Below, one piece after another: positions 1-64,000 of a stretch of DNA of 64,000 nt. Position 1 is the first letter of the stretch; each line of letters starts with the position of its first letter. The DNA lies in assembly GCA_020072645.1 (NCBI GenBank), contig JAIQGK010000017.1, forward strand, positions 62,001 to 126,000, written 5' to 3'. The notes beneath the pieces were generated by a model that saw only the letters and a program-made list of their open reading frames with translations, was not told where the DNA came from and did not search any database. This DNA is from Terriglobia bacterium (lineage in GTDB: Bacteria; Acidobacteriota; Terriglobia; Terriglobales; Acidobacteriaceae). The translations under genes were made by a program, and so were the position numbers.

Positions 1-647
1 TGTTGCCAGCCATTTACTACAAAGGTCTGATTGGCGGGAGAGGGATCGCCGTGTACATCGCGTGCCTGGAAGATAAAGACGGACATTTTGTGTTGCCGCA
101 CCTGATACACCAGCTCCGCGCCGGGAGCGTGTTGCGCGTAGATCAATTTGCCGCCGATTAAAGTGAACGGCGAGTCTTTGGCAAGCTCTGGCGGATTGAA
201 CGTGAACGGAAGCTTTCCCTGAAACCATGGCTTCACCATGTGCTTGTCGCTGGAAACCACATCCACCGGATTAACGCTGGCCAGCATGATCACATGCTGA
301 TCAATTAATTGCGCAAGTGTGGCGTTGGATGCCGAGGGACGCGAGATCCAGGCGAATGCAACAATGGCCAACAAGACCGCAGACGCTGCTAGTGCGCTGG
401 CTTTCAGCCACAAGCCTGTACTTTTCTTCGGCCGCATTTGCCGATGTATGCTGGCATAAAGTTCCGGCGGCGCTGTGAAGCGTTTGCCGGCCAGGCGGAC
501 AGCTTTCTTCAGCGCCTGCTGTTCCACCACTGCCGCGGAGCAATCGGCACAGCTTTGCAGATGGTCGCCGATGGCCTGCTCTTCGCGTGGCTCCAGCTCG
601 CCATCCACATATAGCCCGATTTTTTCCCGCCATTCGCAGTTTGTCAC
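1..647 (-). CDS. Anti-sigma factor with zinc-binding N-terminus (partial, runs off the left edge)
   Basis: I read this frame from a GTG at 645-647 that overlaps the TGA of the upstream sigma-factor gene, so the two are translationally coupled. The first residues are VTNCEWREKIGLYVDGELEP, followed by a GDHLQSCADC stretch: the HxxxCxxC zinc site of the ZAS/anti-sigma fold at about residues 29-36. A hydrophobic segment at about residues 80-98 (ASALAASAVLLAIVAFAWI) makes it a single-pass membrane protein with a large extracytoplasmic domain. It should hold the adjacent ECF sigma factor inactive at the membrane until a signal arrives; that role is inferred from the family and the gene pair. At least 215 codons are present and the C-terminus is missing. 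Confidence 0.85.
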   Translation of the reverse strand, partial: MTNCEWREKIGLYVDGELEPREEQAIGDHLQSCADCSAAVVEQQALKKAVRLAGKRFTAPPELYASIHRQMRPKKSTGLWLKASALAASAVLLAIVAFAWISRPSASNATLAQLIDQHVIMLASVNPVDVVSSDKHMVKPWFQGKLPFTFNPPELAKDSPFTLIGGKLIYAQHAPGAELVYQVRQHKMSVFIFQARDVHGDPSPANQTFVVNGWQ

Positions 648-1216
648 TTTACACCTACAGTCCTGCTGCCGCCCAACGTCAGCACAATGTGCTCGCGCAC
701 CTGTTTTCTTGCCCGCGCCAACCGAGACATCACCGTGCCAATCGGTATGTCCAGCGCTTCCGCGATTTCCTGATACTTCATTTCTTCCAGATCGGCCAGC
801 AGAATCACTTCCTGAAATGCGGGAGCCAGCTGTGCAATTGCGGACTGTACCAGCTCGGTATTCGCGCGCCGTATCAGCGCGATCTCCGGAGTTTCCTGGC
901 TGATGGAAATCTCGGCCACGCCTTCTTCATCTTCCTGCTGCGTGTTGCGCCGCTCCAGCCCTGTCCTGCTGGTCAGGAACGTATTGCGCAGGATCCGAAA
1001 CATCCATGCCCGAAAATTTGTGCCTTCGCGGAACGACGAGAAGCCTTTCAAGGACTTCAAGAACGTTTCCTGCACCAGGTCGCGGGCTTCGTCGGGGTCA
1101 CCGCATAGCCATCGGGCAAAGTTATACAGCCCGTCCAGCAGCGGAATCGCCAGTTTTTCGAAGTCCTTATTTTCCAGGCCGCTCACATTCCCTCGCGCAA
1201 CAACGGTGGCGGCCAT
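644..1216 (-). CDS. ECF-type RNA polymerase sigma factor
   Basis: A 190-residue protein with the two ECF sigma domains. Region 2 (about 25-90) carries the DARDLVQETFLK-like core helix and the FRAWMFRILRNTF promoter-melting helix. Region 4 (about 120-175) has the typical FQEVILLADLEEMKYQEIAEALDIPIGTVMSRLARARKQ helix-turn-helix pattern (key residues E, Y, EIA, GTV, SRLxRAR). The start ATG is preceded by GGAGAG. The gene is followed by its membrane anti-sigma factor with a 4-base overlap and preceded by the DUF2231 and cupredoxin genes on the same strand. It probably controls this operon in response to envelope or metal/redox stress (inference). Confidence 0.93.
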   Translation of the reverse strand: MAATVVARGNVSGLENKDFEKLAIPLLDGLYNFARWLCGDPDEARDLVQETFLKSLKGFSSFREGTNFRAWMFRILRNTFLTSRTGLERRNTQQEDEEGVAEISISQETPEIALIRRANTELVQSAIAQLAPAFQEVILLADLEEMKYQEIAEALDIPIGTVMSRLARARKQVREHIVLTLGGSRTVGVK

Positions 1217-1306
1217 GATTTTACTCTCCTTCGTGAACGTTTCCTGTCTGAAATGCTTCTGTGCTTATCGAGACGGCAAGCCCCTTGCTGCGTCATTCGA
1301 GTTCCT

Positions 1307-1753
1307 TCACACCCCAGCATTAACGCCGCTCAGGAATCCGCCGAGATGAGCAGTGAGGGCCACTACGCCAGCCGCCGCCATCTCCAAAGGGAACCGATAC
1401 ATGGGCAGCGTGCGTTCCGGTTTGCGGCCGCGAAAATGTACCCACCATACCAGCCAGATGAATAGAGTCGATCCCAATCCCAGCAGCAAGTGCAGCAGCA
1501 GAGTGCCTTTCAGTTTTTGACCCTCAAGCTGCCAGTGCCACGCCATTAAACCCGTGGCAACCGCCAGAACGGACGAAACGGCGGCCACCGTCAGGTTGTA
1601 ATAAGCCACTGCCGCGAATGCAGCCTTGCTACACCACTGCGCCGCGATATCAAAAGCGACGCTCACCAGGAACAACGCGATAGGGAAGTGAATCAGCACA
1701 ACGTGCTGAGCGTGGCGGGCCAGCAGGGCCGATTTCAGGTCAAAGGGGTTCAT
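1307..1753 (-). CDS. DUF2231-type integral membrane protein
   Basis: A 148-residue protein with four predicted membrane helices (about 18-36, 45-68, 84-104 and 122-142) and the N-terminal HxxxLIHFPIAL-like motif typical of DUF2231 proteins. The ATG directly follows the TAA of the cupredoxin gene. DUF2231 proteins have no established biochemical role; in several soil bacteria they lie next to cupredoxins or ECF sigma genes, and a redox or heme-related membrane function has been suggested. The pairing with a secreted copper protein here is the best clue to its role. Confidence 0.8.
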   Translation of the reverse strand: MNPFDLKSALLARHAQHVVLIHFPIALFLVSVAFDIAAQWCSKAAFAAVAYYNLTVAAVSSVLAVATGLMAWHWQLEGQKLKGTLLLHLLLGLGSTLFIWLVWWVHFRGRKPERTLPMYRFPLEMAAAGVVALTAHLGGFLSGVNAGV

Positions 1754-2104
1754 TTACTGCACCACAATCTTGCCGGTCATCTTGGGATGGATCGAGCAAA
1801 AGTATGTATAAGTGCCTGGCTGGGTAAATGTGTAGGTAAAAGTCTCATCCGTATCCAGCGCCTTGGATTTGAAGCTTTTGTCATCGCTCACAACGTTGTG
1901 AGGAATGTCATCCTGATTGGTCCAGCGGATCGTGCTGCCCACCGGCACCGTCACAGGATTTGGTGAAAAAACAAAGTTGTCGATTTTAACCTGTGTCGCG
2001 GCCTTGTCTTCCATCGTCGCGCCAAAAGTCGTGGACCGGCCCGCCATCATGATGATCAAGATGGCGAGCGTCGCAAAACCCAATGTTAAAACTGTTCTTT
2101 TCAT
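1754..2104 (-). CDS. Secreted cupredoxin (plastocyanin/amicyanin-like)
   Basis: A 116-residue protein. Residues 1 to about 28 are a signal peptide. The mature part is a compact blue-copper beta-barrel with all four type 1 copper ligands visible: a His in the IPHNVV segment and the Cys, His and Met of the C-terminal YFCSIHPKMTG loop. It should carry single electrons or bind copper in the periplasm. It is sandwiched between a calcineurin-like phosphoesterase and a DUF2231 membrane protein in one operon that ends with a sigma/anti-sigma pair, so it is likely part of that regulator's output. Confidence 0.9.
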   Translation of the reverse strand: MKRTVLTLGFATLAILIIMMAGRSTTFGATMEDKAATQVKIDNFVFSPNPVTVPVGSTIRWTNQDDIPHNVVSDDKSFKSKALDTDETFTYTFTQPGTYTYFCSIHPKMTGKIVVQ

Positions 2105-2139
2105 GACTTGCTACTCTCCGTTTTTGTGTGTCGGGAAAT

Positions 2140-3108
2140 TTATTCCAAGGTCGAATCGGTCACGCCCAGCGCGTGCTTGCCCTGGACATAGTTCACATCG
2201 CGGATGCCCAGCAAACTGCGCAGTTGTTCCGCCGGAACTTTCATTGGCCCTGGTGAAGGCGCTTCTCCCGGTTTGGGTTGAGGAAACGCCGTGGACGCCG
2301 CGGTATGAAATGTCACGTTGCCTTCCACCTTTTGCATGGTCTGGTGGATGTGGCCGTTCAGCACCGTGACCGATCCAAATTTCTTGAGATAGCCCAGCGC
2401 CTGCGCGCTGTCGTCGGTTCCCCAGCCCCACTCCGGATAAACGCTCCACAGCGGGATGTGCGCGAACACAACAATCGGCGTGCTCTTGGAAAGATGTTTT
2501 ACTTCGCTTTCCATCCATTCCAGTTGCTCAGTGCCCAGGCTGCCCAGTCCTCCGGCTTTCAGGTTCATCACGTTCACCAGCCCGATGAAATGAACGCCCT
2601 TCTGGTCAAAGCTGTACCAGCCCGCTCCCTTGGCGTTCTTGCCGTAGCGCTCAAGATATTGTTTGCCATCGTCGCCGATGACGTCGTGCTCGCCGGGCAC
2701 ATAAAAGACATCTTTGGCGCTGGCGCTTTTCAGCAGTTGGTCAACGCCATCAAATTCTTCCGGCTTGGAAAGATGCGTGATGTCGCCGGTGTGAAGAATG
2801 AAGCTCGGTTGCGTCGGCAATGCGTTGATCTTGTCGATCGCCGCTTTCAAAGTTCCTGCAACATCAGTGTTGGCAGGCTTGTTGAACCCCATGTGGCTGT
2901 CACTGATCTGGACAAAGCTCAGTTCGCCTTTCATCTCCTTGGCGCTGCGCCCGGCGAGCCCGCTCAGGCTGTAAGACTTGAGCACGCCGCCTTGCATCAC
3001 GCAAAAGGCCCCAGTGCCGGCCCATGCCATGCACTTTAAAAAGCCGCGGCGATCAATGCCGTCATGGTTGTGGTCATGCAGAATTTCGTCTTTCGTTTTG
3101 TCCGCCAT
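2140..3108 (-). CDS. Tat-exported calcineurin-like metallophosphoesterase
   Basis: A 322-residue protein from the ATG at 3106-3108. I chose this start because a GGAGG lies 5 bases upstream; an in-frame ATG at 3165 would add 19 residues and has no such site. A twin-arginine signal (DRRGFLK, about 18-24) precedes a hydrophobic stretch, so it is exported folded. The dimetal phosphoesterase motifs follow in order: ISDSHMG, HTGDITHL, PGEHDVIG, FAHIPLW and NGHIHQ, supplying the Asp, His and Asn metal ligands. The substrate is unknown. It is the first gene of the operon that continues with the cupredoxin, 35 bases downstream. Confidence 0.88.
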   Translation of the reverse strand: MADKTKDEILHDHNHDGIDRRGFLKCMAWAGTGAFCVMQGGVLKSYSLSGLAGRSAKEMKGELSFVQISDSHMGFNKPANTDVAGTLKAAIDKINALPTQPSFILHTGDITHLSKPEEFDGVDQLLKSASAKDVFYVPGEHDVIGDDGKQYLERYGKNAKGAGWYSFDQKGVHFIGLVNVMNLKAGGLGSLGTEQLEWMESEVKHLSKSTPIVVFAHIPLWSVYPEWGWGTDDSAQALGYLKKFGSVTVLNGHIHQTMQKVEGNVTFHTAASTAFPQPKPGEAPSPGPMKVPAEQLRSLLGIRDVNYVQGKHALGVTDSTLE

Positions 3109-3339
3109 TGCTTCCTCCTGTTGGAGTTTCGCGCCGCTCTTGGCTGTCGCGCTTATCTCACTCATTCAAACTGAGTAGGGAAGGAAATATTCCCGGCAAG
3201 CAAGAAAACAATTCTTAACCCTTTGCGCTTCCATTTATGTGTTTTATCTAATTAAAGGCAAATCGCTTCTAAGCAGTGATCGTCTGCAGTGAAATGCATC
3301 CAACCTGTTATGCTGCGGAATGCCGCAGGGAGGGACCTA

Positions 3340-4242
3340 TTGTCAGTCGGCAGCCAAGCCAGGAATAGATTGGTGGCAATTGCGATCATCGCATTGTCCT
3401 GGCAAGCCAGCGCCGTTGCCCAAACCGCCGTGAAGCCGACCATCAGCGCGCAAACGCAAAATCTAGATGCGCTTCTGGATCAAAGTTATAACGCCATGTA
3501 CAACTTGCGTTTCGATGAAGCGATGCGCCTGGCTGAATCCGCAAAACGCATGGCCAATGACGATCCTGTTCCATGGGTGGCGCAGGCTTGCGCTGCGCTC
3601 TTCCGTGAATTCGATCATCTGCATATTCTGCGCAGCGAACTCTTTGCCGCCGATGACAAATTCGCCGACGGGCCGCCATTCACCTGGGACCCGCAACGCC
3701 GCAAGGACTTTGACACTGCGCTGGCCGGAGCAGAAAAGCTGGCCCAGGAGCGCCTGAAGGAGAGCAAAGACGATCCGAGAGCTTTGTTCGCTTTAACGCT
3801 CGCCACAGGATTGCGCGCCGACGATGCCGCTCTCATCGCCAAGAAAAAATTCAGCGCGCTTTCTTACACCAAATCCGCAAACGGCTATGCTGAGCGACTG
3901 CTGGCTATCTCGCCTGACTATTACGACGCTTACATCGCCACTGGCATGGGCAAATACATCATCGGAGGCAAGGCCGCTCCGGTCCGGTGGATGCTGCGCC
4001 TGGGCGGGCTCAAAGGTGATCAGGAAGAGGGCGTAAAGGAACTGACGCTCGTGGCAGATCATGGCCGTTTTCTCATGCCTTTTGCCCGCATCCTGCTTGC
4101 ATTCGACGATCTTCGCCATAAGAACACCGCTGCCGCCCGCAAAAAGCTTGAGTGGCTCCGCGAACACTTTCCCAATAACCCGCTCTTTTTGCAGGAAATT
4201 GCCAAATTGGACCATCCTGCCGCCGGCCCCGGCCAGAACTAA
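3340..4242 (+). CDS. Secreted TPR-like hypothetical protein, first of a tandem pair
   Basis: The TTG at 3340-3342 is the best start: it follows an AGGGAGG site and gives a clean signal peptide (MSVGSQARNRLVAIAIIALS, cleavage after AVAQ). The reading frame stays open up to an ATG at 3289. The 300-residue product has helical, TPR-like segments (LDQSYNAMYNLRFDEAMRLAESAKRMA near residue 50; a DDPRALFALTLATGL segment near 150) and no catalytic motif I recognise. The next gene encodes a close paralog of the same length, also with a TTG start. Periplasmic or outer-membrane scaffolding is possible; the function is unknown. Confidence 0.85.
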   Translation: MSVGSQARNRLVAIAIIALSWQASAVAQTAVKPTISAQTQNLDALLDQSYNAMYNLRFDEAMRLAESAKRMANDDPVPWVAQACAALFREFDHLHILRSELFAADDKFADGPPFTWDPQRRKDFDTALAGAEKLAQERLKESKDDPRALFALTLATGLRADDAALIAKKKFSALSYTKSANGYAERLLAISPDYYDAYIATGMGKYIIGGKAAPVRWMLRLGGLKGDQEEGVKELTLVADHGRFLMPFARILLAFDDLRHKNTAAARKKLEWLREHFPNNPLFLQEIAKLDHPAAGPGQN

Positions 4243-4417
4243 TCGGCAATTCTCATTTACAATAAAAACATCCCAGATTGAACAACCTGCCCCGAACATT
4301 GCCCCCTGAAAGGTGCATTTGTTGGTGCATCTGCGGGGACATATCCTTTCGTACATCGGCAAAGCCCACGCGACCTGTTAGCATGCCGATAGGCTGAAGG
4401 ACCTTTGGAGAGTATCT

Positions 4418-5314
4418 TTGGAACCCAGAAAACCCTTGCAAACTGCTGCTTTCCTGATCCTTGTCATGCTGGCCCTTGTGGCCGGTGCATCGGCGCAACT
4501 TCAGCAAGTGGCCTCTAAATCACCGACCGTTGAAGAAAAGCTGGCCCAGTCTTACCACGCCATGTATGATCTGAAATTTCAGGACGCCTTCAAGGCTGCC
4601 GATGAAGCCAAAGCCGTTGCTCAGGACGATCCCTTGCCTTATGTGGCGCAGGCCTGGGTAGCGTTCTTCCGCGAGCTCGACCGGCTGCACATTCTCCGCA
4701 GTGAGCTCTTTGCCACCGACGATAGCTACAACTCCCGCGATGCCTACTCATGGGACGCCGGCAACAAGAAAATTTTCGATAGCAGCCTTGACCAGGCGGA
4801 AAAGCTGGCCCAGGACAGGTTGAACCGCAACCAGAATGATGCCCGCGCGCTGCTGGCGCTTTCACTCATCAACGGCCTTCATGGCGATGATTTTGGGATC
4901 TTTACCAAGAAAGACCTCAAGGCTATCTCCTATATAAAGACCGCCACAACGTATGCTGAGAAACTGCTGGCCCAGTCCCCGGATTCCTATGACGCTTATG
5001 TCGCCACTGGAATGGGCAAAGTGATTGTGGCGCGTAAATCCGCTCCGGTGCGCTGGGTGCTTCGTCTGGGAGGACTCAAGGGCGATGAAGGCGAAGGCGT
5101 AAAGGAACTAACGCTGGCCGCAGACCACGCCCACTATCTTGCTCCGTTTGCCCGCCTGCTGGTGGTGTTTGAGGACGTGCGCTTCAAGAACACTGATGAC
5201 GCGCGCCGCAAGCTGGAAGCGCTGCATCAGCAGTTCCCCAACAATCATCTTTTTCAGGATGAGCTTGAGAAACTGGGCCGCACGTCAGCGCAACTGGTCC
5301 GCCAAGGCAACTGA
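4418..5314 (+). CDS. Secreted TPR-like hypothetical protein, second of a tandem pair
   Basis: A 298-residue paralog of the gene just upstream, alignable over its whole length. Shared blocks include LAQSY(H/N)AMYDL, DRLHILRSELFA(T/A)DD, RLxxxxxDARALLALSL, DSYDAYVATGMGK and APVRWxLRLGGLKGD. It starts at a TTG with GGAG seven bases upstream and opens with a signal peptide ending near AGASAQ. The last 30 bases overlap, convergently, the end of the DUF1223 gene on the other strand. Strict conservation of the YxAYxATGMGK and RLGGLKG blocks between the copies suggests a binding surface. The role is unknown. Confidence 0.86.
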   Translation: MEPRKPLQTAAFLILVMLALVAGASAQLQQVASKSPTVEEKLAQSYHAMYDLKFQDAFKAADEAKAVAQDDPLPYVAQAWVAFFRELDRLHILRSELFATDDSYNSRDAYSWDAGNKKIFDSSLDQAEKLAQDRLNRNQNDARALLALSLINGLHGDDFGIFTKKDLKAISYIKTATTYAEKLLAQSPDSYDAYVATGMGKVIVARKSAPVRWVLRLGGLKGDEGEGVKELTLAADHAHYLAPFARLLVVFEDVRFKNTDDARRKLEALHQQFPNNHLFQDELEKLGRTSAQLVRQGN

Positions 5315-6058
5315 AGCCGCTCCTTCAATCTTTCCGCTGGGCCCTTGCTGCACAAACACCACCGCATGCAGGTCGTTTCGCTTCCAGTCTTTTTCCAGCT
5401 TGAGCGGCACCGTGGTTTCCATCGTGCCGTTGTGCAGCATGCCCACCTCTTTCAACTCGCGGACGACAGCCGCATGATGCAGTGTGCGTCCACCGTTCTC
5501 GCCCGCGCCTACTCGAGTCGTAAGGTTGTCCTCAGTGATCGCCAGCATAACCAAAGCGTTGCCCGATGATGCAGGACCTTTGACCTGAATGGTCAATTGG
5601 TCCGCTCCGGCTGGAGCGATTTTTACCTGTGCAGTTTCCAGTTGGCTGGCCTGCTGCCGGATCGTGCGTTGCGCCTGTCCGGCATCATTGCCCACAAATT
5701 CCACTCCGCCATCCACCACCATCTCAGGCGTGTATGGGCCGTCCACTTTCAGCGATCGGGTGTACTGCTCCTGCCGCTGCGTAAACTCCGCCGAGGAGAA
5801 CCGGTCTTTCCATCCCAGTGAATTCCAGTAATCCACATGGAACCCCAGTGGGATCACCTGGATGTTTTTGGCGGAAAGGTCCTGGCGCAAACGCCCCAGC
5901 AACTCATCCGCCGGCGGACAACTGGAACATCCTTCTGAAGTGAATAGCTCCACCACCACAGCCCTGCGTGGCACGCCGGGCTCCGTCGTCTTAGCGACGA
6001 CAATTGAGACACAGACTGCTGCAGTCACCAGAATTGCCACTGCCAAAGTTCGTCCCAT
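5285..6058 (-). CDS. Secreted DUF1223 thioredoxin-fold protein
   Basis: A 257-residue protein from ATG 6058; a TTG three codons upstream is an alternative. It opens with a signal peptide (RTLAVAILVTAAVCVSIVVA). The VVELFTSEGCSSCPPADELL block near residues 37-55 is the DUF1223 hallmark, a thioredoxin-like CxxC pocket, and is followed by GFHVDYWNSLGWKDRFSS and the YTPEMVVDG block, also conserved in the family. DUF1223 proteins are periplasmic and presumed to handle thiols or bind a ligand through the CxxC; no enzyme activity is established. The 3' end overlaps the convergent TPR-like gene by 30 bases. Confidence 0.88.
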   Translation of the reverse strand: MGRTLAVAILVTAAVCVSIVVAKTTEPGVPRRAVVVELFTSEGCSSCPPADELLGRLRQDLSAKNIQVIPLGFHVDYWNSLGWKDRFSSAEFTQRQEQYTRSLKVDGPYTPEMVVDGGVEFVGNDAGQAQRTIRQQASQLETAQVKIAPAGADQLTIQVKGPASSGNALVMLAITEDNLTTRVGAGENGGRTLHHAAVVRELKEVGMLHNGTMETTVPLKLEKDWKRNDLHAVVFVQQGPSGKIEGAASVALADQLR

Positions 6059-6471
6059 GCTTATCAAGATGCACCACTTTCTTTTTCGTTTCCAGCCGTA
6101 CCCAACGTACGTTCAAATCGAGTGCTATAGATTTTACGCTTTAGTAAATTTTTTTCATGCCCCCACCCCCTAAGGCACTTTTGTTGCAAACAAAAGATAA
6201 AAGTGCAATTCGAAAGGACTGTCAAAAGGCTGTTGAAGTCGTTTTTTCGCGTTCAATCGGCCCCAAACCCGTATCAACTTTTTTCATCGTCCCGATTGCC
6301 GATTTTACTCTTTGATTAACAGCTCTGCCGCTTCAGTTCGGGGGTATTGGCCTTGCTTTCAACAGCTCTTTTTGCCAAAGAACCTTGGAACCTGAAATCC
6401 GCCTGAGCGGCTGAGATCAGCGCGCCTATCAAGAGTGGAGTCTCACGCCCAGGTGAGGTCTATTGCCAAGC
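6059..6471. other. Intergenic region with a nested inverted repeat
   Basis: I see no coding potential here. At 6175-6206 lies GCACTTTT ... AAAAGTGC (8-bp arms), with a tighter palindrome TTTTGTT-GCA-AACAAAA nested inside at 6179-6195. It sits about 120 bases upstream of the DUF1223 start and could be an operator or a factor-dependent terminator of the upstream udgX transcript; there is no clear run of T after the stem on the minus strand. The rest is AT-rich spacer. Confidence 0.4.
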
Positions 6472-7119
6472 CTATGCGGCGCGTCTTTTTTGAATTTGAT
6501 TTGCGACTGTCTTCAGATCGGCCACAAACTTACGCATTTCTTCATGCCGGGAGTCGTCGTCGGGAGCACGCAGAATTGATGAAGGATGAACGGTCGCCAT
6601 CACCAGCGGCGCAATGTTCGATTGCACCCACTGCCCACGCTGCCTGGTTACGCGAAACTGGTTTCCCAGCACGCCTTGTGCGGCAGTGGCGCCCAGCAGC
6701 ACCACCACTTCAGGCTTAACCACATTGATTTCGGCTTGCAGCCAGGGACGGCATGCGCTTATCTCCAGAGCATTGGGCTTCTTGTGCAAGCGGCGTTTGC
6801 CGCGCGGTTCCCATTTGAAATGCTTTACGATGTTGGTTACGTAAACGTCCTTGCGTTCGATTCCGGAGGCGGCCAACGCCTTGTCCAGAACAATGCCCGC
6901 TGGCCCCACAAATGGCTTACCCTGCAAATCTTCTTTGTCGCCGGGCTGTTCTCCCACCATCATCACCCGGGCGTTTGCGCGTCCTTCGCCAAAGACAGTC
7001 TGCGTGCCCATCTTCCACAGGTCGCACGCTTTGCAGCCCGCTGCAGCGATGCGCAGAGCAGGCAGAGTGTGCTTCTCCGGGATGGGTGCGGCAGAGACGC
7101 GATTTGAACGTTTGGTCAT
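6472..7119 (-). CDS. udgX: UdgX-type uracil-DNA-binding glycosylase
   Basis: A 215-residue member of the family 4/5-like uracil-DNA glycosylases. It has four N-terminal-half [4Fe-4S] cluster ligands in part (GCKACDLW near 28-35), motif A GEQPGDKEDLQGKPFVGPAG, and the C-terminal HPSSILR loop. The distinctive piece is KRRLHKKP near residue 107, matching the KRRIH insertion that defines UdgX. In characterised UdgX (Mycobacterium smegmatis) the His of this loop becomes covalently joined to the abasic deoxyribose after uracil excision, so the protein stays fixed on DNA. Here Ile is Leu, but the Lys-Arg-Arg and His are kept. It stands alone on the minus strand. Confidence 0.9.
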   Translation of the reverse strand: MTKRSNRVSAAPIPEKHTLPALRIAAAGCKACDLWKMGTQTVFGEGRANARVMMVGEQPGDKEDLQGKPFVGPAGIVLDKALAASGIERKDVYVTNIVKHFKWEPRGKRRLHKKPNALEISACRPWLQAEINVVKPEVVVLLGATAAQGVLGNQFRVTRQRGQWVQSNIAPLVMATVHPSSILRAPDDDSRHEEMRKFVADLKTVANQIQKRRAA

Positions 7120-7216
7120 GTTAATTTTGATGCGTTCACGGCAACGCTGGGCGGCTTCGTTCGTTTCTTAGCCGTCATATAAACTGATCAGCGAGACTCG
7201 AGCCAAGGCAGGCGGC

Positions 7217-7630
7217 ATGAAATTTCATACAGAATATCTCACCTTTAACACCAAGAAGCATCGCGAATACATCCACATTACGCCGCAGGTAGAAAAAATT
7301 GTGCATGCCAGCGGCGTGACGAACGGCATGGCTTTGGTTTCCGCCATGCATATTACAGCCGGCGTTTATGTGAATGACGACGAACGAGGATTGATCCATG
7401 ACATCGACAAATGGCTGGAGCAGCTTGCGCCATTCAATGAAGCGTACCTGCACCATGAAACCGGGGAGGACAATGGCGACTCACACCTGAAGGCGCTGCT
7501 CATACACCACCAGGTAATTCTTCCGGTGACCAACGGCAGATTGCTGTTAGGGACGTGGCAGCGGGTTTTCTACGCGGAATTCGACGGCCAGCGCTCTAAA
7601 CGAGTGGTGGTCGTCGTGATGGGAGAATAA
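7217..7630 (+). CDS. YjbQ/UPF0047 family protein
   Basis: A 137-residue protein with the whole UPF0047 signature: [16 protein letters not shown] near residues 43-57, and the [31 protein letters not shown] and RVVVVVMGE blocks at the C-terminus. Conserved His and Asp/Glu residues of the family are present ([17 protein letters not shown]). Escherichia coli YjbQ has weak thiamin-phosphate-synthase activity when overproduced, but its real cellular role is not settled. It is transcribed divergently from udgX and stands as a single gene. Confidence 0.93.
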
Positions 7631-7655
7631 TCAATCCGCAAAATTTGCCGGCGAT

Positions 7656-9089
7656 TTAGTGCACCATATTCTGCCTGCTACCCTGCGTTGCGGCGGGCAG
7701 TTTCAGCAGAATTTTAGTACGCCCGTCTATAAGCGACATTTCACCGCCAATGGAATAAACCAGCTCCTGGATGTAGGCGAGTTCCTTGGCCATAATTCCC
7801 TTCGCGTCCACCAGCGGTGGCAGAGAATCATCTGCCGCCTCCCACTTCATTTTAAGCAGGCAACGGCCCTCATTGGCCTGCGCTGAAATTGTAAGCACCA
7901 GCGGCCTGGTATTCCTGCCCACCAGCTTGCTCAGGAACAACACCATCAGATGGCGCAGCACCGGACTGCTGGTGACCTGGATGGAAGAGTCCCACTCGCG
8001 CTCCAGCGTTAACAAACCAGAGTGAAGCAACACAATAAAATCGTTAAACAGCTCATTGAACAGCGCATCCAGTGATATCCATGGCCCGCTGGGCACTGGG
8101 ACGTCCCGCACCAGCGCTGATACTCCCTTGGCCAGAGAGATAGCGCGGTCCGCCTGCTGCTCAATAATTTTCAGGTCCGCCGGAAACGTTCGAGGACCAT
8201 CCGCATGCATGCCCATGACTTCCAGAAAGCAACGTATGCTGGTAAGCGGCTGCGCCAAATCATGTGCGACTGAGTGAATCAATGCCCGCATAGGAGTTTG
8301 CTGCACGCCCACAGCATCATCCATGCCGATAAAAGCACTGGGCTGATGATTATGATGCAGTTCTGCATGGGCGGCGTCCGAACTGGGTTCTGAAGCCGGA
8401 TCCACAGTCTGTGATGGGGCGGGCCTTCCAATCCTATAACCTTCACCTCTGACTGTGTGAATCAGCTTAGGTTCATCAGTAAAATCGACCTTCTTGCGCA
8501 AGTAGTTCACATAAACGTCCACAAGATTGCTGTCGGTTTCCGGCTCCAGTCCCCAGGACTCATGCAATAAGTCATGCCGCGTCACGGTTTCGCCGGCATG
8601 GCGCATCAACAGAAGCAGAAGATCGAATTCCTTGGGACTAAGCTTGATTTCGTGTTTCCCACGATGGACTTTGCGCGATCCCGGATCAAGTTCCAGATCT
8701 TCCACGCGCAGCACGTTCAGCGCTGGATCGGCCTTGCGGCGCAGCAACGCATTTGTCCGCGCGGCCAGTTCCTGGAAGGAAAATGGCTTGGTGATGTAAT
8801 CGTCCGCGCCCAGGTTCAGCGACTGGATTCTGTCAGAGACGCGGTTGCGCGCGCTCAACACCATGACAGGAGTTTCCAATCCCTCGCCGCGCAGCCTTTC
8901 CAGCAGCTTCAGCCCGTCCGTCTGGCCGAAGTTCAAATCAAGAATAATGAGTTTGTAGTTCTGGCGCTGTAGCTCGGAAATGACACTATCTTCATCCAGC
9001 GCGGTATGGACGGAATAACCTTCTGATTCAAGCGATTTTGAGAGGAAAGTTGCCAGGTGAAGATCGTCATCAGCGAGAAGTATGGACAT
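7656..9089 (-). CDS. OmpR-type response regulator fused to a degenerate histidine-kinase tail
   Basis: A 477-residue protein with an unusual order. Residues 1 to about 118 are a receiver (DDD acid pocket, phospho-acceptor Asp in IILDLNFG near 51, conserved Ser in MVLSAR, Lys in ITKPFS). About 125-225 are an OmpR/PhoB winged helix (LSPKEFDLLLLL, VDVYVNYLRKKVD, VRGEGYRIG). A linker leads to a DHp-like helix with the H-box SVAHDLAQPLTSIRCFL near 285, then an HATPase-like region in which the N-box Asn and the DxGxG box are absent. The tail therefore probably cannot bind ATP. Most OmpR regulators stop at about 230 residues. A perfect palindrome lies about 50 bases upstream of the start. Confidence 0.87.
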   Translation of the reverse strand: MSILLADDDLHLATFLSKSLESEGYSVHTALDEDSVISELQRQNYKLIILDLNFGQTDGLKLLERLRGEGLETPVMVLSARNRVSDRIQSLNLGADDYITKPFSFQELAARTNALLRRKADPALNVLRVEDLELDPGSRKVHRGKHEIKLSPKEFDLLLLLMRHAGETVTRHDLLHESWGLEPETDSNLVDVYVNYLRKKVDFTDEPKLIHTVRGEGYRIGRPAPSQTVDPASEPSSDAAHAELHHNHQPSAFIGMDDAVGVQQTPMRALIHSVAHDLAQPLTSIRCFLEVMGMHADGPRTFPADLKIIEQQADRAISLAKGVSALVRDVPVPSGPWISLDALFNELFNDFIVLLHSGLLTLEREWDSSIQVTSSPVLRHLMVLFLSKLVGRNTRPLVLTISAQANEGRCLLKMKWEAADDSLPPLVDAKGIMAKELAYIQELVYSIGGEMSLIDGRTKILLKLPAATQGSRQNMVH

Positions 9090-9140
9090 AACAATCTACC
9101 TTTCACCATGTCCGCGTGGGTGGCTATATCTTGAAGAATA

Positions 9141-9156
9141 TAGAATCCGGATTCTA
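9141..9156. promoter_or_regulatory. 16-bp perfect palindrome upstream of the fused response regulator
   Basis: TAGAATCC|GGATTCTA is a perfect 16-base palindrome centred 60 bases upstream of the ATG at 9089. It sits where an autoregulatory operator of the response regulator would be expected. The surrounding sequence is AT-rich. That it is a binding site is inference. Confidence 0.45.
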
Positions 9157-9595
9157 ATAGCTCTTAAGGTGCTTACAAACTATACACATAAGAGTTAGAC
9201 GGCACGATTCTAGAACATTAAAAAACTCTCGGCGCGACATTAATGCAATTTTATGAAAATGTAATTTTATGAATTCCCCAACATTATTGCATCGCCTGCA
9301 TTTTCTATTTAGAGCGTTGTCGACGGGGTAAAATGAGATCAACCCGCTTGTTATCATGCATTTCGCGCGTATATTGCGGCTGCTTCTCGACTCCTCGATG
9401 TGTTCGTCGCAATGAAAAAATTGCCACCCGTCGTATTCTGCCTTTCGTCCCCAAACATAAGAACGCTCTAAGTTGCCGTTCTTGGGTTTTCGAAAACTCG
9501 AACTGCTCCGGAACTGGCGTTCCGTTTTCTGCTCCAAGTGACAGATTGATTTCTGCTTTTGAGAAGAAGCGTACGAACAGAAAAGGAGACGTGAA
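9157..9595. other. AT-rich intergenic region, no gene recognised
   Basis: This lies between the divergent response-regulator gene and the small secreted protein gene. Both strands have open frames of up to about 125 codons, but none has a convincing ribosome site, codon pattern or recognisable motif. The right edge carries the AAAGGAGACGTGAA ribosome site of the next gene. It presumably holds the two divergent promoters. Confidence 0.4.
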
Positions 9596-9985
9596 ATGAT
9601 TCAATCTACCGGACGCGGTCTGAAGCTTGCGCTGACGATTATCGCCATTTTTTTAGGACAGGTCGTGCTCGCGAATGCAAATAGCCCGACCCCTCCCGCC
9701 GGCTTCATGCAGTCTACGTCTGTCATTCTGCATAACAGAATTACAGCCAATGGAGGTTTCTGTACTTTCAACAATACATCTATTGCCACTTGCTCGGTTC
9801 CTTGGTCAGGATCTTCTTTCGTAGACACGAACTACACTGCTGTTTGCACAAGCGATACCCTCGGGCTGATTGTAGGGATCACTGCCAAGTCTACAAGTGG
9901 CATCAATGTCAGGCTGCAAAGTGTTGGCGGTATATTAAATTCGGGCAACTTCCCCATATTGGAATGCGTCGGCATTCATGACTGA
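9596..9985 (+). CDS. Small secreted hypothetical protein
   Basis: A 129-residue product with a strong ribosome site (AAAGGAG) seven bases before the ATG. Residues 1 to about 27 form a signal peptide (LKLALTIIAIFLGQVVLANA). The mature part, of about 100 residues, is rich in Ser, Thr and Asn and contains three or four Cys (GGFCTFN, IATCSVP, AVCTSD, LECVG), suggesting two disulfide bonds in an exported beta-rich domain. I do not recognise a family. It stands alone, flanked by intergenic regions of over 400 bases. Confidence 0.72.
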   Translation: MIQSTGRGLKLALTIIAIFLGQVVLANANSPTPPAGFMQSTSVILHNRITANGGFCTFNNTSIATCSVPWSGSSFVDTNYTAVCTSDTLGLIVGITAKSTSGINVRLQSVGGILNSGNFPILECVGIHD

Positions 9986-10438
9986 TTGGATTTTTGGGAC
10001 TTGGCCTGAATCTGGGTAATCACGGGATGGCGCATCTCTCCTCCGGGGGGATGCCACCCCCACTGAGCTCAATGTCGCTGAGGGCTAAAAGAGATTTCGG
10101 AGCGAAAGCCAAAGGGATTGGCTTCTCTGCTCGATGGATGTGAGGTCGCAAACCCCCGTCGGCCAGCAGGGTCCTAAGCGAATACGGCTAGTGATTGTTT
10201 TCCACACGCTAAATTCTACTTTGCCTTGGCTGAATCTGACGTGGGATTCCTCCCAGGAATGTCTTGGTTTCCCGGCGTTTTCCCGATTTCCCTTTGTCCA
10301 CAAGCATGCTAGGCCAATCGTTGCTTGCGATTTTTCATGATATCTGTTCTGGCACACTAACTGCCCACTGGTGCGCGAATGAGCGAAATCTTGGTACGAT
10401 AGAGGGTTTGATTCCAGCGAAAGGCAACTTCTGTATCA
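9986..10438. other. Intergenic region with a terminator-like hairpin
   Basis: I see no gene here. At 10046-10061 a GGGGG-atgcca-CCCCC hairpin follows the small secreted gene by about 60 bases. It lacks a T-run, so it would be an imperfect intrinsic terminator. The remaining sequence up to the aldehyde dehydrogenase ATG is unremarkable; an AAAGG near 10420 may serve as a weak ribosome site. Confidence 0.35.
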
Positions 10439-11932
10439 ATGGCAGCCAAAATCTTCAAGAATTTTATCGGCGGCGAGTGGGTCGAATCGCGCAGCGGCCA
10501 GACCTATGAAAACCTGAACCCGGCGGACACGCGTGACGTGATTGGTGTATTCCAACGCTCAGACAAGCGTGACGTGGACGATGCGGTTTCCGCAGCCAAA
10601 CAGGCTTTTGAGCGCTGGCGGCTGGTTCCCGCGCCCAAGCGCGCTGAGATCATCTACCGTGCCGGGGAAATCCTGCTGGAACGCAAGGAAGAGTACGCCC
10701 GCCTGATGACGCGTGAAATGGGCAAAGTTTTGAAAGAAACACGCGGTGACGTGCAGGAAGCCGTGGATACGGCCTACTACATGGCCGGCGAAGGACGGCG
10801 GCAGTTCGGCGTAACCGTGCCGTCAGAATTGCCCAACAAGTTTGCCATGGCCGTACGCATGCCTCTTGGCGTTTGCGGCATGATTGCGCCCTGGAATTTT
10901 CCCATGGCGATTCCGTCATGGAAGCTGCTGCCTGCTCTGGTCTGTGGCAATACATGCGTCATCAAGCCGGCGGAAGACACTCCGCTTTCAACGCTCAACC
11001 TGCTGAAGGCACTCACGGACGCAGGCTTGCCTAAAGGCGTGGTCAATGTTGTGACAGGATTTGGGCCTGAAGTCGGCGCGCCGATTGCCGAGCACGCCAG
11101 CGTTCAGGCAATTTCATTTACTGGATCGAGCGAGGTGGGGCGCATTGTGGGCGAAACCGCTGCACGGAGTTTCAAGCCATGCTCGCTGGAAATGGGCGGC
11201 AAGAACGCCATCATCATTCTGGACGACGCAAATCTCGATCTGGCGCTTGAGGGGGTTCTCTGGGGCGCGTTCGGCACGACTGGACAGCGTTGCACCGCTG
11301 CCAGCCGCGTGATCGTACAGAAAGGCGTGTATCGCCAGTTCGCGGACCGCTTGATTTATCGCGCGCAACGGCTCAAAGTGGGCAACGGCCAGGATGAAAG
11401 CGTGGAGATGGGCCCGCAAATCAACGAGCAGCAAGTGGCCACCACGGAAAAATACGTTCAGATTGGCAAAAATGAAGGCGCAAAGCTGGAAGCGGGGGGC
11501 AAGGCCCTGAACACCACTGACCATGCTTATGGATGGTTCTTTGAGCCGACTATCTTCACTGACGTGAATGAAAAAATGCGCGTGGCCCAGGAAGAGATCT
11601 TTGGGCCAGTGCTCAGCCTGATCCCGGTAGATAACTTTGACAAAGCAATCGAGATCGCCAATGGCGTGCCTTATGGCCTGTCTTCATCGGTATACACGCG
11701 AGACGTCAACAAGGCTTTCCGCGCCATGCGCGATATTTACGCCGGCATTACATACGTGAATGCTCCGACGATTGGAGCTGAAGTGCATCTGCCCTTCGGC
11801 GGGACCAAGGCAACCGGTAATGGACATCGCGAAGGCGGCCTGGGAGCAATCGATTTCTATACCCAATGGAAGTCGTGCTATATCGATTTTTCTGACCGAC
11901 TGCAGAGGGCACAGATCGATACAGGAGAATAG
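10439..11932 (+). CDS. NAD(P)-dependent aldehyde dehydrogenase family protein
   Basis: A 497-residue protein of full ALDH-superfamily length. The cofactor-binding and catalytic landmarks are all present: [17 protein letters not shown] (Asn of the oxyanion hole), [10 protein letters not shown] (cofactor Lys), [17 protein letters not shown] (general-base Glu), GQRCTAASR (catalytic Cys near 285) and EEIFGPVLS. The substrate cannot be read from the sequence; the pattern resembles semialdehyde dehydrogenases of amino-acid and sugar catabolism. It is a single gene with no operon partner; a higBA module lies convergently downstream. Confidence 0.93.
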
Positions 11933-12011
11933 GCGAATGGTTTCGGCTGCCGATCCGTCCCGCTCGCAACGGAAACCGTTCGCAACGATCTCCATCAACA
12001 CCACGAGTAGT

Positions 12012-12443
12012 TCAGATTGCTCGTCGGGTCGCTCGCGGGCTTTTATTGCGCCCACCAGATACTCTCTTCGCGCGCATTCTAGGTGGCAGAGGGGACTGTA
12101 TCAATATGTCCGCGGGAATTCCCAGTTCGCGGTGCAGCTTACGGATCATATTCAGCGAAAGCGGCCGAGCACCTCTCATTACTTCATAGACTCGAGTCCG
12201 CTGCCCAATGACTCCGATTAAAGACCGATAGTCCTTGCCTTGCTGCTCCAATCGAAACTTAATGGCGTCAATGGGGGTCGGCAAATCGATCGGATGATGC
12301 TCCCGCTCGTATGCCTCAATCAAGGGGACAAGGACATCGAGTTCATCGCCTTCCGGAGTCGCGGAAGCCGAGCCCCACAGCGCTTCTACTCGATGGAGCG
12401 CCGCGTCATAATCTGCTTCACTTCTGATCGGTCTTATGCGCAT
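12012..12443 (-). CDS. higA: HigA-family antitoxin with helix-turn-helix domain
   Basis: A 143-residue protein from the ATG at 12441-12443, which lies inside the end of higB (26-base overlap). It opens with MRIRPIRSEADYDAALHRVE, typical of this HigA group, followed by an LVPLIEAYEREHHPID segment. An XRE-type helix-turn-helix at about 75-120 (YRSLIGVIGQRTRVYEVMRGARPLSLNMIRKLH) recognises DNA. It should neutralise the toxin and repress the operon through the palindrome upstream of higB. The C-terminus is a basic tail (RMRAKRVSGGRNKSPRATRR), longer than in most relatives. Confidence 0.9.
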   Translation of the reverse strand: MRIRPIRSEADYDAALHRVEALWGSASATPEGDELDVLVPLIEAYEREHHPIDLPTPIDAIKFRLEQQGKDYRSLIGVIGQRTRVYEVMRGARPLSLNMIRKLHRELGIPADILIQSPLPPRMRAKRVSGGRNKSPRATRRAI

Positions 12444-12756
12444 ATTGCACCGTCCTAACATCAATCCGGTCGTATTCCTTGTGCGTTCCGAGCCATTTGA
12501 TAAAAACAACCTTTCTCTGATAATCAATGGCGGTTACAAGTCGATAGTCATTTCCTTTAATGTTGAAGACAACGCGGTCTTTGCCAGCGATGCTTGCATT
12601 CCCATAACTCTTTTTGACCTCGGCCGGTGAGTTCCAATTTGCTGCTTGCGTTTCGTGAAACCACGCATCCAGAGCTGTTTTTACAGCCTTGTAGTCTTTG
12701 GAGGCGCGCAAAGATTCAGAAAAATCATTCAAAGTTCGACGCGCAATCACTCTCAC
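12418..12756 (-). CDS. higB: HigB-family mRNA-interferase toxin
   Basis: A 112-residue RelE-superfamily toxin starting at GTG 12754-12756 (GTG at 12750 is an alternative). It carries VRVIARRTLNDF at the N-terminus, NWNSPAEVKKSYGNASI, DRVVFNIKGNDYRLVTAIDY and the IKWLGTHKEYDRID end, all hallmarks of PF09907-type HigB. These toxins cut mRNA on the ribosome. The open frame extends further upstream, but that part has no family similarity and is probably not translated. higB precedes higA and overlaps it, the usual higBA order. Confidence 0.9.
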   Translation of the reverse strand: MRVIARRTLNDFSESLRASKDYKAVKTALDAWFHETQAANWNSPAEVKKSYGNASIAGKDRVVFNIKGNDYRLVTAIDYQRKVVFIKWLGTHKEYDRIDVRTVQYAHKTDQK

Positions 12757-12767
12757 GTCACTATCGT

Positions 12768-12783
12768 ATATTATTAATAATAT
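12768..12783. promoter_or_regulatory. Palindromic operator of the higBA operon
   Basis: ATATTATT|AATAATAT is a perfect 16-base palindrome ending 12 bases upstream of the higB GTG. Toxin-antitoxin operons are normally repressed by their HTH antitoxin at such sites. It is purely A/T and probably overlaps the -10 element. Binding by HigA is inferred. Confidence 0.6.
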
Positions 12784-12911
12784 CCTGTACCCAAACTGGG
12801 CACAAATAAATTCTTGCAGGAAGGACCGGAGATGGCACTCGTGCGGCGATTGACACCCAAGAAACTTGAGAAGAGCGGGACTCATACCGAGTGGAGTGCA
12901 CATATTCCATT

Positions 12912-13102
12912 GTGAATAACGAATATCTTCAGATCGACACATACGGCTCCTCGACGCGAGAGAGTCCGCCACGGTGAGCCAGACAATTCGCTTCGCGCCC
13001 GCGGCAATCCAGCAACTCAAAGCTCTGCTTGAGAAGCACTTTTTGACAAACATGACTGCCGGTGCCGTTGACACAACTGCAGGTGGATTAGATCGCCGTT
13101 AA
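12912..13102 (+). pseudogene. Frameshifted gene remnant
   Basis: Two short frames read as one protein end broken by a frameshift. The first begins NNEYLQIDTYGSSTRE and stops at a TGA; the second, in another frame and overlapping that stop, reads SQTIRFAPAAIQQLKALLEKHF. Both have good coding character and together look like the C-terminal end of a conserved protein; I believe similar endings occur in HNH/restriction-type proteins but cannot verify this. No ribosome site or intact upstream part is visible. It lies between the higBA module and ntrY. Confidence 0.35.
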
Positions 13103-13240
13103 ATCGAAAGTTCTAAAAATCGTGCGTTAGAGCCAGCCTCTCGTGTCGAGAAGTGTCTACTCCGCACCGTGATGGCATCCAGCTTATAATGACTCGCAGG
13201 ACTCCCGCGGCTTCTTGCCAATTGGCGCGAGAGCTGTTTT

Positions 13241-15478
13241 GTGCCCGATCAGAAACCGGATAAAAGCAATCGTTCACTCCCCCTGACGCAGCGGCGCGCC
13301 CTGCTGATTCCGCTGGCGCTGGGCATTGTCTTACTTTTCGGCGTCGTTTTTTCTCAACAAGCTTTTAACCTGAAGCAGCTCCGGCCAGATTCCGCCGGAC
13401 AGACGTTGGGTTTGGTGGCGCTTTCAGCCCTGGTTTTTCTGCTGCTGGTGGTGCTCACCTTCGTCCTGTTTCGCAACCTGCTCAAGCTTTATGCCGAGCG
13501 GCGGCTTGGCGTGCTGGGTTCACGCTTCCGCACGCGCATGATGGTCGGCGCTTTGGTCCTGTCGTTTGCGCCTGCGATTGTGATGTTTATGTTCTCTTAC
13601 GGACTGATGAACCGGTCGATCGACAAATGGTTTTCGAGTCCGGTAAACGCGTTGCACCAGGGCTCGGGACGCGTGGCGGCGCTGTTGACCGCCTCAACTG
13701 GAGACAGTGCACGCCACACTGCCATGGACATTGCGGAGTCTCCGGAAATTCAACGTGCGTTTGAGACTGCCAATTACTCTGGCGTGCTGCACGAATTTCG
13801 GCGTCACCAGAACACGCTGCAAAACGGCTTTGCCATGGCCATTCGAGATGACACGGCCGTGGCAAGCTGGAACCTGCCGCGTCCGTGGCCTGCGCTTCGC
13901 CAATCCCTTCCTGACTTAAAGAGCCTTCAACAGTCTCCGGAGAAGTGGGTCTATCAGAACGCGGAATATCTTGTAGCCATGGCGCCGGCGGGAAAGTCCG
14001 GGACGATCTTGATTGGGCTGCCGCTTCCCAAGGATTTTTCTCCAACGCTGGAGCAGATCAACCAGGACCAGCATGACTATGAAACGCTGGGACACGAGGC
14101 CAAGCGCATTCGTGGTTTGTACATGCTGCTGTTGACCATGTTGACCGTACTGGTTCTGTTTGTGGCTACATGGTCTTCATTGTTCGTCGCCAAGCTGGTC
14201 ACGCGTCCGGTGGAAGCGCTGGCTGTGGCAACGCGCGAGATATCCCTGGGGCACCTGGGACACCGCGTTGAGGTTTCCGCCGCGGACGAACTGGGCGAAC
14301 TGGTTTCTTCATTCAACAACATGGCTGGAGAGCTGGAATCCAGCCGCACCAAGATTGACGAGTCTGCCCGCGCGCTAACGGAGACAAACACTGAGCTGGA
14401 GCAGCGCCGCCGGCACATCGAAACAATTCTGGAAAGCATCCCCACCGGCGTGCTTTCCTTGGACCCTCAAAGGCGTGTCACGCACAGCAACGTGGCTTTC
14501 GGGCGGATGTTCTGGCCGAACGGCGGTGCGCCGGTGATCGGATCGACACTGCGCCAGGTCTTCGATGATGAAACGGCTTCCGACCTGGAGCATCTATTGC
14601 GCCGCGCTGACCGCATGTCAGTGACGGCTGCGCAATTTGAGATTCCCCTGGACAAAGACAAGCTCAATGTGAGCGTGACCGTTTCTTCCGTGCAGCATGG
14701 CAAACAGCGGCTGGGATACGTGATCGTCTTTGAGGACTATAGCGAACTACTGAAGGCGCAGCGTGAAGCTGCATGGCGCGAGGTAGCGCGGCGCGTGGCC
14801 CATGAAATCAAGAACCCGCTCACGCCGATCGCGCTTTCCGCCGAGCGCATTCGGCGCCATCTGGAGCGCGGGCTGGTTCCAGACCAGGCTTCGTTGAACG
14901 TGATCCATGGCTGCGCGGAGACGATCACGGAGGCTGTGCAGACAGTCCGTTCGCTGGTGGATGAGTTCTCATCGCTGGCGCGGTTTCCCGCAGCCCAGCC
15001 GCGTCCGGCGGACATCAATGAAATTGTGGAAGGCACGCTGGCAATGTTCAACGGCAGGCTGGACGGGATACGCGTGGAAAAACAGCTCGATGCCAACCTG
15101 CCGCTGGCTATGGCCGATCCTGAGGCCATCAAGCGCGCGCTGGCCAACCTGATCGATAACGCCGCTGAAGCCATGCAGGATTCGCGCGTGCGCGAAATCC
15201 ATATCACCACGTCCTTGCTTGATGGGCGCGACGGGCTGGAGATCGTGATTGCGGATACCGGCCATGGCATCGATCGCGAGGTAAAAGAAAAATTGTTTCT
15301 GCCATATTTTTCCACCAAGAAGCGCGGCACCGGACTGGGGCTGGCAATCGTGCGTCGCATCATTGACGATCATCATGGCTCCATTCGCGTGGAAGAAAAC
15401 AAGCCGGCGGGCGCAAAGTTCCTGGTAGAGCTGCCGCTGGCGGGTGAGATGGCAGCAGGGGAGTCGCAGAGTGCATAG
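13241..15478 (+). CDS. ntrY: NtrY-like membrane sensor histidine kinase
   Basis: A 745-residue kinase starting at a GTG. Domain order: membrane helices at about 22-40, 57-82 and 102-125, an extracytoplasmic segment to about 283, a fourth helix (LLLTMLTVLVLFVATWSSLF), HAMP (about 310-365), PAS (about 385-500), HisKA with the H-box VAHEIKNPLTPIALSAERI near 520, and HATPase_c with N-box LANLIDNAAEAM, G1 ADTGHGID and YFSTKKRGTGLGLAIVRRI. This is the NtrY layout. Its gene overlaps the start of the cognate regulator by 8 bases. The signal may concern nitrogen, redox or envelope state (family-level inference). Confidence 0.9.
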   Translation: MPDQKPDKSNRSLPLTQRRALLIPLALGIVLLFGVVFSQQAFNLKQLRPDSAGQTLGLVALSALVFLLLVVLTFVLFRNLLKLYAERRLGVLGSRFRTRMMVGALVLSFAPAIVMFMFSYGLMNRSIDKWFSSPVNALHQGSGRVAALLTASTGDSARHTAMDIAESPEIQRAFETANYSGVLHEFRRHQNTLQNGFAMAIRDDTAVASWNLPRPWPALRQSLPDLKSLQQSPEKWVYQNAEYLVAMAPAGKSGTILIGLPLPKDFSPTLEQINQDQHDYETLGHEAKRIRGLYMLLLTMLTVLVLFVATWSSLFVAKLVTRPVEALAVATREISLGHLGHRVEVSAADELGELVSSFNNMAGELESSRTKIDESARALTETNTELEQRRRHIETILESIPTGVLSLDPQRRVTHSNVAFGRMFWPNGGAPVIGSTLRQVFDDETASDLEHLLRRADRMSVTAAQFEIPLDKDKLNVSVTVSSVQHGKQRLGYVIVFEDYSELLKAQREAAWREVARRVAHEIKNPLTPIALSAERIRRHLERGLVPDQASLNVIHGCAETITEAVQTVRSLVDEFSSLARFPAAQPRPADINEIVEGTLAMFNGRLDGIRVEKQLDANLPLAMADPEAIKRALANLIDNAAEAMQDSRVREIHITTSLLDGRDGLEIVIADTGHGIDREVKEKLFLPYFSTKKRGTGLGLAIVRRIIDDHHGSIRVEENKPAGAKFLVELPLAGEMAAGESQSA

Positions 15479-16823
15479 CGTCCTGGTGGTGGATGATGAA
15501 CGCGATATCCGCGAGTCGCTGCGTGGCGTCCTTGAGGATGAAGGGTACAAGGTGCTGCTGGCGGAAAGCGGCGAAGCCTGCTTAGAGCAATTGAAGAAAC
15601 GCTCCTGCGAAGTGGTGCTGCTGGATATATGGCTGCCCGGCATTGACGGGTTGGAGACTCTGGAAAAAATCAGGCAACTGGAAGATCCGCCGGAGGTAGT
15701 CATCATCTCCGGCCACGGGACGATTGAGACCGCGGTCCGCGCCACCAAGCTGGGCGCGTTCGACTTTCTGGAAAAGCCGCTTTCACTGGATAAGACACTC
15801 ATTGTTTTGAAGAACGCCGTGGAAGCGCACCGCCTGCGGCTGGAGAATGCGGAGTTCAAAAAACAGTTCCAGGCGAAAAGCGTCATCGTAGGCGAGAGCA
15901 TTCCCATCAAGGCGCTGCGGCATGAAATTGAAGTAATGGCCCCGACGAACGGGCGTGTGCTGATTTATGGCGAGTCAGGGACAGGCAAAGAACTGGTGGC
16001 GCACGCCATCCACGCGCACAGCCTGCGCAAGGACAAACTGTTTGTCGAGGTAAACTGCGCGGCCATCCCGGAAGACTGGATTGAAAGCGAGCTCTTTGGC
16101 CATCGCAAGGGCGCGCTGCCCGGCGCAGCCAGCGATAAAGAAGGCAAGTTTGAAAAAGCGAATGAAGGCACGCTGTTTCTGGACGAAGTGGGCGACATGA
16201 GCCTGAAGACGCAATCCAAGGTGCTGCGCACGCTCGATGAACAGAAATTTACGCCTGTAGGCGACGACGATCCGGTAAAGGTGGACGTGCGCGTGATCGC
16301 CGCGACGAACAAAGACCTGGACGAGGAAATTTCTCGCGGCAATTTTCGTGAAGACCTGTTTTATCGGCTGAATGTAATTCCGTTTTACGTTCCGCCGCTA
16401 CGCGAGCGGAAAGAAGATATTCCGCTGCTGTCAAAGCATTTTCTCAAAGAGTTCTCCGCCGCTTACAGCCGGCGGTCGCGCGAAATCACCGATGAGGCGA
16501 TTGAGACCCTCACACGCTATTCCTGGCCGGGAAACGTGCGCGAACTGCGTAATGTAATTGAGCGACTGGTGATTATGAATCCCACGGCGCACAAGATTGA
16601 ACGCAAGCATCTGCCGCCGCTGATCCATCGGGAAGGCGGTCGCTCTTCTACGGCGGGCTTTTCCACGCTGCACCAGGCCCGTGCTGCATACGAGCGCGAT
16701 TACATCCTGAAAAAGCTGGACGAGAACCACGGCAACGTGACCCGCGCCGCAGAAGTGCTGGGGCTTGAGCGGAGCCATCTGTATCGCAAGATGAAGACGC
16801 TGGGGATAGCGGTGAAGGAGTAA
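15471..16823 (+). CDS. ntrX: NtrX-like sigma54-type response regulator with altered GAFTGA loop
   Basis: A 450-residue regulator from the GTG at 15471, which has GGGGAG upstream and overlaps the ntrY stop. Receiver (1-120; acid pocket VVDDERD, phospho-acceptor in LLDIWLPGIDG), AAA+ domain (about 140-370; Walker A GESGTGKE, Walker B GTLFLDEVGD, arginine-finger FREDLFYRLNV) and a Fis-type helix-turn-helix (GNVTRAAEVLGLERSHLYRKMKTLG). Where sigma54 activators have GAFTGA, this protein reads GALPGA. Changing the loop Thr to Pro would be expected to impair contact with sigma54, so it may act through another polymerase form or as a repressor. Confidence 0.9.
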   Translation: MHSVLVVDDERDIRESLRGVLEDEGYKVLLAESGEACLEQLKKRSCEVVLLDIWLPGIDGLETLEKIRQLEDPPEVVIISGHGTIETAVRATKLGAFDFLEKPLSLDKTLIVLKNAVEAHRLRLENAEFKKQFQAKSVIVGESIPIKALRHEIEVMAPTNGRVLIYGESGTGKELVAHAIHAHSLRKDKLFVEVNCAAIPEDWIESELFGHRKGALPGAASDKEGKFEKANEGTLFLDEVGDMSLKTQSKVLRTLDEQKFTPVGDDDPVKVDVRVIAATNKDLDEEISRGNFREDLFYRLNVIPFYVPPLRERKEDIPLLSKHFLKEFSAAYSRRSREITDEAIETLTRYSWPGNVRELRNVIERLVIMNPTAHKIERKHLPPLIHREGGRSSTAGFSTLHQARAAYERDYILKKLDENHGNVTRAAEVLGLERSHLYRKMKTLGIAVKE

Positions 16824-17464
16824 TTCTTGCTTGAGAAGTTTTGGCTGACTTGAGATTTCGAGCCACCGTTTTGGTGAGAATTCGCTGAATCTGCATGGCA
16901 AGGCGCAGTTTGCCGGGATCTTCCGAACTTCGCCCTCACTTCTTTCGGTGTTCGGCCTGCGCTCCCAGTGACAAAGTTGTAAGTACAGTGGAATCAATAC
17001 AATTTTTTCTTTGTTATTCCCGCTTTATCCCGCGGCACGCGGGTGGGGTGCTCAAGATGACAGGGCCTGAGCATTACGGCTTCCCCTGTCGCCCGTTCTT
17101 AGAAAGAGGCGAGTTTGACGACGGCGGACGTCTTGGGCACCGTCTCAGAACACCTGTCGTCGATCATCAACTCCGCACCTGAACACTGAGGCCTAGTCTC
17201 CGTAGGGCGTCTATGCGCCAGCGCCGCCGAAGGTACTCTCCAGCCGACCCCCGCTAGTCTCACCGGAGCAGACATGAAGAAGTTCTGGATCGGAGTTAAG
17301 GACACATCCTTCATCTGTGACCGCGGTCACGGCAGCCGCTCTGCGACAGAAGTATCGTAGAACATCTTGCAGAGCTGATACTGGCCTGTCTTCTGCTAAC
17401 CGGCAAAGGAGGGCCAGTATCGGCCTAATATCACCCCCGATGAAAGAAAAGTGGCTGTTACACC
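16824..17464. other. Intergenic region with two palindromes
   Basis: No convincing gene on either strand. CCCGCG-GCA-CGCGGG at 17029-17043 could form a short strong hairpin, possibly a terminator for ntrYX although no T-run follows. GTGACCG|CGGTCAC at 17317-17330 is a perfect 14-base palindrome about 135 bases upstream of the acetyltransferase start and is a candidate operator for the polysaccharide gene pair. Confidence 0.4.
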
Positions 17465-18781
17465 ATGGCGACCCAAGGGTTAAAGTTTCCGATACAAAAA
17501 CGTGTCCCCCAGTTGACCGCAAGTATTCGGGTCGGCGGGGAAGAAGTAATTCATCACATTGCAGATCAATGGCGGAGACTGTGCGACGAGACTGCAAGCG
17601 CTCCGTTTCACCGTCCGGAATGGGTCCAGACGTACCTTCGCATTTTTGAGCCAGGTAACCAACTGGTCCTGTTCACGGTTCATTCAGCTAAGGGATTGGT
17701 CGCGGTTTTGCCTCTGTTACGCAAACGAAGCTGGTACGCCGGTATCCCGGTGGTCAAAATGGCGGGGGCAGCCAACGTACATTCAGTTCGATTTGAGATC
17801 GTACACAAGAAAGGCATTGCGGGTGAAGCTGCTGTGCCGTTGATCTGGCAGCTGTTGAAGTCCATGTCAGGTTGGGACGTTCTTGAGTTGCCGGTGTTTC
17901 CGCAACACGGCGCCTGCGAAAAACTCATGGCGCTTGCCGGTCTTGATGGTTTTAACACGGTCACGTTTCTGGCGCAGGACAGCCCGATCTTGCACATGCA
18001 ACGTGATGGGAATGGCCACCTGACGTGGCTGGCTGACACGAGCCGTCATTTTCGCCATGAACTGCGGCGACTGGAGCGGCTGCTGGAGAAAGAAACAGGC
18101 GACAAGACTAAACTGATTTGCCATGATGAGCCTCATGCGGAGACGCTGCACAAGTTTTATGAGATGGAAGCGGCAGGTTGGAAAGGCGCTGAGGGCTCCG
18201 CGATCAACTGTGACAAGGCGACGCGGTCATTTTATGATTCCATTGCGCGCGAGGCGACCAGCGGCGGTTACTTTCGGCTGCACGCACTGGAAGTCAACGG
18301 AAGAATGACAGCAGGCGCTTTCAGCGTAGTCACCGATGATTGCTTCTTTCCCATGAAGATTACCTATGATGAGTCCTTGCGGCGCGGCGCTCCCGGACTG
18401 CTACTGCTAAACGGGATCATGCAGGAATGCGCGGAAAATGGCGTAGGGCAACTCTTTTTTGGCGGCGGTAAGGACTCTTACAAAACTTCATGGACGCCTG
18501 AAACGCTGCCCCATTTCAATGGATTTGTGTTTAACACGACTCTTCGCGCACAGATGGCATTTCAAGTGCGAACGAAGTTACTCTCGCCTCTGGGAAAGTA
18601 TCGGCGGGGGATACTTGAAAAGTGGCGAACAGTGAAGAGCCAGGGCTTTGACCGAAGTGCGGCAGAGTCGACGGACAAGAACCACCCACCGCCAGGCGGG
18701 ATATCATTATCAAAGCCCGGATCCTTAGACCGTAAGAAGGAGAATACCCATGCAAATGAGCATGATTTGCTGTCCATTTAA
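17465..18781 (+). CDS. FemAB/CelD-like acetyltransferase (Acetyltransf_6)
   Basis: A 438-residue protein. The region from about 35 to 370 matches the GNAT_6/BcsL-CelD fold found in polysaccharide loci: FHRPEWVQTYL near 49, PLLRKRSWYAGIPVVKMAG, FRHELRRLERLLEKE, ATRSFYDSIAREATSGGYFRLHAL and the GAPGLLLLNGIMQECAENGVGQLFFGGGKDSYKTSW end block. Such proteins transfer acyl or aminoacyl groups during exopolysaccharide or cell-wall assembly. The last 30 residues (PPPGGISLSKPG onward) are low complexity and overlap the glycosyltransferase start by 32 bases. Substrate unknown. Confidence 0.85.
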   Translation: MATQGLKFPIQKRVPQLTASIRVGGEEVIHHIADQWRRLCDETASAPFHRPEWVQTYLRIFEPGNQLVLFTVHSAKGLVAVLPLLRKRSWYAGIPVVKMAGAANVHSVRFEIVHKKGIAGEAAVPLIWQLLKSMSGWDVLELPVFPQHGACEKLMALAGLDGFNTVTFLAQDSPILHMQRDGNGHLTWLADTSRHFRHELRRLERLLEKETGDKTKLICHDEPHAETLHKFYEMEAAGWKGAEGSAINCDKATRSFYDSIAREATSGGYFRLHALEVNGRMTAGAFSVVTDDCFFPMKITYDESLRRGAPGLLLLNGIMQECAENGVGQLFFGGGKDSYKTSWTPETLPHFNGFVFNTTLRAQMAFQVRTKLLSPLGKYRRGILEKWRTVKSQGFDRSAAESTDKNHPPPGGISLSKPGSLDRKKENTHANEHDLLSI

Positions 18782-19913
18782 GACGTCATTTGGTTTTTAT
18801 GCCAGCTCTCTGAAGGCTGAAATTGAAAGAAGGACCGGCACAACCATGCAGTGGGTGGCTTCAAACTGCGGCTGCGGAGATCCCATTGAAGTCGGCAGGC
18901 AATTCCAGGCGAAGCAGTGCGATTACTTTGATATGCCGATGCCGGTCGAGTTCCGGTCGAAAAAAGCATGGAAGCGCCGCTTGCGGGGAGTCGCCCGCAG
19001 TGTAATTACTTATGCGCGCGCTAAAAAGTATGCCGCCTTATCGAAAAATGCCGAGGTGGTGCATTTCCAGCAGATCCTGAATGCTTACGGGTCCAAGGCC
19101 GTTTTCCACTGGCTGCATCAGCCTTCCAGTGCAGTCAGGGTAATCACGGTCCATGAACTTGATGGCGATCAACAGGAATTTCCCGAAACCAACACCACTT
19201 ACAACCTGGCAGACGCCATTATCGTCCATTGCGAAGACATGAAGCAGCAGCTTGTGCGGTTGAAGGTGCAGGAAAACAAAGTCCACGTTGTTCTGCACGG
19301 GACCGGACTGCCTGAAGTGCTGCCGGACAGTGAACGGTCAGGAATAGTTTTTTATGGCGGGCACAAGTTGATGTCCGGCAAAGGCGTTGAAACGGTTTTC
19401 AAGGCAATGGCCATCATCAAGGCCCGCATGGGCGAGGCCACGCCAACGCTAAAAATTCATGGACACTACGGCCCGGTCACGCCAAAAGAAGGCGCTCAAC
19501 TGGCGCTCGACAATGGAGTTGACGACAAAGTTGTGTGGCTGAATCAGATTTCAGAGGAAGACATGGTACGTCTGTACCAGACGTCCAGGGTCTGCCTGCT
19601 TCCTTACACCGGGAGTTTTGCCGGACTGCCCGCTTCACTGGCTGCTGCCTGCAAGTTGCCTGTAGTGTGCACCCGCAAAGCGGGCTTGCCTGACCATCTG
19701 GGTGATAGCGGAGTCTGGGTGGAAGAGAATAACCCGGAGCAATTGGCGGAACGAATCATTGAATTGCTAACGAATGATGAGTTGCGGCAGCAGGTCGGAG
19801 CGAAGTTGCTGAAGCGCGCTAAAGAGTCGCTAAGCTGGGATGTGATTGCGGAGAAGACTGTTGAGATTTATGAGCAGTCAACCGCAAAGAAAGCGCTTGC
19901 CAAAGCGTCATAG
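18750..19913 (+). CDS. Glycosyltransferase family 4 (group 1)
   Basis: A 387-residue protein with AAGGAG six bases upstream of the ATG. The C-terminal half carries the GT-B donor site: FYGGHKLMSGKGVETVFKAM, the E-D-M-x-x-L-Y segment, LLPYTGSFAGLPASLAAACKLPVVCTRKAGLPDHLGDSG (the E-x7-E-like region with Gly-Leu-Pro in place of the usual Glu-Gly) and EENNPEQLAERI. It presumably adds a sugar from a nucleotide donor during exopolysaccharide or glycolipid synthesis, together with the acetyltransferase whose gene overlaps it. Confidence 0.88.
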   Translation: MQMSMICCPFKTSFGFYASSLKAEIERRTGTTMQWVASNCGCGDPIEVGRQFQAKQCDYFDMPMPVEFRSKKAWKRRLRGVARSVITYARAKKYAALSKNAEVVHFQQILNAYGSKAVFHWLHQPSSAVRVITVHELDGDQQEFPETNTTYNLADAIIVHCEDMKQQLVRLKVQENKVHVVLHGTGLPEVLPDSERSGIVFYGGHKLMSGKGVETVFKAMAIIKARMGEATPTLKIHGHYGPVTPKEGAQLALDNGVDDKVVWLNQISEEDMVRLYQTSRVCLLPYTGSFAGLPASLAAACKLPVVCTRKAGLPDHLGDSGVWVEENNPEQLAERIIELLTNDELRQQVGAKLLKRAKESLSWDVIAEKTVEIYEQSTAKKALAKAS

Positions 19914-19914
19914 C

Positions 19915-20301
19915 CTATTGCTGGTTGACCTGCATGGTCTGGTCAACGCTCAGAGTTTTGGGCATTCCAGAGCTTTCAGGACCGGAATAGGTGGCCACAA
20001 TGCGGAAGGAAGAATCGCTGACCTCGGCAGAATAGTTGTACGGCCCGCGGTTATCGCGCGTCATGGTGAGGTCGCCCTGCGATCTCAGCGCTTCAATCGA
20101 AACATAACTACCCTGGGTTGCCTGGTGGCTGCGTTCCGCCTGGGCAATCGCCAGTAAGTCATTTCTTACGCCAATCAGGTCCACCGTTGCGGTGGGATTG
20201 CTGCTGCCGGCGGACGTTACTCCCTGTGTCTGCCGCATATAGATATAAGCCCCAATACCAACCACAATGATCAAGCTTATAAACCCAAAAGCGCGTCCCA
20301 T
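19915..20301 (-). CDS. Single-pass membrane hypothetical protein
   Basis: A 128-residue product from the ATG at 20299-20301, which has GGAGG seven bases upstream. One N-terminal membrane segment (GFISLIIVVGIGAYIYM) is followed by an exported domain of about 95 residues with a helix DLLAIAQAERSHQATQGSYVSIEAL and a beta-rich end (YNYSAEVSDSSFRIVATYSG). The arrangement resembles minor pseudopilins, although no prepilin peptidase site (G|xxxxE) is present. It faces the glycosyltransferase gene, ending 1 base away, and is divergent from the oxidoreductase. Confidence 0.8.
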   Translation of the reverse strand: MGRAFGFISLIIVVGIGAYIYMRQTQGVTSAGSSNPTATVDLIGVRNDLLAIAQAERSHQATQGSYVSIEALRSQGDLTMTRDNRGPYNYSAEVSDSSFRIVATYSGPESSGMPKTLSVDQTMQVNQQ

Positions 20302-20369
20302 GCAATATTCCTCCGAACGTCCACATGATAACCTTTGCCGCTTTTGCCAACGTCTGAGAAAATCAACGG

Positions 20370-21398
20370 TTGGCTCACGAAAGTCCAATTCGAGTGGCGG
20401 TCGTTGGTGTAGGCTCTTTTGGCCGCAATCATGCACGCGTTTACCATGATCTGCAAAAGCAGGGCGGCGGCGTGGAACTGGTTGCTGTAGTGGATAGCGA
20501 TGCTGCCCAGGCCCAGGCTGTAGCCAGCCAGTTTGGATGTTCCGCGCTGGCCACGGTAGAAGAGCTTTTCGGACGCGTGGAAGCCGCTTCCGTGGCCGTG
20601 CCAACTGTCTATCATCGAGAAGTGGCAGCGGCCCTAATGGCTGCGGGGATCGATGTGCTGATCGAAAAGCCGCTGGCCTCAACTCTGGCTGAAGCCGACG
20701 AACTGATCAGCCTGGCAAATGCTAACCAGCGCGTGGTCCAGGTGGGACATCTGGAACGTTTCAATCCCGCGGTGAGAGCTACGATCCCGCTGATTACCCA
20801 GCCGATGTTTTTTGAGGTGCATCGCCTCAGTGTTTTCAGCCCGCGCAGCCTCGATGTGGACGTTGTGCTGGATTTGATGATCCATGACATTGATGTCGTG
20901 CTCTCTTTTGTGAAATCGCCGATAAAGGAAATACGAGCGGTGGGGCTGCCCGTGGTCACGGAAAAAGTGGACATCGCCAACGTGCGCATGGAGTTTGAGT
21001 CCGGCTGCGTGGCCAACCTGACGGCCAGCCGCATCAGCACGGAGCGCGTGCGCAAGCTGCGCTTCTTTCAGCCCAAGGAATATGTCTCCATCGATTACGG
21101 ACGGCAGGATGTTTTCCAGATTCGCGTGACGCAGGAAGAGAAATTTTCTCTGCACAATTTAATGTCATTTGCGGAAACACCCTCCACCCTTCCGATTCCG
21201 GGCGTAACCCTAAACAAGCCCAAAGTAGAATCGGAAGAACCGCTGCGTGCGGAGCTGAAATCATTTCTGCATGCCGTGCGCCACCGCGAAAAACCGGTGG
21301 TCACGTTGGAAGACGGACGCCGCGCGCTGGCGGTTGCGCTGAGCATGCTTTCCGCCATAGACGAACACACAAAGCGGGCGCGGCTACATTCTCTGTAA
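20370..21398 (+). CDS. Gfo/Idh/MocA family oxidoreductase
   Basis: A 342-residue protein starting at TTG. The N-terminal Rossmann fold has VAVVGVGSFGRNHARVY and the conserved EKPLAST loop near residue 96, with HLERFNPA and HDIDVVLSF in the C-terminal dehydrogenase domain. Such enzymes oxidise or reduce sugar (often nucleotide-sugar) hydroxyls with bound NAD(P). In Acidobacteria they are often near lipid A or UDP-sugar genes. The substrate is not deducible. Upstream is the divergent membrane protein at 20301. Confidence 0.9.
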   Translation: MAHESPIRVAVVGVGSFGRNHARVYHDLQKQGGGVELVAVVDSDAAQAQAVASQFGCSALATVEELFGRVEAASVAVPTVYHREVAAALMAAGIDVLIEKPLASTLAEADELISLANANQRVVQVGHLERFNPAVRATIPLITQPMFFEVHRLSVFSPRSLDVDVVLDLMIHDIDVVLSFVKSPIKEIRAVGLPVVTEKVDIANVRMEFESGCVANLTASRISTERVRKLRFFQPKEYVSIDYGRQDVFQIRVTQEEKFSLHNLMSFAETPSTLPIPGVTLNKPKVESEEPLRAELKSFLHAVRHREKPVVTLEDGRRALAVALSMLSAIDEHTKRARLHSL

Positions 21399-21584
21399 AT
21401 TGTTTGTAAACATATATTAAGGTGCAGCAGTTCGTCCCTTGGTAATGAGTGGTTTCCACTAGAAATCGTGTTTTTTCATCGTTAGTGCCCGCAAGAGCAT
21501 CTCACAACTGCCGTTCTAATGAGAGAATAGTTACTAACAACGCAATAGCGCCTGCAAGCAGGCTGGTGGTGGTTTATTCCTGTA

Positions 21585-22628
21585 ATGGAAGAAAAAGGGC
21601 GTCCGGCTGAGGAACAGTCGCGAGCGGAAGTGCCGCTGAAGATCACGGAAGCGGAGATGCGTTTGCATCTTCTCACGGCTGATCTGCCGGAAGAAGATGA
21701 CGTCGTCTCTACGTATCGACGGCGCGAAGCAGCCTGGATCTCCCTGATCACGCACGCCATTATCATTGCGTTGCTGATCTTTATACCGAAGTGGAATTTC
21801 AACCGGCCCGTTATTGTTCCGTCCCAGCAAAAGCAGGAAACGACTTTTATCTCGCTGCCGGATGATGCGCTCAAAGTAAAGCCTCCCAAGACCAACATAA
21901 CTTCTGACAAGAACCGCATCGCGCAAACGAAAACTCCGACGGTAGATAAAGAGACGTTGCGTAAGCTGCTTGATGCGCGGAAGGCGGGTCCGCCGAAAGC
22001 TTCTCCGCCACCGCCTTCAGGCCAGCAGGCACAGCAGCAAAATCCAACAACGGCACAATCAATGGCCCCAGTTCCTGCGGTGCAGCCCACGCCCCCGGCC
22101 ACAGCCCAGCTTGAATCACCTGCCCCTGCTGCCCCAAAGAAATCGCCGTTCGCCATTTCCTCACCCGGCGCTTCAGTGAATGATGCGATTCGTTCCGCGG
22201 CCGCGGGACACGGCAATGCACCTGTAAACTTTGGCGGCGGAGAATATGGCAGCGGCGTAAAACCCAATGTCGCGACAAAAGGCGGGTTGGAAATCCTGAG
22301 TGACACTATGGGCGTGGATTTTGGCCCATACATGAAGCGCCTGCGCTACACCGTGCAGACCCATTGGGACCCGCTGATCCCTGAATCTGCCATGCCGCCG
22401 GTGATGAAAAAAGGCGTGGTGATCATTGAATTTGCCATTACGAAAGAAGGCAAAGTCATGGGCATGAAACTGGTTGGCTCGTCGGGCGACGTTGCGTTGG
22501 ACCGTGCCGCATGGGGCGCCATCACTGACGCGATTCCGCTGCCCAATCTTCCTACCCAGTTTGCCGGAGATTATCTTTTGATCCGGGCACGCTTCTACTA
22601 CAACCCAGACAAGAACGATCTGGAATAG
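21585..22628 (+). CDS. TonB-family energy transducer
   Basis: A 347-residue protein with a cytoplasmic N-terminus of about 60 residues, one membrane helix (ISLITHAIIIALLIFIP), a Pro/Gln/Ala-rich periplasmic linker (about 140-205) and a C-terminal TonB-like domain (about 250-340: RLRYTVQTHWDPLIPES, GVVIIEFAITKEGKV, DRAAWGAITDAIPLPNLP). It likely couples inner-membrane energy to an outer-membrane transporter. No ExbB/ExbD or receptor gene is near it here. The long cytoplasmic N-terminus is unusual compared with classical TonB. Confidence 0.88.
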   Translation: MEEKGRPAEEQSRAEVPLKITEAEMRLHLLTADLPEEDDVVSTYRRREAAWISLITHAIIIALLIFIPKWNFNRPVIVPSQQKQETTFISLPDDALKVKPPKTNITSDKNRIAQTKTPTVDKETLRKLLDARKAGPPKASPPPPSGQQAQQQNPTTAQSMAPVPAVQPTPPATAQLESPAPAAPKKSPFAISSPGASVNDAIRSAAAGHGNAPVNFGGGEYGSGVKPNVATKGGLEILSDTMGVDFGPYMKRLRYTVQTHWDPLIPESAMPPVMKKGVVIIEFAITKEGKVMGMKLVGSSGDVALDRAAWGAITDAIPLPNLPTQFAGDYLLIRARFYYNPDKNDLE

Positions 22629-22639
22629 CGAACACCATC

Positions 22640-23494
22640 CTACCGCCCGCTCTGTATCATCTTTATTAATGTGCGTTGCGCAAACGGCATGTAGACCAGC
22701 GCGGCGCATGCTCCGAGGGCAAAGCCCAGACCAATCCGGTCAGCGATGAGGAGCGGAGACAAAGCCCAGATCATATCCAGGACAAAAAGCGCAGGCGTAA
22801 GCAGGCGATATTTGCTGCCGAGCAGATGGTAATCCATTGCGGTGGCAGAGATCAGGTACAAACGCACAACAATGCCGACCATGGATGTTGCCATATAAAT
22901 TGCGAATGCAGTTGCGCCGGCGCGTCCCCACGTATTGAAGGAAGCCTTGTACGTGTTTTCCCAGCTGAAAAGCGCCGAGAGATAAAAGATCAGGTACATG
23001 ATCTGAATCAGGATGAACAAAAGGCGCGCGGTGTTTCTGCTGGTGCGGGGAAGCGCTGAATCTGTTATTGGAAGACTTGCAGGGGGTAGGTTTGGATTGC
23101 CGATAGTTGTTGCGCCGATTTCGGCAGGCGCGGAAGCTTTCGTCTCGGCTAGTGCAGGCTGCTCTGAAATAACTTCAGCATCGTCCAGAAAGCGATAGCC
23201 GCGCTTGGCAATGGTCTCAATGAATTTTGGCTTGCTGGCGGAATCACCCAGCACGTCGCGCAGTTTGACCATGGCCGTGTTGAGACCGTGATCAAAGTCG
23301 ACGAATGTATCCTGCTGCCACAAGCGCTGCCGCAACTCCTCACGGGTAACAACTTCCTTGGGACGCTCAAGAAGCGCCACCAATACCTGGAATGGCTGCA
23401 TTTGCAGCTTCAGCCGGTTGCCATTTTTGCGCAACTCCGCCGCGCGAAGGTCGGCTTCAAATTCGTCAAATTTATACTTGATCACCGTTGCCAT
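22640..23494 (-). CDS. Winged-helix (Trans_reg_C) membrane-anchored regulator
   Basis: A 284-residue protein from the internal ATG at 23494 (MATVIKYKFDEFEADL). An open frame reaches 23569 but the extension lacks similarity. Residues 5 to about 105 form an OmpR-type winged helix (LQPFQVLVALLERPKEVVTREELRQRLW, FDHGLNTAMVKLRDVLGD, FIETIAKRGYRF). A linker of about 55 residues leads to four predicted membrane helices instead of the TPR or beta-propeller domain that usually follows in Acidobacteria. It is a CadC-like, membrane-sensing regulator by architecture. Its targets are unknown. Confidence 0.88.
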   Translation of the reverse strand: MATVIKYKFDEFEADLRAAELRKNGNRLKLQMQPFQVLVALLERPKEVVTREELRQRLWQQDTFVDFDHGLNTAMVKLRDVLGDSASKPKFIETIAKRGYRFLDDAEVISEQPALAETKASAPAEIGATTIGNPNLPPASLPITDSALPRTSRNTARLLFILIQIMYLIFYLSALFSWENTYKASFNTWGRAGATAFAIYMATSMVGIVVRLYLISATAMDYHLLGSKYRLLTPALFVLDMIWALSPLLIADRIGLGFALGACAALVYMPFAQRTLIKMIQSGR

Positions 23495-23608
23495 AAGCAC
23501 TTGATAGCTGCGGGAGTGAGACTCCGCGCTAGAGTTTAGCATTTTCCATTTGCTGATTATTGATGGCAAACCGCCATTGGTGGTCAGTCTAGCTACAATG
23601 TGATTGCG

Positions 23609-23704
23609 ATGGATTCCCGACGACAGCAGGCGCTGGGCCTGGCCTTGTTAGCGCTGCTCATACTCCTGTTTGTATTCCTGCGACGCATGTGGAGCGGCGC
23701 ATGA
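23609..23704 (+). CDS. 31-residue single-pass membrane peptide coupled to miaA
   Basis: ATG at 23609 opens a frame of 31 codons ending in a TGA that overlaps the miaA ATG (ATGA). The product is MDSRRQQ, then a Leu/Ala-rich membrane segment of about 18 residues, then RRMWSGA: a positively charged N-terminus and a clear hydrophobic core. The overlap suggests translational coupling. It could be a leader peptide or a genuine small membrane protein; no family is recognised. Confidence 0.5.
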   Translation: MDSRRQQALGLALLALLILLFVFLRRMWSGA

Positions 23705-24633
23705 GCCTGCCTTTGCTCCTCGTAATCCTTGGCCCCACGGCCAGCGGCAAGACCGCGCTTTCACTCCATGTGGCGGAGCGGATGCACGGCGAGATTGTTA
23801 GTTGCGACTCCGTGGCGGTCTATCGCGAGCTTGAGATCGGCACGGCAAAACCTTCAATGGAAGAGCGCCGCCGCGTTCCGCATCATCTGATCGACGTCGC
23901 TGGTCCGGAAGAGCTGGTCACCGCAGGCGATTACTCGCGGCTGGCCAGGCAGGCCATCGGCGAGATCGCCGCGCGCGGGCACTTGCCCATTGTCGTAGGC
24001 GGTTCCGGACTATATCTACGTGCGCTCCTGGAAGGATTGTTTTCCGGGCCGCCACGTTCAGAAGAACTCCGCACGCGGCTGCGAGAGCGCGCGGCGGAGC
24101 GGGGAAGTGATTATCTGCATAAGCTGCTGCACCGCATTGATCCAGCGGCGGCGCAAACAATCCACGCCAACGATGTTCCCAAGGTGGTGCGTGCGCTGGA
24201 AGTAAGCATCAGCGCGCGAGCGCCCATGACCGGCCTATGGCAACAGGGGCGCGATGCGTTGCAGGGCTACAGAATTCTCCGAATCGGCCTTAACCCTGAC
24301 CGCGAGGCTCTATACGCGCGCATTAATCAGCGGGCACGTGATATGTTTTCTGCCGGATTGCTGGAAGAAACCCGCGAATTGGTAGATCGATACGGTTCAT
24401 CGGTGTGGCCGCTGAACTCTCTGGGTTATAAGCAGGCCATGCAGCACCTGCGCGGAGAAATTTTACTGGAGCAGGCGATTGCTGCGGCGCAGCAGGGACA
24501 CAGAAACTATGCCAAGCGACAGATGACATGGTTTCGCCGTGAGCCGGAGGTCCACTGGATTGTAGAGTTTGGATCCGCACCGGCAGCGCAGAAGCACGCT
24601 ATGGATTTGATCAACTCAAAAGCGCGTGATTGA
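23701..24633 (+). CDS. miaA: tRNA dimethylallyltransferase
   Basis: A 310-residue protein from the ATG at 23701; an in-frame GTG four codons upstream is less likely because the ATG overlaps the preceding stop. Walker A is GPTASGKT at about 11-18; then CDSVAVYRELEIGTAKP, HHLIDV, IVVGGSGLYLRALLEGL and NDVPKVVRALEV, the MiaA signature series. MiaA transfers a dimethylallyl group to A37 of tRNAs that read UNN codons. In the motif DSVAVYR the usual Gln (DSMQVYR) is Ala, a small deviation in the tRNA-base pocket. Confidence 0.95.
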   Translation: MSLPLLLVILGPTASGKTALSLHVAERMHGEIVSCDSVAVYRELEIGTAKPSMEERRRVPHHLIDVAGPEELVTAGDYSRLARQAIGEIAARGHLPIVVGGSGLYLRALLEGLFSGPPRSEELRTRLRERAAERGSDYLHKLLHRIDPAAAQTIHANDVPKVVRALEVSISARAPMTGLWQQGRDALQGYRILRIGLNPDREALYARINQRARDMFSAGLLEETRELVDRYGSSVWPLNSLGYKQAMQHLRGEILLEQAIAAAQQGHRNYAKRQMTWFRREPEVHWIVEFGSAPAAQKHAMDLINSKARD

Positions 24634-24703
24634 AGTCAGCAGCGTACTTCTTTAACCGCTTCGCTCCTAACGCGCCAGGTCCCCACGTAATCAACCGGCC
24701 TAC

Positions 24704-25564
24704 TTAAAGCAACATTCCGGTCCGGTTCCAGCGGGTATTAGAAAAGAAGTTCTCCGCGATGGAAGCATAGAAAGAAATTCTGTGTCCGGGATTTTCATCC
24801 AGCCAGCGCGCAGTCGGCGCGTCATACGACCAGTAGACAAACAGTGGCTCACCGATGACATTGCCCATCGGCACAAAGCCCCAATCGCGGCTGTCACTCG
24901 AGTTGTCGCGATTGTCACCCATTACAAACAGCTTGCCTTGCGGCACCACGGTTGGCCCCCAGCTTTCCAGGGGATTGTGTACTGGCGCGTGATGCACCGC
25001 GTATGGCTCCTTTACCGGCTGAGAGTTCACGTACAGCACGCCATTCTTAATTTCCAACCGATCGCCGCCGAGAGCCGTAACACGCTTGAGAAAGGTTTCC
25101 GTAACATCTTTAGGGTAGCGGAAAACGATAATGTCACCACGATGGATGGTCTTGAGGACAGGCAGGCGCCAATGGAGAAGTGGAATCTCTGGCCCATAAA
25201 GCAGCTTGTCCATAAAAAGATGATCGCCCACCAGGATGGTGCCTTCCATGGACGCCGTTGGCACCACTGAAGCTTCACCCACAAAGATGCGCATTCCCAG
25301 AACGATCGCCGCCAGAACAATCAAACGCCGTGTGGAAAGACGCAGTCGCTGGCGAATGCCGCTGGTGCGGCCTGAATTTGACTCAGCGCGTGAGGCATCG
25401 GGGGGCGCCGCGATGTGTGAACCGCCGGTCGAGACGCGCGAACCATCGGTCGCGACGTGTGAGCCATTGGCAAGACAGCCGATCGCCGGGGTGGCCAGTT
25501 CATGTCCTATTGTGGCCGGAGTTTCCGGCGCGGCAGCTCGATCGCAGAGTTCAAGTGAAAGCAT
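24704..25564 (-). CDS. lepB: Signal peptidase I with a low-complexity N-terminal extension
   Basis: About 286 residues from ATG 25564; GTG 25570 would add two. The S26 catalytic pieces are clear: ASVVPTASMEGTI (nucleophile Ser), DIIVFRYP, ETFLKRVTALGGD (general-base Lys) and VMGDNRDNSSDSRDWG. One membrane anchor (RLIVLAAIVLGMRIFV) precedes the Ser box. The first about 75 residues are Thr/Ser/Gly-rich with three imperfect copies of a GSxVATxG-type unit, unlike normal signal peptidases; the true start may be inside. It cleaves signal peptides of exported proteins. Convergent with miaA. Confidence 0.93.
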   Translation of the reverse strand: MLSLELCDRAAAPETPATIGHELATPAIGCLANGSHVATDGSRVSTGGSHIAAPPDASRAESNSGRTSGIRQRLRLSTRRLIVLAAIVLGMRIFVGEASVVPTASMEGTILVGDHLFMDKLLYGPEIPLLHWRLPVLKTIHRGDIIVFRYPKDVTETFLKRVTALGGDRLEIKNGVLYVNSQPVKEPYAVHHAPVHNPLESWGPTVVPQGKLFVMGDNRDNSSDSRDWGFVPMGNVIGEPLFVYWSYDAPTARWLDENPGHRISFYASIAENFFSNTRWNRTGMLL

Positions 25565-25719
25565 AGGCACGCAAAGGGGGAATCTTTATTCTTGGCTGTA
25601 AATTACTGAGCCACAATCAGGTGAACACCTGCGGTTGGCGAACAATTGGCCATGGACTTGTGGAGTTTTCCCGGAACGAAGTCTGCAACATCCCTTTTCT
25701 GGGCAAGCTCTTGGTCAAA

Positions 25720-26140
25720 TCAGGTATTGATTTTCAGGTGTCGGCAAGCAGGATCAAAAAATTAGCTTCGGGAATTTCAGTTGGTAATCAGGGTTGGAGC
25801 TCAGGACTTGAGACCAGGAGGTGGGAATCAGAAATTGGAACCAAAGTGGGATCAGAGTGGAGATAAGGAGTTGGGCACCAGAAATGGAAATCAGAGTTGG
25901 AACCCAGGCTGATGCCTGAACAGGAGTGCACGCCTGTCAGGGGTTTGGAGATTATCTATGGCAACCAAGTCGCTCGCAAAGCAACTGTGATAATCGGAAA
26001 TCTGCGGCCCGTAATCAGATGACGGTATTCAAAAATTCAGTAGTCTAGAACCGCAAATCGGTGTCGCTAATCGGTTGTTAGGAAATCAGCTCTCAGGAGA
26101 TCAGGTGTTGGAAATCAGGTGTCGGAATCGGCGTGGTTCT
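25720..26140. repeat. Low-complexity tract of degenerate ATCAG/TTGGAA repeats
   Basis: About 400 non-coding bases built from recurring short words: (G)AAATCAG, ATCAGGTG, GTTGGAA, GTGGGAATCAG and TCAGGTGTCGG occur repeatedly at irregular spacing, all in the same orientation. For example AAATCAGGT, TTTCAGGTGTCGG and GTTGGAAATCAGGTGTCGG appear at both ends of the tract. It lies between lepB and the tRNA gene, immediately outside the element's insertion point. The origin is unclear; slippage-type amplification is plausible. The whole gap from 25565 to 26231 has no gene apart from this. Confidence 0.5.
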
Positions 26141-26166
26141 GCTGCAAGAGGACTGCGGTTTCCCAG

Positions 26167-26193
26167 TTTTGGGCCGAGATACTCTGCTATAAT
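26167..26193 (+). promoter_or_regulatory. Promoter of tRNA-Pro
   Basis: A perfect TATAAT lies at 26188-26193, 38 bases before the mature 5' end of the tRNA. A TTTTGG at 26167-26172 is a poor -35 element with 15-base spacing. Position and -10 quality support a housekeeping promoter. Confidence 0.6.
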
Positions 26194-26231
26194 CGAGGCC
26201 TACCATGACCGTCCGCTTGGATGGTCCATGT

Positions 26232-26308
<77 letters not shown>

Positions 26309-26372
26309 ATCTTTTTCAAGAACTTACAAGCATTCTTGGATTTGCCGAGAGGCAGAGGGTTTACAAAAAGGT

Positions 26373-27581
26373 TTACATTGGCCCAGACGCTTGCGTCGTG
26401 GGCATAAACTCCCGCCAAACAGTCGCGGCAGCCATGCTCACGGCTTCAACTCGTTCTTCCCACCACGTCTTGTTGTAGACATTCTGGGTCACGTCAATGT
26501 TGGCGTGTCCCATGTTGTCTCGCGTCACTTCAGGCCGAACTCCCACACTGCTCATCAGGCTTGAGTGCATGGTTCGGAAACTCCTGAAGTCCACCGTAGC
26601 CGGCAACCCAAGCTTCTTGATAGCTGGCTTGAGATGCCGCCGCAGCAGATTACGACGATCCACAGCTCCCCCGCGCTTATTCGCAAAAACCAGGTCTTCC
26701 GGTTTGCGATATTTCGACCTCTGCCATGCCGCATCGAGAACCGCCCGCAGGATTCCGAAAGAATCGAGCGGAATGCTCCGACGCCCAGCGTCAGTCTTGG
26801 TGTCGTCGAATTCGCCTTCGTAAAAGCGTTCTACGACTTCGATACGGTCGGAATGAATTCTTCCCCACCGCAGCGCGGTAACCTCTCCGATCCGCAATGA
26901 ACCGACAACCACCAGCGTGACGATGGATTTTGTTGGTTCCGGCAAGGCTTCGACTACACGTCGAATGTCCTGCTTTGCAAGCACGACAGGAGGCTTCCGG
27001 GCCTTCTTGCGAGGTAGCCGGACGCCTTGCGTTGGATTTTCCATTACTAAGCCCCACGCTTTGCCCTGACTGAAAACAGTCCTCATACATCCGTGCATGT
27101 TGCGAATCGTCTTTGGAGCCAGACGAGGAGAAAATGAGTTAAAGAAATCCTGAAGTTCAATGGTCCTCATTTTCGTGAGTCTCATTGAACCCCATTTAGG
27201 CAACAGGTGCGTGTCCAGATAGAAGTCGTAGCTGATCCTCGTTGAGTTTTTCAGCAGCGGCCACATTTTTTCACGACAAATTGCCACGAGTCCTGCCATT
27301 GTTTCTTCCCCGGAGGGAAAAAGTTGAGGTTCGTTGTTCCGACCGTTTACGGTGTCCATAAACCGATCCGCCTCACGCTGCGCTTCGGTTTTGGTAGGAA
27401 CCAGGTCTTTTCCCCAGCTCTTTGTACGACCGCGACGGTTGCCGGAACTGTAGTCCCAGTAGAATATTTTCCACTTGGTCCCCAAGTCCGATACTCGGGG
27501 CCTCTGATGTCTTTCTCGCACCACGATTCTCCTTCCGTGGTGCTTCAACCGTGGCTTATCAGTAACATCAAACGGTTTCAT
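26373..27581 (-). CDS. int: Tyrosine-family site-specific integrase
   Basis: A 402-residue protein whose ATG overlaps the excisionase stop (TAATG). An N-terminal arm-binding region and an SAM-like core-binding domain (about 95-180) precede the catalytic domain. Active-site residues: Arg in GSLRIGEVTALRW, Lys in the DTKTDAGRRSIPL hairpin, Arg in DFRSFRTMHSS, His in MGHANID and the nucleophile Tyr in QNVYNKT. The position of the first active-site His of the HxxR motif is Arg (RSFR), a variation on the standard pattern. It points toward tRNA-Pro and should insert the element there. Confidence 0.93.
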   Translation of the reverse strand: MKPFDVTDKPRLKHHGRRIVVRERHQRPRVSDLGTKWKIFYWDYSSGNRRGRTKSWGKDLVPTKTEAQREADRFMDTVNGRNNEPQLFPSGEETMAGLVAICREKMWPLLKNSTRISYDFYLDTHLLPKWGSMRLTKMRTIELQDFFNSFSPRLAPKTIRNMHGCMRTVFSQGKAWGLVMENPTQGVRLPRKKARKPPVVLAKQDIRRVVEALPEPTKSIVTLVVVGSLRIGEVTALRWGRIHSDRIEVVERFYEGEFDDTKTDAGRRSIPLDSFGILRAVLDAAWQRSKYRKPEDLVFANKRGGAVDRRNLLRRHLKPAIKKLGLPATVDFRSFRTMHSSLMSSVGVRPEVTRDNMGHANIDVTQNVYNKTWWEERVEAVSMAAATVWREFMPTTQASGPM

Positions 27582-27838
27582 TAGCAAGCCTTTTGCTGAT
27601 CTAAAAACGACTCAATTTCAGAGCGTTTAAAGCGCACGTACCGCCCCAGCCGCACGGTTGGGAGCTGATCCTGATGGCTGTAAATCCAACTCTTAGGGAC
27701 GCGAAGAATCTCAGCCAACTCATCGACCGTAAGGAGGATTTGGTCGTCCGCGACGCCGTTGCCGTTTGCCTGGAGAGCCGCAGATTCCGGCTCCGATGGA
27801 AACGAGCCTGAGTGTTTGTGAGTGTCCTTTCCGTGCAT
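27581..27838 (-). CDS. xis: Excisionase-type helix-turn-helix protein
   Basis: An 85-residue protein. After about 30 polar residues comes a MerR-like HTH_17 domain (LLTVDELAEILRVPKSWIYSHQ, then LPTVRLGRYVRFKRSEIESFLDQ), as found in recombination directionality factors. Its stop overlaps the integrase ATG by one base, so the two are co-translated. It is 11 bases from the end of the VirB8-like gene and may be read by the same long transcript, linking excision to transfer-gene expression (inference). Confidence 0.85.
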   Translation of the reverse strand: MHGKDTHKHSGSFPSEPESAALQANGNGVADDQILLTVDELAEILRVPKSWIYSHQDQLPTVRLGRYVRFKRSEIESFLDQQKAC

Positions 27839-27849
27839 AGTCTGGTCCT

Positions 27850-28533
27850 TTACTGAAACGCCTGGTCCTCTCGAAAATATGTGATCGCTAGCCCAAGAGG
27901 GTTTGCCTGAATCAAATCGTTCGGCACCGAGTCACGGAAGAGAAAAACGAAGTGTGCTGTGTAGAGCGTTCGTTTGATCTCAACATGCTCGCCCGGAGAG
28001 TAAGCGATCTCGTAAAAATCGACCGTGGCCTTGTACGGAGCCGAGCGAAGGTCTTCAATCGACACCTTCCCCACGTCAATGTCGATGTCTGGGGCACTGG
28101 AGTCTTGGAGATAGCCCTCGACTGTGTGATTCTTGCGATATGCCTCAGCTACGCTGTTCGCAAGCTGTGCTTCCATGAAGAGCAACGACTTCTTAAAGTT
28201 GTCGCGCATCGTGTAACGATTGCGGCTGTAGTAGAGCCGGCAGAAATCGCTCAGGAAATATTTGATCTCCGCGTCTTGAGGCTTGTAACCGAGCGTGTCG
28301 TACTTGACGGCTTCCGCACGGCCAATGTCGTTGATGCGGATCACCAGAGGCTTGAAATTCTCGACCATGCGAACGGTTCGGACGTTCGCATAGATCAAGC
28401 CAGCCGACACCAGGGCCATCGCGAGCAGCGCGATCTTTAAATACGTATTTGTGACAATGGCGTCACCAAATTGCTCTGCATACAACTGCTTGGCAGCGTT
28501 GAAAGTGGCGTCCGGTTTGGTTTCTGTACTCAT
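27850..28533 (-). CDS. VirB8/TrbF-like type IV secretion protein
   Basis: A 227-residue protein from ATG 28533; the frame is open further upstream, but that overlaps the VirB6-like gene and is unlikely. A short cytoplasmic tail, one membrane helix (YLKIALLAMALVSAGLIYANV) and a periplasmic domain with the VirB8/TrbF layout (IKYFLSDFCRLYYSRNRYTMRDNFKKSL; ATVDFYEIAYS; NPLGLAITYFREDQAF at the end). It should nucleate the transfer channel at the inner membrane. It is the last structural gene before xis and int. Confidence 0.85.
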   Translation of the reverse strand: MSTETKPDATFNAAKQLYAEQFGDAIVTNTYLKIALLAMALVSAGLIYANVRTVRMVENFKPLVIRINDIGRAEAVKYDTLGYKPQDAEIKYFLSDFCRLYYSRNRYTMRDNFKKSLLFMEAQLANSVAEAYRKNHTVEGYLQDSSAPDIDIDVGKVSIEDLRSAPYKATVDFYEIAYSPGEHVEIKRTLYTAHFVFLFRDSVPNDLIQANPLGLAITYFREDQAFQ

Positions 28534-28535
28534 GA

Positions 28536-29390
28536 TCACCCTCGACTGATGTACGCGACCATTGCCGCTGCCAGTCCCGAATCCGCTCCCGCCGCTCCGC
28601 TGAACAGGTGATTCGTCAAAGCCGGAATCTTCAGGAGTCCGTAAATCGCAATCAGCAAGAAGATAAACATCGCTGGAAACGCCGTCATCCATTGCTCCAC
28701 TGTCATTCCGCCCGTATCAATGGCAAAAAACGCCAACAGAAGCTTCCCGAAGATGTAAACGAAGGCACTGGCAACGACCTGATAGAACGAGTACTGAAGA
28801 AAAGCCTTGAACCATCCCCAGAAGAGCCAGTCCATCTTGGGGACAACGAAGAACGGTATGAATACAGGCCCGACCAGCAACAACACGGCTTGGGCAATTA
28901 AGCCGAATCCTATGATCATGAGCACGACGGCCTGCACGGTAGCCAGAATCACGTACAGCACAACGAATGTCAGAGTCTCGTGAAAATTGATGGCGCTCGG
29001 CTGTTCCATTCCTTGCTCAACCTCAGTCACTTTGGTTTCGATCAGACGCGCCTGGTCCATGCCAATGCTGTTGGAGAGAGAGGAGGCCTCTTGCATCACC
29101 AAGTCCGGGAAGCTCATGCCAAAGCCGGGAATTGGCGTGCTGTAATACTTGACCATCGCAAACCCAAACGCGATCACAAGCAACAAGCGGCTGAAGCGGG
29201 CGAAGTTGAAACCTTCGCCACCTTCAGCGCTTGAGAAAGCCGACTGCACTCCAAACCACGCAATAAGGATCGTCGCAAAGCCGCGGAAGAGGTTCTGGCC
29301 CATTCCAACGAACAGGTCGAGCTTCGAGGTCATCAGGCCTCGAATGATGTCTTCGAGGGAGGTGAGCGGATCTTGAACGGGAGCAAACAT
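28536..29390 (-). CDS. VirB6/TrbL-like polytopic membrane protein
   Basis: A 284-residue protein with at least five membrane helices. It opens with a cytoplasmic helix, then GMGQNLFRGFATILIAWFGV, and the central block has the TrbL-like LTFVVLYVILATVQAVVLMIIGFGLIAQAVLLLVGPVFIPF, with a WFKAFLQYSFYQVVASAFVYIFG segment in the typical Trp-containing position. It would form the inner-membrane pore of the apparatus. It is separated by 2 bases from the VirB8-like gene and by 14 from the VirB5-like gene. Confidence 0.87.
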   Translation of the reverse strand: MFAPVQDPLTSLEDIIRGLMTSKLDLFVGMGQNLFRGFATILIAWFGVQSAFSSAEGGEGFNFARFSRLLLVIAFGFAMVKYYSTPIPGFGMSFPDLVMQEASSLSNSIGMDQARLIETKVTEVEQGMEQPSAINFHETLTFVVLYVILATVQAVVLMIIGFGLIAQAVLLLVGPVFIPFFVVPKMDWLFWGWFKAFLQYSFYQVVASAFVYIFGKLLLAFFAIDTGGMTVEQWMTAFPAMFIFLLIAIYGLLKIPALTNHLFSGAAGADSGLAAAMVAYISRG

Positions 29391-29404
29391 TTCATACTCC
29401 CGCG

Positions 29405-30202
29405 TTACCGGCCCGTAGGCGTTTGAAGCTGTGTCGGGATGGAGCCGGTGAAACTCATGGTGTCCGAGAAGTGCTGTTGCCGATACAGTTCTGTGTTGAT
29501 GGTGCCAACGCCCGTCGTGCGGTTGCGTTCGGTCGTCACAAGTTGCTGTTCCAGGAGCGATGCCAAGAGTTTGTTTGTGTCCTGCATGGTGCGAACAAGC
29601 AACATGCTGGCGGAATTGATCTTGTTCAGAACCGCGACCTGTGTGTTGAGATCAGAGTCGGACGACAGCGAGTCGTCTTCGAGTTGCTTGATGTGCGTCT
29701 CAAGTTGCTGAGCATGGTTCCGCATCTCGCCTATTGTGGCCATGCTGTTAACCGTGGAGCCATCTGATAACTCTTCCAGCCCATACGAACGCTTGAGGCC
29801 GTCGAAGGTGTTCACTCCGGTTGGATCGCTCAGAGACCTATTGATCTGCCCGTACCCCTGCTGCGCAATGCTGTAAGTTCCCGAGTTGATGCCATTGACC
29901 CAGCGGGACGTGTTGCCGAGCGTGTTGGCCGCGCTCAGGTTCGTCCAGAGCGTAGGAATGGCGCGATAACGGGCCACCATGTTCTGGAGTTGGCGAGCCT
30001 GAGACTGGATAAACATGAATTGCTGCATGTGCACGTTGTACGACTGCTGAAGCTGCTGCAATTGTTTCTGCAATTGCAGATAGCGCAGCACGGCGTTGTG
30101 GTAGTTCGTTGGGTCGTACACAATTCCGCTGCCAAGTTGAGCGAAGACGGGGCTGACTCCGAAAGCCAGCACGAGCGATATCAACGCGATTTTGTATTTC
30201 AT
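29405..30202 (-). CDS. VirB5/TrbJ-like secreted transfer protein
   Basis: A 265-residue protein with a signal peptide (KIALISLVLAFGVSPVFAQ). The mature protein opens with VYDPTNYHNAVLRYLQLQKQLQQLQQ, the TrbJ hallmark, and continues with a long coiled coil (to about 85) and a second coil near 160-200 (ATIGEMRNHAQQLETHIKQLEDD). VirB5/TrbJ proteins sit at the pilus tip or periplasm and help cell contact. The Gln-rich coil is strongly developed here. Confidence 0.85.
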   Translation of the reverse strand: MKYKIALISLVLAFGVSPVFAQLGSGIVYDPTNYHNAVLRYLQLQKQLQQLQQSYNVHMQQFMFIQSQARQLQNMVARYRAIPTLWTNLSAANTLGNTSRWVNGINSGTYSIAQQGYGQINRSLSDPTGVNTFDGLKRSYGLEELSDGSTVNSMATIGEMRNHAQQLETHIKQLEDDSLSSDSDLNTQVAVLNKINSASMLLVRTMQDTNKLLASLLEQQLVTTERNRTTGVGTINTELYRQQHFSDTMSFTGSIPTQLQTPTGR

Positions 30203-30211
30203 ATGTACTCC

Positions 30212-31438
30212 TTAAATGTCCGAGGGCATTTCGTGTTGTGCGTAGTCGGGAACGAGAAGGTCTTGCATGAGGTACACCTTCACGCGGTGCCCTTCTCGAA
30301 TGGTGATCGTTGGGAGCAGGTTCAGGAACCTGTCCAGAATGTGCATTGACGATTGCGAAAGGCTTGTGGCGACGCCCTGTCGGTAGGCATCTGCCGGAGT
30401 CTCGGCTAGTCCGAGACTCGTTGTGTTGGTGCCGACTTGGGCCAGCCCCCCGATCGCGCCAACTGCGATGGATGCGCCAAATATTTGCAGGTAGTGATGA
30501 TTAACTTTGTCCCTGAGACCAGTTTCGCCAATCTGGTTCAAGCCCTGGAATTGATCGAGGTCAACGGAGTAGCCGTCCGGCATGATGAGCCGATGAAAGA
30601 CCACAGCCAGGCGCGTCTGTCCGAAGCCCTCGACCCGCTTCGTTTGTCCCATGACTTTTGAGCCGGCAGGGATGAGCAGGCGCTGTCCGTCGTGGGAGTA
30701 GATGCTATTGGTCATCATGCAAATGACAGGACCGCTGAAGTCACCGTTCAATCTCGTGACCAGCGTGGTTTCAAGGACCGTCCCTTCAAAGACCAAGTAG
30801 TCTTTGCCGCTCGACTGATTGAAATTCGGATTGCTCCTCTTCTTCGACGGCTCTTCAGAATTGGCGGACAGTTGCGATGCCTGCGGCACGCCATTGGCAG
30901 GGGGAGGGCTCGGCATCTCAAGGGCTGACAAATCCATCGCCAATTGCGCTGTCGGGTCCGCAGCCGTTTTGGTTGGGTCGCTAGCCTGTGGCCCGCGATA
31001 GCTCAGCGACACACTGGACGCGAAACGCGCCATGTACTCCCGACGACGCAAATCTTGTTTGATCGGATCTTGCTCCGTGGGCGGAGCGGAGCCTTGATTC
31101 GCCAAAGCCGTGCTCGGGTCATCCACACGTCCAGGCTGTTGGCCGAAGAGACGCTGTGCCGGGGTAAGGGGCGTCTGCTGGTCACGCCTTACCTGCTCAA
31201 GCCGGGACGCGATTTCTGTAGGGCTCAGTCCAACGACCGTTTCGGCTTTTGCTGTCTCCGGTTTTTGCGATGATTTCGCGCCTTTCGCCGGCCCCGAGAC
31301 CCAAAGCATGATCATGATGACTGCGGTCAGACCCATCACGACCCAGGTCTGAGCATTCTTGGGCAGGACGCCCGGAGCAGGCTTTCGCTTGTCCTGGACA
31401 TTGGGCGCCAGATTCTGAGTTTCGTTGACCTGAGACAT
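30212..31438 (-). CDS. VirB10/TrbI-like channel protein
   Basis: A 408-residue protein. The cytoplasmic tail (about 1-28) precedes one membrane helix (WVVMGLTAVIMIMLWVSG), a Pro/Gln/Ser-rich periplasmic linker (to about 205) and the beta-barrel TrbI domain (DYLVFEGTVLETTLVTRLNGDFSGPVICMM, GQRLLIPAGSKVMGQT, LDQFQGLNQIGETGLRDKVNHHY). VirB10 spans both membranes and reports ATPase state to the outer gate. It is 4 bases from the VirB9-like gene. Confidence 0.92.
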   Translation of the reverse strand: MSQVNETQNLAPNVQDKRKPAPGVLPKNAQTWVVMGLTAVIMIMLWVSGPAKGAKSSQKPETAKAETVVGLSPTEIASRLEQVRRDQQTPLTPAQRLFGQQPGRVDDPSTALANQGSAPPTEQDPIKQDLRRREYMARFASSVSLSYRGPQASDPTKTAADPTAQLAMDLSALEMPSPPPANGVPQASQLSANSEEPSKKRSNPNFNQSSGKDYLVFEGTVLETTLVTRLNGDFSGPVICMMTNSIYSHDGQRLLIPAGSKVMGQTKRVEGFGQTRLAVVFHRLIMPDGYSVDLDQFQGLNQIGETGLRDKVNHHYLQIFGASIAVGAIGGLAQVGTNTTSLGLAETPADAYRQGVATSLSQSSMHILDRFLNLLPTITIREGHRVKVYLMQDLLVPDYAQHEMPSDI

Positions 31439-31442
31439 GGCA

Positions 31443-32198
31443 CTACTCCTGCCTCTTGAAATCCATGCGGTGCTTGCCGATCACGAGATAACCGGAGTCA
31501 AGGATCTTCGGTACGACATAAACGCCGTTCCGCAGATCAAAGTTGATGAGATTCGGTGAGCCGTCCTTCACCTCATACAGCGTGGGTTTTTCCTGTGCTG
31601 CAGAGCGGATGTAGGTGAACCTGTCATCGTGATAGATCGCAGACACGAGGAACGGTTTCTTGTCTTTGTCGAACGAGTAGTCAAACTTCAGTTTGTTGAC
31701 TGGATAGTCGGCTCGGAAGGTTTCCTTATCCCGTTCCGCCCGAGTGGCAGCAATTGCAGCCTGCACACGCGTCGCTTCCACGTCACTCGATGGCACGAAC
31801 TTAGGAGGAGCATTCATAGCCTGGACAATGGATTGGTCTTTGGGTTCAATGAAGACCTTCATGTCGGGATCGTCGCTTTCCCCGACTTCCTTCACGAGGA
31901 ACGAATACACGTTGCCCGACGCCGTAATCAGCGTCACGTCCGTGCTCGTTCCTTGCTTCGCCGGTTTGATGTAGCAGAAATTCTGCGTCCCTTCGACCAC
32001 CCAGAAGTCCTTGTCTCCGGTAACGAAGTCGAGGATTTTCTCGTTCTGGGGGAGGACAATCAGCGTCGTATAGCGGAGCTTGGCCTTGATCAGAACGATG
32101 TCCTTGGCTGCGTACTTGACTGTTCGTGCCTCGCGATCCTGGGCCGCAGCCGAAAGAGCGAGGACCGCTAGGAAAGTGATTGTGATTACTCGTTTCAT
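31443..32198 (-). CDS. VirB9/TrbG-like outer-membrane channel protein
   Basis: A 251-residue protein with a signal peptide (VITITFLAVLALSAAAQ). The N-terminal domain ends in a helical linker; the C-terminal domain has LKFDYSFDKDKKPFLVSAIYHDDRFTYI, NFDLRNGVYVVPKILDSGYLVIGK, the VirB9/CagX signature. With VirB10 it builds the outer-membrane core. Its ATG overlaps the VirB4 stop (ATGA). No VirB7 lipoprotein was recognised nearby. Confidence 0.92.
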   Translation of the reverse strand: MKRVITITFLAVLALSAAAQDREARTVKYAAKDIVLIKAKLRYTTLIVLPQNEKILDFVTGDKDFWVVEGTQNFCYIKPAKQGTSTDVTLITASGNVYSFLVKEVGESDDPDMKVFIEPKDQSIVQAMNAPPKFVPSSDVEATRVQAAIAATRAERDKETFRADYPVNKLKFDYSFDKDKKPFLVSAIYHDDRFTYIRSAAQEKPTLYEVKDGSPNLINFDLRNGVYVVPKILDSGYLVIGKHRMDFKRQE

Positions 32199-34645
32199 AG
32201 GGAACTCCTTGCCAAAACCTCCAAACCTTTCTCAAAGCCATGTTCGCGAAAAGCCTGCTCGCGCCTGAAACTCTCATTTGGGTCGCTCGTGTACAGCCAG
32301 TAGCTCTTTTCATCAACCTCAAGGTTGACGACCTTCGCCAGATCGGGCCGCTTTACCAAAGCCTGCCGCTTGGGAATCAGGGTCGAAATCATTTCAATCT
32401 CGTTGTCATTCAAGTGAAAGGTGTTCCGGTACAGTTCGCGATCCATGTCCGGGTTCGCCAGAAAAATCTTTGTTGCGCAGCTTTCAATCACGACGTTCAC
32501 AATCTCCGACTTGTCTAACTCATCGAGCGATTGCGTGGACAGGATCATGGCGGCATTTTTCTTGCGCCAGGTCTTCAGGGCTTCCACGATGTAGTTGCGA
32601 ATTGCGGGATGCCCGAAGAACCGCCAAGCCTCATCAATGAAGAACGCCTTGAACTTCGTGACAGCCTCCGAGCTGTAGATGAATGCATTCGCCCGATGCA
32701 GGATGTAGAAGAGCAGAGGCTCAATCAGTCCGGGGTAGCGGTCCATCCCCTCGAAATCGAAACACTGAAAGTGCGAAAGCGTCAGCGTATCTTTCTCGTT
32801 GTCGAAGACGTGCTCGTATTGCCCGCCCCGCACCCACTTCTCCAGCCGATTGGCCAACGATTTCTGTAACGTGTTTGCCAAGACGCTCAGGGTCCGCAAG
32901 TTCGCGGGCAGGATGTATAGGTTCTGGATCTGTCCGAAGAGATCTTTTTCTTCCGCCTGTGTCAGAGGAATCACGCCACGGCCTTCGGCGAGCACCTTAA
33001 CGAATGAGAAAAGGAAGTTTAGGTTCTCAGGCGTTGGCTCCAGTGAAAACGGATTGATCGTGAATTCCGAATGCTCCGCGCTGACCTTTAGATAAGCGCC
33101 GCCGAAGAGCTGCGTGATACTGCGGAAACTTCCGCCCAAGTCGAAGATGAAAGTGTAGGGATCATACTTCTGTAGATTCGTGATGAGGAAATTTAGGAAA
33201 AACGACTTGCCTGATCCGGTTCGGCCCAGGACAACGGTGTGAGCCGTGTCCTGATAGTGCAAGTTCAGGAAGTAAGGCGTTCCGTGATTCGTCTCAAGCA
33301 CCGCCAAGTATTCGGCTTTTAGGTGCTTGTTCTGTCGCTCCCCGGTGTGCAACGTGAACAGGAACGAATAATCCGCGTAGTTTGCGTTCAGCAACCAGAG
33401 ATACCGAAGATTGAAATGGCGGTTTCCCGGAACTGTCGCGAAAAACGCATTCAGCAGGTTGTAGCGTTCCTCGAACAGCAAGCCGTCGTGCATGGAAAAC
33501 ACTTTGTAGAACTCGGCGCACGCCTTTTCGACGGCAGATAAGTCCTTGTCGTAAACAACGACCGTGAGCGAGAACTCCCCGAAGTAGTTCCCATTAAGCT
33601 CAATTTCCTTCAGGCATTCACCCAGGCTGCGGACGAGCGATTCCTTGGAGTCGTCCACCAGCAGTTCGCCCGGATTCGTTGAGCCGTCGGCCTTGAGCTG
33701 GCTAAAGAGCGAGGTCTTGCTGTTGTGGAAGTGACGCCGCATGGACTGAATCCGCTTGCGGGCGGCCGTATTGTCCTGGGCCTTCCACTCCGTAACGATG
33801 TGGTAGCTGGCCCCGACTTCCAGCAATTGCCGGAGAATCAGGGGCCAGCTCTGCGCTGGGGGCTCTTTTATGGAGAGGGCTTTCACATAGCAGTCGTCGA
33901 TCAGGAGATGACCCGGATAACACTCAAGCGCCGAATCGGCCAGGAAGTAATCCACATGCGTGTCATATTTCAGCCGCGCATGTGCAATCTTGGCCGGGGA
34001 AAAGTTCAGGAGTCTTTTCAGAGCCTTGAAGGCTTCCTGCTTGCCGCACGTTTCAATCGCGACAAAATCGCCGAGCTGAAGAATGAGGCTGCGAACTTGA
34101 TGCCGCAACGTGCGGTGTTGCCTGTCAATCGCACTGCCGATCAATAGGGTTTGCTTCTTACTGCTGAGCAAGCCCCTCAGCTCTTCGAGCCCTTCCTTCG
34201 GCTCCGACACGAGCCTCGCAATCGCACCCGTGACGCTGCGATGATGCGCCATGCCTTCGTAGAGGATGACGTAGTAAATCTGGAGGGAGTACAGTTCGCC
34301 GGCTTTCCTCTCAAAGTAGGCTGTCCGGTCATCAACCGCTTGTCTCACGACCGGGTTGTCGTATTCGCCATGCGGGATCGTCTCGCCACTGGACTTGAAG
34401 AGGATCTGATAGACGCGGTACTGTGGCCCCAGGAGCCGGAGAGCCGATTCCAGGCGCTTGGTCAAACTGTCAGTCTGCTTGTGATCCAAACACTCGTAAT
34501 CGACGCCCTCGACTCTGAGTACAACGCCAACGTCACCGCCTTTGGTCAAAAAGACCTGCTCATCCAGAAAGCCAAAGATCGCCACATGCTCATTGAGAGC
34601 GCCGGTCTCCTTGTAGCTCTTGACGATCTTTGAAAGCCTAAGCAT
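32195..34645 (-). CDS. VirB4/TrbE-like secretion ATPase
   Basis: An 816-residue ATPase from ATG 34645; a TTG two codons upstream is possible. The N-terminal half has the VirB4 domain (IFGFLDEQVFLTKGGDVGVVL; KIAHARLKYDTHVDYFL). The ATPase half carries Walker A (VVLGRTGSGKSFFLNFL), Walker B (KAFFIDEAWRFFGHPAIRNY) and a Gln-containing STQSLDELDKS sensor region. It powers pilus assembly and DNA transfer. The gene overlaps its neighbours on both sides, which ties the operon together. Confidence 0.95.
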   Translation of the reverse strand: MLRLSKIVKSYKETGALNEHVAIFGFLDEQVFLTKGGDVGVVLRVEGVDYECLDHKQTDSLTKRLESALRLLGPQYRVYQILFKSSGETIPHGEYDNPVVRQAVDDRTAYFERKAGELYSLQIYYVILYEGMAHHRSVTGAIARLVSEPKEGLEELRGLLSSKKQTLLIGSAIDRQHRTLRHQVRSLILQLGDFVAIETCGKQEAFKALKRLLNFSPAKIAHARLKYDTHVDYFLADSALECYPGHLLIDDCYVKALSIKEPPAQSWPLILRQLLEVGASYHIVTEWKAQDNTAARKRIQSMRRHFHNSKTSLFSQLKADGSTNPGELLVDDSKESLVRSLGECLKEIELNGNYFGEFSLTVVVYDKDLSAVEKACAEFYKVFSMHDGLLFEERYNLLNAFFATVPGNRHFNLRYLWLLNANYADYSFLFTLHTGERQNKHLKAEYLAVLETNHGTPYFLNLHYQDTAHTVVLGRTGSGKSFFLNFLITNLQKYDPYTFIFDLGGSFRSITQLFGGAYLKVSAEHSEFTINPFSLEPTPENLNFLFSFVKVLAEGRGVIPLTQAEEKDLFGQIQNLYILPANLRTLSVLANTLQKSLANRLEKWVRGGQYEHVFDNEKDTLTLSHFQCFDFEGMDRYPGLIEPLLFYILHRANAFIYSSEAVTKFKAFFIDEAWRFFGHPAIRNYIVEALKTWRKKNAAMILSTQSLDELDKSEIVNVVIESCATKIFLANPDMDRELYRNTFHLNDNEIEMISTLIPKRQALVKRPDLAKVVNLEVDEKSYWLYTSDPNESFRREQAFREHGFEKGLEVLARSSL

Positions 34646-34937
34646 GTTCAATCACCCGAAGATTCGGCTCGAAGAACTTCGCGGGGTCATACTCAGGGCG
34701 GAACTTACCCGAGTTGAGCAGGATTCGCAGGATTTGCGGGTCCGTCCGCGTCGCCCACTGCGCCAGAAGGAAAAGGCAGCCGAAGAGCAATATGCCGCCG
34801 AACAAACTGCCGAAAAGGTTGAAAGCCGCCGCCCCCATGATGAGCGCAACGAAGAACAGCTTTCGTTCCGCGCCCAGAATCGTGAGCGGTTTGTTGATCG
34901 CCTTGTGAGTAGCGTTGATACGGCGTTCCGTTGGCAT
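34638..34937 (-). CDS. VirB3/TrbD-like membrane protein
   Basis: A 99-residue protein with one or two N-terminal membrane helices (KLFFVALIMGAAAFNLFGSLFGGILLFGCLFLLAQW) and the RINATHKAINKPLTILGAERKLF opening that is typical of TrbD/VirB3. It ends with YDPAKFFEPNLRV. It overlaps the VirB4 start by 8 bases; VirB3 and VirB4 usually interact. It lies 9 bases from the pilin-like gene. Confidence 0.88.
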   Translation of the reverse strand: MPTERRINATHKAINKPLTILGAERKLFFVALIMGAAAFNLFGSLFGGILLFGCLFLLAQWATRTDPQILRILLNSGKFRPEYDPAKFFEPNLRVIEHA

Positions 34938-34946
34938 TGCTATCTC

Positions 34947-35198
34947 CTACGATCCCGGAAAGAGCCAGGACAGAAAGTTCACCGCTGCGATTGCCATTCC
35001 AATGCCGAAGACAATCCCAGCAAACATCCGCTTGTTTCCGCCTTCGCCGAAAGCAAACATCAAACCGCCAACCACGATTGCGACAAGGCTCAGGCCCTTC
35101 GCAATCGGGCCAGTGAAGGCCGTTTGAAGCTGCTGCACAGCGTTTTCCCATGGACTGTTACCGGATTGCAGAAGGATCAGCGTAAGCGTCAGGTTCAT
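34947..35198 (-). CDS. VirB2/TrbC-like pilin
   Basis: An 83-residue protein with two hydrophobic segments (KGLSLVAIVVGGLMFAFG and FAGIVFGIGMAIAAVNFLSWLF) separated by a short, charged GEGGNKRM loop, the VirB2/TrbC pilin topology. The N-terminal part (LTLTLILLQSG) could be a short signal. It is the first gene of the secretion operon on the minus strand, with AGGATG upstream as a possible ribosome site. Confidence 0.88.
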   Translation of the reverse strand: MNLTLTLILLQSGNSPWENAVQQLQTAFTGPIAKGLSLVAIVVGGLMFAFGEGGNKRMFAGIVFGIGMAIAAVNFLSWLFPGS

Positions 35199-35363
35199 AA
35201 GTCACATCCTGAAACGTGCATTCTTGCTGCACGTATAAACACTCAGACGCGGGAATGATGCCGAAAGTTCTGATAGCACGGGGCAAATGCGGCTTTGGTG
35301 CACGCAGTTTAAGAAAATTGATTCCGTTGAACACCGCGCGGGGTGCGGCATTCAGGGCAACCC

Positions 35364-35399
35364 GTCTCCGAATAATCGATGTTTTGACAATTCGGAGAC
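35364..35399. promoter_or_regulatory. 10-bp inverted repeat in the transfer operon control region
   Basis: GTCTCCGAAT (35364-35373) and ATTCGGAGAC (35390-35399) are perfect reverse complements with a 16-base spacer. A TTGACA lies within it at 35384-35389. The site is 165 bases upstream of the VirB2-like gene. The adjacent HTH protein is an obvious candidate binder (inference). Confidence 0.5.
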
Positions 35400-35456
35400 A
35401 TTAAAGTCTTACTTGAAGTGCCAGGAACGCATCGTACTTACCAAGTGTCTAAGTGA

Positions 35457-35479
35457 ATAGCGCCTTGTTGAGGCGCTAT
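35457..35479. promoter_or_regulatory. 9-bp perfect hairpin
   Basis: ATAGCGCCT-TGTTG-AGGCGCTAT is a stable stem-loop with no T-run on either strand. It sits between the inverted repeat and the HTH gene. It could be a leader hairpin, an attenuator or a protein site. Confidence 0.4.
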
Positions 35480-35733
35480 CGAGCACAAATCGCGTCAGCC
35501 TAGAAGTTATGACGTGCGCCACTGCAACTCTTCGCGTGCTGCTGGGTTATTATTGGTTTGTCCATTGCCCGCACTGCGTCTGTCCTGGCAAATCCCACAA
35601 ACATTCAGCAACTCTCGTCTCGCAAACGGGTTGGCAGTTATTGTGTTCGTGTCTCTTTCAGGCAAGGAAAATCTGGGGATTAAATGGGAGGTGCTTTTGA
35701 TGACCGTACGGGTTACTCAAAAGTTCAACGGCG

Positions 35734-35985
35734 ATGAGACTCATCGAAATACTCGAAAACCGCAAAGAGGCGCTGAAAGTTGCTGAGGTGGCGAAAATGC
35801 TGGGAGTTACTCCCCAGCACATTTACAAAATGGCCAAGGCCGGACTTATCCCTTGCTTCCACGTCAAGGGTGCAGTCCGCTTTTGCCCCGCAGAGCTTGC
35901 AGAATGGATCAAACAGGAAATCGAACAGGCGAACCGGAAACGCAACGGGTCGAGTGGGGGCAACGGTATGCAGTACGGGACATGA
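35734..35985 (+). CDS. HTH_17 (excisionase-like) DNA-binding protein
   Basis: An 83-residue protein. A MerR-like helix-turn-helix is clear: ALKVAEVAKMLGVTPQHIYKMA, then GLIPCFHVKGAVRFCPAELAEWIKQEIEQ. The basic C-terminus (RKRNGSS) is short. It is divergent from the transfer operon and separated from it by the palindromic control region, which fits a role as that operon's regulator or as a second directionality factor. It is distinct from the excisionase beside int. Confidence 0.82.
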   Translation: MRLIEILENRKEALKVAEVAKMLGVTPQHIYKMAKAGLIPCFHVKGAVRFCPAELAEWIKQEIEQANRKRNGSSGGNGMQYGT

Positions 35986-36179
35986 AATCGCACAACAATT
36001 TAGCTTGGATACAACGGGCTGGCAGCTTGCCAGACCGTTCTGTTTTCCGGCAAAAGGCCCAATTCTTGGAGCTTTTGCGGCAGCGTACTCGAAACTCGAC
36101 GAAATCGGTTCGTCATAGCCGCCGAATTCCATGGTGCTGCTCTTTTCGTCAACGCGATACATTGGACCTCATATATTCT

Positions 36180-36983
36180 CTAACTGAGTGTCTCTGAACT
36201 GTACCGCGCGATAAGGCCAGTCCGCACACCGTGGCGATACATGCGCGAGAAAAACCACGTCGCAAGGAGCAGGTAGAAGAAACACAGAAAAGCCCCGAAC
36301 GCGAGCGCGCCCCATGCGATCGTTCCACCAGCAACCACGGTGCGAATGTTCTGGAAGACGTATGACGGAGGTATGATGCGCCCCACGTACTGCATCCATC
36401 GAGGAAGGGTGCTGAGTGGGTAATACACGGAGGCGAACGGGGCGATCAGCGCCGGAATCGGCCAGACGAACCATTCCGATGCTGGACCGAGTCGCAGCAC
36501 CATTCCAGTAGCGGCAATTCCGAGAGCGATACCGAATAAGAAGAGCACCAGGAGAGCGGGAATAAGCACAACCCCGTAGCTGAAAAATGACAGGCCGAAG
36601 GCGCCGCTCGCGACTACCAACATAAATACGAGTCCGAAGAAGCTCGTTACGATGCTCGAAATCACGAGTCCCATCAGGTACTCGGAAATGCGCAGAGGTG
36701 AAGCGAAGAGGTTCAGAAAGTTTCGTGACCAAACGTCTTCAAAGAATGTCATCGTGACGCCCTGCATGACGCGCGTAAAGAAATCCCAGAGCAGCACCGC
36801 TCCGAGCAAGGTGGGGACAAAGTTCAACTTGCTCGCCGTCACCGCGTTGAGATAGCGGCTCATGAAGCCCCATAGCACCATGTCAATGCCGACCCAGGCG
36901 AACAGCGGTAGCACCCGTGCAAGACTCCCACGCATCAGGTAGAACTGGCGAAGCGCTATTGCTGCGGACCGCTTGAGGTTCAT
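36180..36983 (-). CDS. ABC-2 type transporter permease
   Basis: A 267-residue protein with six predicted membrane helices, including LLGAVLLWDFFTRVMQGVTMTFFEDVWSRNFLNLFASPLRISEYLMG, the conserved ABC-2 coupling region, and FVWPIPALIAPFASVYYPLSTLPRWMQYVGRIIPPSYVFQNIR near the end, with the typical Pro and Ser/Tyr of the family. It works with the ATPase encoded 3 bases upstream. Such exporters move drugs, lipids or polysaccharides; the substrate is unknown. Confidence 0.9.
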   Translation of the reverse strand: MNLKRSAAIALRQFYLMRGSLARVLPLFAWVGIDMVLWGFMSRYLNAVTASKLNFVPTLLGAVLLWDFFTRVMQGVTMTFFEDVWSRNFLNLFASPLRISEYLMGLVISSIVTSFFGLVFMLVVASGAFGLSFFSYGVVLIPALLVLFLFGIALGIAATGMVLRLGPASEWFVWPIPALIAPFASVYYPLSTLPRWMQYVGRIIPPSYVFQNIRTVVAGGTIAWGALAFGAFLCFFYLLLATWFFSRMYRHGVRTGLIARYSSETLS

Positions 36984-36985
36984 GA

Positions 36986-37747
36986 CTAGCCGACCTCCAA
37001 GCTTAACGGTTCCCGCGCCACTGCGATAAATAGCTCCTCGAGAGAATCTTTGCCGTGTTCAGCCGGGAGCCGCTTAGGATCTCCCTCTAACAGGATCTTG
37101 CCCCGAGAGAGAAAGAGCACTCGATCGCAGACTTCCTCCACTTCATACATGTTGTGTGTCGTCCAGAGAACGGCTCCCGAGCCGCGGGCGGCGAAGTCGC
37201 GAATGCGAGCACGAATGCCTAATGCGCTGGAAGGATCGAGAGAAGCGGTGGGTTCGTCGAGCAGCAGAAGGCGCGGTCTATTCAACATCGCTTTCGCTAG
37301 TGAAACACTCGTCTGCTCTCCTGAGGACAGCACGCCGCATTTCGTGTTTCGAAAATCTGTGAGATCGAATTCCTGAATCACCTCGTCGATGCGTGCGGTA
37401 AGATGCTTCACTTCATACATGAGTCCGAATACCCGCAGATTCTGATAGACCGTGAGATTGCCGGGAAGCTGAGCGTAGACCGCGGCGAAGTTTGTGCAAG
37501 CAAGGGCCTTCGATCGTTGCCGCGCCAGGTCCACGCCGGCGATGGCTATCTCGCCTGCACTCGGCTCGAGCACTCCGAGGATCATGCTGATGGTGGTTGT
37601 CTTACCTGCACCGTTTGGGCCCAGAAGCCCGACGATCTCTGTCGGCGCCACGCCGAACGAAATATCTTCCACGGCGATCTTGTCGCCATATGTCTTTCTC
37701 AGGGAGCGGACAGATAGAACCTGATCGGGATTTAAAGGAGTCGACAT
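36986..37747 (-). CDS. ABC transporter ATP-binding protein
   Basis: A 253-residue ATPase from ATG 37747; a GTG at 37762 would add five residues. Walker A GPNGAGKTT, signature LSSGEQTSVSLAKA (LSGGQ with Ser and Glu variants), Walker B LLLLDEPTASLDPSS and the H-loop TTHNMYEVE are intact. It pairs with the permease 3 bases downstream as a two-gene exporter. The variant signature is typical of drug- and Nod-factor-type exporters. Confidence 0.92.
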   Translation of the reverse strand: MSTPLNPDQVLSVRSLRKTYGDKIAVEDISFGVAPTEIVGLLGPNGAGKTTTISMILGVLEPSAGEIAIAGVDLARQRSKALACTNFAAVYAQLPGNLTVYQNLRVFGLMYEVKHLTARIDEVIQEFDLTDFRNTKCGVLSSGEQTSVSLAKAMLNRPRLLLLDEPTASLDPSSALGIRARIRDFAARGSGAVLWTTHNMYEVEEVCDRVLFLSRGKILLEGDPKRLPAEHGKDSLEELFIAVAREPLSLEVG

Positions 37748-37844
37748 GGAGAGTATTTGCACCCATGTTGGATGCGGTTGCCGAATCTTGATTGTAGTAG
37801 AAGCTCTTTGAGAATTGAGCGTGAGTAGTCGTGCATAGCGCGAC

Positions 37845-39389
37845 TTACTCCGACTGGTTATCCAAGGTCATTTGGTGCCAGTCAAGTTCTTCTTCGATCT
37901 GATGAAAAGCGCTATCGCCGATTTCGTCATTTGCCCGCATCGCGAAAATCGCCTGACGTGCTGCATCAAGCGCCGCGCGTTGCCGTAAAGAGTGTTCAGA
38001 ACGGCGATCACTGCCTTCTTCATCTTCTTTTGTCGCTACGCGGACTTTGAACTCTTCCCGAAGCGCTTCCGCAACAGGCGATGAAACACCGTCCAAGGTT
38101 GCAAGCGCTGCGCGCAATGCGCAGTCGCGAGCTGCAAGCACTTCCCGGCCAACGGGATCATCATCGTGTAGATCAAGTGCCCGCAACAGGGGCTTGAGAG
38201 TCAGACCTTGGATCGCCAAAGTGCCAAGCACAACCCAAAACGCCGTTAGAATGATCAGACCGCGATACGGAAAGGCGGGAGGAAGGGCCAGGGCTGCAGC
38301 GAGAGTAACGATGCCGCGCATGCCTGCCCATGAGACCACTAATCCGCTGCCAACGGACGCTTGCAACATTGGCCGTGGAGGATGGAATCCACGCGTTCTA
38401 TCTCGCCACCTGACCACGGCGTTGAAAAACATCGTCCAAACCAAACGCACGGCGATGACGACCGCGAGGACTACAGTCGCAATGACAAAATATCGATCTC
38501 GATTGCTCGCATCCAAGTGTTCGAGAATGGGGCGAATCTGAAGCCCGATAAAGATGAATGCCAGGATGTTCAGCACGAACACAGCTGTTTCCCATACTGC
38601 GTTGGTTGGTATGCGAATTCTGGCGGGAATTCGCTGAGGCGCGGATTGGGCAATCGTGATGGCGAAACACACCATCGTCAACACGCCTGAGAGCCCTACA
38701 CGATCGGCAAGAATCCAAACCCCGAAGACAGTGACAAATTGGAGAACGATTGCGCTCGGAATGTGTTTCACTCTGTGAAATAGCCGGACGAAAATCCATC
38801 CCAAGGCTGGCCCAACGACAACACTGGCTACTACTGCGACGAAGAAGGTCGGCGCAAGGGTGTGAATTGAGAAGCTGTGCACCGCGACAGCTGCAACAGC
38901 AACTCTATAAATCAGCAGTGAGCTCGCGTCGTTCAGCAAGCTTTCGCCCTCGAGAACCGTCAAGATCCGATGGGGCACACGGAGCGGTCTGAGGACGGCT
39001 GTTGCCGCAGCAGCGTCGGGGGGAGCGACTACTGCCCCGAGCGTAACTGCAGCCGACCACGAAATCTCAGGCAACAAGAGGCGCACGGCGATTGCGACGA
39101 CGGCGGTCGTTATTCCGACGGCAAAGACGACTAAGCTCGTGACGGGGATCCAGTTGTCCCTTAGATCTCGAAGCGATGAATCGTACGCAGCATCGAGAAG
39201 CACGGGTGCCAGGAATAGTGCGAGTGCCAGGTCAGGGGGTATTGCGAACGAGGGAGTGCCAGGCACAAACGCGAGGAGTGCCCCGCCCACAGCCAAAAAT
39301 ACAGGATATGGAGCGCCAATCCGACGAGCTAATGCCGACAGGATCACAGCGGCCACGACCAGGACAATGATGGTCTCGAGTTGAGTCAT
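37845..39389 (-). CDS. CPA1-family Na+/H+ antiporter
   Basis: A 514-residue protein with about 12 membrane helices and a cytoplasmic tail of about 110 residues. The ion-site motifs are present: [16 protein letters not shown] near 130-145 and [19 protein letters not shown] near 155-175, whose Asp and Asn/Asp residues carry the exchange. The tail is acidic ([13 protein letters not shown]) and probably regulatory. The ATG overlaps the cupin gene stop (ATGA). In the cargo it would help pH or salt balance. Confidence 0.92.
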
Positions 39390-39790
39390 GTATTAGCGCG
39401 CTGATACTGCTGATCGCTGACTTTCTCCATCCACTCCACGGATTTACCATTGAGCGCCTCAGCAATGGCGATGTGCGTCATTGCAGTTGACGGGGTTGCA
39501 CCGTGCCAATGTCTTTCCCCCGGCTCGAACCAGACGACATCTCCTGGACGAATCTCCTCAACCGGTCCACCTTCGCGCTGCACCCATCCGCAACCTGACG
39601 TGACGATCAACGTCTGACCGAGTGGATGCGTGTGCCAGGCAGTGCGAGCACCAGGCTCAAAAGTCACCTCCGCTCCTCCTATTCGTGCTGGTTCTTTTCG
39701 TTGAAACATCGAGTCAATTCGGACGGTGCCGGTGAACCAATCGGAGGGGCCTTTCCCCGATGGCTGAGAACCTACTCGCGTAATCTCCAT
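39386..39790 (-). CDS. Cupin-domain protein
   Basis: A 134-residue single-domain cupin. Motif 1 has [27 protein letters not shown] and motif 2 has [18 protein letters not shown]; the His (HxH, Glu/Gln and second His) metal ligands are present. This subgroup is often next to carboxymuconolactone decarboxylases, as is the case here within the same strand set. The substrate is unknown. Its stop overlaps the antiporter start. Confidence 0.88.
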
Positions 39791-39803
39791 TTCGTTCTCC
39801 TAT

Positions 39804-40631
39804 CTACTGCTGTGGTGCGAGTTCGCCAAACCAATAGGAAGCTGTCACCCCGCCATCCATCAGAAAGTCGCTGCCTGTGATGAACCCGCCATCAGGGCCC
39901 ATGAGAAGCGCACCTACCGTTCCGACCTCGTCTGGAGTGCCGGCACGTTTGGCAGGAGCCAGCTCGATCATTCGCCGATAGCCAGCGCCGCGCGGCCCAG
40001 TAAGTTCGTCCTTTGCGAGCGGGGTAATTATAATTCCGGGACTGATTGTGTTGATCCGCGCACCGCGCTTTCCCCAACGAACCGCCTCGGCCATTACGCG
40101 CAGCGAGTTGCCGCGCTTCGAGAGTTGGTAGGCGTGAAGAGAGTCCGTCACTTTGTCGAGCTGAAGGAAAGGTAGCTTGAGCAACTCCTCTACGGGTGTT
40201 GTAGCCAGCGCTTTATTCTGTTCGACGGTGAGCGGCGGAAGTCGATGCCCAGACTGCGATGCGATCACGACGCCAGATCCACCGCGAGCAATGACATTGC
40301 CAATCTCTTCCAGCATGAGCGCAGTGCCGTACAGATCCACTTTGAGGATGGTTGCGACGGAAGCCTGGCTCGGCGATACCCCAGCAGCATGGATCAGCCC
40401 AGTGATGTCACCGCGACCGGTGGCGTTTGCAACGAGCGCTCGCACTGCATCGCGAGACGACACGTCCACGGTCGCAACGCTCACGTCGTAGCCGGCATTT
40501 GACATTACATCGGCTGCTGCCTTCGCGTTTTCCGGGCGCATGTCTGCCAAGATGACGTGCTTACCGACAGCAACGCGACGCGCGATGGCCTGACCGATCT
40601 GGCCGGCTCCAATGACAATGATCACTTCCAT
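39804..40631 (-). CDS. Short-chain dehydrogenase/reductase (SDR)
   Basis: A 275-residue SDR. Cofactor motif VIGAGQIGQAIARR at the start (Gly-rich, one Gly spacing shifted), Asp in LADMRPEN for cofactor choice, HAAGVSPSQ (NAAG equivalent), catalytic Ser in VIASQSGH and YxxxK in YQLSK. The C-terminal ITGSDFLMDGGV matches classical SDRs. The insertion PPLTVEQNKALATTPVEELL after the Ser is longer than usual. It lies between the cupin and NmrA-like genes. Confidence 0.9.
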   Translation of the reverse strand: MEVIIVIGAGQIGQAIARRVAVGKHVILADMRPENAKAAADVMSNAGYDVSVATVDVSSRDAVRALVANATGRGDITGLIHAAGVSPSQASVATILKVDLYGTALMLEEIGNVIARGGSGVVIASQSGHRLPPLTVEQNKALATTPVEELLKLPFLQLDKVTDSLHAYQLSKRGNSLRVMAEAVRWGKRGARINTISPGIIITPLAKDELTGPRGAGYRRMIELAPAKRAGTPDEVGTVGALLMGPDGGFITGSDFLMDGGVTASYWFGELAPQQ

Positions 40632-40684
40632 AACTTTCTTCCCTTTCGTCTTGCGTTGATGGTGAGACTGGGCTCTGCGCTGCC

Positions 40685-41473
40685 TTAAGCTGCGTCGGAT
40701 GACTGCGTCTGCATCGCTTCCAAATCGTCCCGTACTCGCTTGGGTTCTTCCTCCAGCGGCATGTTTGCCATGTCATGCACGCCGTTGAGCGCGCCCGGGG
40801 GATCAGGTTCTAAACTGCCGAACAGGGCGTCGAAATCCTCTTGCGACGCACCTTTTGTCGAGACGAGTTCGAAGGTCTTGCGCACCGCCGCATCCGAGCT
40901 CAGGCTACGCACCAGCACTTCGGCAAGCTGCCGGCGGGCAATGGCTCCATCTTTTGGCGTGCCCGAATGCCGTTTATCGCCTTGTAGGAGCACGAGTCTA
41001 TGCTCGGCGGCGGCGTTGTAGTCGAACCACCCCGGTCGTACGATCGTGTACGACATGCCGCTGGCGCGCACCAGCCGTTCCGACCGTCGCTTCCAGTCAT
41101 GCACCTCCGCGGAGCGGTTGTAGGAGCTTTCACGATTCGTGACTCCAATCGAAGTCATGAGCGCAATTCGCACCTTCCGTGTCCCGAGTGCGGCGAGAAC
41201 ATTGCGAACACCGCCGTAGTCTACCGATTCAGAAGCTGCCTTGCTTCCGCCATTCGAACCATGCGTGAAGACAATCGCATCAACACCGTCCACTGCGGCT
41301 GCAAGCGTCTCCGGGCGCGTGAGATCGCCGATCACAGTGTCGGCTTCACGAGGGAACTGTCGCGCTTTGGATGAGTTGCGGACAAGCGCGCGGACTCTGT
41401 GTTTCTGCCGAAGGGCTTCTTCAACGACGAGGTTTCCGATACTGCCGGTTGCGCCGATTACCAGTACGTTCAT
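40685..41473 (-). CDS. NmrA-like NAD(P)-binding protein
   Basis: A 262-residue atypical SDR. It opens with MNVLVIGATGSIGNLVVEEAL (glycine motif GxxGxxG), has an Arg (RALVRNSSK) suited to NADP(H), and lacks the SDR catalytic YxxxK in the usual place. It is like NmrA/YtfG and quinone or flavin-reductase relatives. Its ATG overlaps the upstream CMD gene stop. A role in redox sensing or NADPH-linked reduction is possible. Confidence 0.87.
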   Translation of the reverse strand: MNVLVIGATGSIGNLVVEEALRQKHRVRALVRNSSKARQFPREADTVIGDLTRPETLAAAVDGVDAIVFTHGSNGGSKAASESVDYGGVRNVLAALGTRKVRIALMTSIGVTNRESSYNRSAEVHDWKRRSERLVRASGMSYTIVRPGWFDYNAAAEHRLVLLQGDKRHSGTPKDGAIARRQLAEVLVRSLSSDAAVRKTFELVSTKGASQEDFDALFGSLEPDPPGALNGVHDMANMPLEEEPKRVRDDLEAMQTQSSDAA

Positions 41474-42249
41474 CGCGTCTCCTTTTGCTCGGCCGCGGGA
41501 GCCACTTCGTTAATCGCACTGAGACCGTTCAACGTCCGCGGATACCCGATGAACGGTAGTAACTGCGTCACAACATCGATCTGTCGAGCTCGGTCATTGC
41601 CGACACGCAGGTTCGCGCCGACATGTCCCTTAACCTGTGGGTCACATCCACCTAGGGCAACCAGCATGCTGAGGGTGAGCAATTCGCGAGTGCGGATGTC
41701 GAGCCCAACGCGTGTGTAGTTGTCGCCGAAGCAGTTGGCCGAGAGGAAGCGCTGGATGTGCATCTGATCCTGAGCCGACTTCGCGTACAACTTCTCGACA
41801 ACGTCGCTGCCGATGATCTGCTTCTGGACCGCGAGGCCTTTCTCCATACGATTCTCGGGCGTGGTCGTGGACTGAGGCGGCAGCGGTAGCTCGACACCTC
41901 GCTCCCGCAGCAGGTCATTGGTTGCGTGCAGAAAGTCGATCACTTTAGCGATACCTACGTACGGAACCGCCTGATACACGATCTCCTTGATTTCAACTGG
42001 AGTGACGCCGATGTTCAGCGCGGCTCCAGCCATTGCTTTGTACTCCGTCAATGCTTGGCATGCGATGATTGCCGCAAGCTGGACCATCAGTCGCGTTTTG
42101 ATGTCCAGCTTGCTCTCGCGAAGTACCTCATCAAACGCAAAGTTGTCGAACGTCTCGATTAGCTCGGGGTCCGTAACGGCCAGCGTCGAAACATGATTCG
42201 GAAATAGCTGTTCGTGGTTCTTAACCGCTCGTTCGCTTGGAGCCATCAT
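41470..42249 (-). CDS. Two-domain carboxymuconolactone decarboxylase-family protein
   Basis: A 259-residue protein with two CMD domains. The first (about 40-120) contains TRLMVQLAAIIACQALTEYKAMAGAALN; the second (about 160-245) contains TRELLTLSMLVALGGCDPQVKGHVGANL. The peroxidase CxxC of AhpD is absent: the first domain has a single Cys and the second has GGCDPQ. Enzymes of this type may be decarboxylases or reductants; none is proven for this subgroup. Two Met codons at the start are alternatives. Confidence 0.88.
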   Translation of the reverse strand: MMAPSERAVKNHEQLFPNHVSTLAVTDPELIETFDNFAFDEVLRESKLDIKTRLMVQLAAIIACQALTEYKAMAGAALNIGVTPVEIKEIVYQAVPYVGIAKVIDFLHATNDLLRERGVELPLPPQSTTTPENRMEKGLAVQKQIIGSDVVEKLYAKSAQDQMHIQRFLSANCFGDNYTRVGLDIRTRELLTLSMLVALGGCDPQVKGHVGANLRVGNDRARQIDVVTQLLPFIGYPRTLNGLSAINEVAPAAEQKETR

Positions 42250-42267
42250 CGTTTTCCTTTTCCCTGC

Positions 42268-43284
42268 CTACGGGCGCAGCAGCGCCTTGATCGCGCGCCG
42301 CTCGTCCATGGCTCGGTATCCCTCTGCTACCTGGTCGAGAGGCAGCGTGAGGTCGAATACTTTTCCGGGGTTGATCTTTCCTTCGAGAACGAGTTTGATC
42401 AAGTCTGGCAAGTAACGCCGCACGGGAGCAGGGCCGCCGTGGAAACGGACGAGTGTGAAGAACACCTGTTGGAGGTCGAGGTGCGCGTCATGGGGAACGC
42501 CGACGTAGCCGATGGAACCACCCGGCCGGGTGGACCGGATCGCCTGCATCATCGATTCCAAGGTGCCAACGCATTCGAGTACACAGTCCGCGCCGATGCC
42601 TTTGGACATTTCCTTGATGCGAGCTACGCCGTCATCTCCGCGTTCCGTGACGATATCGGTGGCTCCGAACTCCTTCGCCAGCTTCTGCCGCGACGCGTGG
42701 CGGCTCATGGCGATGATGCGCTCGGCTCCCATCTGCTTTGCCGAAAGGACGCCGAGCAGACCGACGGCACCATCTCCAACGACCACGACGGTCGAGCCGG
42801 ACTTTACATTCGCTGCATCTGCCGCAAACCAGCCTGTTCCGAGCACATCAGACACGGCAAGAAGGCTCGGAAGGAGATCATCCGTTGGTTTTTCACGCGT
42901 GGCGATGAGCGTGCCGTCGGCGAGCGGTACTCGAGCATACGGCGCTTGCGCTCCCGTCATGAATTCGAGCTGCTGGCATCCGGACTGGTATCCGGCGCGA
43001 CAGTTTGGACAGGTATTGTCGGAGATACAGAACGATCCGATGACAAATTGGCCGGGCTTCACCGTCTTCACCGCGCTGCCTACTTCCTCGACGTAGCCGC
43101 AATACTCATGTCCCATCGCCTGGGGCCCAGCGACGGGCTGAATGCCTCGATAGGGCCACAAGTCAGAGCCGCACACGCAGCTAACAGCGAGGCGAATAAC
43201 GGCGTCTGTACGCTTGAGGATCTTTGGTTCGGGACGCTCTTCGAAGCGAACGTCCCGCGCACCGTAAAGAACAGTTCCTTTCAT
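42268..43284 (-). CDS. Zinc-dependent alcohol dehydrogenase (MDR family)
   Basis: A 338-residue enzyme from ATG 43284. Catalytic-zinc ligands: Cys in VSCVCGSDLW and GHEYCG; structural-zinc Cys in FCISDNTCPNCRAGYQSGC. The Rossmann part shows VVVGDGAVGLLGVLSAKQMGA and ECVGTLESM. It resembles glutathione-independent formaldehyde/alcohol dehydrogenases that act on small aldehydes. The open frame extends upstream to 43416 but without similarity. It belongs to the redox cluster. Confidence 0.92.
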   Translation of the reverse strand: MKGTVLYGARDVRFEERPEPKILKRTDAVIRLAVSCVCGSDLWPYRGIQPVAGPQAMGHEYCGYVEEVGSAVKTVKPGQFVIGSFCISDNTCPNCRAGYQSGCQQLEFMTGAQAPYARVPLADGTLIATREKPTDDLLPSLLAVSDVLGTGWFAADAANVKSGSTVVVVGDGAVGLLGVLSAKQMGAERIIAMSRHASRQKLAKEFGATDIVTERGDDGVARIKEMSKGIGADCVLECVGTLESMMQAIRSTRPGGSIGYVGVPHDAHLDLQQVFFTLVRFHGGPAPVRRYLPDLIKLVLEGKINPGKVFDLTLPLDQVAEGYRAMDERRAIKALLRP

Positions 43285-43321
43285 TGTCTTTCCTTTCTGC
43301 TCTGATTCTCCCTGTAGTCGA

Positions 43322-44317
<996 letters not shown>

Positions 44318-44323
44318 CTATAA

Positions 44324-46187
<1,864 letters not shown>

Positions 46188-46230
46188 CTCTGCAATGCCT
46201 CCTCTTAATGGTGCTGCGGGTCGAAGTGGC

Positions 46231-47220
<990 letters not shown>

Positions 47221-47340
47221 TCACTCTTTATGTTGTGAGTTGAATTCCGATTAGAACTGTTACATTGCATTCGATACCTCTACCAACCATAGTTCCGGGC
47301 GGCCTTTCCACTGGACCAGATTCCTTCTTGTCGTGGACGC

Positions 47341-48333
47341 TTACATCATCCCCAAGACCGGATGGGTGACGTACGGCTTCTCAAGAGCCTGCACTTCTTC
47401 ATCAGAAAGACGAATCTCTAATGCCGTGACCGCTTCTTCAACATGCGAGACTGCCGTAGTTCCCACAATGGGAGAAGTCACGTACGGCTTACTTAGCATC
47501 CACGCAAGTGACATCTGAGCCATCGAAATGCCGCGCGCCAGTGCCATTTTTTCTACATTGTTAATGACGACTTTATCAAGGTCATTGGTGCCATCCCAAA
47601 CCCACTTAGAAACTTCGTCGATCTTTACACGCGGGGTAACTGTTCCCCACGGATGAGCCAAGCGACCACCGGCAAGCGGACTCCACGGAGTCAGGGCTAT
47701 TTTTCGTTCCCGGCATAGTGGAATCATCTCCCGTTCCTCTTCGCGATAGATCAGGTTGTAGTGATTTTGCATCGATACGAATTTCGTCCAGCCATTTGTT
47801 TCCGCGATATTCTGCAAACGTTCAAACTCCCACGCATACATGGTCGAGGCACCCAGGTATCGCACCTTTCCGGCCTTCACGACGTCGTGAAGTGCTTCCA
47901 TGATTTCTTCCTTGGGAGTCAAGGGGTCAAGTCGATGGATGGTGTAGAGATCGACGTAGTCCACGCCCAACCGTTTCAGGCTTTTGTCGATCTCGCTGAG
48001 AATTTCTTTACGCGAAAGACCGCCGCCATTTGGCTTTCCGGGGCGCATCTCCATTCGAACTTTCGTCGCAACAACAATCTCATCTCGATTTAGACTGAAC
48101 TCTCGAATCAGCTTGCCCGTCACCTCTTCGCTGGTGCCGAGTTGATAGACGTTTGCCGTGTCAAAATAGTTAATGCCGAAATCAATCGCTTTTTTAAAGA
48201 TGGGTTTTGCTTCTTCGAAATCACGAGCCCAGGGGAAAAGTCCGTGTTCCTTTCCTGGCTTGCCAAAGCTCATCATGCCAAGACAGATCTTTGAAACGTC
48301 GATGCCCGTATTTCCTAATTTGGTATATTTCAT
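47341..48333 (-). CDS. Aldo/keto reductase, divergent YajO-like type
   Basis: A 330-residue AKR different from the other three. It opens with MKYTKLGNTGIDVSKICLGMMSFG, has tetrad YFDTANVYQLG, VVATKVRM and YTIHRLD, and contains the long RMEMRPGKPNGGGLSRKEILSEID block of the YajO/Tas-like group. SPIVGTTAVSHVEEAVTALE is the NADP site. An aldo-keto reductase acting on an unknown substrate. It is followed upstream by a truncated AKR start. Confidence 0.92.
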   Translation of the reverse strand: MKYTKLGNTGIDVSKICLGMMSFGKPGKEHGLFPWARDFEEAKPIFKKAIDFGINYFDTANVYQLGTSEEVTGKLIREFSLNRDEIVVATKVRMEMRPGKPNGGGLSRKEILSEIDKSLKRLGVDYVDLYTIHRLDPLTPKEEIMEALHDVVKAGKVRYLGASTMYAWEFERLQNIAETNGWTKFVSMQNHYNLIYREEEREMIPLCRERKIALTPWSPLAGGRLAHPWGTVTPRVKIDEVSKWVWDGTNDLDKVVINNVEKMALARGISMAQMSLAWMLSKPYVTSPIVGTTAVSHVEEAVTALEIRLSDEEVQALEKPYVTHPVLGMM

Positions 48334-48363
48334 AGATTCTCCTTTTGCATGGTTTGTTTACCC

Positions 48364-48615
<252 letters not shown>

Positions 48616-48667
48616 TCATGGGGATCCGAGAATTTCAGAACCACAACTTGCGCGCTCTGCCCATTTA

Positions 48668-48687
48668 GAAAAACGTGTTCGTTTTTC
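48668..48687 (-). terminator. Possible terminator hairpin after the RibD-C gene
   Basis: GAAAAACG-tgtt-CGTTTTTC (8-bp stem) lies about 120 bases downstream of the RibD-C stop on the minus strand. The T residues are within the stem and no separate T-run follows, so termination is uncertain. Confidence 0.35.
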
Positions 48688-48731
48688 GGTTCGCCCTGAT
48701 GATTACCTTAAGCTTCTGACGGCTCCTGTGA

Positions 48732-48765
48732 TATGCACAGGCCGCCAAAGTGCATGCAGAAGACG
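48732..48765. promoter_or_regulatory. 34-bp regulatory-site copy A
   Basis: TATGCA...CGCCA...GTGCATGCA matches a second site at 50770-50803 at 25 of 34 positions, in the same orientation. The two sites lie upstream, on the minus strand, of the AKR remnant and of the araC-like gene with its ADH remnant. AraC-type regulator binding is a reasonable guess (inference). Confidence 0.45.
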
Positions 48766-48809
48766 CCAATCGAGATCGCTTTTATTTGGGTGGCGCAACC
48801 TGGCGTAGC

Positions 48810-49502
48810 TTAGCTTCTAGGAACGTCGTAACGGACCCACAGAGCACCAGCTTCGCGTTGTTCGACGGATTTGAGATTGAGAGGCACCGCTTTGTGGTTC
48901 GAGTCGGTGACGCCGTCGAACACTGCAGGAATTTCGTGACGACCGTCTAAACCAGGGAGCAGCAGCAAGCTGACTTCATCCACCAGCTCAGCTTGGAGAA
49001 AAGCGCCGTTGATGTGACCTCCGCCTTCCAGTAACAGCGTGCCTATGCCGAAATGTTCTCGCAGCAACTGAACTGCTCTTAAGAGATCGACAGAAGAGTT
49101 GCCTGCAACCACGTAGGAAATGTTCATCTCGCGAAGTATTGCCAGGTAATCAGTCGGAGCTTGCTCGCTCAGTACACAAATGAGGTGATCGCCGTCAATT
49201 TCCATGCGAGACCACCGAAGCTTACCAACGGTATCGACAGAGATCGCGTACGAGTCTGCGCGGCGGGCGATATGCACCGGCTGAGGGCCGGCAGGCGTGT
49301 TGGTTCTGGAAACGAATGGCTCGGCTTCTGCGAAGTGCTGCTGCATGGTCGTGCGCCCGCAGATCCATGCAGTCCCGCCTAGCTTTGCATGCAGCGCCTC
49401 GTATTCGCCGTGACGCATGATGTCCCGCAGCGCAGAGCCGTCGATCTTCCCATCGATTGTCGAAGCCATGTGGCAAATGATGTAAGGTCTCGTTCCGCTC
49501 AT
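48810..49502 (-). CDS. RibD C-terminal domain (dihydrofolate-reductase-like) protein
   Basis: A 230-residue protein from ATG 49502, which overlaps the AraC-type stop (ATGA). RibD_C signatures: YIICHMASTIDGKIDG, GGTAWICGRTTMQQHF and LLLEGGGHINGAFLQAELVDEVSLLLLPGLDG. It lacks the deaminase domain of RibD and is probably an NADPH-dependent reductase of unknown substrate. Overlapping genes make co-expression with the regulator likely. Confidence 0.9.
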   Translation of the reverse strand: MSGTRPYIICHMASTIDGKIDGSALRDIMRHGEYEALHAKLGGTAWICGRTTMQQHFAEAEPFVSRTNTPAGPQPVHIARRADSYAISVDTVGKLRWSRMEIDGDHLICVLSEQAPTDYLAILREMNISYVVAGNSSVDLLRAVQLLREHFGIGTLLLEGGGHINGAFLQAELVDEVSLLLLPGLDGRHEIPAVFDGVTDSNHKAVPLNLKSVEQREAGALWVRYDVPRS

Positions 49503-50503
49503 GAGGCTACCTTCAACCGCTGTTCGCGCCAACGGGCTGGCGGAATGCCTTCCCACATCCGGAAGGCTCGCACGAACGAATTAGCGTCTTCGTACCCGAG
49601 TAAGTATGCAGCTTCATTCAGTTCGAGGATTGGATTAACCAGATAGTTGCGTGCTAAATGATGCCGGGCATCTTCCAGGACGCGCTGGAAGCTACAGCCT
49701 TCGTCCTGCAATCGCCGCTGCAGTGTGCGTGGGCTCATATGCAGAGCATCGGCAATATCGTCGATGGTGGGTCGCTTGCCTGTGAGCTTTTCTTGAATCG
49801 CTATTCGGACGCGATCCAGGAAGCTCTCGTTCAGATCGGCTTGCTTCAGTTCTTGTTCGAACTGCGGCGCGAGCATACCGAGAAGTTCGGCATTGCGCGT
49901 AACGAAGGGCTTCATCGCATCCGACGCACGGAAGATGATTGCGTTCCGGGGAGCACCGAAGACCACGGGACATCCGAAGTGGCGCTCGATGGTCTTCACA
50001 TGCTTGCGTGGTTGAATGAACTCGACACGAAGGGGGGAGAGGCGACTACCCGTGCCGTGCCGGGCGATTGAGAGCACCCAGGCAAAGGCACATTCGATCA
50101 GTACTGGTGGTTCGACCTCTTTTGCAAGAAGCCAGTGGAATTGGATGCTCCACTCCACATCACCCTTCTTTTGCAGGATCTCCTCCGGGCAAGTGAGTTG
50201 CTTATAGCGGGCCATCCGGTCGATGCCATCACCGAAGTTCTCTGAAGAGAGGGAAGCAAGACCGATCGGGTGGAACCGTTCAGTCCTATTCTCAGTTCCG
50301 AGCTGGAGACCGATCGCCGGATTTGGGGTGACTTCCCCAATGGCTCGCCATAGTGCGAAATACTCGTCAGTCTTCAGAAGAGAGAGTGGCTGATCGCGAA
50401 GGGCCTGTGGAAGTCCCGCTCTGCGCAGCACAGTTGACGCAGAAAGCCCAAGCTCTTCCATCTTCGTGAAGTTGCTTCCAGAGAAACGAAGGTGCTTGCT
50501 CAT
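49499..50503 (-). CDS. AraC-family regulator with arabinose-binding-like N-domain
   Basis: A 334-residue protein from ATG 50503. Residues about 20-205 match the OruR/AraC (PF12625-type) sensor domain ([46 protein letters not shown]). The C-terminal HTH_18 has [28 protein letters not shown] and [25 protein letters not shown]. It likely controls the surrounding redox genes. The ATG overlaps the remnant's TGA. The open frame continues upstream but is the ADH remnant's 5'-side. Confidence 0.9.
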
Positions 50504-50667
50504 CTTCTTACCCAATTGTTCAACGACGCCATGTCGATCGAGAAGCGGTACTTCACATCCGACTTCAACAACCGCTCGCAAGCCTCATTGACCTTCTGAA
50601 TGGGGATAATCTCGACGTCAGCGGGGATGTTGTGCTTGCCGCAGAAATCAACGATGCTTTCGCGTCG
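50500..50667 (-). pseudogene. C-terminal remnant of a zinc alcohol dehydrogenase
   Basis: About 55 codons from [20 protein letters not shown] to [10 protein letters not shown], including [14 protein letters not shown], match the end of YahK-like NAD(P)-dependent alcohol dehydrogenases. The catalytic zinc and Rossmann parts are absent; upstream sequence in this frame is non-homologous. It is a leftover from an ADH gene that once preceded araC. With the AKR fragment at 48.4 kb it shows the cluster has been rearranged. Confidence 0.75.
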
Positions 50668-51012
50668 TGGGACCTTGGTAAAGACCAACGGCGAAACAGC
50701 ACTCGCAGTTGAATAAGCCCTTGCTTCGAACATGCACTTGAATTTTAGACGCCCCAGGGGGCCCCGCGCTATGCAAAACGCGCCATTGTGCATGCAAAGC
50801 ACGTTAACATTGGCGCACACTGCAGTGGAGATCACCTGGTGAAGGACACTAAGGCTCAGCTCGTGCGTCCAACCTCCTACAGCAGCTTCTCCCGATTGTT
50901 GTCGGATAACCGCAATTCGGAAACAATCAAACAATTTCAATAGTGTTGTCTCCTTTCAACAAGCCCGAGTCGAAACACTAAGTTCCTGCGTCTGAGTGCG
51001 CAGAGGTACTCA
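50668..51012. other. Intergenic region with regulatory-site copy B
   Basis: No gene seen. Site copy B, TATGCA...CGCCA...GTGCATGCA, is at 50770-50803 (see copy A at 48732). A CGCCATTGTGC word there is echoed inversely by TGGCGCAC at 50811-50818. It marks the border between the redox cargo and the conjugation arm. Confidence 0.45.
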
Positions 51013-51306
51013 ATGATCGGCAACGCACTCCTTTTGGCCCTGACGCTTTTCATGGCGTTTGCATTCCTGCTGATGGATCGGCTGAAATTCCTGATTCCTT
51101 ACCGTCAGGTTATCTTTCGTGACTACGGATGGGCGATTGGCCTTTATGCCGTCTTGCTTTTTGCCAATTTGTTCGCCGCGTTCTTCCTGCTCGCCAGACG
51201 GTTCTTTCTCAAGCACACCGGCCAGAAGCTCGTGTACGTGGACAAGCAGCTCAGGATCGGAGAGGACGACCTCTCAACTGAGATTCGCGAGCGGTCCGAG
51301 GAGTAG
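51013..51306 (+). CDS. Small two-helix membrane protein of the conjugation arm
   Basis: A 97-residue protein with two membrane helices (MIGNALLLALTLFMAFAFLLM and WAIGLYAVLLFANLFAAFFLLARRFF) and an acidic cytoplasmic C-terminus (LRIGEDDLSTEIRERSEE). It starts the plus-strand block that leads to the coupling protein. No family recognised; it could be an accessory membrane protein of the transfer machine. Confidence 0.75.
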   Translation: MIGNALLLALTLFMAFAFLLMDRLKFLIPYRQVIFRDYGWAIGLYAVLLFANLFAAFFLLARRFFLKHTGQKLVYVDKQLRIGEDDLSTEIRERSEE

Positions 51307-51308
51307 AG

Positions 51309-52145
51309 ATGGGCCGCTCCCTGAATGACGATTCCCTAAGACCCAGTCAAGACCGGGCCACATCTACCGACCAGTCCCCACGCCAGATTTCTCACGAGAA
51401 CCGAGAGCACGACTCCAAAAGCATCTACCAAAGTCGCGGCCAAAGGTATCGGTTGAACTCCGACCAGTCAAGAATGCTTCAGGACCTGGGAGGCTTCAGA
51501 ACAATCACCGCGAACTCTCTGCGGAAACATCTTTACGACAACAAGGATGAACGCTTCCGCAAAGACCTACGAAGTCTTCGTGAGCAACGCCTTCTTACCG
51601 TCCACTCCGGTTCGAGGGCAAATGGCGAATACATCTCTTTGACAAGAGCCGGGAAGGAACTTACGCAGTCGGCCCTCTCCAAACGAGACCAAGCCGTCTA
51701 CTCGGGAATTGTGAAGAAACGGGAACTCCGCCACGATGCTGCTATCTATGACGTGTATCAAAAAGAGGCCAACAAAATCTCAAAGGGGGGCGGCACACCG
51801 AAACGAGTCGTGCTCGACTTCGAGTTAAAAAAGCAGGTCAATCGCCACCTCGCGACAATCCAGACCATTCCGCCGGCAGAGCGCGAGCGGCTACGTCAGG
51901 AAATTGCCGAGGCGCACGGACTAAAGATCGTTGAAGGCAAGATTCAGTTCCCGGATGTTCGCATCGAATTCGAGTCCAGAGATCAGGAGCAATGCAAGGT
52001 GGACCTTGAATGTGTGACCGGACATTACAAGGCCCGTCAGATCGCAGCCAAGGCCGCAGCGGGATTCAAGCTTTACAACCAGGACTATCGCGGAAGGTCA
52101 GCCGAACGCGGTGAGGACTTGATCGGTGAGGTGATGTCGCTATGA
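51309..52145 (+). CDS. Replic_Relax-like winged-helix/nuclease-fold protein
   Basis: A 278-residue protein with GAGGAG upstream. After about 45 polar residues comes a winged-helix region (DQSRMLQDLGGFRTITANSLRKHLYD, FRKDLRSLREQRLLTV) typical of replication-relaxation proteins. The C-terminal half has FPDVRIEFESRD and VDLECVTGHYK, which could be the PD...ExK core of a nuclease-like fold, followed by a Lys/Ala-rich helix. These proteins are found near conjugation genes and are candidates for initiator or relaxosome roles. Overlaps the next gene (ATGA). Confidence 0.65.
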   Translation: MGRSLNDDSLRPSQDRATSTDQSPRQISHENREHDSKSIYQSRGQRYRLNSDQSRMLQDLGGFRTITANSLRKHLYDNKDERFRKDLRSLREQRLLTVHSGSRANGEYISLTRAGKELTQSALSKRDQAVYSGIVKKRELRHDAAIYDVYQKEANKISKGGGTPKRVVLDFELKKQVNRHLATIQTIPPAERERLRQEIAEAHGLKIVEGKIQFPDVRIEFESRDQEQCKVDLECVTGHYKARQIAAKAAAGFKLYNQDYRGRSAERGEDLIGEVMSL

Positions 52146-53194
52146 AAATTCATCCAGAGGCCATCGCAGCCCTAACGCAATTTGGGTACACGCCGCGAGA
52201 AGCGGAGTTTCTATACATCGTGGCTGTGCACTCGGGGTTCTTTCTTCAGCGGCAGTTCATGCAGTTTGTGGATGTTGCTGGCCGAGGTCCGGCCACATAT
52301 TTCCTCAAGAAAGCCATCCAGAAACAGCACGTGAGGGAACACCTACCCGAGCGCGGCACCCAGAAGATTTACCACCTGTTCTCACGCATGGTCTATGCCG
52401 CACTCGGGAACGAGAATTCTCGCCACCGCAAGCCGGGGCGCTACGGACTATTGGAGAAAGCAGCCGTTAGAGTCCTCGGCTTGGACTTTGTGCTGTCACA
52501 TCTCGACTGCCAATTCCTCGAAGAAGAGACCGACAAAGTTTCCTATTTCGCCGAGGCGAAACATGTCAGGCCAGATGCCTTGCCCGCGAAACTCTTTCGC
52601 GGACAGACGGGGGCAGAAACGCGCCGCTACTTCGTTGAGAAGTTCCCAATATTTATCTCAGGGGACGCATCGGCATCGCTTACGAATTTCACTTACATCG
52701 AGGACGACATTCGTTCTTTACAAACCTTTGCTTCCTTCATCCAGAGGTATCGGGCTTTGTTTGATGCTTTGAGCGGCAGTTTCAAATTGATCTTCGTCTC
52801 GACCTCCACAACGAGCTTTTCATCCGCGAGAGAGGTATTTACTCAGGCTTTGTCAGGAACCGAGCGCCACCGGGAAAAAAGACACCTTGCAACGTTTTTC
52901 AGGCTGCGGAAGATGGCCGAAGAAAAGCGCTTCAAAGAACTCGCCCACCGAGAGGTAATTGAGTGGCAACGCGGGCTCAAACGGTACTCCGATGCCAAAT
53001 ACGAGAGGCAGTACCAGAATTGGAAACAAACAGGAAAGCTGCCGGAGATCGACTGTGAGGCCGAGATCGGTAGTCCTGGCGAGCATTTTGAAACATTCCT
53101 CGTAGCGCCGAACCTTGGGCGGCTAGGCCCATCTGCGGTCGAAGGAGCCGCCCAATCATCCGCCCAACCTCCGGGACAGGAGCGCAGTGCGTAA
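52142..53194 (+). CDS. Conserved hypothetical protein of the conjugation arm
   Basis: A 350-residue protein, start overlapping the previous stop. The first about 65 residues resemble a winged helix (AALTQFGYTPREAEFLYIVAVHSGFFLQRQF); the middle is a mixed alpha/beta region (YGLLEKAAVRVLGLDFVLSH; FPIFISGDASASLTNFTYIEDD; FKLIFVSTST) and the end is a Lys-rich helix then a Pro/Ala/Gln tail. No relaxase HUH motif is seen. It is translated with the Replic_Relax-like protein and precedes the long inverted repeat, so a role in DNA processing is likely. Confidence 0.7.
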   Translation: MKIHPEAIAALTQFGYTPREAEFLYIVAVHSGFFLQRQFMQFVDVAGRGPATYFLKKAIQKQHVREHLPERGTQKIYHLFSRMVYAALGNENSRHRKPGRYGLLEKAAVRVLGLDFVLSHLDCQFLEEETDKVSYFAEAKHVRPDALPAKLFRGQTGAETRRYFVEKFPIFISGDASASLTNFTYIEDDIRSLQTFASFIQRYRALFDALSGSFKLIFVSTSTTSFSSAREVFTQALSGTERHREKRHLATFFRLRKMAEEKRFKELAHREVIEWQRGLKRYSDAKYERQYQNWKQTGKLPEIDCEAEIGSPGEHFETFLVAPNLGRLGPSAVEGAAQSSAQPPGQERSA

Positions 53195-53256
53195 GGAGCT
53201 TAAAACAATGGAGATTCCAAACATGGCTGCGAAAACAGATACGAGGTCAAGTGCAA

Positions 53257-53338
53257 CGGTACTGCGGGGAGCGACCCCACCCGCCGCCTAACGCGGCGTG
53301 TCCGTGACCGGCTTCGGAGGTCGCTCCCCGCAGTACCG
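53257..53338. repeat. 20-bp perfect inverted repeat with a nested hairpin, candidate oriT
   Basis: CGGTACTGCGGGGAGCGACC (53257-53276) is perfectly complementary to 53319-53338; the 42-base interior holds a second stem CGCCGC-ctaac-GCGGCG (53282-53298). It is in the non-coding gap between the relaxosome-like genes and the small RHH-like gene next to VirD4. Large inverted repeats next to such genes are typical of transfer origins, though a rho-independent or regulatory hairpin is also possible; no T-run follows. Confidence 0.5.
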
Positions 53339-53363
53339 CCAGTGAAATGAAGAGGAGGATGAG

Positions 53364-53669
53364 ATGCCAATTATTCAGGTCGAGAAAAAGCAATCAAGAA
53401 CTCAGATCAAAGCTGCAATCGAAAACGACTTGCAGGAGACATTGCGGGCCTATTGCCGGTTCAGTGGCGCTACGAATGACCAAGTAGTTTCTGGCGCGCT
53501 GAAATTCTTGTTCCAAAGCGACGGCGAATTCAAACCGTGGTACGACCTTCACAAGAATGATTCGCAACCACGCCGCGGTCCACGCAGGCGCGTCCCGACA
53601 GACCAGAATCACAACGGGATTACTCAATCGTCAGACAAGAGTCTTCCAACGAGTGCCTCGAAAAGGTGA
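53364..53669 (+). CDS. Small DNA-binding protein next to the coupling protein
   Basis: A 101-residue protein with GAGGAGGATGAG upstream of the ATG. Residues about 10-50 (SRTQIKAAIENDLQETLRAYCRFSGATNDQVVSGALKFLF) look like a ribbon-helix-helix or TraJ/MobC-like oligomer; the rest is basic and polar. It is 6 bases from the VirD4 gene and directly follows the inverted repeat, fitting an accessory relaxosome protein that binds there (inference). Confidence 0.65.
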   Translation: MPIIQVEKKQSRTQIKAAIENDLQETLRAYCRFSGATNDQVVSGALKFLFQSDGEFKPWYDLHKNDSQPRRGPRRRVPTDQNHNGITQSSDKSLPTSASKR

Positions 53670-53675
53670 GTTGCC

Positions 53676-55700
53676 ATGCTGGAGAGAATCGCCAATTCGC
53701 GGACGTTTGTGAGCTTGGTTCTTGCCGGCATGACCGGATTGATGCTCTTCACTATGTACCCATTTCCCCAGGGCAACCTCTACCTGCAATACGTGGCCCT
53801 CAGAGACCCGCTCGTTTACTCGGTTCTCGCCGGGAGCTACACGCTGTTCTTGTTTACTACGCCGTTCTTCATTTACTCCGCCGCTTTCTCAGGGATCTAT
53901 GTGTTGAGCTTTGCTCGGAAGCGGAAACAGAAGCGGCACTCGCTTCCGCCATATCCCGATCCAAAACTCAGGGACGATCTGTTCCTCGTCATCGGAGAGA
54001 TTCATCACCCGACAAGAGTTACTCACGCCAGCGACCCGCAATGGCTGACGATTCCAGAAAAAGGATTGTTTACTGGCATCGGAGTGTTCGGGGCAGTTGG
54101 AACGGGAAAAACAACATGCTGTATGCGTCCATTTGCCGAGCAGCTCATCGCGTTCAACGCTAATGAGCCGGCCAAACGGATTGGCGGGCTCGTGCTGGAG
54201 GTCAAAGGAGATTTCTGCCACCAGATTCGGGAGATTGCCCGACAGCATGACCGCGAGGACGACTACGTGGAAATCGCCTTGAATTCTGACTACCGCTACA
54301 ACCCTCTGCATAACGACCTGGATTCATCAGCTTTGGCCTATAGCGTCGCTTCGCTGCTAAACAATTTGTACGGACATGGCAAAGAGCCATTCTGGCAACA
54401 GGCCTATACCAATATGCTTCAGCACATCATTCTGCTGCATAAGGTGCTCTACGATTACGTGACGTTCTTTGATGTTTACGAGTGCGCGATCTCACCCCCG
54501 AAGCTTGAAAAACGAATTGAGGAGGGCAAAGCCAGATTCGAGACTCGCGAGTACGTCTGCGTAACCCCCGAGGTATATGGAAACGAAAAGTTCGCCAACA
54601 CGTTTGCAGAAATCGCCTTCGCATATGACGACCCCAAAGGGGTGTACAAGGCTCCGGCATCGGCCAGATTGGAAGAACTCCTCAGCAAGCAAGGAACTGC
54701 TCTCGAATACCAGAGATTCACCATCGAGGCTTCGTCTGGCCTGGACGACATCAAGCGGCAGCAATTGGAAGCTGTAAAGCGCTGGTATTTCGACGACTGG
54801 ATGGGGTTGGAAAAAAAGCTACGCAGCTCGATTGTCGAAGGCGTTTCTATTTTCCTCTCACTCTTCGACATCAATCCGGCAGTGAAGCGGATTTTCTGCC
54901 CGCCCAAGCAAACCTACGATCCAGCAGTCAATGTGCCCGATGAGAACGGGTCCTTCCCCTATGGGAAGCCCTTTCCGTCATTCAATTGGCTGATCGAGCA
55001 CGGAAAGATATGCGCCCTCAACTTCCCGATTTCCTTGAACGCCAGTCTCGCCAGAATTCTCGGAACGATGCTCAAGTTGGATTTTCAGCGGGCAGTTCTG
55101 GGCCGAATACCGGAGATGGAACGCGATCGGGAAAGGTATTTCCGGCAAGTCTTCTTGATGTGTGATGAATACCAGAGTTTTGCCACAGTCGGCGAGAGTG
55201 ATCCAATCGGCGACGAAAAGTTCTTCAGTTTGTCACGGCAATCGAAATGTATCCCCATTGTCGCAACACAGAGCATCAGTTCGTTGAAGTCAACGCTCTC
55301 CGGCGACAGCTACAGGACGCTTCTCCAAACCTTCCGCACAAAGATATTCCTGGCTCTTGCGGACGATTTCTCAACCAGACTCGCTAGCGAATTGTGTGGC
55401 CGTGAGGACAGGCCGTTCGTGACCTACAACATCTCCGAATCTGGGCAGGATTCAAAACTGAGCCTACTGACGGGAAAGACCGTTTCAGATCGAGGCAGCA
55501 TCAGCGCTTCCAAAAGCTACAGCGTGAGGCTCGATTACAGATTCAGCCAGAAGTTTCTCGCAGAACTCGCCAACGCTCAGGCAGTCGTACTCCCGTATGA
55601 CGGTCTGAATCCAATGGAGGCCACGCTCTGCTATTTGAAGCCGTATTACCTCGACCCGAATGTTTCCTATTTTGACCAGATCGCCCGTGGGCTGTTGTGA
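53676..55700 (+). CDS. VirD4/TraG-family coupling protein
   Basis: A 674-residue protein. Two N-terminal membrane helices (FVSLVLAGMTGLMLFTMYPF; VYSVLAGSYTLFLFTTPFFIYSAAF) anchor an ATPase with Walker A (FGAVGTGKTTC near 144) and Walker B (FLMCDEYQSFATVG near 492). The TraG-like motif QSISSLKSTL and the AQAVVLPYDGL end are typical. It links the DNA-protein substrate to the secretion channel. The stop overlaps the VirB11 gene region; together they complete the element's transfer ATPases. Confidence 0.92.
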   Translation: MLERIANSRTFVSLVLAGMTGLMLFTMYPFPQGNLYLQYVALRDPLVYSVLAGSYTLFLFTTPFFIYSAAFSGIYVLSFARKRKQKRHSLPPYPDPKLRDDLFLVIGEIHHPTRVTHASDPQWLTIPEKGLFTGIGVFGAVGTGKTTCCMRPFAEQLIAFNANEPAKRIGGLVLEVKGDFCHQIREIARQHDREDDYVEIALNSDYRYNPLHNDLDSSALAYSVASLLNNLYGHGKEPFWQQAYTNMLQHIILLHKVLYDYVTFFDVYECAISPPKLEKRIEEGKARFETREYVCVTPEVYGNEKFANTFAEIAFAYDDPKGVYKAPASARLEELLSKQGTALEYQRFTIEASSGLDDIKRQQLEAVKRWYFDDWMGLEKKLRSSIVEGVSIFLSLFDINPAVKRIFCPPKQTYDPAVNVPDENGSFPYGKPFPSFNWLIEHGKICALNFPISLNASLARILGTMLKLDFQRAVLGRIPEMERDRERYFRQVFLMCDEYQSFATVGESDPIGDEKFFSLSRQSKCIPIVATQSISSLKSTLSGDSYRTLLQTFRTKIFLALADDFSTRLASELCGREDRPFVTYNISESGQDSKLSLLTGKTVSDRGSISASKSYSVRLDYRFSQKFLAELANAQAVVLPYDGLNPMEATLCYLKPYYLDPNVSYFDQIARGLL

Positions 55701-55708
55701 GGGAAGCC

Positions 55709-56683
55709 ATGCAGTTTGAAACGATACTTCCATTTCTGAGGCCGATAGAACACCTCATTCTGGACCCGGACATCTCCGAAATCATGGTGAACGCGGGATC
55801 GCAGATCTTCATTGAAAAGCGTGGGCAGCTCACCCAGGTTCCAGGCATCACCATTTCTGAGCAGGCGCTCAACGCTGCCGTGCGAAACATTGCGCGCCGA
55901 TTAGGGGATGATATCTCCGAAGAGAAGCCGATCTTGGATTCCCGCCTGCCAGACGGGAGCCGCGTGGCCGCAGTGCTTCCACCTTGCAGTATTGACGGAA
56001 TCACCCTCACAATCCGCAAATTCAACACCAGACACTTCACGATGGCGGACCTCATAGAAAACGGGACGCTCGCAGCGGACGCCGCCGAGTTGCTCCGCGA
56101 GAAGGTCACCAATCGACAAAACATCCTCATCAGCGGAGGGACAGGTAGTGGCAAGACTACGCTGCTAAATATCCTTGCCGATTCCATCTCAGACGATGAA
56201 CGGATTCTCCTCATAGAAGACACCGCCGAGTTGAACATCCGCAAAAGCAATCTCGTGCGATTTGAAACTCGCCGCGAGCAGGCAGGATTGTCAGCCGTAA
56301 CCGTCCGCGACTTGCTGAAGGCGGCTCTGCGCCACAGGCCGGACAGAATCATCGTGGGCGAAGTGCGTGGGGGAGAAGCGTTTGATTTACTCCAGGCATT
56401 GAATACGGGACACGCAGGCAGTCTCTGTACGCTTCACGCGAATTCCGCTCGCCAAGCCGTCACCCGCTTTGCAGATTGCGTCCTACAGAGCGGTATCGAG
56501 CTGCCGCACCGGGCGATCATGGCAAACATTGGAAGCGCAGTGGACCTTTTGGTCCACATCGGTAGGACTAAAGGGCAGCGTGCAGTTTCAGAGATCGCCG
56601 TGATGCGAGGGTTTGATAACGAAAGAAACGAATGCAGACTCGACGACCTGAATCCCTGGGATCATCTCCCTCCGCGAAGTTGA
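55709..56683 (+). CDS. VirB11/CpaF-family secretion ATPase
   Basis: A 324-residue protein from ATG 55709; GTG 55697 is possible. N-domain has ILDPDISEIMVNAGSQIFIEKRG. The ATPase shows Walker A SGGTGSGKTTLLN, the Asp-box LIEDTAELNI, Walker B RIIVGEVRGGEAFDLLQAL and the His-box GHAGSLCTLHANSARQ. It is a hexameric traffic ATPase. It is in the opposite arm from VirB4, a split layout. Ends 115 bases before the DUF3800 gene. Confidence 0.94.
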   Translation: MQFETILPFLRPIEHLILDPDISEIMVNAGSQIFIEKRGQLTQVPGITISEQALNAAVRNIARRLGDDISEEKPILDSRLPDGSRVAAVLPPCSIDGITLTIRKFNTRHFTMADLIENGTLAADAAELLREKVTNRQNILISGGTGSGKTTLLNILADSISDDERILLIEDTAELNIRKSNLVRFETRREQAGLSAVTVRDLLKAALRHRPDRIIVGEVRGGEAFDLLQALNTGHAGSLCTLHANSARQAVTRFADCVLQSGIELPHRAIMANIGSAVDLLVHIGRTKGQRAVSEIAVMRGFDNERNECRLDDLNPWDHLPPRS

Positions 56684-56797
56684 TAAGCCGTGGTGAGGAT
56701 TCCGGCCATTCTGAACGCTGTTCCGAGGAGGATGAGTGGCATTAAGGTACGATCCGAAGAGCTCGCGAAAGTGCGACAATAGGCATTTCATATTGTC

Positions 56798-58069
56798 ATG
56801 AGTAAGAAGTTTCCAGTGAACGCTCCATGTCCCTGTGGGTCAGGGAAGAAATACAAGAAATGCCACGGCAGCGTCAGAACTGCCGAAAAGACTCCCCTCT
56901 TGCGGACCCCAGAGACCTTCGGCCAAGATCTCATCGCCTACACTGATGAAAGCGGGAACTCCGGGAGCCATCTCTTCGACCCCAATCAACCGGAGTTCTG
57001 GACGGGAACACTCATCACACAGCCGAACTTCGAGGCAATTGCCGCACCGGTGGTAGCGGAATGCCTGGCGGTGCTCGGCCAGCATGAACTTCACGGAAAT
57101 GCGTTGGGACTCTCCGGCATCGACAAGATCGGGGATAAGCTCGGCAGATTGTTCGCGAAGACTGGTTCGAGGTTTCTGTTCACAAAAATTGACAAGGTTC
57201 ATTTCGCCGCGACAAAGTTTGCCGACACAGTACTCGACAGCGGGACGAACCAGGCAATGAGCCTATTTCAGTATGGACCCCCGGCAACCCGCCTGCCGTT
57301 GGCGGTTCAGCTAATCCAGCTACTGGAAAAGGATGACCTGGTTCAATGGTGGAAAGCATTCGAGCAAAACGACGGCGCGGCGTTCTCCGAAATGATGAAG
57401 ATCCCGCTCGAACGCTTGGAGTTGCTCCATAAGAAGAAAGTCTATGACGACCGGACCGTACAGCTGTTGCGGGATGCTCTGACGTGGGGGATGGCACACC
57501 CAAAACAACTAATGGAGGGAGGATACCACCCACTGCATGCACCGAACGTAGTAGCAATCACACTGATTGTGGATATGCTGCATACCCTCCACGAGCAGAC
57601 CGGCACACGGGTGGTGAAGTTTATTCACGACGAGCAGAACCAGTTCATGAAGCATTTGAAGTTAATGCACGACCACTCAAAGCAGTTCCAACTTGATACG
57701 TCCAATGTGTGCAATCCGCTGCCAGTAGTTCGCGGAGCCTTGACGTTTGACTGCAATCTGGAATCCGCGCAGTCAAATAACCGCGTCGGCCTACAGCTCA
57801 TTGACGCTGTGCTTTGGCTCGTGCGGCGCTTCCTCAGAACGAAGGGAGAGATTGACGGCGATGCGCGCCGGCTCGCCATCTATGTCATTGCGAACGGCGA
57901 CATCACAACTTTTGACAGGCCCACCATGATCAAGCACACAAAATCCGTCGTCGATGAACTCTACAGTTTGCCTCTGTCAGAACAACAAATGAAGGATGGA
58001 ATGAGGTTGGCAAAGGAATTCGAGGAAAAACGAGTCGCTCGGATGAATTCACGGATTGAGAACGAATAG
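56798..58069 (+). CDS. SEC-C motif / DUF3800 protein
   Basis: A 423-residue protein. Residues about 6-27 are a SEC-C zinc motif (NAPCPCGSGKKYKKCHG). From about 45 a DUF3800 domain begins (LIAYTDESGNSGSH; acidic catalytic-type Asp-Glu-Ser) and ends with QLIDAVLWLVRRFL. DUF3800 has an RNase H-like fold with Asp residues and occurs in mobile and defence neighbourhoods; the SEC-C module can bind nucleic acid or ribosomes. FIHDEQNQF supplies a further acidic site. Its function is not established; it sits between the conjugation genes and the Fic/methyltransferase island. Confidence 0.85.
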   Translation: MSKKFPVNAPCPCGSGKKYKKCHGSVRTAEKTPLLRTPETFGQDLIAYTDESGNSGSHLFDPNQPEFWTGTLITQPNFEAIAAPVVAECLAVLGQHELHGNALGLSGIDKIGDKLGRLFAKTGSRFLFTKIDKVHFAATKFADTVLDSGTNQAMSLFQYGPPATRLPLAVQLIQLLEKDDLVQWWKAFEQNDGAAFSEMMKIPLERLELLHKKKVYDDRTVQLLRDALTWGMAHPKQLMEGGYHPLHAPNVVAITLIVDMLHTLHEQTGTRVVKFIHDEQNQFMKHLKLMHDHSKQFQLDTSNVCNPLPVVRGALTFDCNLESAQSNNRVGLQLIDAVLWLVRRFLRTKGEIDGDARRLAIYVIANGDITTFDRPTMIKHTKSVVDELYSLPLSEQQMKDGMRLAKEFEEKRVARMNSRIENE

Positions 58070-58490
58070 AACTGCGCGGCAATAGCGCATCATAAAGCTG
58101 AAGTGAAGTCTCGTGATCCCCCTATCATTAGAGATGGTTTCTCATGCCCAGAGCGGCTCCCGTTGGCGCTAACCTTGGATCTGGGGTCGCCGTGAATAGG
58201 GGATCAGGGATGACGCCGACGAGCACCCTAGACCAATTTGACGCGACATCTCCGTCCTGGACGAGCCTACCGGAGGCAAGACCTTCTGCCCTGGTCGCAG
58301 AACAAAACGTCGCTAGATGCGATTAAGTGATGACGTATTGAAACACGCGCTATGGCCGGGTTAGCAATGTCATTTGCCCATGGCGCGATCTGACAATGGG
58401 AGAAAAGCAAGAACACAGGCAGACGTCCGCCCGGAGCGCAATGCCTCATTTCTTTGATATCTATATGAAAATAGGCTATTAGCAGAATCA
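58070..58490. other. Non-coding region before the iterons
   Basis: No gene or strong motif was seen apart from an AT-rich end near 58450-58490 that leads into the tandem 24-bp repeats. Short open frames here lack ribosome sites. A promoter for the Fic gene probably lies at its right end. Confidence 0.4.
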
Positions 58491-58586
58491 GCTTGTATCG
58501 GCGCAGCAGTATTTGCTTGTATGTGTTCGGCATGATACGCTTGCATTCGTACAGCATAATAAGCTTGTGATAATACGCAAAGGAAT
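58491..58586 (+). repeat. Four 24-bp iterons upstream of the Fic gene
   Basis: GCTTGTAT-type words start exactly every 24 bases: 58491 (GCTTGTATCG), 58515 (GCTTGTATGT), 58539 (GCTTGCATTC), 58563 (GCTTGTGATA). The 10 bases before each also agree loosely (AGCAGAATCA, AGCAGTATTT, GGCATGATAC, AGCATAATAA). The last copy ends 12 bases before the ATG at 58599. This looks like a multi-site operator. The spacing places all copies on nearly one face of a helix only every second turn (24 bases is 2.3 turns). Confidence 0.7.
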
Positions 58587-58598
58587 GCCCTTATACAA

Positions 58599-60392
58599 AT
58601 GCCGCAACCGAATCAAAAATTGGCTGAATCGCTGGCAGTCCTTCAGGAGCTTCAGAAGGATGGGCGGCGCATATTCCGGTCGGACGACCTAAGCCGCACG
58701 CATCGGGAGCGTTTGCTCGCCAACGGGTTCCTACAGGAAGTGATGAAAGGCTGGCTGATGTCTTCCAGCCCGAGCGCCAGCGCCGGCGACAGCACCCCAT
58801 GGTATGCGTCGTTCTGGGAATTCTGCGGGCGTTATTGCAATGACCGGTTTGGGAACGAGTGGCATCTGTCGCCAGAACAATCGATTCTCCTGCAAGCCGA
58901 AAATACCGTCATCCCGACCCAGGTCGTGGTCTACAGCCCCAAAGGCACAAACCACAAGATGGACCTGTTGTTCGGCACATCGCTCTACGACCTGAAACAG
59001 GCCGAGATGCCACCTCCAGCAGACCTGTCAATGAAGAACGAACTCCGCGTGTTTTCTCCGGCGGCTGCGTTGGTGAGAGCGCCCGAGGCGTTCTTAAGCC
59101 GCAATCCAATTGAGACCCAAGTCCTGCTCGCGAGCCTTGCAGACCCATCGGATGTGCTGCGACAGCTCCTGAGTGGCGCTCGCACGGTAAAAGCGGGACA
59201 GATCGCCGGCGCATTTCGCCGTATTGGTCGCGTACAAATTGCGGACGAAATCATCAGCACGATGAAAGCGGCAGGGCACGATGTGCGTGAGGCTGATCCC
59301 TTCGCGCCTGAGCAGACATTTAGCTCGTTGCCTGCATCTATATCGCCCATCGTCGGACGTATGCAGGCAATGTGGGAATCCATGCGTGGTGTAGTTATTG
59401 AGAATTTCCCCAAAGCGCAGGGGCTTCCCAAGAACCGGGATGAATATCTGCGCTTCGTGGACAATATCTACCAGAGCGATGCCTACCACTCACTGTCCAT
59501 CGAGGGGTACAGGGTAACTCCGGCACTAATCGAGAGAGTGCAGAAGGGTGACTGGGACCCGGATCACCATGATGATGACCGCAAGAATCGCGACGCACTC
59601 GCGGCGCGCGGATACTGGCAGGCTTTCCAAAAAGTAAAGGAAACGGTTGCGAAAATAATTGCGGGTGCCAACCCTGGCACTTTGGCGCGCACCACTCACA
59701 GGGAGTGGTATCGCGAGTTGTTTCAACCCTGCGTAGCTGCGGGCTTGATTCCCGCCGAAGCTCTCGCCGGCTACCGGAATGATGCGGTCTATCTGCGAAC
59801 ATCACGGTATGTGCCGCCACGGTGGGAAGCTGTACGCGACGCCATGCCGTCGCTGTTCGATCTGCTCGAAAAGGAAACCGAGCCGAGCGTTCGTGCCGTC
59901 CTCGGACACTGGCTATTCGGATATATCCATCCGTATCCTGACGGCAACGGACGAATGGCTCGGTTTGTGATGAATGCGATGCTGGCCTCCGGTGGCTATC
60001 CGTGGACTGTGATCCGCGTTCGGGATCGCGACGCCTATCTCAGCGCCCTGGATCGCGCGAGTATCGATATGGACATCAAGTTGTTCGCGGTGTTTGTGGC
60101 GCAGCGCGTGCAGTGGTCCCTTGAACAACACGACCTCACGTTTCCAGAACCGGAAGCGAGATACATTTTCGATCGGGCCATAGTCGTATTTTGGGGCCAG
60201 GATGGGCAGAGGCGAGTCCGTTGCGCCATTAGCAGAGAAGCCCTCGACGACCACTTCAAAGGGGACGGCAAGGACAAGGTTGAAATATTTCAGGCGAACC
60301 GTCCGGCCATTGAGCAGTATGCGCGGGAAAAATATCTTGCTGGAGACACGGAATCTGACGGGTCCGTTCTTGTCCGCACGGGCGATTTGTAG
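58599..60392 (+). CDS. Large Fic protein with AbiEi-like N-terminus and DUF1488 C-terminus
   Basis: A 597-residue protein. About 1-240 resemble AbiEi-type antitoxins (FRSDDLSRTHRERLLANGFLQEV winged helix; then TPWYASFWEFCGRYCNDRFGNEWHLSPEQS). About 245-510 form a Fic domain: the inhibitory S-x-x-x-E-G (SLSIEG near 300) and catalytic HPYPDGNGRMARF near 450 are intact, so it could transfer AMP or a related group and is probably self-inhibited. The last about 80 residues (RRVRCAISREALDDHF) match DUF1488. It is directly downstream of the iterons and likely regulates itself through the winged helix. Confidence 0.85.
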   Translation: MPQPNQKLAESLAVLQELQKDGRRIFRSDDLSRTHRERLLANGFLQEVMKGWLMSSSPSASAGDSTPWYASFWEFCGRYCNDRFGNEWHLSPEQSILLQAENTVIPTQVVVYSPKGTNHKMDLLFGTSLYDLKQAEMPPPADLSMKNELRVFSPAAALVRAPEAFLSRNPIETQVLLASLADPSDVLRQLLSGARTVKAGQIAGAFRRIGRVQIADEIISTMKAAGHDVREADPFAPEQTFSSLPASISPIVGRMQAMWESMRGVVIENFPKAQGLPKNRDEYLRFVDNIYQSDAYHSLSIEGYRVTPALIERVQKGDWDPDHHDDDRKNRDALAARGYWQAFQKVKETVAKIIAGANPGTLARTTHREWYRELFQPCVAAGLIPAEALAGYRNDAVYLRTSRYVPPRWEAVRDAMPSLFDLLEKETEPSVRAVLGHWLFGYIHPYPDGNGRMARFVMNAMLASGGYPWTVIRVRDRDAYLSALDRASIDMDIKLFAVFVAQRVQWSLEQHDLTFPEPEARYIFDRAIVVFWGQDGQRRVRCAISREALDDHFKGDGKDKVEIFQANRPAIEQYAREKYLAGDTESDGSVLVRTGDL

Positions 60393-60531
60393 CATCGACC
60401 CTTGGCGGGAGGAGTTGCTGAACGACTCTCGGAAAGAAGCGGCGATAGGCTTGTCACTGGCTTTTGATACCCTCCCAGCTTAGAATTCAGCGTTCTCCAC
60501 AATGTCTTTTTCTTTAAGAGGTAACTAGTAG

Positions 60532-60798
60532 ATGCCACGAGGGAAGGAGAGCGGCGGCAAGTCGCCGAAGCGTCTGATAAAGCGGTATGAGCACACCGAC
60601 AAGAAGCGCGTCAGCAACGCGCCGGTGGGGTTAGTCACGCCGGAGACCGATCCTGTTGCGCCTACCAACGGAACTTACGACTTGCATTGCTCCCGTGCCA
60701 TCCGTAAGACCCCATTGAGTATGCCCGATGCGGTGTGCCAGCAGATTGTCCCCGACCGCCTCAAATTACCGGCAGAAATAGCAAGTCGTCACCCATGA
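60532..60798 (+). CDS. Short ORF with a methyltransferase-like N-terminus (possible remnant)
   Basis: An 88-residue frame with AAGAGG upstream. KRLIKRYEHTDKKRVSNAPVG then LVTPETDP are very like the first about 45 residues of type III/adenine-specific methyltransferases; the sequence then diverges (NGTYDLHCSRAIRKTPLSM). Its stop overlaps the next ATG (ATGA), so it is still translationally coupled to the methyltransferase. It may be a decayed methyltransferase whose start signals have been reused, or a small functional partner. Confidence 0.55.
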   Translation: MPRGKESGGKSPKRLIKRYEHTDKKRVSNAPVGLVTPETDPVAPTNGTYDLHCSRAIRKTPLSMPDAVCQQIVPDRLKLPAEIASRHP

Positions 60799-61451
60799 AT
60801 CTGATCAAATCCAAAAGGCGTGTTGCAGACCACGGAGAAGTGTTTACGCCTCCGTGGCTGGTCGAGAAGATGCTCGACCTGGTGAAGGGCGAGACCGAGC
60901 GCATCGACTCTCGTTTCCTGGAGCCTGCGTGCGGAAGTGGAAACTTCCTCATCCCCGTCTTGCAGCGCAAACTAGCCGCCGTGGAGGCGAAGTACAGCAA
61001 GTCTGACTTCGAGAGGCGGCATTACGCTCTGTTGGCGCTGATGTGCACATACGGGGTTGAGCTGTTGGCGGACAATATCGCGGAGTGCCGCGCCAACATG
61101 CTTGAGGTCTTTGCCGACTATTTGAACCTGGCTGAAACGGATGAGCTCTATCTGGCCGCTTCCTATGTTCTGTCCCAGAATCTGGTGCATGGTGACGCGC
61201 TGACGATGCTCACCGATGAGGAGCGCCCCATTACCTTCTCCGAGTGGGGATACCTCGGCAAGGGTAGGTTCCAACGGCGAGACTTCCGCCTTGAAGCTCT
61301 TGCGCAAATGTCTTCTTTCAGCCGGGAAGGATCGCTTTTCGCCCATCTCGGCAAGCATGAGATCTTTACCCCGATCAAGGAGTATCCGCCAATCAGTGCG
61401 CGGGAGCTTGCGAGCTTGCCTTTTGACGTTGGCTTGGGGGAAGCCATATGA
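60795..61451 (+). CDS. Small N6-adenine methyltransferase-like protein with SAM-binding motif only
   Basis: A 218-residue protein from ATG 60795. It has the gamma-MTase opening VFTPPWLVEKMLDLV (motif X region) and motif I FLEPACGSGNFLIPVLQRKL, then LLADNIAECRANMLEVF. The catalytic NPPY/DPPY motif IV is absent, as the protein ends soon after LPFDVGLGEAI. It probably binds SAM and works with the following methyltransferase, which has the complementary motif pattern. Overlap with both neighbours (ATGA). Confidence 0.8.
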   Translation: MNLIKSKRRVADHGEVFTPPWLVEKMLDLVKGETERIDSRFLEPACGSGNFLIPVLQRKLAAVEAKYSKSDFERRHYALLALMCTYGVELLADNIAECRANMLEVFADYLNLAETDELYLAASYVLSQNLVHGDALTMLTDEERPITFSEWGYLGKGRFQRRDFRLEALAQMSSFSREGSLFAHLGKHEIFTPIKEYPPISARELASLPFDVGLGEAI

Positions 61452-63055
61452 GCGGACAGGTGAGCTTTTCGCTCCGTGGGCGCAACCCGGATATCTTGAC
61501 CTGCATAGCGAACCTCTCCAATGACGAGGTATTTACTCCGCCGGAGTTCGCCAATCGGATGCTTGACACTCTGGCTGAGGCTTGGGCGGCAAACAATGGC
61601 GGAGCGGACCTCTGGGCCGATAGCTCTGTCAGGTTCCTCGACCCCTGCACCAAGTCAGGAGTGTTCTTGCGCGAAATCACCAGCCGCCTCACCAAAGGGT
61701 TGGCAGCGCAGATCCCTGATTTGGAGGAGCGAGTCGACCATATCCTCACCAAGCAGGTTTTTGGCATTGGCACCACTCGGCTAACGAGCTTGCTTGCGCG
61801 CCGTAGCCTGTATTGCTCAAAGCAAGCAAATAGCCCGCATTCGATTGCCAGAGGCTTCACCAGCGAAGGAGGCCACATCTGGTTCGAGCGCACGGAGCAC
61901 AACTGGCGGGACGGCAGATGCAAATCTTGCGGTGCAAGCCAGAAAACGCTCGACCGCGGTGAAGGTCTTGAAACCCACGCCTATGCGTTCATCCATACGG
62001 ATGACGTACAAGCTCAGATCGACGAGATGTTTGGAGGTAATATGCAGTTCGACGTCATCATAGGTAATCCGCCGTACCAGTTGGACGATGGAGGTTACGG
62101 TACGAGCGCTGCGCCAATCTACCAATTATTCGTGGAAAAGGCGCTAGAGCTGGATCCACGGTACGCAGTGTTCGTAACGCCTTCGCGATGGATGGCTGGG
62201 GGCAAGGGCCTCGATAAGTACCGCGAACGAATGCTTTCTGACACGCGCATCTGGACCATTGTGGATTACCCAAAGCTCTACGAGGGTTTCCCGGGAGTCA
62301 AGATTCGGGGCGGCATATCTTATTTCCTGTGGGATCGCGAGCACAAAGGGCCTTGCCTTGTCCAGACGATCTGGGACGGGCAGCCGACCGGCCCCGCCGT
62401 TGCCCGTTATCTGGACGTGTACGACGTTCTCGTCCGGCGCAATGAGGCAGTGCCGATTCTAGAGAAGGTCAAGGCCAAGGGCGAATCAACTCTTGTTGGT
62501 CGAGTATCCAGTCAGAAACCGTTTGGTCTTCGTACGTTCTTCCACGGCAAGCCGACTTCCAGCGGTCTCAAGAAGCCCGTAAAGCTCTTCGGGTCCCAGA
62601 AGGTTAGCTGGGTCGAGCGCTCGAAGATCCCAACAAATGTTGACTGGATCGACAAGTGGAAGGTTCTGATGACTCGTGTCCAAGGCACCAGTGCGGCGAT
62701 CGAGACCAAGTTCCTCAGCAAGCCGATCGTTGCTGAGCCGGGCACGGCTTGCACCGAGAGCTATCTCGTTGCCGGCCTTTTCGACACCGAAGTCGAGGCA
62801 AACTACTACGCGAGCTACCTGCGTACGCGCTTTGCTCGCTTTCTAGTGTCCCTCCGCAAGTCCACCCAGGATGCGCCTAAGCATGTCTACGCCTTCATCC
62901 CGGACCTTCCACTAAACAAAGAATGGACAGACGCCGAACTTTACAAGCGGTACGGGCTGAACAAGGACGAGATTGCCTTCATCGAGTCGCAGGTTGCCGA
63001 GCACGACGCCGACCTGTTCGATGAGGCCGCTGCGGACGAAATCGAAGATGAGTAA
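61448..63055 (+). CDS. Eco57I-class DNA methyltransferase with variant motif I
   Basis: A 535-residue protein. Opens VFTPPEFANRMLDTL, then FLDPCTKSGVFLREI: the SAM motif DPACGSGxFL has Thr and Lys where Gly/Cys-Gly normally lie. A CxxC module (CKSCGAS near 158) is inserted before motif IV, DVIIGNPPYQLDDGG near 203, which is intact. The C-terminal about 300 residues are target-recognition-like (SWVERSKIPTNVDWIDKWKVL; GLFDTEVEANYYASYLRTRFARFLV). It overlaps the small methyltransferase and the helicase genes. Adenine methylation as part of a restriction-like system is likely. Confidence 0.88.
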   Translation: MSGQVSFSLRGRNPDILTCIANLSNDEVFTPPEFANRMLDTLAEAWAANNGGADLWADSSVRFLDPCTKSGVFLREITSRLTKGLAAQIPDLEERVDHILTKQVFGIGTTRLTSLLARRSLYCSKQANSPHSIARGFTSEGGHIWFERTEHNWRDGRCKSCGASQKTLDRGEGLETHAYAFIHTDDVQAQIDEMFGGNMQFDVIIGNPPYQLDDGGYGTSAAPIYQLFVEKALELDPRYAVFVTPSRWMAGGKGLDKYRERMLSDTRIWTIVDYPKLYEGFPGVKIRGGISYFLWDREHKGPCLVQTIWDGQPTGPAVARYLDVYDVLVRRNEAVPILEKVKAKGESTLVGRVSSQKPFGLRTFFHGKPTSSGLKKPVKLFGSQKVSWVERSKIPTNVDWIDKWKVLMTRVQGTSAAIETKFLSKPIVAEPGTACTESYLVAGLFDTEVEANYYASYLRTRFARFLVSLRKSTQDAPKHVYAFIPDLPLNKEWTDAELYKRYGLNKDEIAFIESQVAEHDADLFDEAAADEIEDE

Positions 63056-64000
63056 GCCTATTGCCGAAATCCTCGCGGCCAAGCCGGAGGCCCGGCCGCG
63101 CATCTATGCCTATTCGATTGACGATGCGGCTCACAAGGGTCTTCTCAAAATTGGGCAGACGACGCGCAATGTCAAGCAGCGGGTCTCCGAACAACTCAAG
63201 ACCGCCGCTATCAAGAACTACAAGATCGAACTAGAAGAGTCCGCCGAGCGCGATGACGGAACCATTTTCAGCGACCACGAGGTGCGCACGGCGCTCGTCA
63301 GGAAGAAGTTCGCGAACCCCGACCTGGAATGGATGCGCTGCACCCTCCCGGACGTAAAGACCGTGCTCATCGAACTGCGCACGGGGCAGAACTTCACTGG
63401 CACCCGTCACCAAACGTTTTCCATGCGCCGCGAACAGGCCGAAGCGGTGAAGCTAACGCACGCCTACTTCCTCTCGCGCTGGGCAGAAGACATGCACGCG
63501 GTCCCACGTTTCTTGTGGAACGCAAAGATGCGGTTCGGAAAAACCTTTACCACCTACCAACTCGCTCGGAAGCTTGGTGCCAAGAGGGTGCTCGTGGTGA
63601 CTTTCAAGCCCGCGGTGGAAGATGCGTGGCAGACGGACCTCGAAAATCATGTGGACTTCAATGGCTGGCAGTACCTGTCGAAATCCTCCGGGGGAGACCC
63701 GACGCAAATCGATCACAAGAAACCTGTTGTCTATTTCGGCTCCTTCCAGGACTTGCTAGGCCGCGACTCGGCGGGGAACATCAAGCCTAAGAACGAATGG
63801 CTACACACGGTGAATTGGGACCTCGTAGTATTCGACGAATACCACTTCGGCGCTTGGAGGGAGACGGCGAAAGAACTGTTTGACGGCGAGGAAGAAGCGG
63901 TCGCGCAGAAGGAAGCGAAGATCGAATACGCAGCCGCGCTGGAAAATGTAAACGAAGGCCTCGAAGTCCTCTCGGAAAAGGAGACCGAGTTCCTCCCGAT
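63048..64000 (+). CDS. GIY-YIG(T5orf172)-helicase protein (partial, runs off the right edge)
   Basis: From ATG 63048, overlapping the methyltransferase end by 8 bases, at least 317 codons are open. Residues about 18-45 form a T5orf172/GIY-YIG-like nuclease fold (IYAYSIDDAAHKGLLKIGQTTRNVKQRV). A helicase core follows: Q-like motif FSMRREQAEAV, Walker A NAKMRFGKTFTTY near 160, and DEAH-type VVFDEYHFGAW near 260. It is the presumed restriction/translocation component of the adjacent methyltransferase pair. The C-terminal part is not in the window. Confidence 0.85.
   Translation, partial: MSKPIAEILAAKPEARPRIYAYSIDDAAHKGLLKIGQTTRNVKQRVSEQLKTAAIKNYKIELEESAERDDGTIFSDHEVRTALVRKKFANPDLEWMRCTLPDVKTVLIELRTGQNFTGTRHQTFSMRREQAEAVKLTHAYFLSRWAEDMHAVPRFLWNAKMRFGKTFTTYQLARKLGAKRVLVVTFKPAVEDAWQTDLENHVDFNGWQYLSKSSGGDPTQIDHKKPVVYFGSFQDLLGRDSAGNIKPKNEWLHTVNWDLVVFDEYHFGAWRETAKELFDGEEEAVAQKEAKIEYAAALENVNEGLEVLSEKETEFLP

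What the first reader, a model, noticed from the sequence alone, without database searches (positions are those of the whole stretch)
60532..64000. Coupled operon of a split methyltransferase pair and a GIY-YIG-helicase
Four overlapping genes encode: a short methyltransferase-like N-terminus, a 218-residue protein with SAM motif I but no NPPY, a 535-residue Eco57I-class protein with variant motif I (DPCTKSG) but intact NPPY plus a CxxC insertion, and a helicase with an N-terminal GIY-YIG nuclease. The complementary motif loss suggests that SAM binding and catalysis are divided between two proteins. Together they look like a restriction or phage-defence system that is not one of the textbook types.
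Basis: partly seen in the sequence, partly recalled or inferred. Interest (0 to 1): 0.78.

Follow-up and report, generated by a model that had tools for sequence, protein, structure and literature searches.

The report
DrdVI-type split methylase restriction-modification operon
This is a mobile bacterial DNA-defence operon of an already published kind (DrdVI/MaeIV 'split methylases') in which the DNA-methylating enzyme is most likely made of two separate proteins, one carrying the cofactor-binding half and the other the catalytic and DNA-recognising half, next to a nuclease-motor protein.

Summary
In detail: M1 (60795-61451; GxG motif I, no NPPY), M2 (61448-63055; DPCTKSG, NPPY) and R (63048 to beyond the window; GIY-YIG-like plus helicase) form a coupled operon. 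The first 88-aa ORF is a truncated piece of another methylase.

The system is not new. It is homologous gene by gene (69/57/76% identity) to DrdVI, whose M1-M2 pair is credited with m6A at GCAGCC; a second pair, M1-M2.MaeIV, is called 'split methylase' in print.

The complementary motif loss is conserved: 140 of 140 complete M1 hits keep GxG and the motif II acid; 139 of 139 readable M2 hits of the main family have Lys for the first Gly. M1 is found in 115 of 121 fetched loci.

Rearranged relatives are informative: M2's NPPY/TRD half (M2C) also occurs alone or fused behind an M1-like protein, while its degenerate cofactor-like half (M2N) then sits on R or is missing. So M1 most likely supplies the SAM site and M2C catalysis and recognition. 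M2N's role is open; I suggest a decoy half serving restriction. M1 docking on M2C was neither modelled nor shown, and M2 alone also folds as a whole methylase.

The parts
60532..60798 (+). 88-aa ORF, truncated N-terminus of an unrelated (Planktothrix-type) DNA methylase; probable remnant, not a working part
   Evidence: residues 4-52, 45.6% identity, E=3e-5, to an 874-aa 'DNA methylase, putative', the only hit among 72,556 plasmids; no Pfam, PADLOC or NCBIfam hit
60795..61451 (+). M1 (218 aa): SAM-binding half of a gamma-class N6-adenine methyltransferase (motifs X, I, II, III); no motif IV
   Evidence: AF2 pLDDT 88.7 with strands 41-44, 85-89, 130-134; best match is the cofactor half of CamA; 69% identical to the pDrdVI M1
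60921..60941 (+). M1 motif I EPACGSG
   Evidence: sequence; GxG in all 140 complete M1 hits
61448..63055 (+). M2 (535 aa): degenerate cofactor-like half M2N (residues about 1-195) plus catalytic/TRD half M2C (residues about 199-535)
   Evidence: 57% identical to the pDrdVI M2; a homologue folds as a whole CamA-like enzyme
61640..61660 (+). M2 degenerate motif I DPCTKSG (Lys in place of the first Gly)
   Evidence: Lys in all 139 readable of 153 M2 hits
61919..61930 (+). CxxC of a putative zinc-binding insertion between M2N and M2C
   Evidence: both Cys invariant in 8 aligned M2; zinc binding inferred
62042..63055 (+). M2C: NPPY catalytic half and target-recognition region; the separable unit
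   Evidence: occurs as a free-standing 341-346 aa protein in L155, L158, L160
62066..62077 (+). M2 motif IV NPPY
   Evidence: NPP[YF] in all 147 readable of 153 M2 hits
62474..62653 (+). Probable core of the target-recognition domain (limits by eye)
   Evidence: corresponds to the block with 31 of the 49 differences between the two Rothia systems; among the highest entropies in M2
63048..64000 (+). R: GIY-YIG-like N-terminus plus SF2 helicase/translocase; continues beyond the window (845 aa, L002:7048-9585)
   Evidence: 76% identical to the pDrdVI R

Best explanation
A mobile three-gene restriction-modification system of the published DrdVI/MaeIV 'split methylase' family. M1 is the SAM-binding half of a gamma-class N6-adenine methyltransferase. 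The C-terminal part of M2 (M2C) is the catalytic NPPY half plus the target-recognition domain. The two assemble into one enzyme that methylates a single adenine in an asymmetric site. R, a GIY-YIG-like nuclease fused to a helicase-like motor, cuts unmodified DNA using the recognition domain of M2C. M2N, the N-terminal third of M2, is a degenerate copy of the SAM half with a nearly invariant Lys; it does not bind SAM usefully and is linked to R. Shown: homology to DrdVI, conserved gene set, complementary motifs, natural domain rearrangements, predicted whole-MTase fold of an M2, predicted half-MTase fold of M1. Inferred: physical M1-M2C assembly, loss of SAM binding by M2N, target site, restriction activity and the role of M2N.
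For: DrdVI homology on plasmid pDrdVI with the same order M1-M2-R: 69/57/76% identity. M1-2.DrdVI is credited with m6A at GCAGCC, cloned in E. coli (PMC6430315, whole text). [quoted passage not shown] trehalosi relative contains a GIY-YIG domain (PMC4996451). M1-M2.MaeIV, cloned together, recognises GCACY, a single-strand m6A motif, and is called 'split methylase' (PMC10113651, passages). GCAGCC holds one adenine over both strands, so one methyltransferase is enough; 140 of 140 complete M1 hits have GxG and the motif II acid; 139 of 139 readable M2 have Lys at the first Gly; 0 of 138 readable have the motif II acid; 147 of 147 readable have NPP[YF]. Co-occurrence: M1 in 115 of 121 loci, R in 117 of 121; in genomes found by whole-protein or profile search, all 10 loci that hold an M2 N-terminus (own genome not counted) also hold M1. 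Rearrangements: M2C free with M2N on the C-terminus of R (L155, L160, L166, L174); M1'-M2C in one chain with M2N on R (L164); M1'-M2C in one chain in phage FNU4, and M1' plus M2C apart in phage PTm1, both records whole without an R match and with M2 matched only from position 177 or 191 on, so no M2N. In FNU4 the Pfam Eco57I domain runs across the M1'/M2C junction. M1 alone folds like the cofactor half of CamA.
Against: AF2 folds M2N+M2C of L041 as a complete CamA/M.TaqI-like enzyme, so M2N can occupy the place that M1 would need; M1 was poorly modelled in that chain (pLDDT mostly below 50), so docking is untested. Motif I variants can work: M.TaqI has AxAxG (PMC8187626), and the M2 hits of the window's subfamily keep the acidic-Pro start of motif I. 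L130 has intact M2 and R but no M1 on its contig; L071 has none next to M2 nor a clear one in its draft genome, though its contig starts 680 nt before M2. M2N of L155 lacks the Lys. Ten of 21 M1' loci show no M2C in the stretch fetched, so M1'-like proteins may have other partners. M1' is only a weak match to the M1 profile. In the passages I saw, M1 and M2 of MaeIV were cloned together; I found no test of each alone.
Confidence: 0.73

Rival explanations
1. M2 is a complete, autonomous methyltransferase whose Lys-variant motif I still binds SAM. M1 is an accessory or allosteric pseudo-methyltransferase subunit, like METTL14 beside METTL3 (analogy recalled).
For: M2 has its motifs in gamma order and a homologue folds as a whole CamA-like enzyme; M.TaqI shows that motif I varies; L130 has M2 and R without M1 on its contig.
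Against: Motif II acid absent in all 138 readable M2 hits and Lys in all 139, while 140 of 140 complete M1 hits keep GxG and the acid. M2C occurs without M2N in phages PTm1 and FNU4. M1 is retained in 115 of 121 loci.
Confidence: 0.19
2. M1 and M2 are two separate enzymes methylating the two strands of an asymmetric site, as in many type IIS systems (recalled).
For: The M1/M2 naming; asymmetric sites.
Against: GCACY is reported as a single-strand motif and GCAGCC has one adenine in all. M1 has no motif IV and only the cofactor half of the fold.
Confidence: 0.03
3. The operon is a decaying relic, like the neighbouring 88-aa fragment, and no longer works as R-M.
For: A truncated methylase lies directly upstream; B. 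trehalosi copies of a DrdVI-like system are broken and inactive.
Against: All three window genes are full length against their homologues, with the conserved motifs in place and overlapping frames.
Confidence: 0.05

Closest known systems
DrdVI system (M1.DrdVI, M2.DrdVI, DrdVI), Deinococcus wulumuqiensis NEB 479 plasmid pDrdVI
   Same: Same three genes in the same order, 69/57/76% identity, same motif pattern
   Different: M2 only 32% identical at residues 300-400 and 42% at 400-480, against 75% in M2N, so probably another target sequence
MaeIV (M1-M2.MaeIV), Methanococcus aeolicus
   Same: Named in print as a 'split methylase/RM' family like DrdVI; single-strand m6A motif
   Different: Archaeal; sequence not compared here
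Type ISP enzymes LlaGI / LlaBIII
   Same: The M2 model matches their MTase-TRD part (Z 19.8 and 19.6); ATP-driven motor (recalled)
   Different: Single polypeptide with a complete MTase (recalled); here three proteins, split MTase and a GIY-YIG-like nuclease
CamA and M.TaqI (gamma N6-adenine MTases)
   Same: An M2 folds over nearly the whole of CamA (Z 21.9, 411 residues) and M1 over its cofactor half (Z 10.4, 132 residues)
   Different: Single-chain enzymes with their own SAM site
DnmA-YeeB-YeeC (Bacillus subtilis and others)
   Same: MTase, SF2 helicase and GIY-YIG/T5orf172 protein in one cluster (PMC9973331, passages)
   Different: One MTase gene, GIY-YIG protein separate from the helicase; sequences not compared here

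Membership tests
DrdVI/MaeIV split methylase R-M | Adjacent M1, M2 and R homologous to the pDrdVI genes | tested here: met
   69, 57, 76% identity, same order
DrdVI/MaeIV split methylase R-M | R is a fused translocase and GIY-YIG nuclease | tested here: inconclusive
   Helicase domain met (ResIII); GIY-YIG-type profile reached by 4 of 7 R proteins, not by the window's R itself, though key residues align
DrdVI/MaeIV split methylase R-M | M1 and M2 together give m6A at one strand of an asymmetric site | not testable with these tools
   Needs a methylome; for DrdVI and MaeIV from papers
Type IIG (single-chain R-M-S enzymes) | Nuclease, methyltransferase and recognition in one polypeptide | tested here: not met
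   Three separate genes; the NEB paper nevertheless lists DrdVI under IIG and a PADLOC type IIG model (PDLC03626, 1359 positions) covers both R and M2
Type ISP | Single polypeptide with nuclease, motor, MTase and TRD | tested here: not met
   Separate genes here; R-M2N-M2C fusions in Firmicutes come close but still have a separate M1 or M1'
Type I R-M | HsdS specificity subunit with HsdM and HsdR | tested here: not met
   No S-like domain among the nine proteins of the locus scanned
DnmA-YeeB-YeeC | Homology of the three proteins | not tested
   Met only in the literature

The most novel reading that the evidence does not exclude
M2N is a decoy cofactor half. One catalytic/recognition half (M2C) is shared between two alternative N-halves: M1, which brings SAM and makes the modification enzyme, and M2N, which brings a Lys instead, cannot methylate, is tied to R and makes the restriction complex. 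Swapping M1 for M2N on M2C would switch the same DNA reader between protecting and cutting.
Probability: 0.25. Interest if true: 0.85.

Novelty: new member of a known kind. Interest (0 to 1): 0.48.

Why it matters
It places an apparently odd operon in a published but thinly described R-M family, and shows by comparison of many loci how its methyltransferase is split. A Rossmann enzyme divided just before motif IV, with a retained degenerate duplicate of the cofactor half riding on the restriction motor, raises a directly testable question about how one recognition domain serves both modification and restriction. Two Rothia systems that differ mainly in one block of M2 point to where the specificity lies.

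Tried and rejected
Rejected: two independent strand-specific MTases (one adenine in GCAGCC; M1 lacks motif IV); the 88-aa ORF as a system component; other PADLOC-named systems (the strong matches of M2 and R, and the best of M1, were type II/IIG methylase models; mad2 and PglX hits were weak and are put down to the common MTase fold). Sequence search of PDB: no hit for the M2 or R profile at E<=0.01, one weak one for M1 (HsdM 3ufb, E=4.2e-5).

Loci without M1 among the 121: L135 is a fragment; the contigs of L071, L094 and L103 start 680, 33 and 0 nt before M2 (in L071 those 680 nt hold another gene, and its draft genome shows no clear M1); L040 has lost the M2 start; L130 is a true exception on its contig. 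Loci without R: L056 and L135 (cut or fragment), L112 (about 2 kb available downstream) and L133 (M2 truncated). Pediococcus L162 seemed to lack an M1, but the whole plasmid record has M1-like matches in a 363-aa frame just before the record start (the record repeats this stretch three times). L161 (L. plantarum) is a decayed copy.

Led nowhere: a joint alignment of unpaired M1 and M2 rows (MAFFT put M1 rows onto M2N, or M2 rows onto M1); a fold of the natural M1'-M2C fusion L164, given up because enough rows could not be aligned, so the second fold job went to M1 alone; a viral search with FNU4 (nothing). No model coordinates were found in the Python box, so no distances were measured.

Literature: nothing on M2N, its Lys or the domain rearrangements was seen in the listings of searches or in the passages read; this covers open-licence PMC papers only, not REBASE, and most listed papers were not opened. 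Type definitions, motif names and the METTL analogy are recalled unless a call is given.
Full report
What is there. The window is contig C17:62001-126000 of a 6.4-Mb draft genome. At its right end lie an 88-aa ORF (60532-60798), M1 (60795-61451, 218 aa), M2 (61448-63055, 535 aa) and R (from 63048; 845 aa, ending 1,585 nt beyond the window at L002:9585), overlapping by 4, 4 and 8 nt. M1 matches N6_Mtase, M2 matches Eco57I, R matches ResIII. In the 7-member R alignment 4 members match T5orf172, the GIY-YIG-type domain, although the window's own R does not at E<=1. The 88-aa ORF has no domain hit and resembles only the first part of an 874-aa Planktothrix methylase; I treat it as a remnant.

It is a known system. 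tblastn against plasmids found M2 in 81 and M1 in 72 records. The same operon lies on Rhizobium, Deinococcus, Sphingopyxis, Acuticoccus, Variovorax and Mycobacteroides plasmids; on a Corynebacterium plasmid M1 and M2 are followed by a transposon with resistance genes and the helicase gene lies beyond it. The Deinococcus record is pDrdVI. Its M1, M2 and R are 69, 57 and 76% identical to the window's. The genome paper (PMC6430315, whole text read) lists M1-2.DrdVI with motif GCAGCC, m6A, type IIG, cloned and expressed in E. coli. [quoted passage not shown] trehalosi ORF with M1-like N-terminus and M2-like C-terminus. [quoted passage not shown] PADLOC already holds a type IIG model that covers both R and M2. 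So the split itself is in print; 'not one of the textbook types' holds only in the sense that this family is little described.

Conservation. The search for related loci fetched 80 loci from bacterial genomes (the best 80 of at least 574 relatives) and 41 from viral contigs. Of these 121, 115 carry M1 (89 of the 115 within 100 nt of M2) and 117 carry R. The exceptions are listed under Tried and rejected. L130 is a genuine one: intact M2 and R, and on its whole 30.7-kb contig the M1 profile matches only M2N; upstream is an ORF joining a putative adenine MTase and a C5-MTase (by eye). L071 may be a second. In genome searches with the M2 protein and the M2 profile, 3 of 100 and 10 of 396 genomes had a match, the window's own counted in both; outside the own genome all 10 loci with an M2 N-terminus had M1 as well.

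Complementary motifs. In the 157 loci held at that time, after dropping three duplicates of the window, 141 M1 and 153 M2 domain hits were aligned; other near-duplicates were left in (for example L125-L127, and L031 with L137). One M1 is a fragment; the other 140 all have GxG in motif I and D/E in motif II. For M2, 14 are gapped at motif I, and all other 139 have Lys at the first Gly; 15 are gapped at motif II and none of 138 has D/E there; 6 are gapped at motif IV and all other 147 have NPP[YF]. One of the two search patterns contained the Lys, which biases those sets, but the plasmid hits and the genome searches were made without it. In relatives with other architectures I read 16 M2N stretches: 15 have K[STM]G and one, Arthrobacter L155, has FSTAG. 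In CamA an Asp of motif I, an Asp of motif II and an Asp of motif III bind the cofactor (PMC8187626, passages); M1 keeps motif I and the motif II acid, M2 has lost the first Gly and the motif II acid. The same paper notes AxAxG in M.TaqI, so a variant motif I alone does not prove loss of SAM binding.

Natural dissection. M1' denotes a longer M1-like family (EITCGEAPY-type motif I; only weakly matched by the M1 profile). Architectures seen, gene order varying: M1 | M2N-M2C | R (window, DrdVI); M1 | R-M2N-M2C (Paenisporosarcina L014 and Firmicutes plasmids L148, L149, L150, L152, L153, L156, L159, L163); M1 | R-M2N | M2C (Arthrobacter L155); M1' | R-M2N-M2C (L151, L165, L169, L171, L172, L175, and L168 with M2N read by eye); M1' | M2C | R-M2N (L160, whose R lies in two frames in an unverified record, L166, L174); M1'-M2C in one chain | R-M2N (L164); M1'-M2C in one chain without R (phage FNU4, L157); M1' and M2C apart without R (phage PTm1, L154/L158). 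In the whole records of these two phages the R profile finds nothing at E<=0.01 and the M2 profile matches only from position 177 or 191 on, so M2N is missing (an empty R answer carries no control in those records). In the loci read, M2N was not seen fused to M1 or M1'; whether the frameshifted B. trehalosi ORF is such a fusion I could not see. Free M2C starts within about 15 residues before NPPY, and in FNU4 the Pfam Eco57I domain spans the junction. Against: 10 of the 21 M1' loci (L170, L173, L176-L178, L180-L184) show no M2C in the stretch fetched, some of them cut by contig ends. The simplest reading is that M1/M1' and M2C are the two halves of the methyltransferase and M2N belongs with R.

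Structure. Job 1 folded L041 M1 and M2 read as one chain. M2 came out well and M1 badly, having only six rows. By VIA-align M2 (237-745) matches CamA almost end to end (Z 21.9, rmsd 4.4-4.5, 411-412 residues), M.TaqI (Z 17.4, 337 residues), DrdV (Z 20.1) and the type ISP enzymes. So M2N and M2C can form a complete MTase fold together; this is the strongest point for the rival that M2 is self-sufficient, and it is also what the decoy reading would predict. Job 2 folded the window's M1 with 97 rows: pLDDT 88.7, strands 41-44, 85-89, 130-134 and a hairpin 147-165. It matches CamA 13-207 (Z 10.4, rmsd 3.0, 132 residues), with several rows ending at CamA 153, before the NPPY Tyr168; MmeI, BrxX and EcoKI-M are matched over the corresponding part at Z 7.4-8.4, which is weak; Foldseek alone gave no hit at E<=0.001. 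No docking of M1 on M2C was modelled.

Recognition. Against DrdVI, M2N is 75% and the NPPY region 63% identical, but residues 300-400 and 400-480 only 32 and 42%. The window therefore probably reads a site other than GCAGCC.

Verdict. The new element is the domain-shuffling evidence and the open function of M2N.

Noticed in passing
window 60532-60798: Truncated N-terminus of an unrelated DNA methylase directly upstream of M1, sharing a 4-nt overlap: a hint of earlier turnover of methylase genes at this spot.
   Followed up: partly
window 58599-60392: 597-aa protein with Fic and C-terminal DUF1488 domains just upstream of the operon.
   Followed up: no
window 56798-58069: SEC-C plus DUF3800 protein downstream of what looks like a conjugation ATPase gene (55697-56683, TrbB/VirB11-like by eye): the operon may sit in a mobile element.
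   Followed up: no
L002:10227-12364 (window 66227-68364, beyond the window): HTH regulator, a weak match to IrrE-like peptidase and a 214-aa protein without domain hits in a row downstream of R.
   Followed up: no
L130:5784-10608: Intact M2 and R without M1, behind an ORF that by eye joins an adenine MTase to a C5-MTase; perhaps another partner replaces M1.
   Followed up: partly
L041 and L042: Two Rothia systems nearly identical except for a 55-residue block of M2: looks like a natural recognition-domain swap.
   Followed up: partly
L154:7492-8499: Phage PTm1 protein annotated 'type II restriction endonuclease' carries M1'-type methyltransferase motifs and is probably the SAM half of the phage's methylase, a misannotation.
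   Followed up: partly
L170, L173, L180-L182: M1'-like proteins in viral contigs with 6 kb on each side but no M2C found: possible further partners of the SAM half.
   Followed up: no
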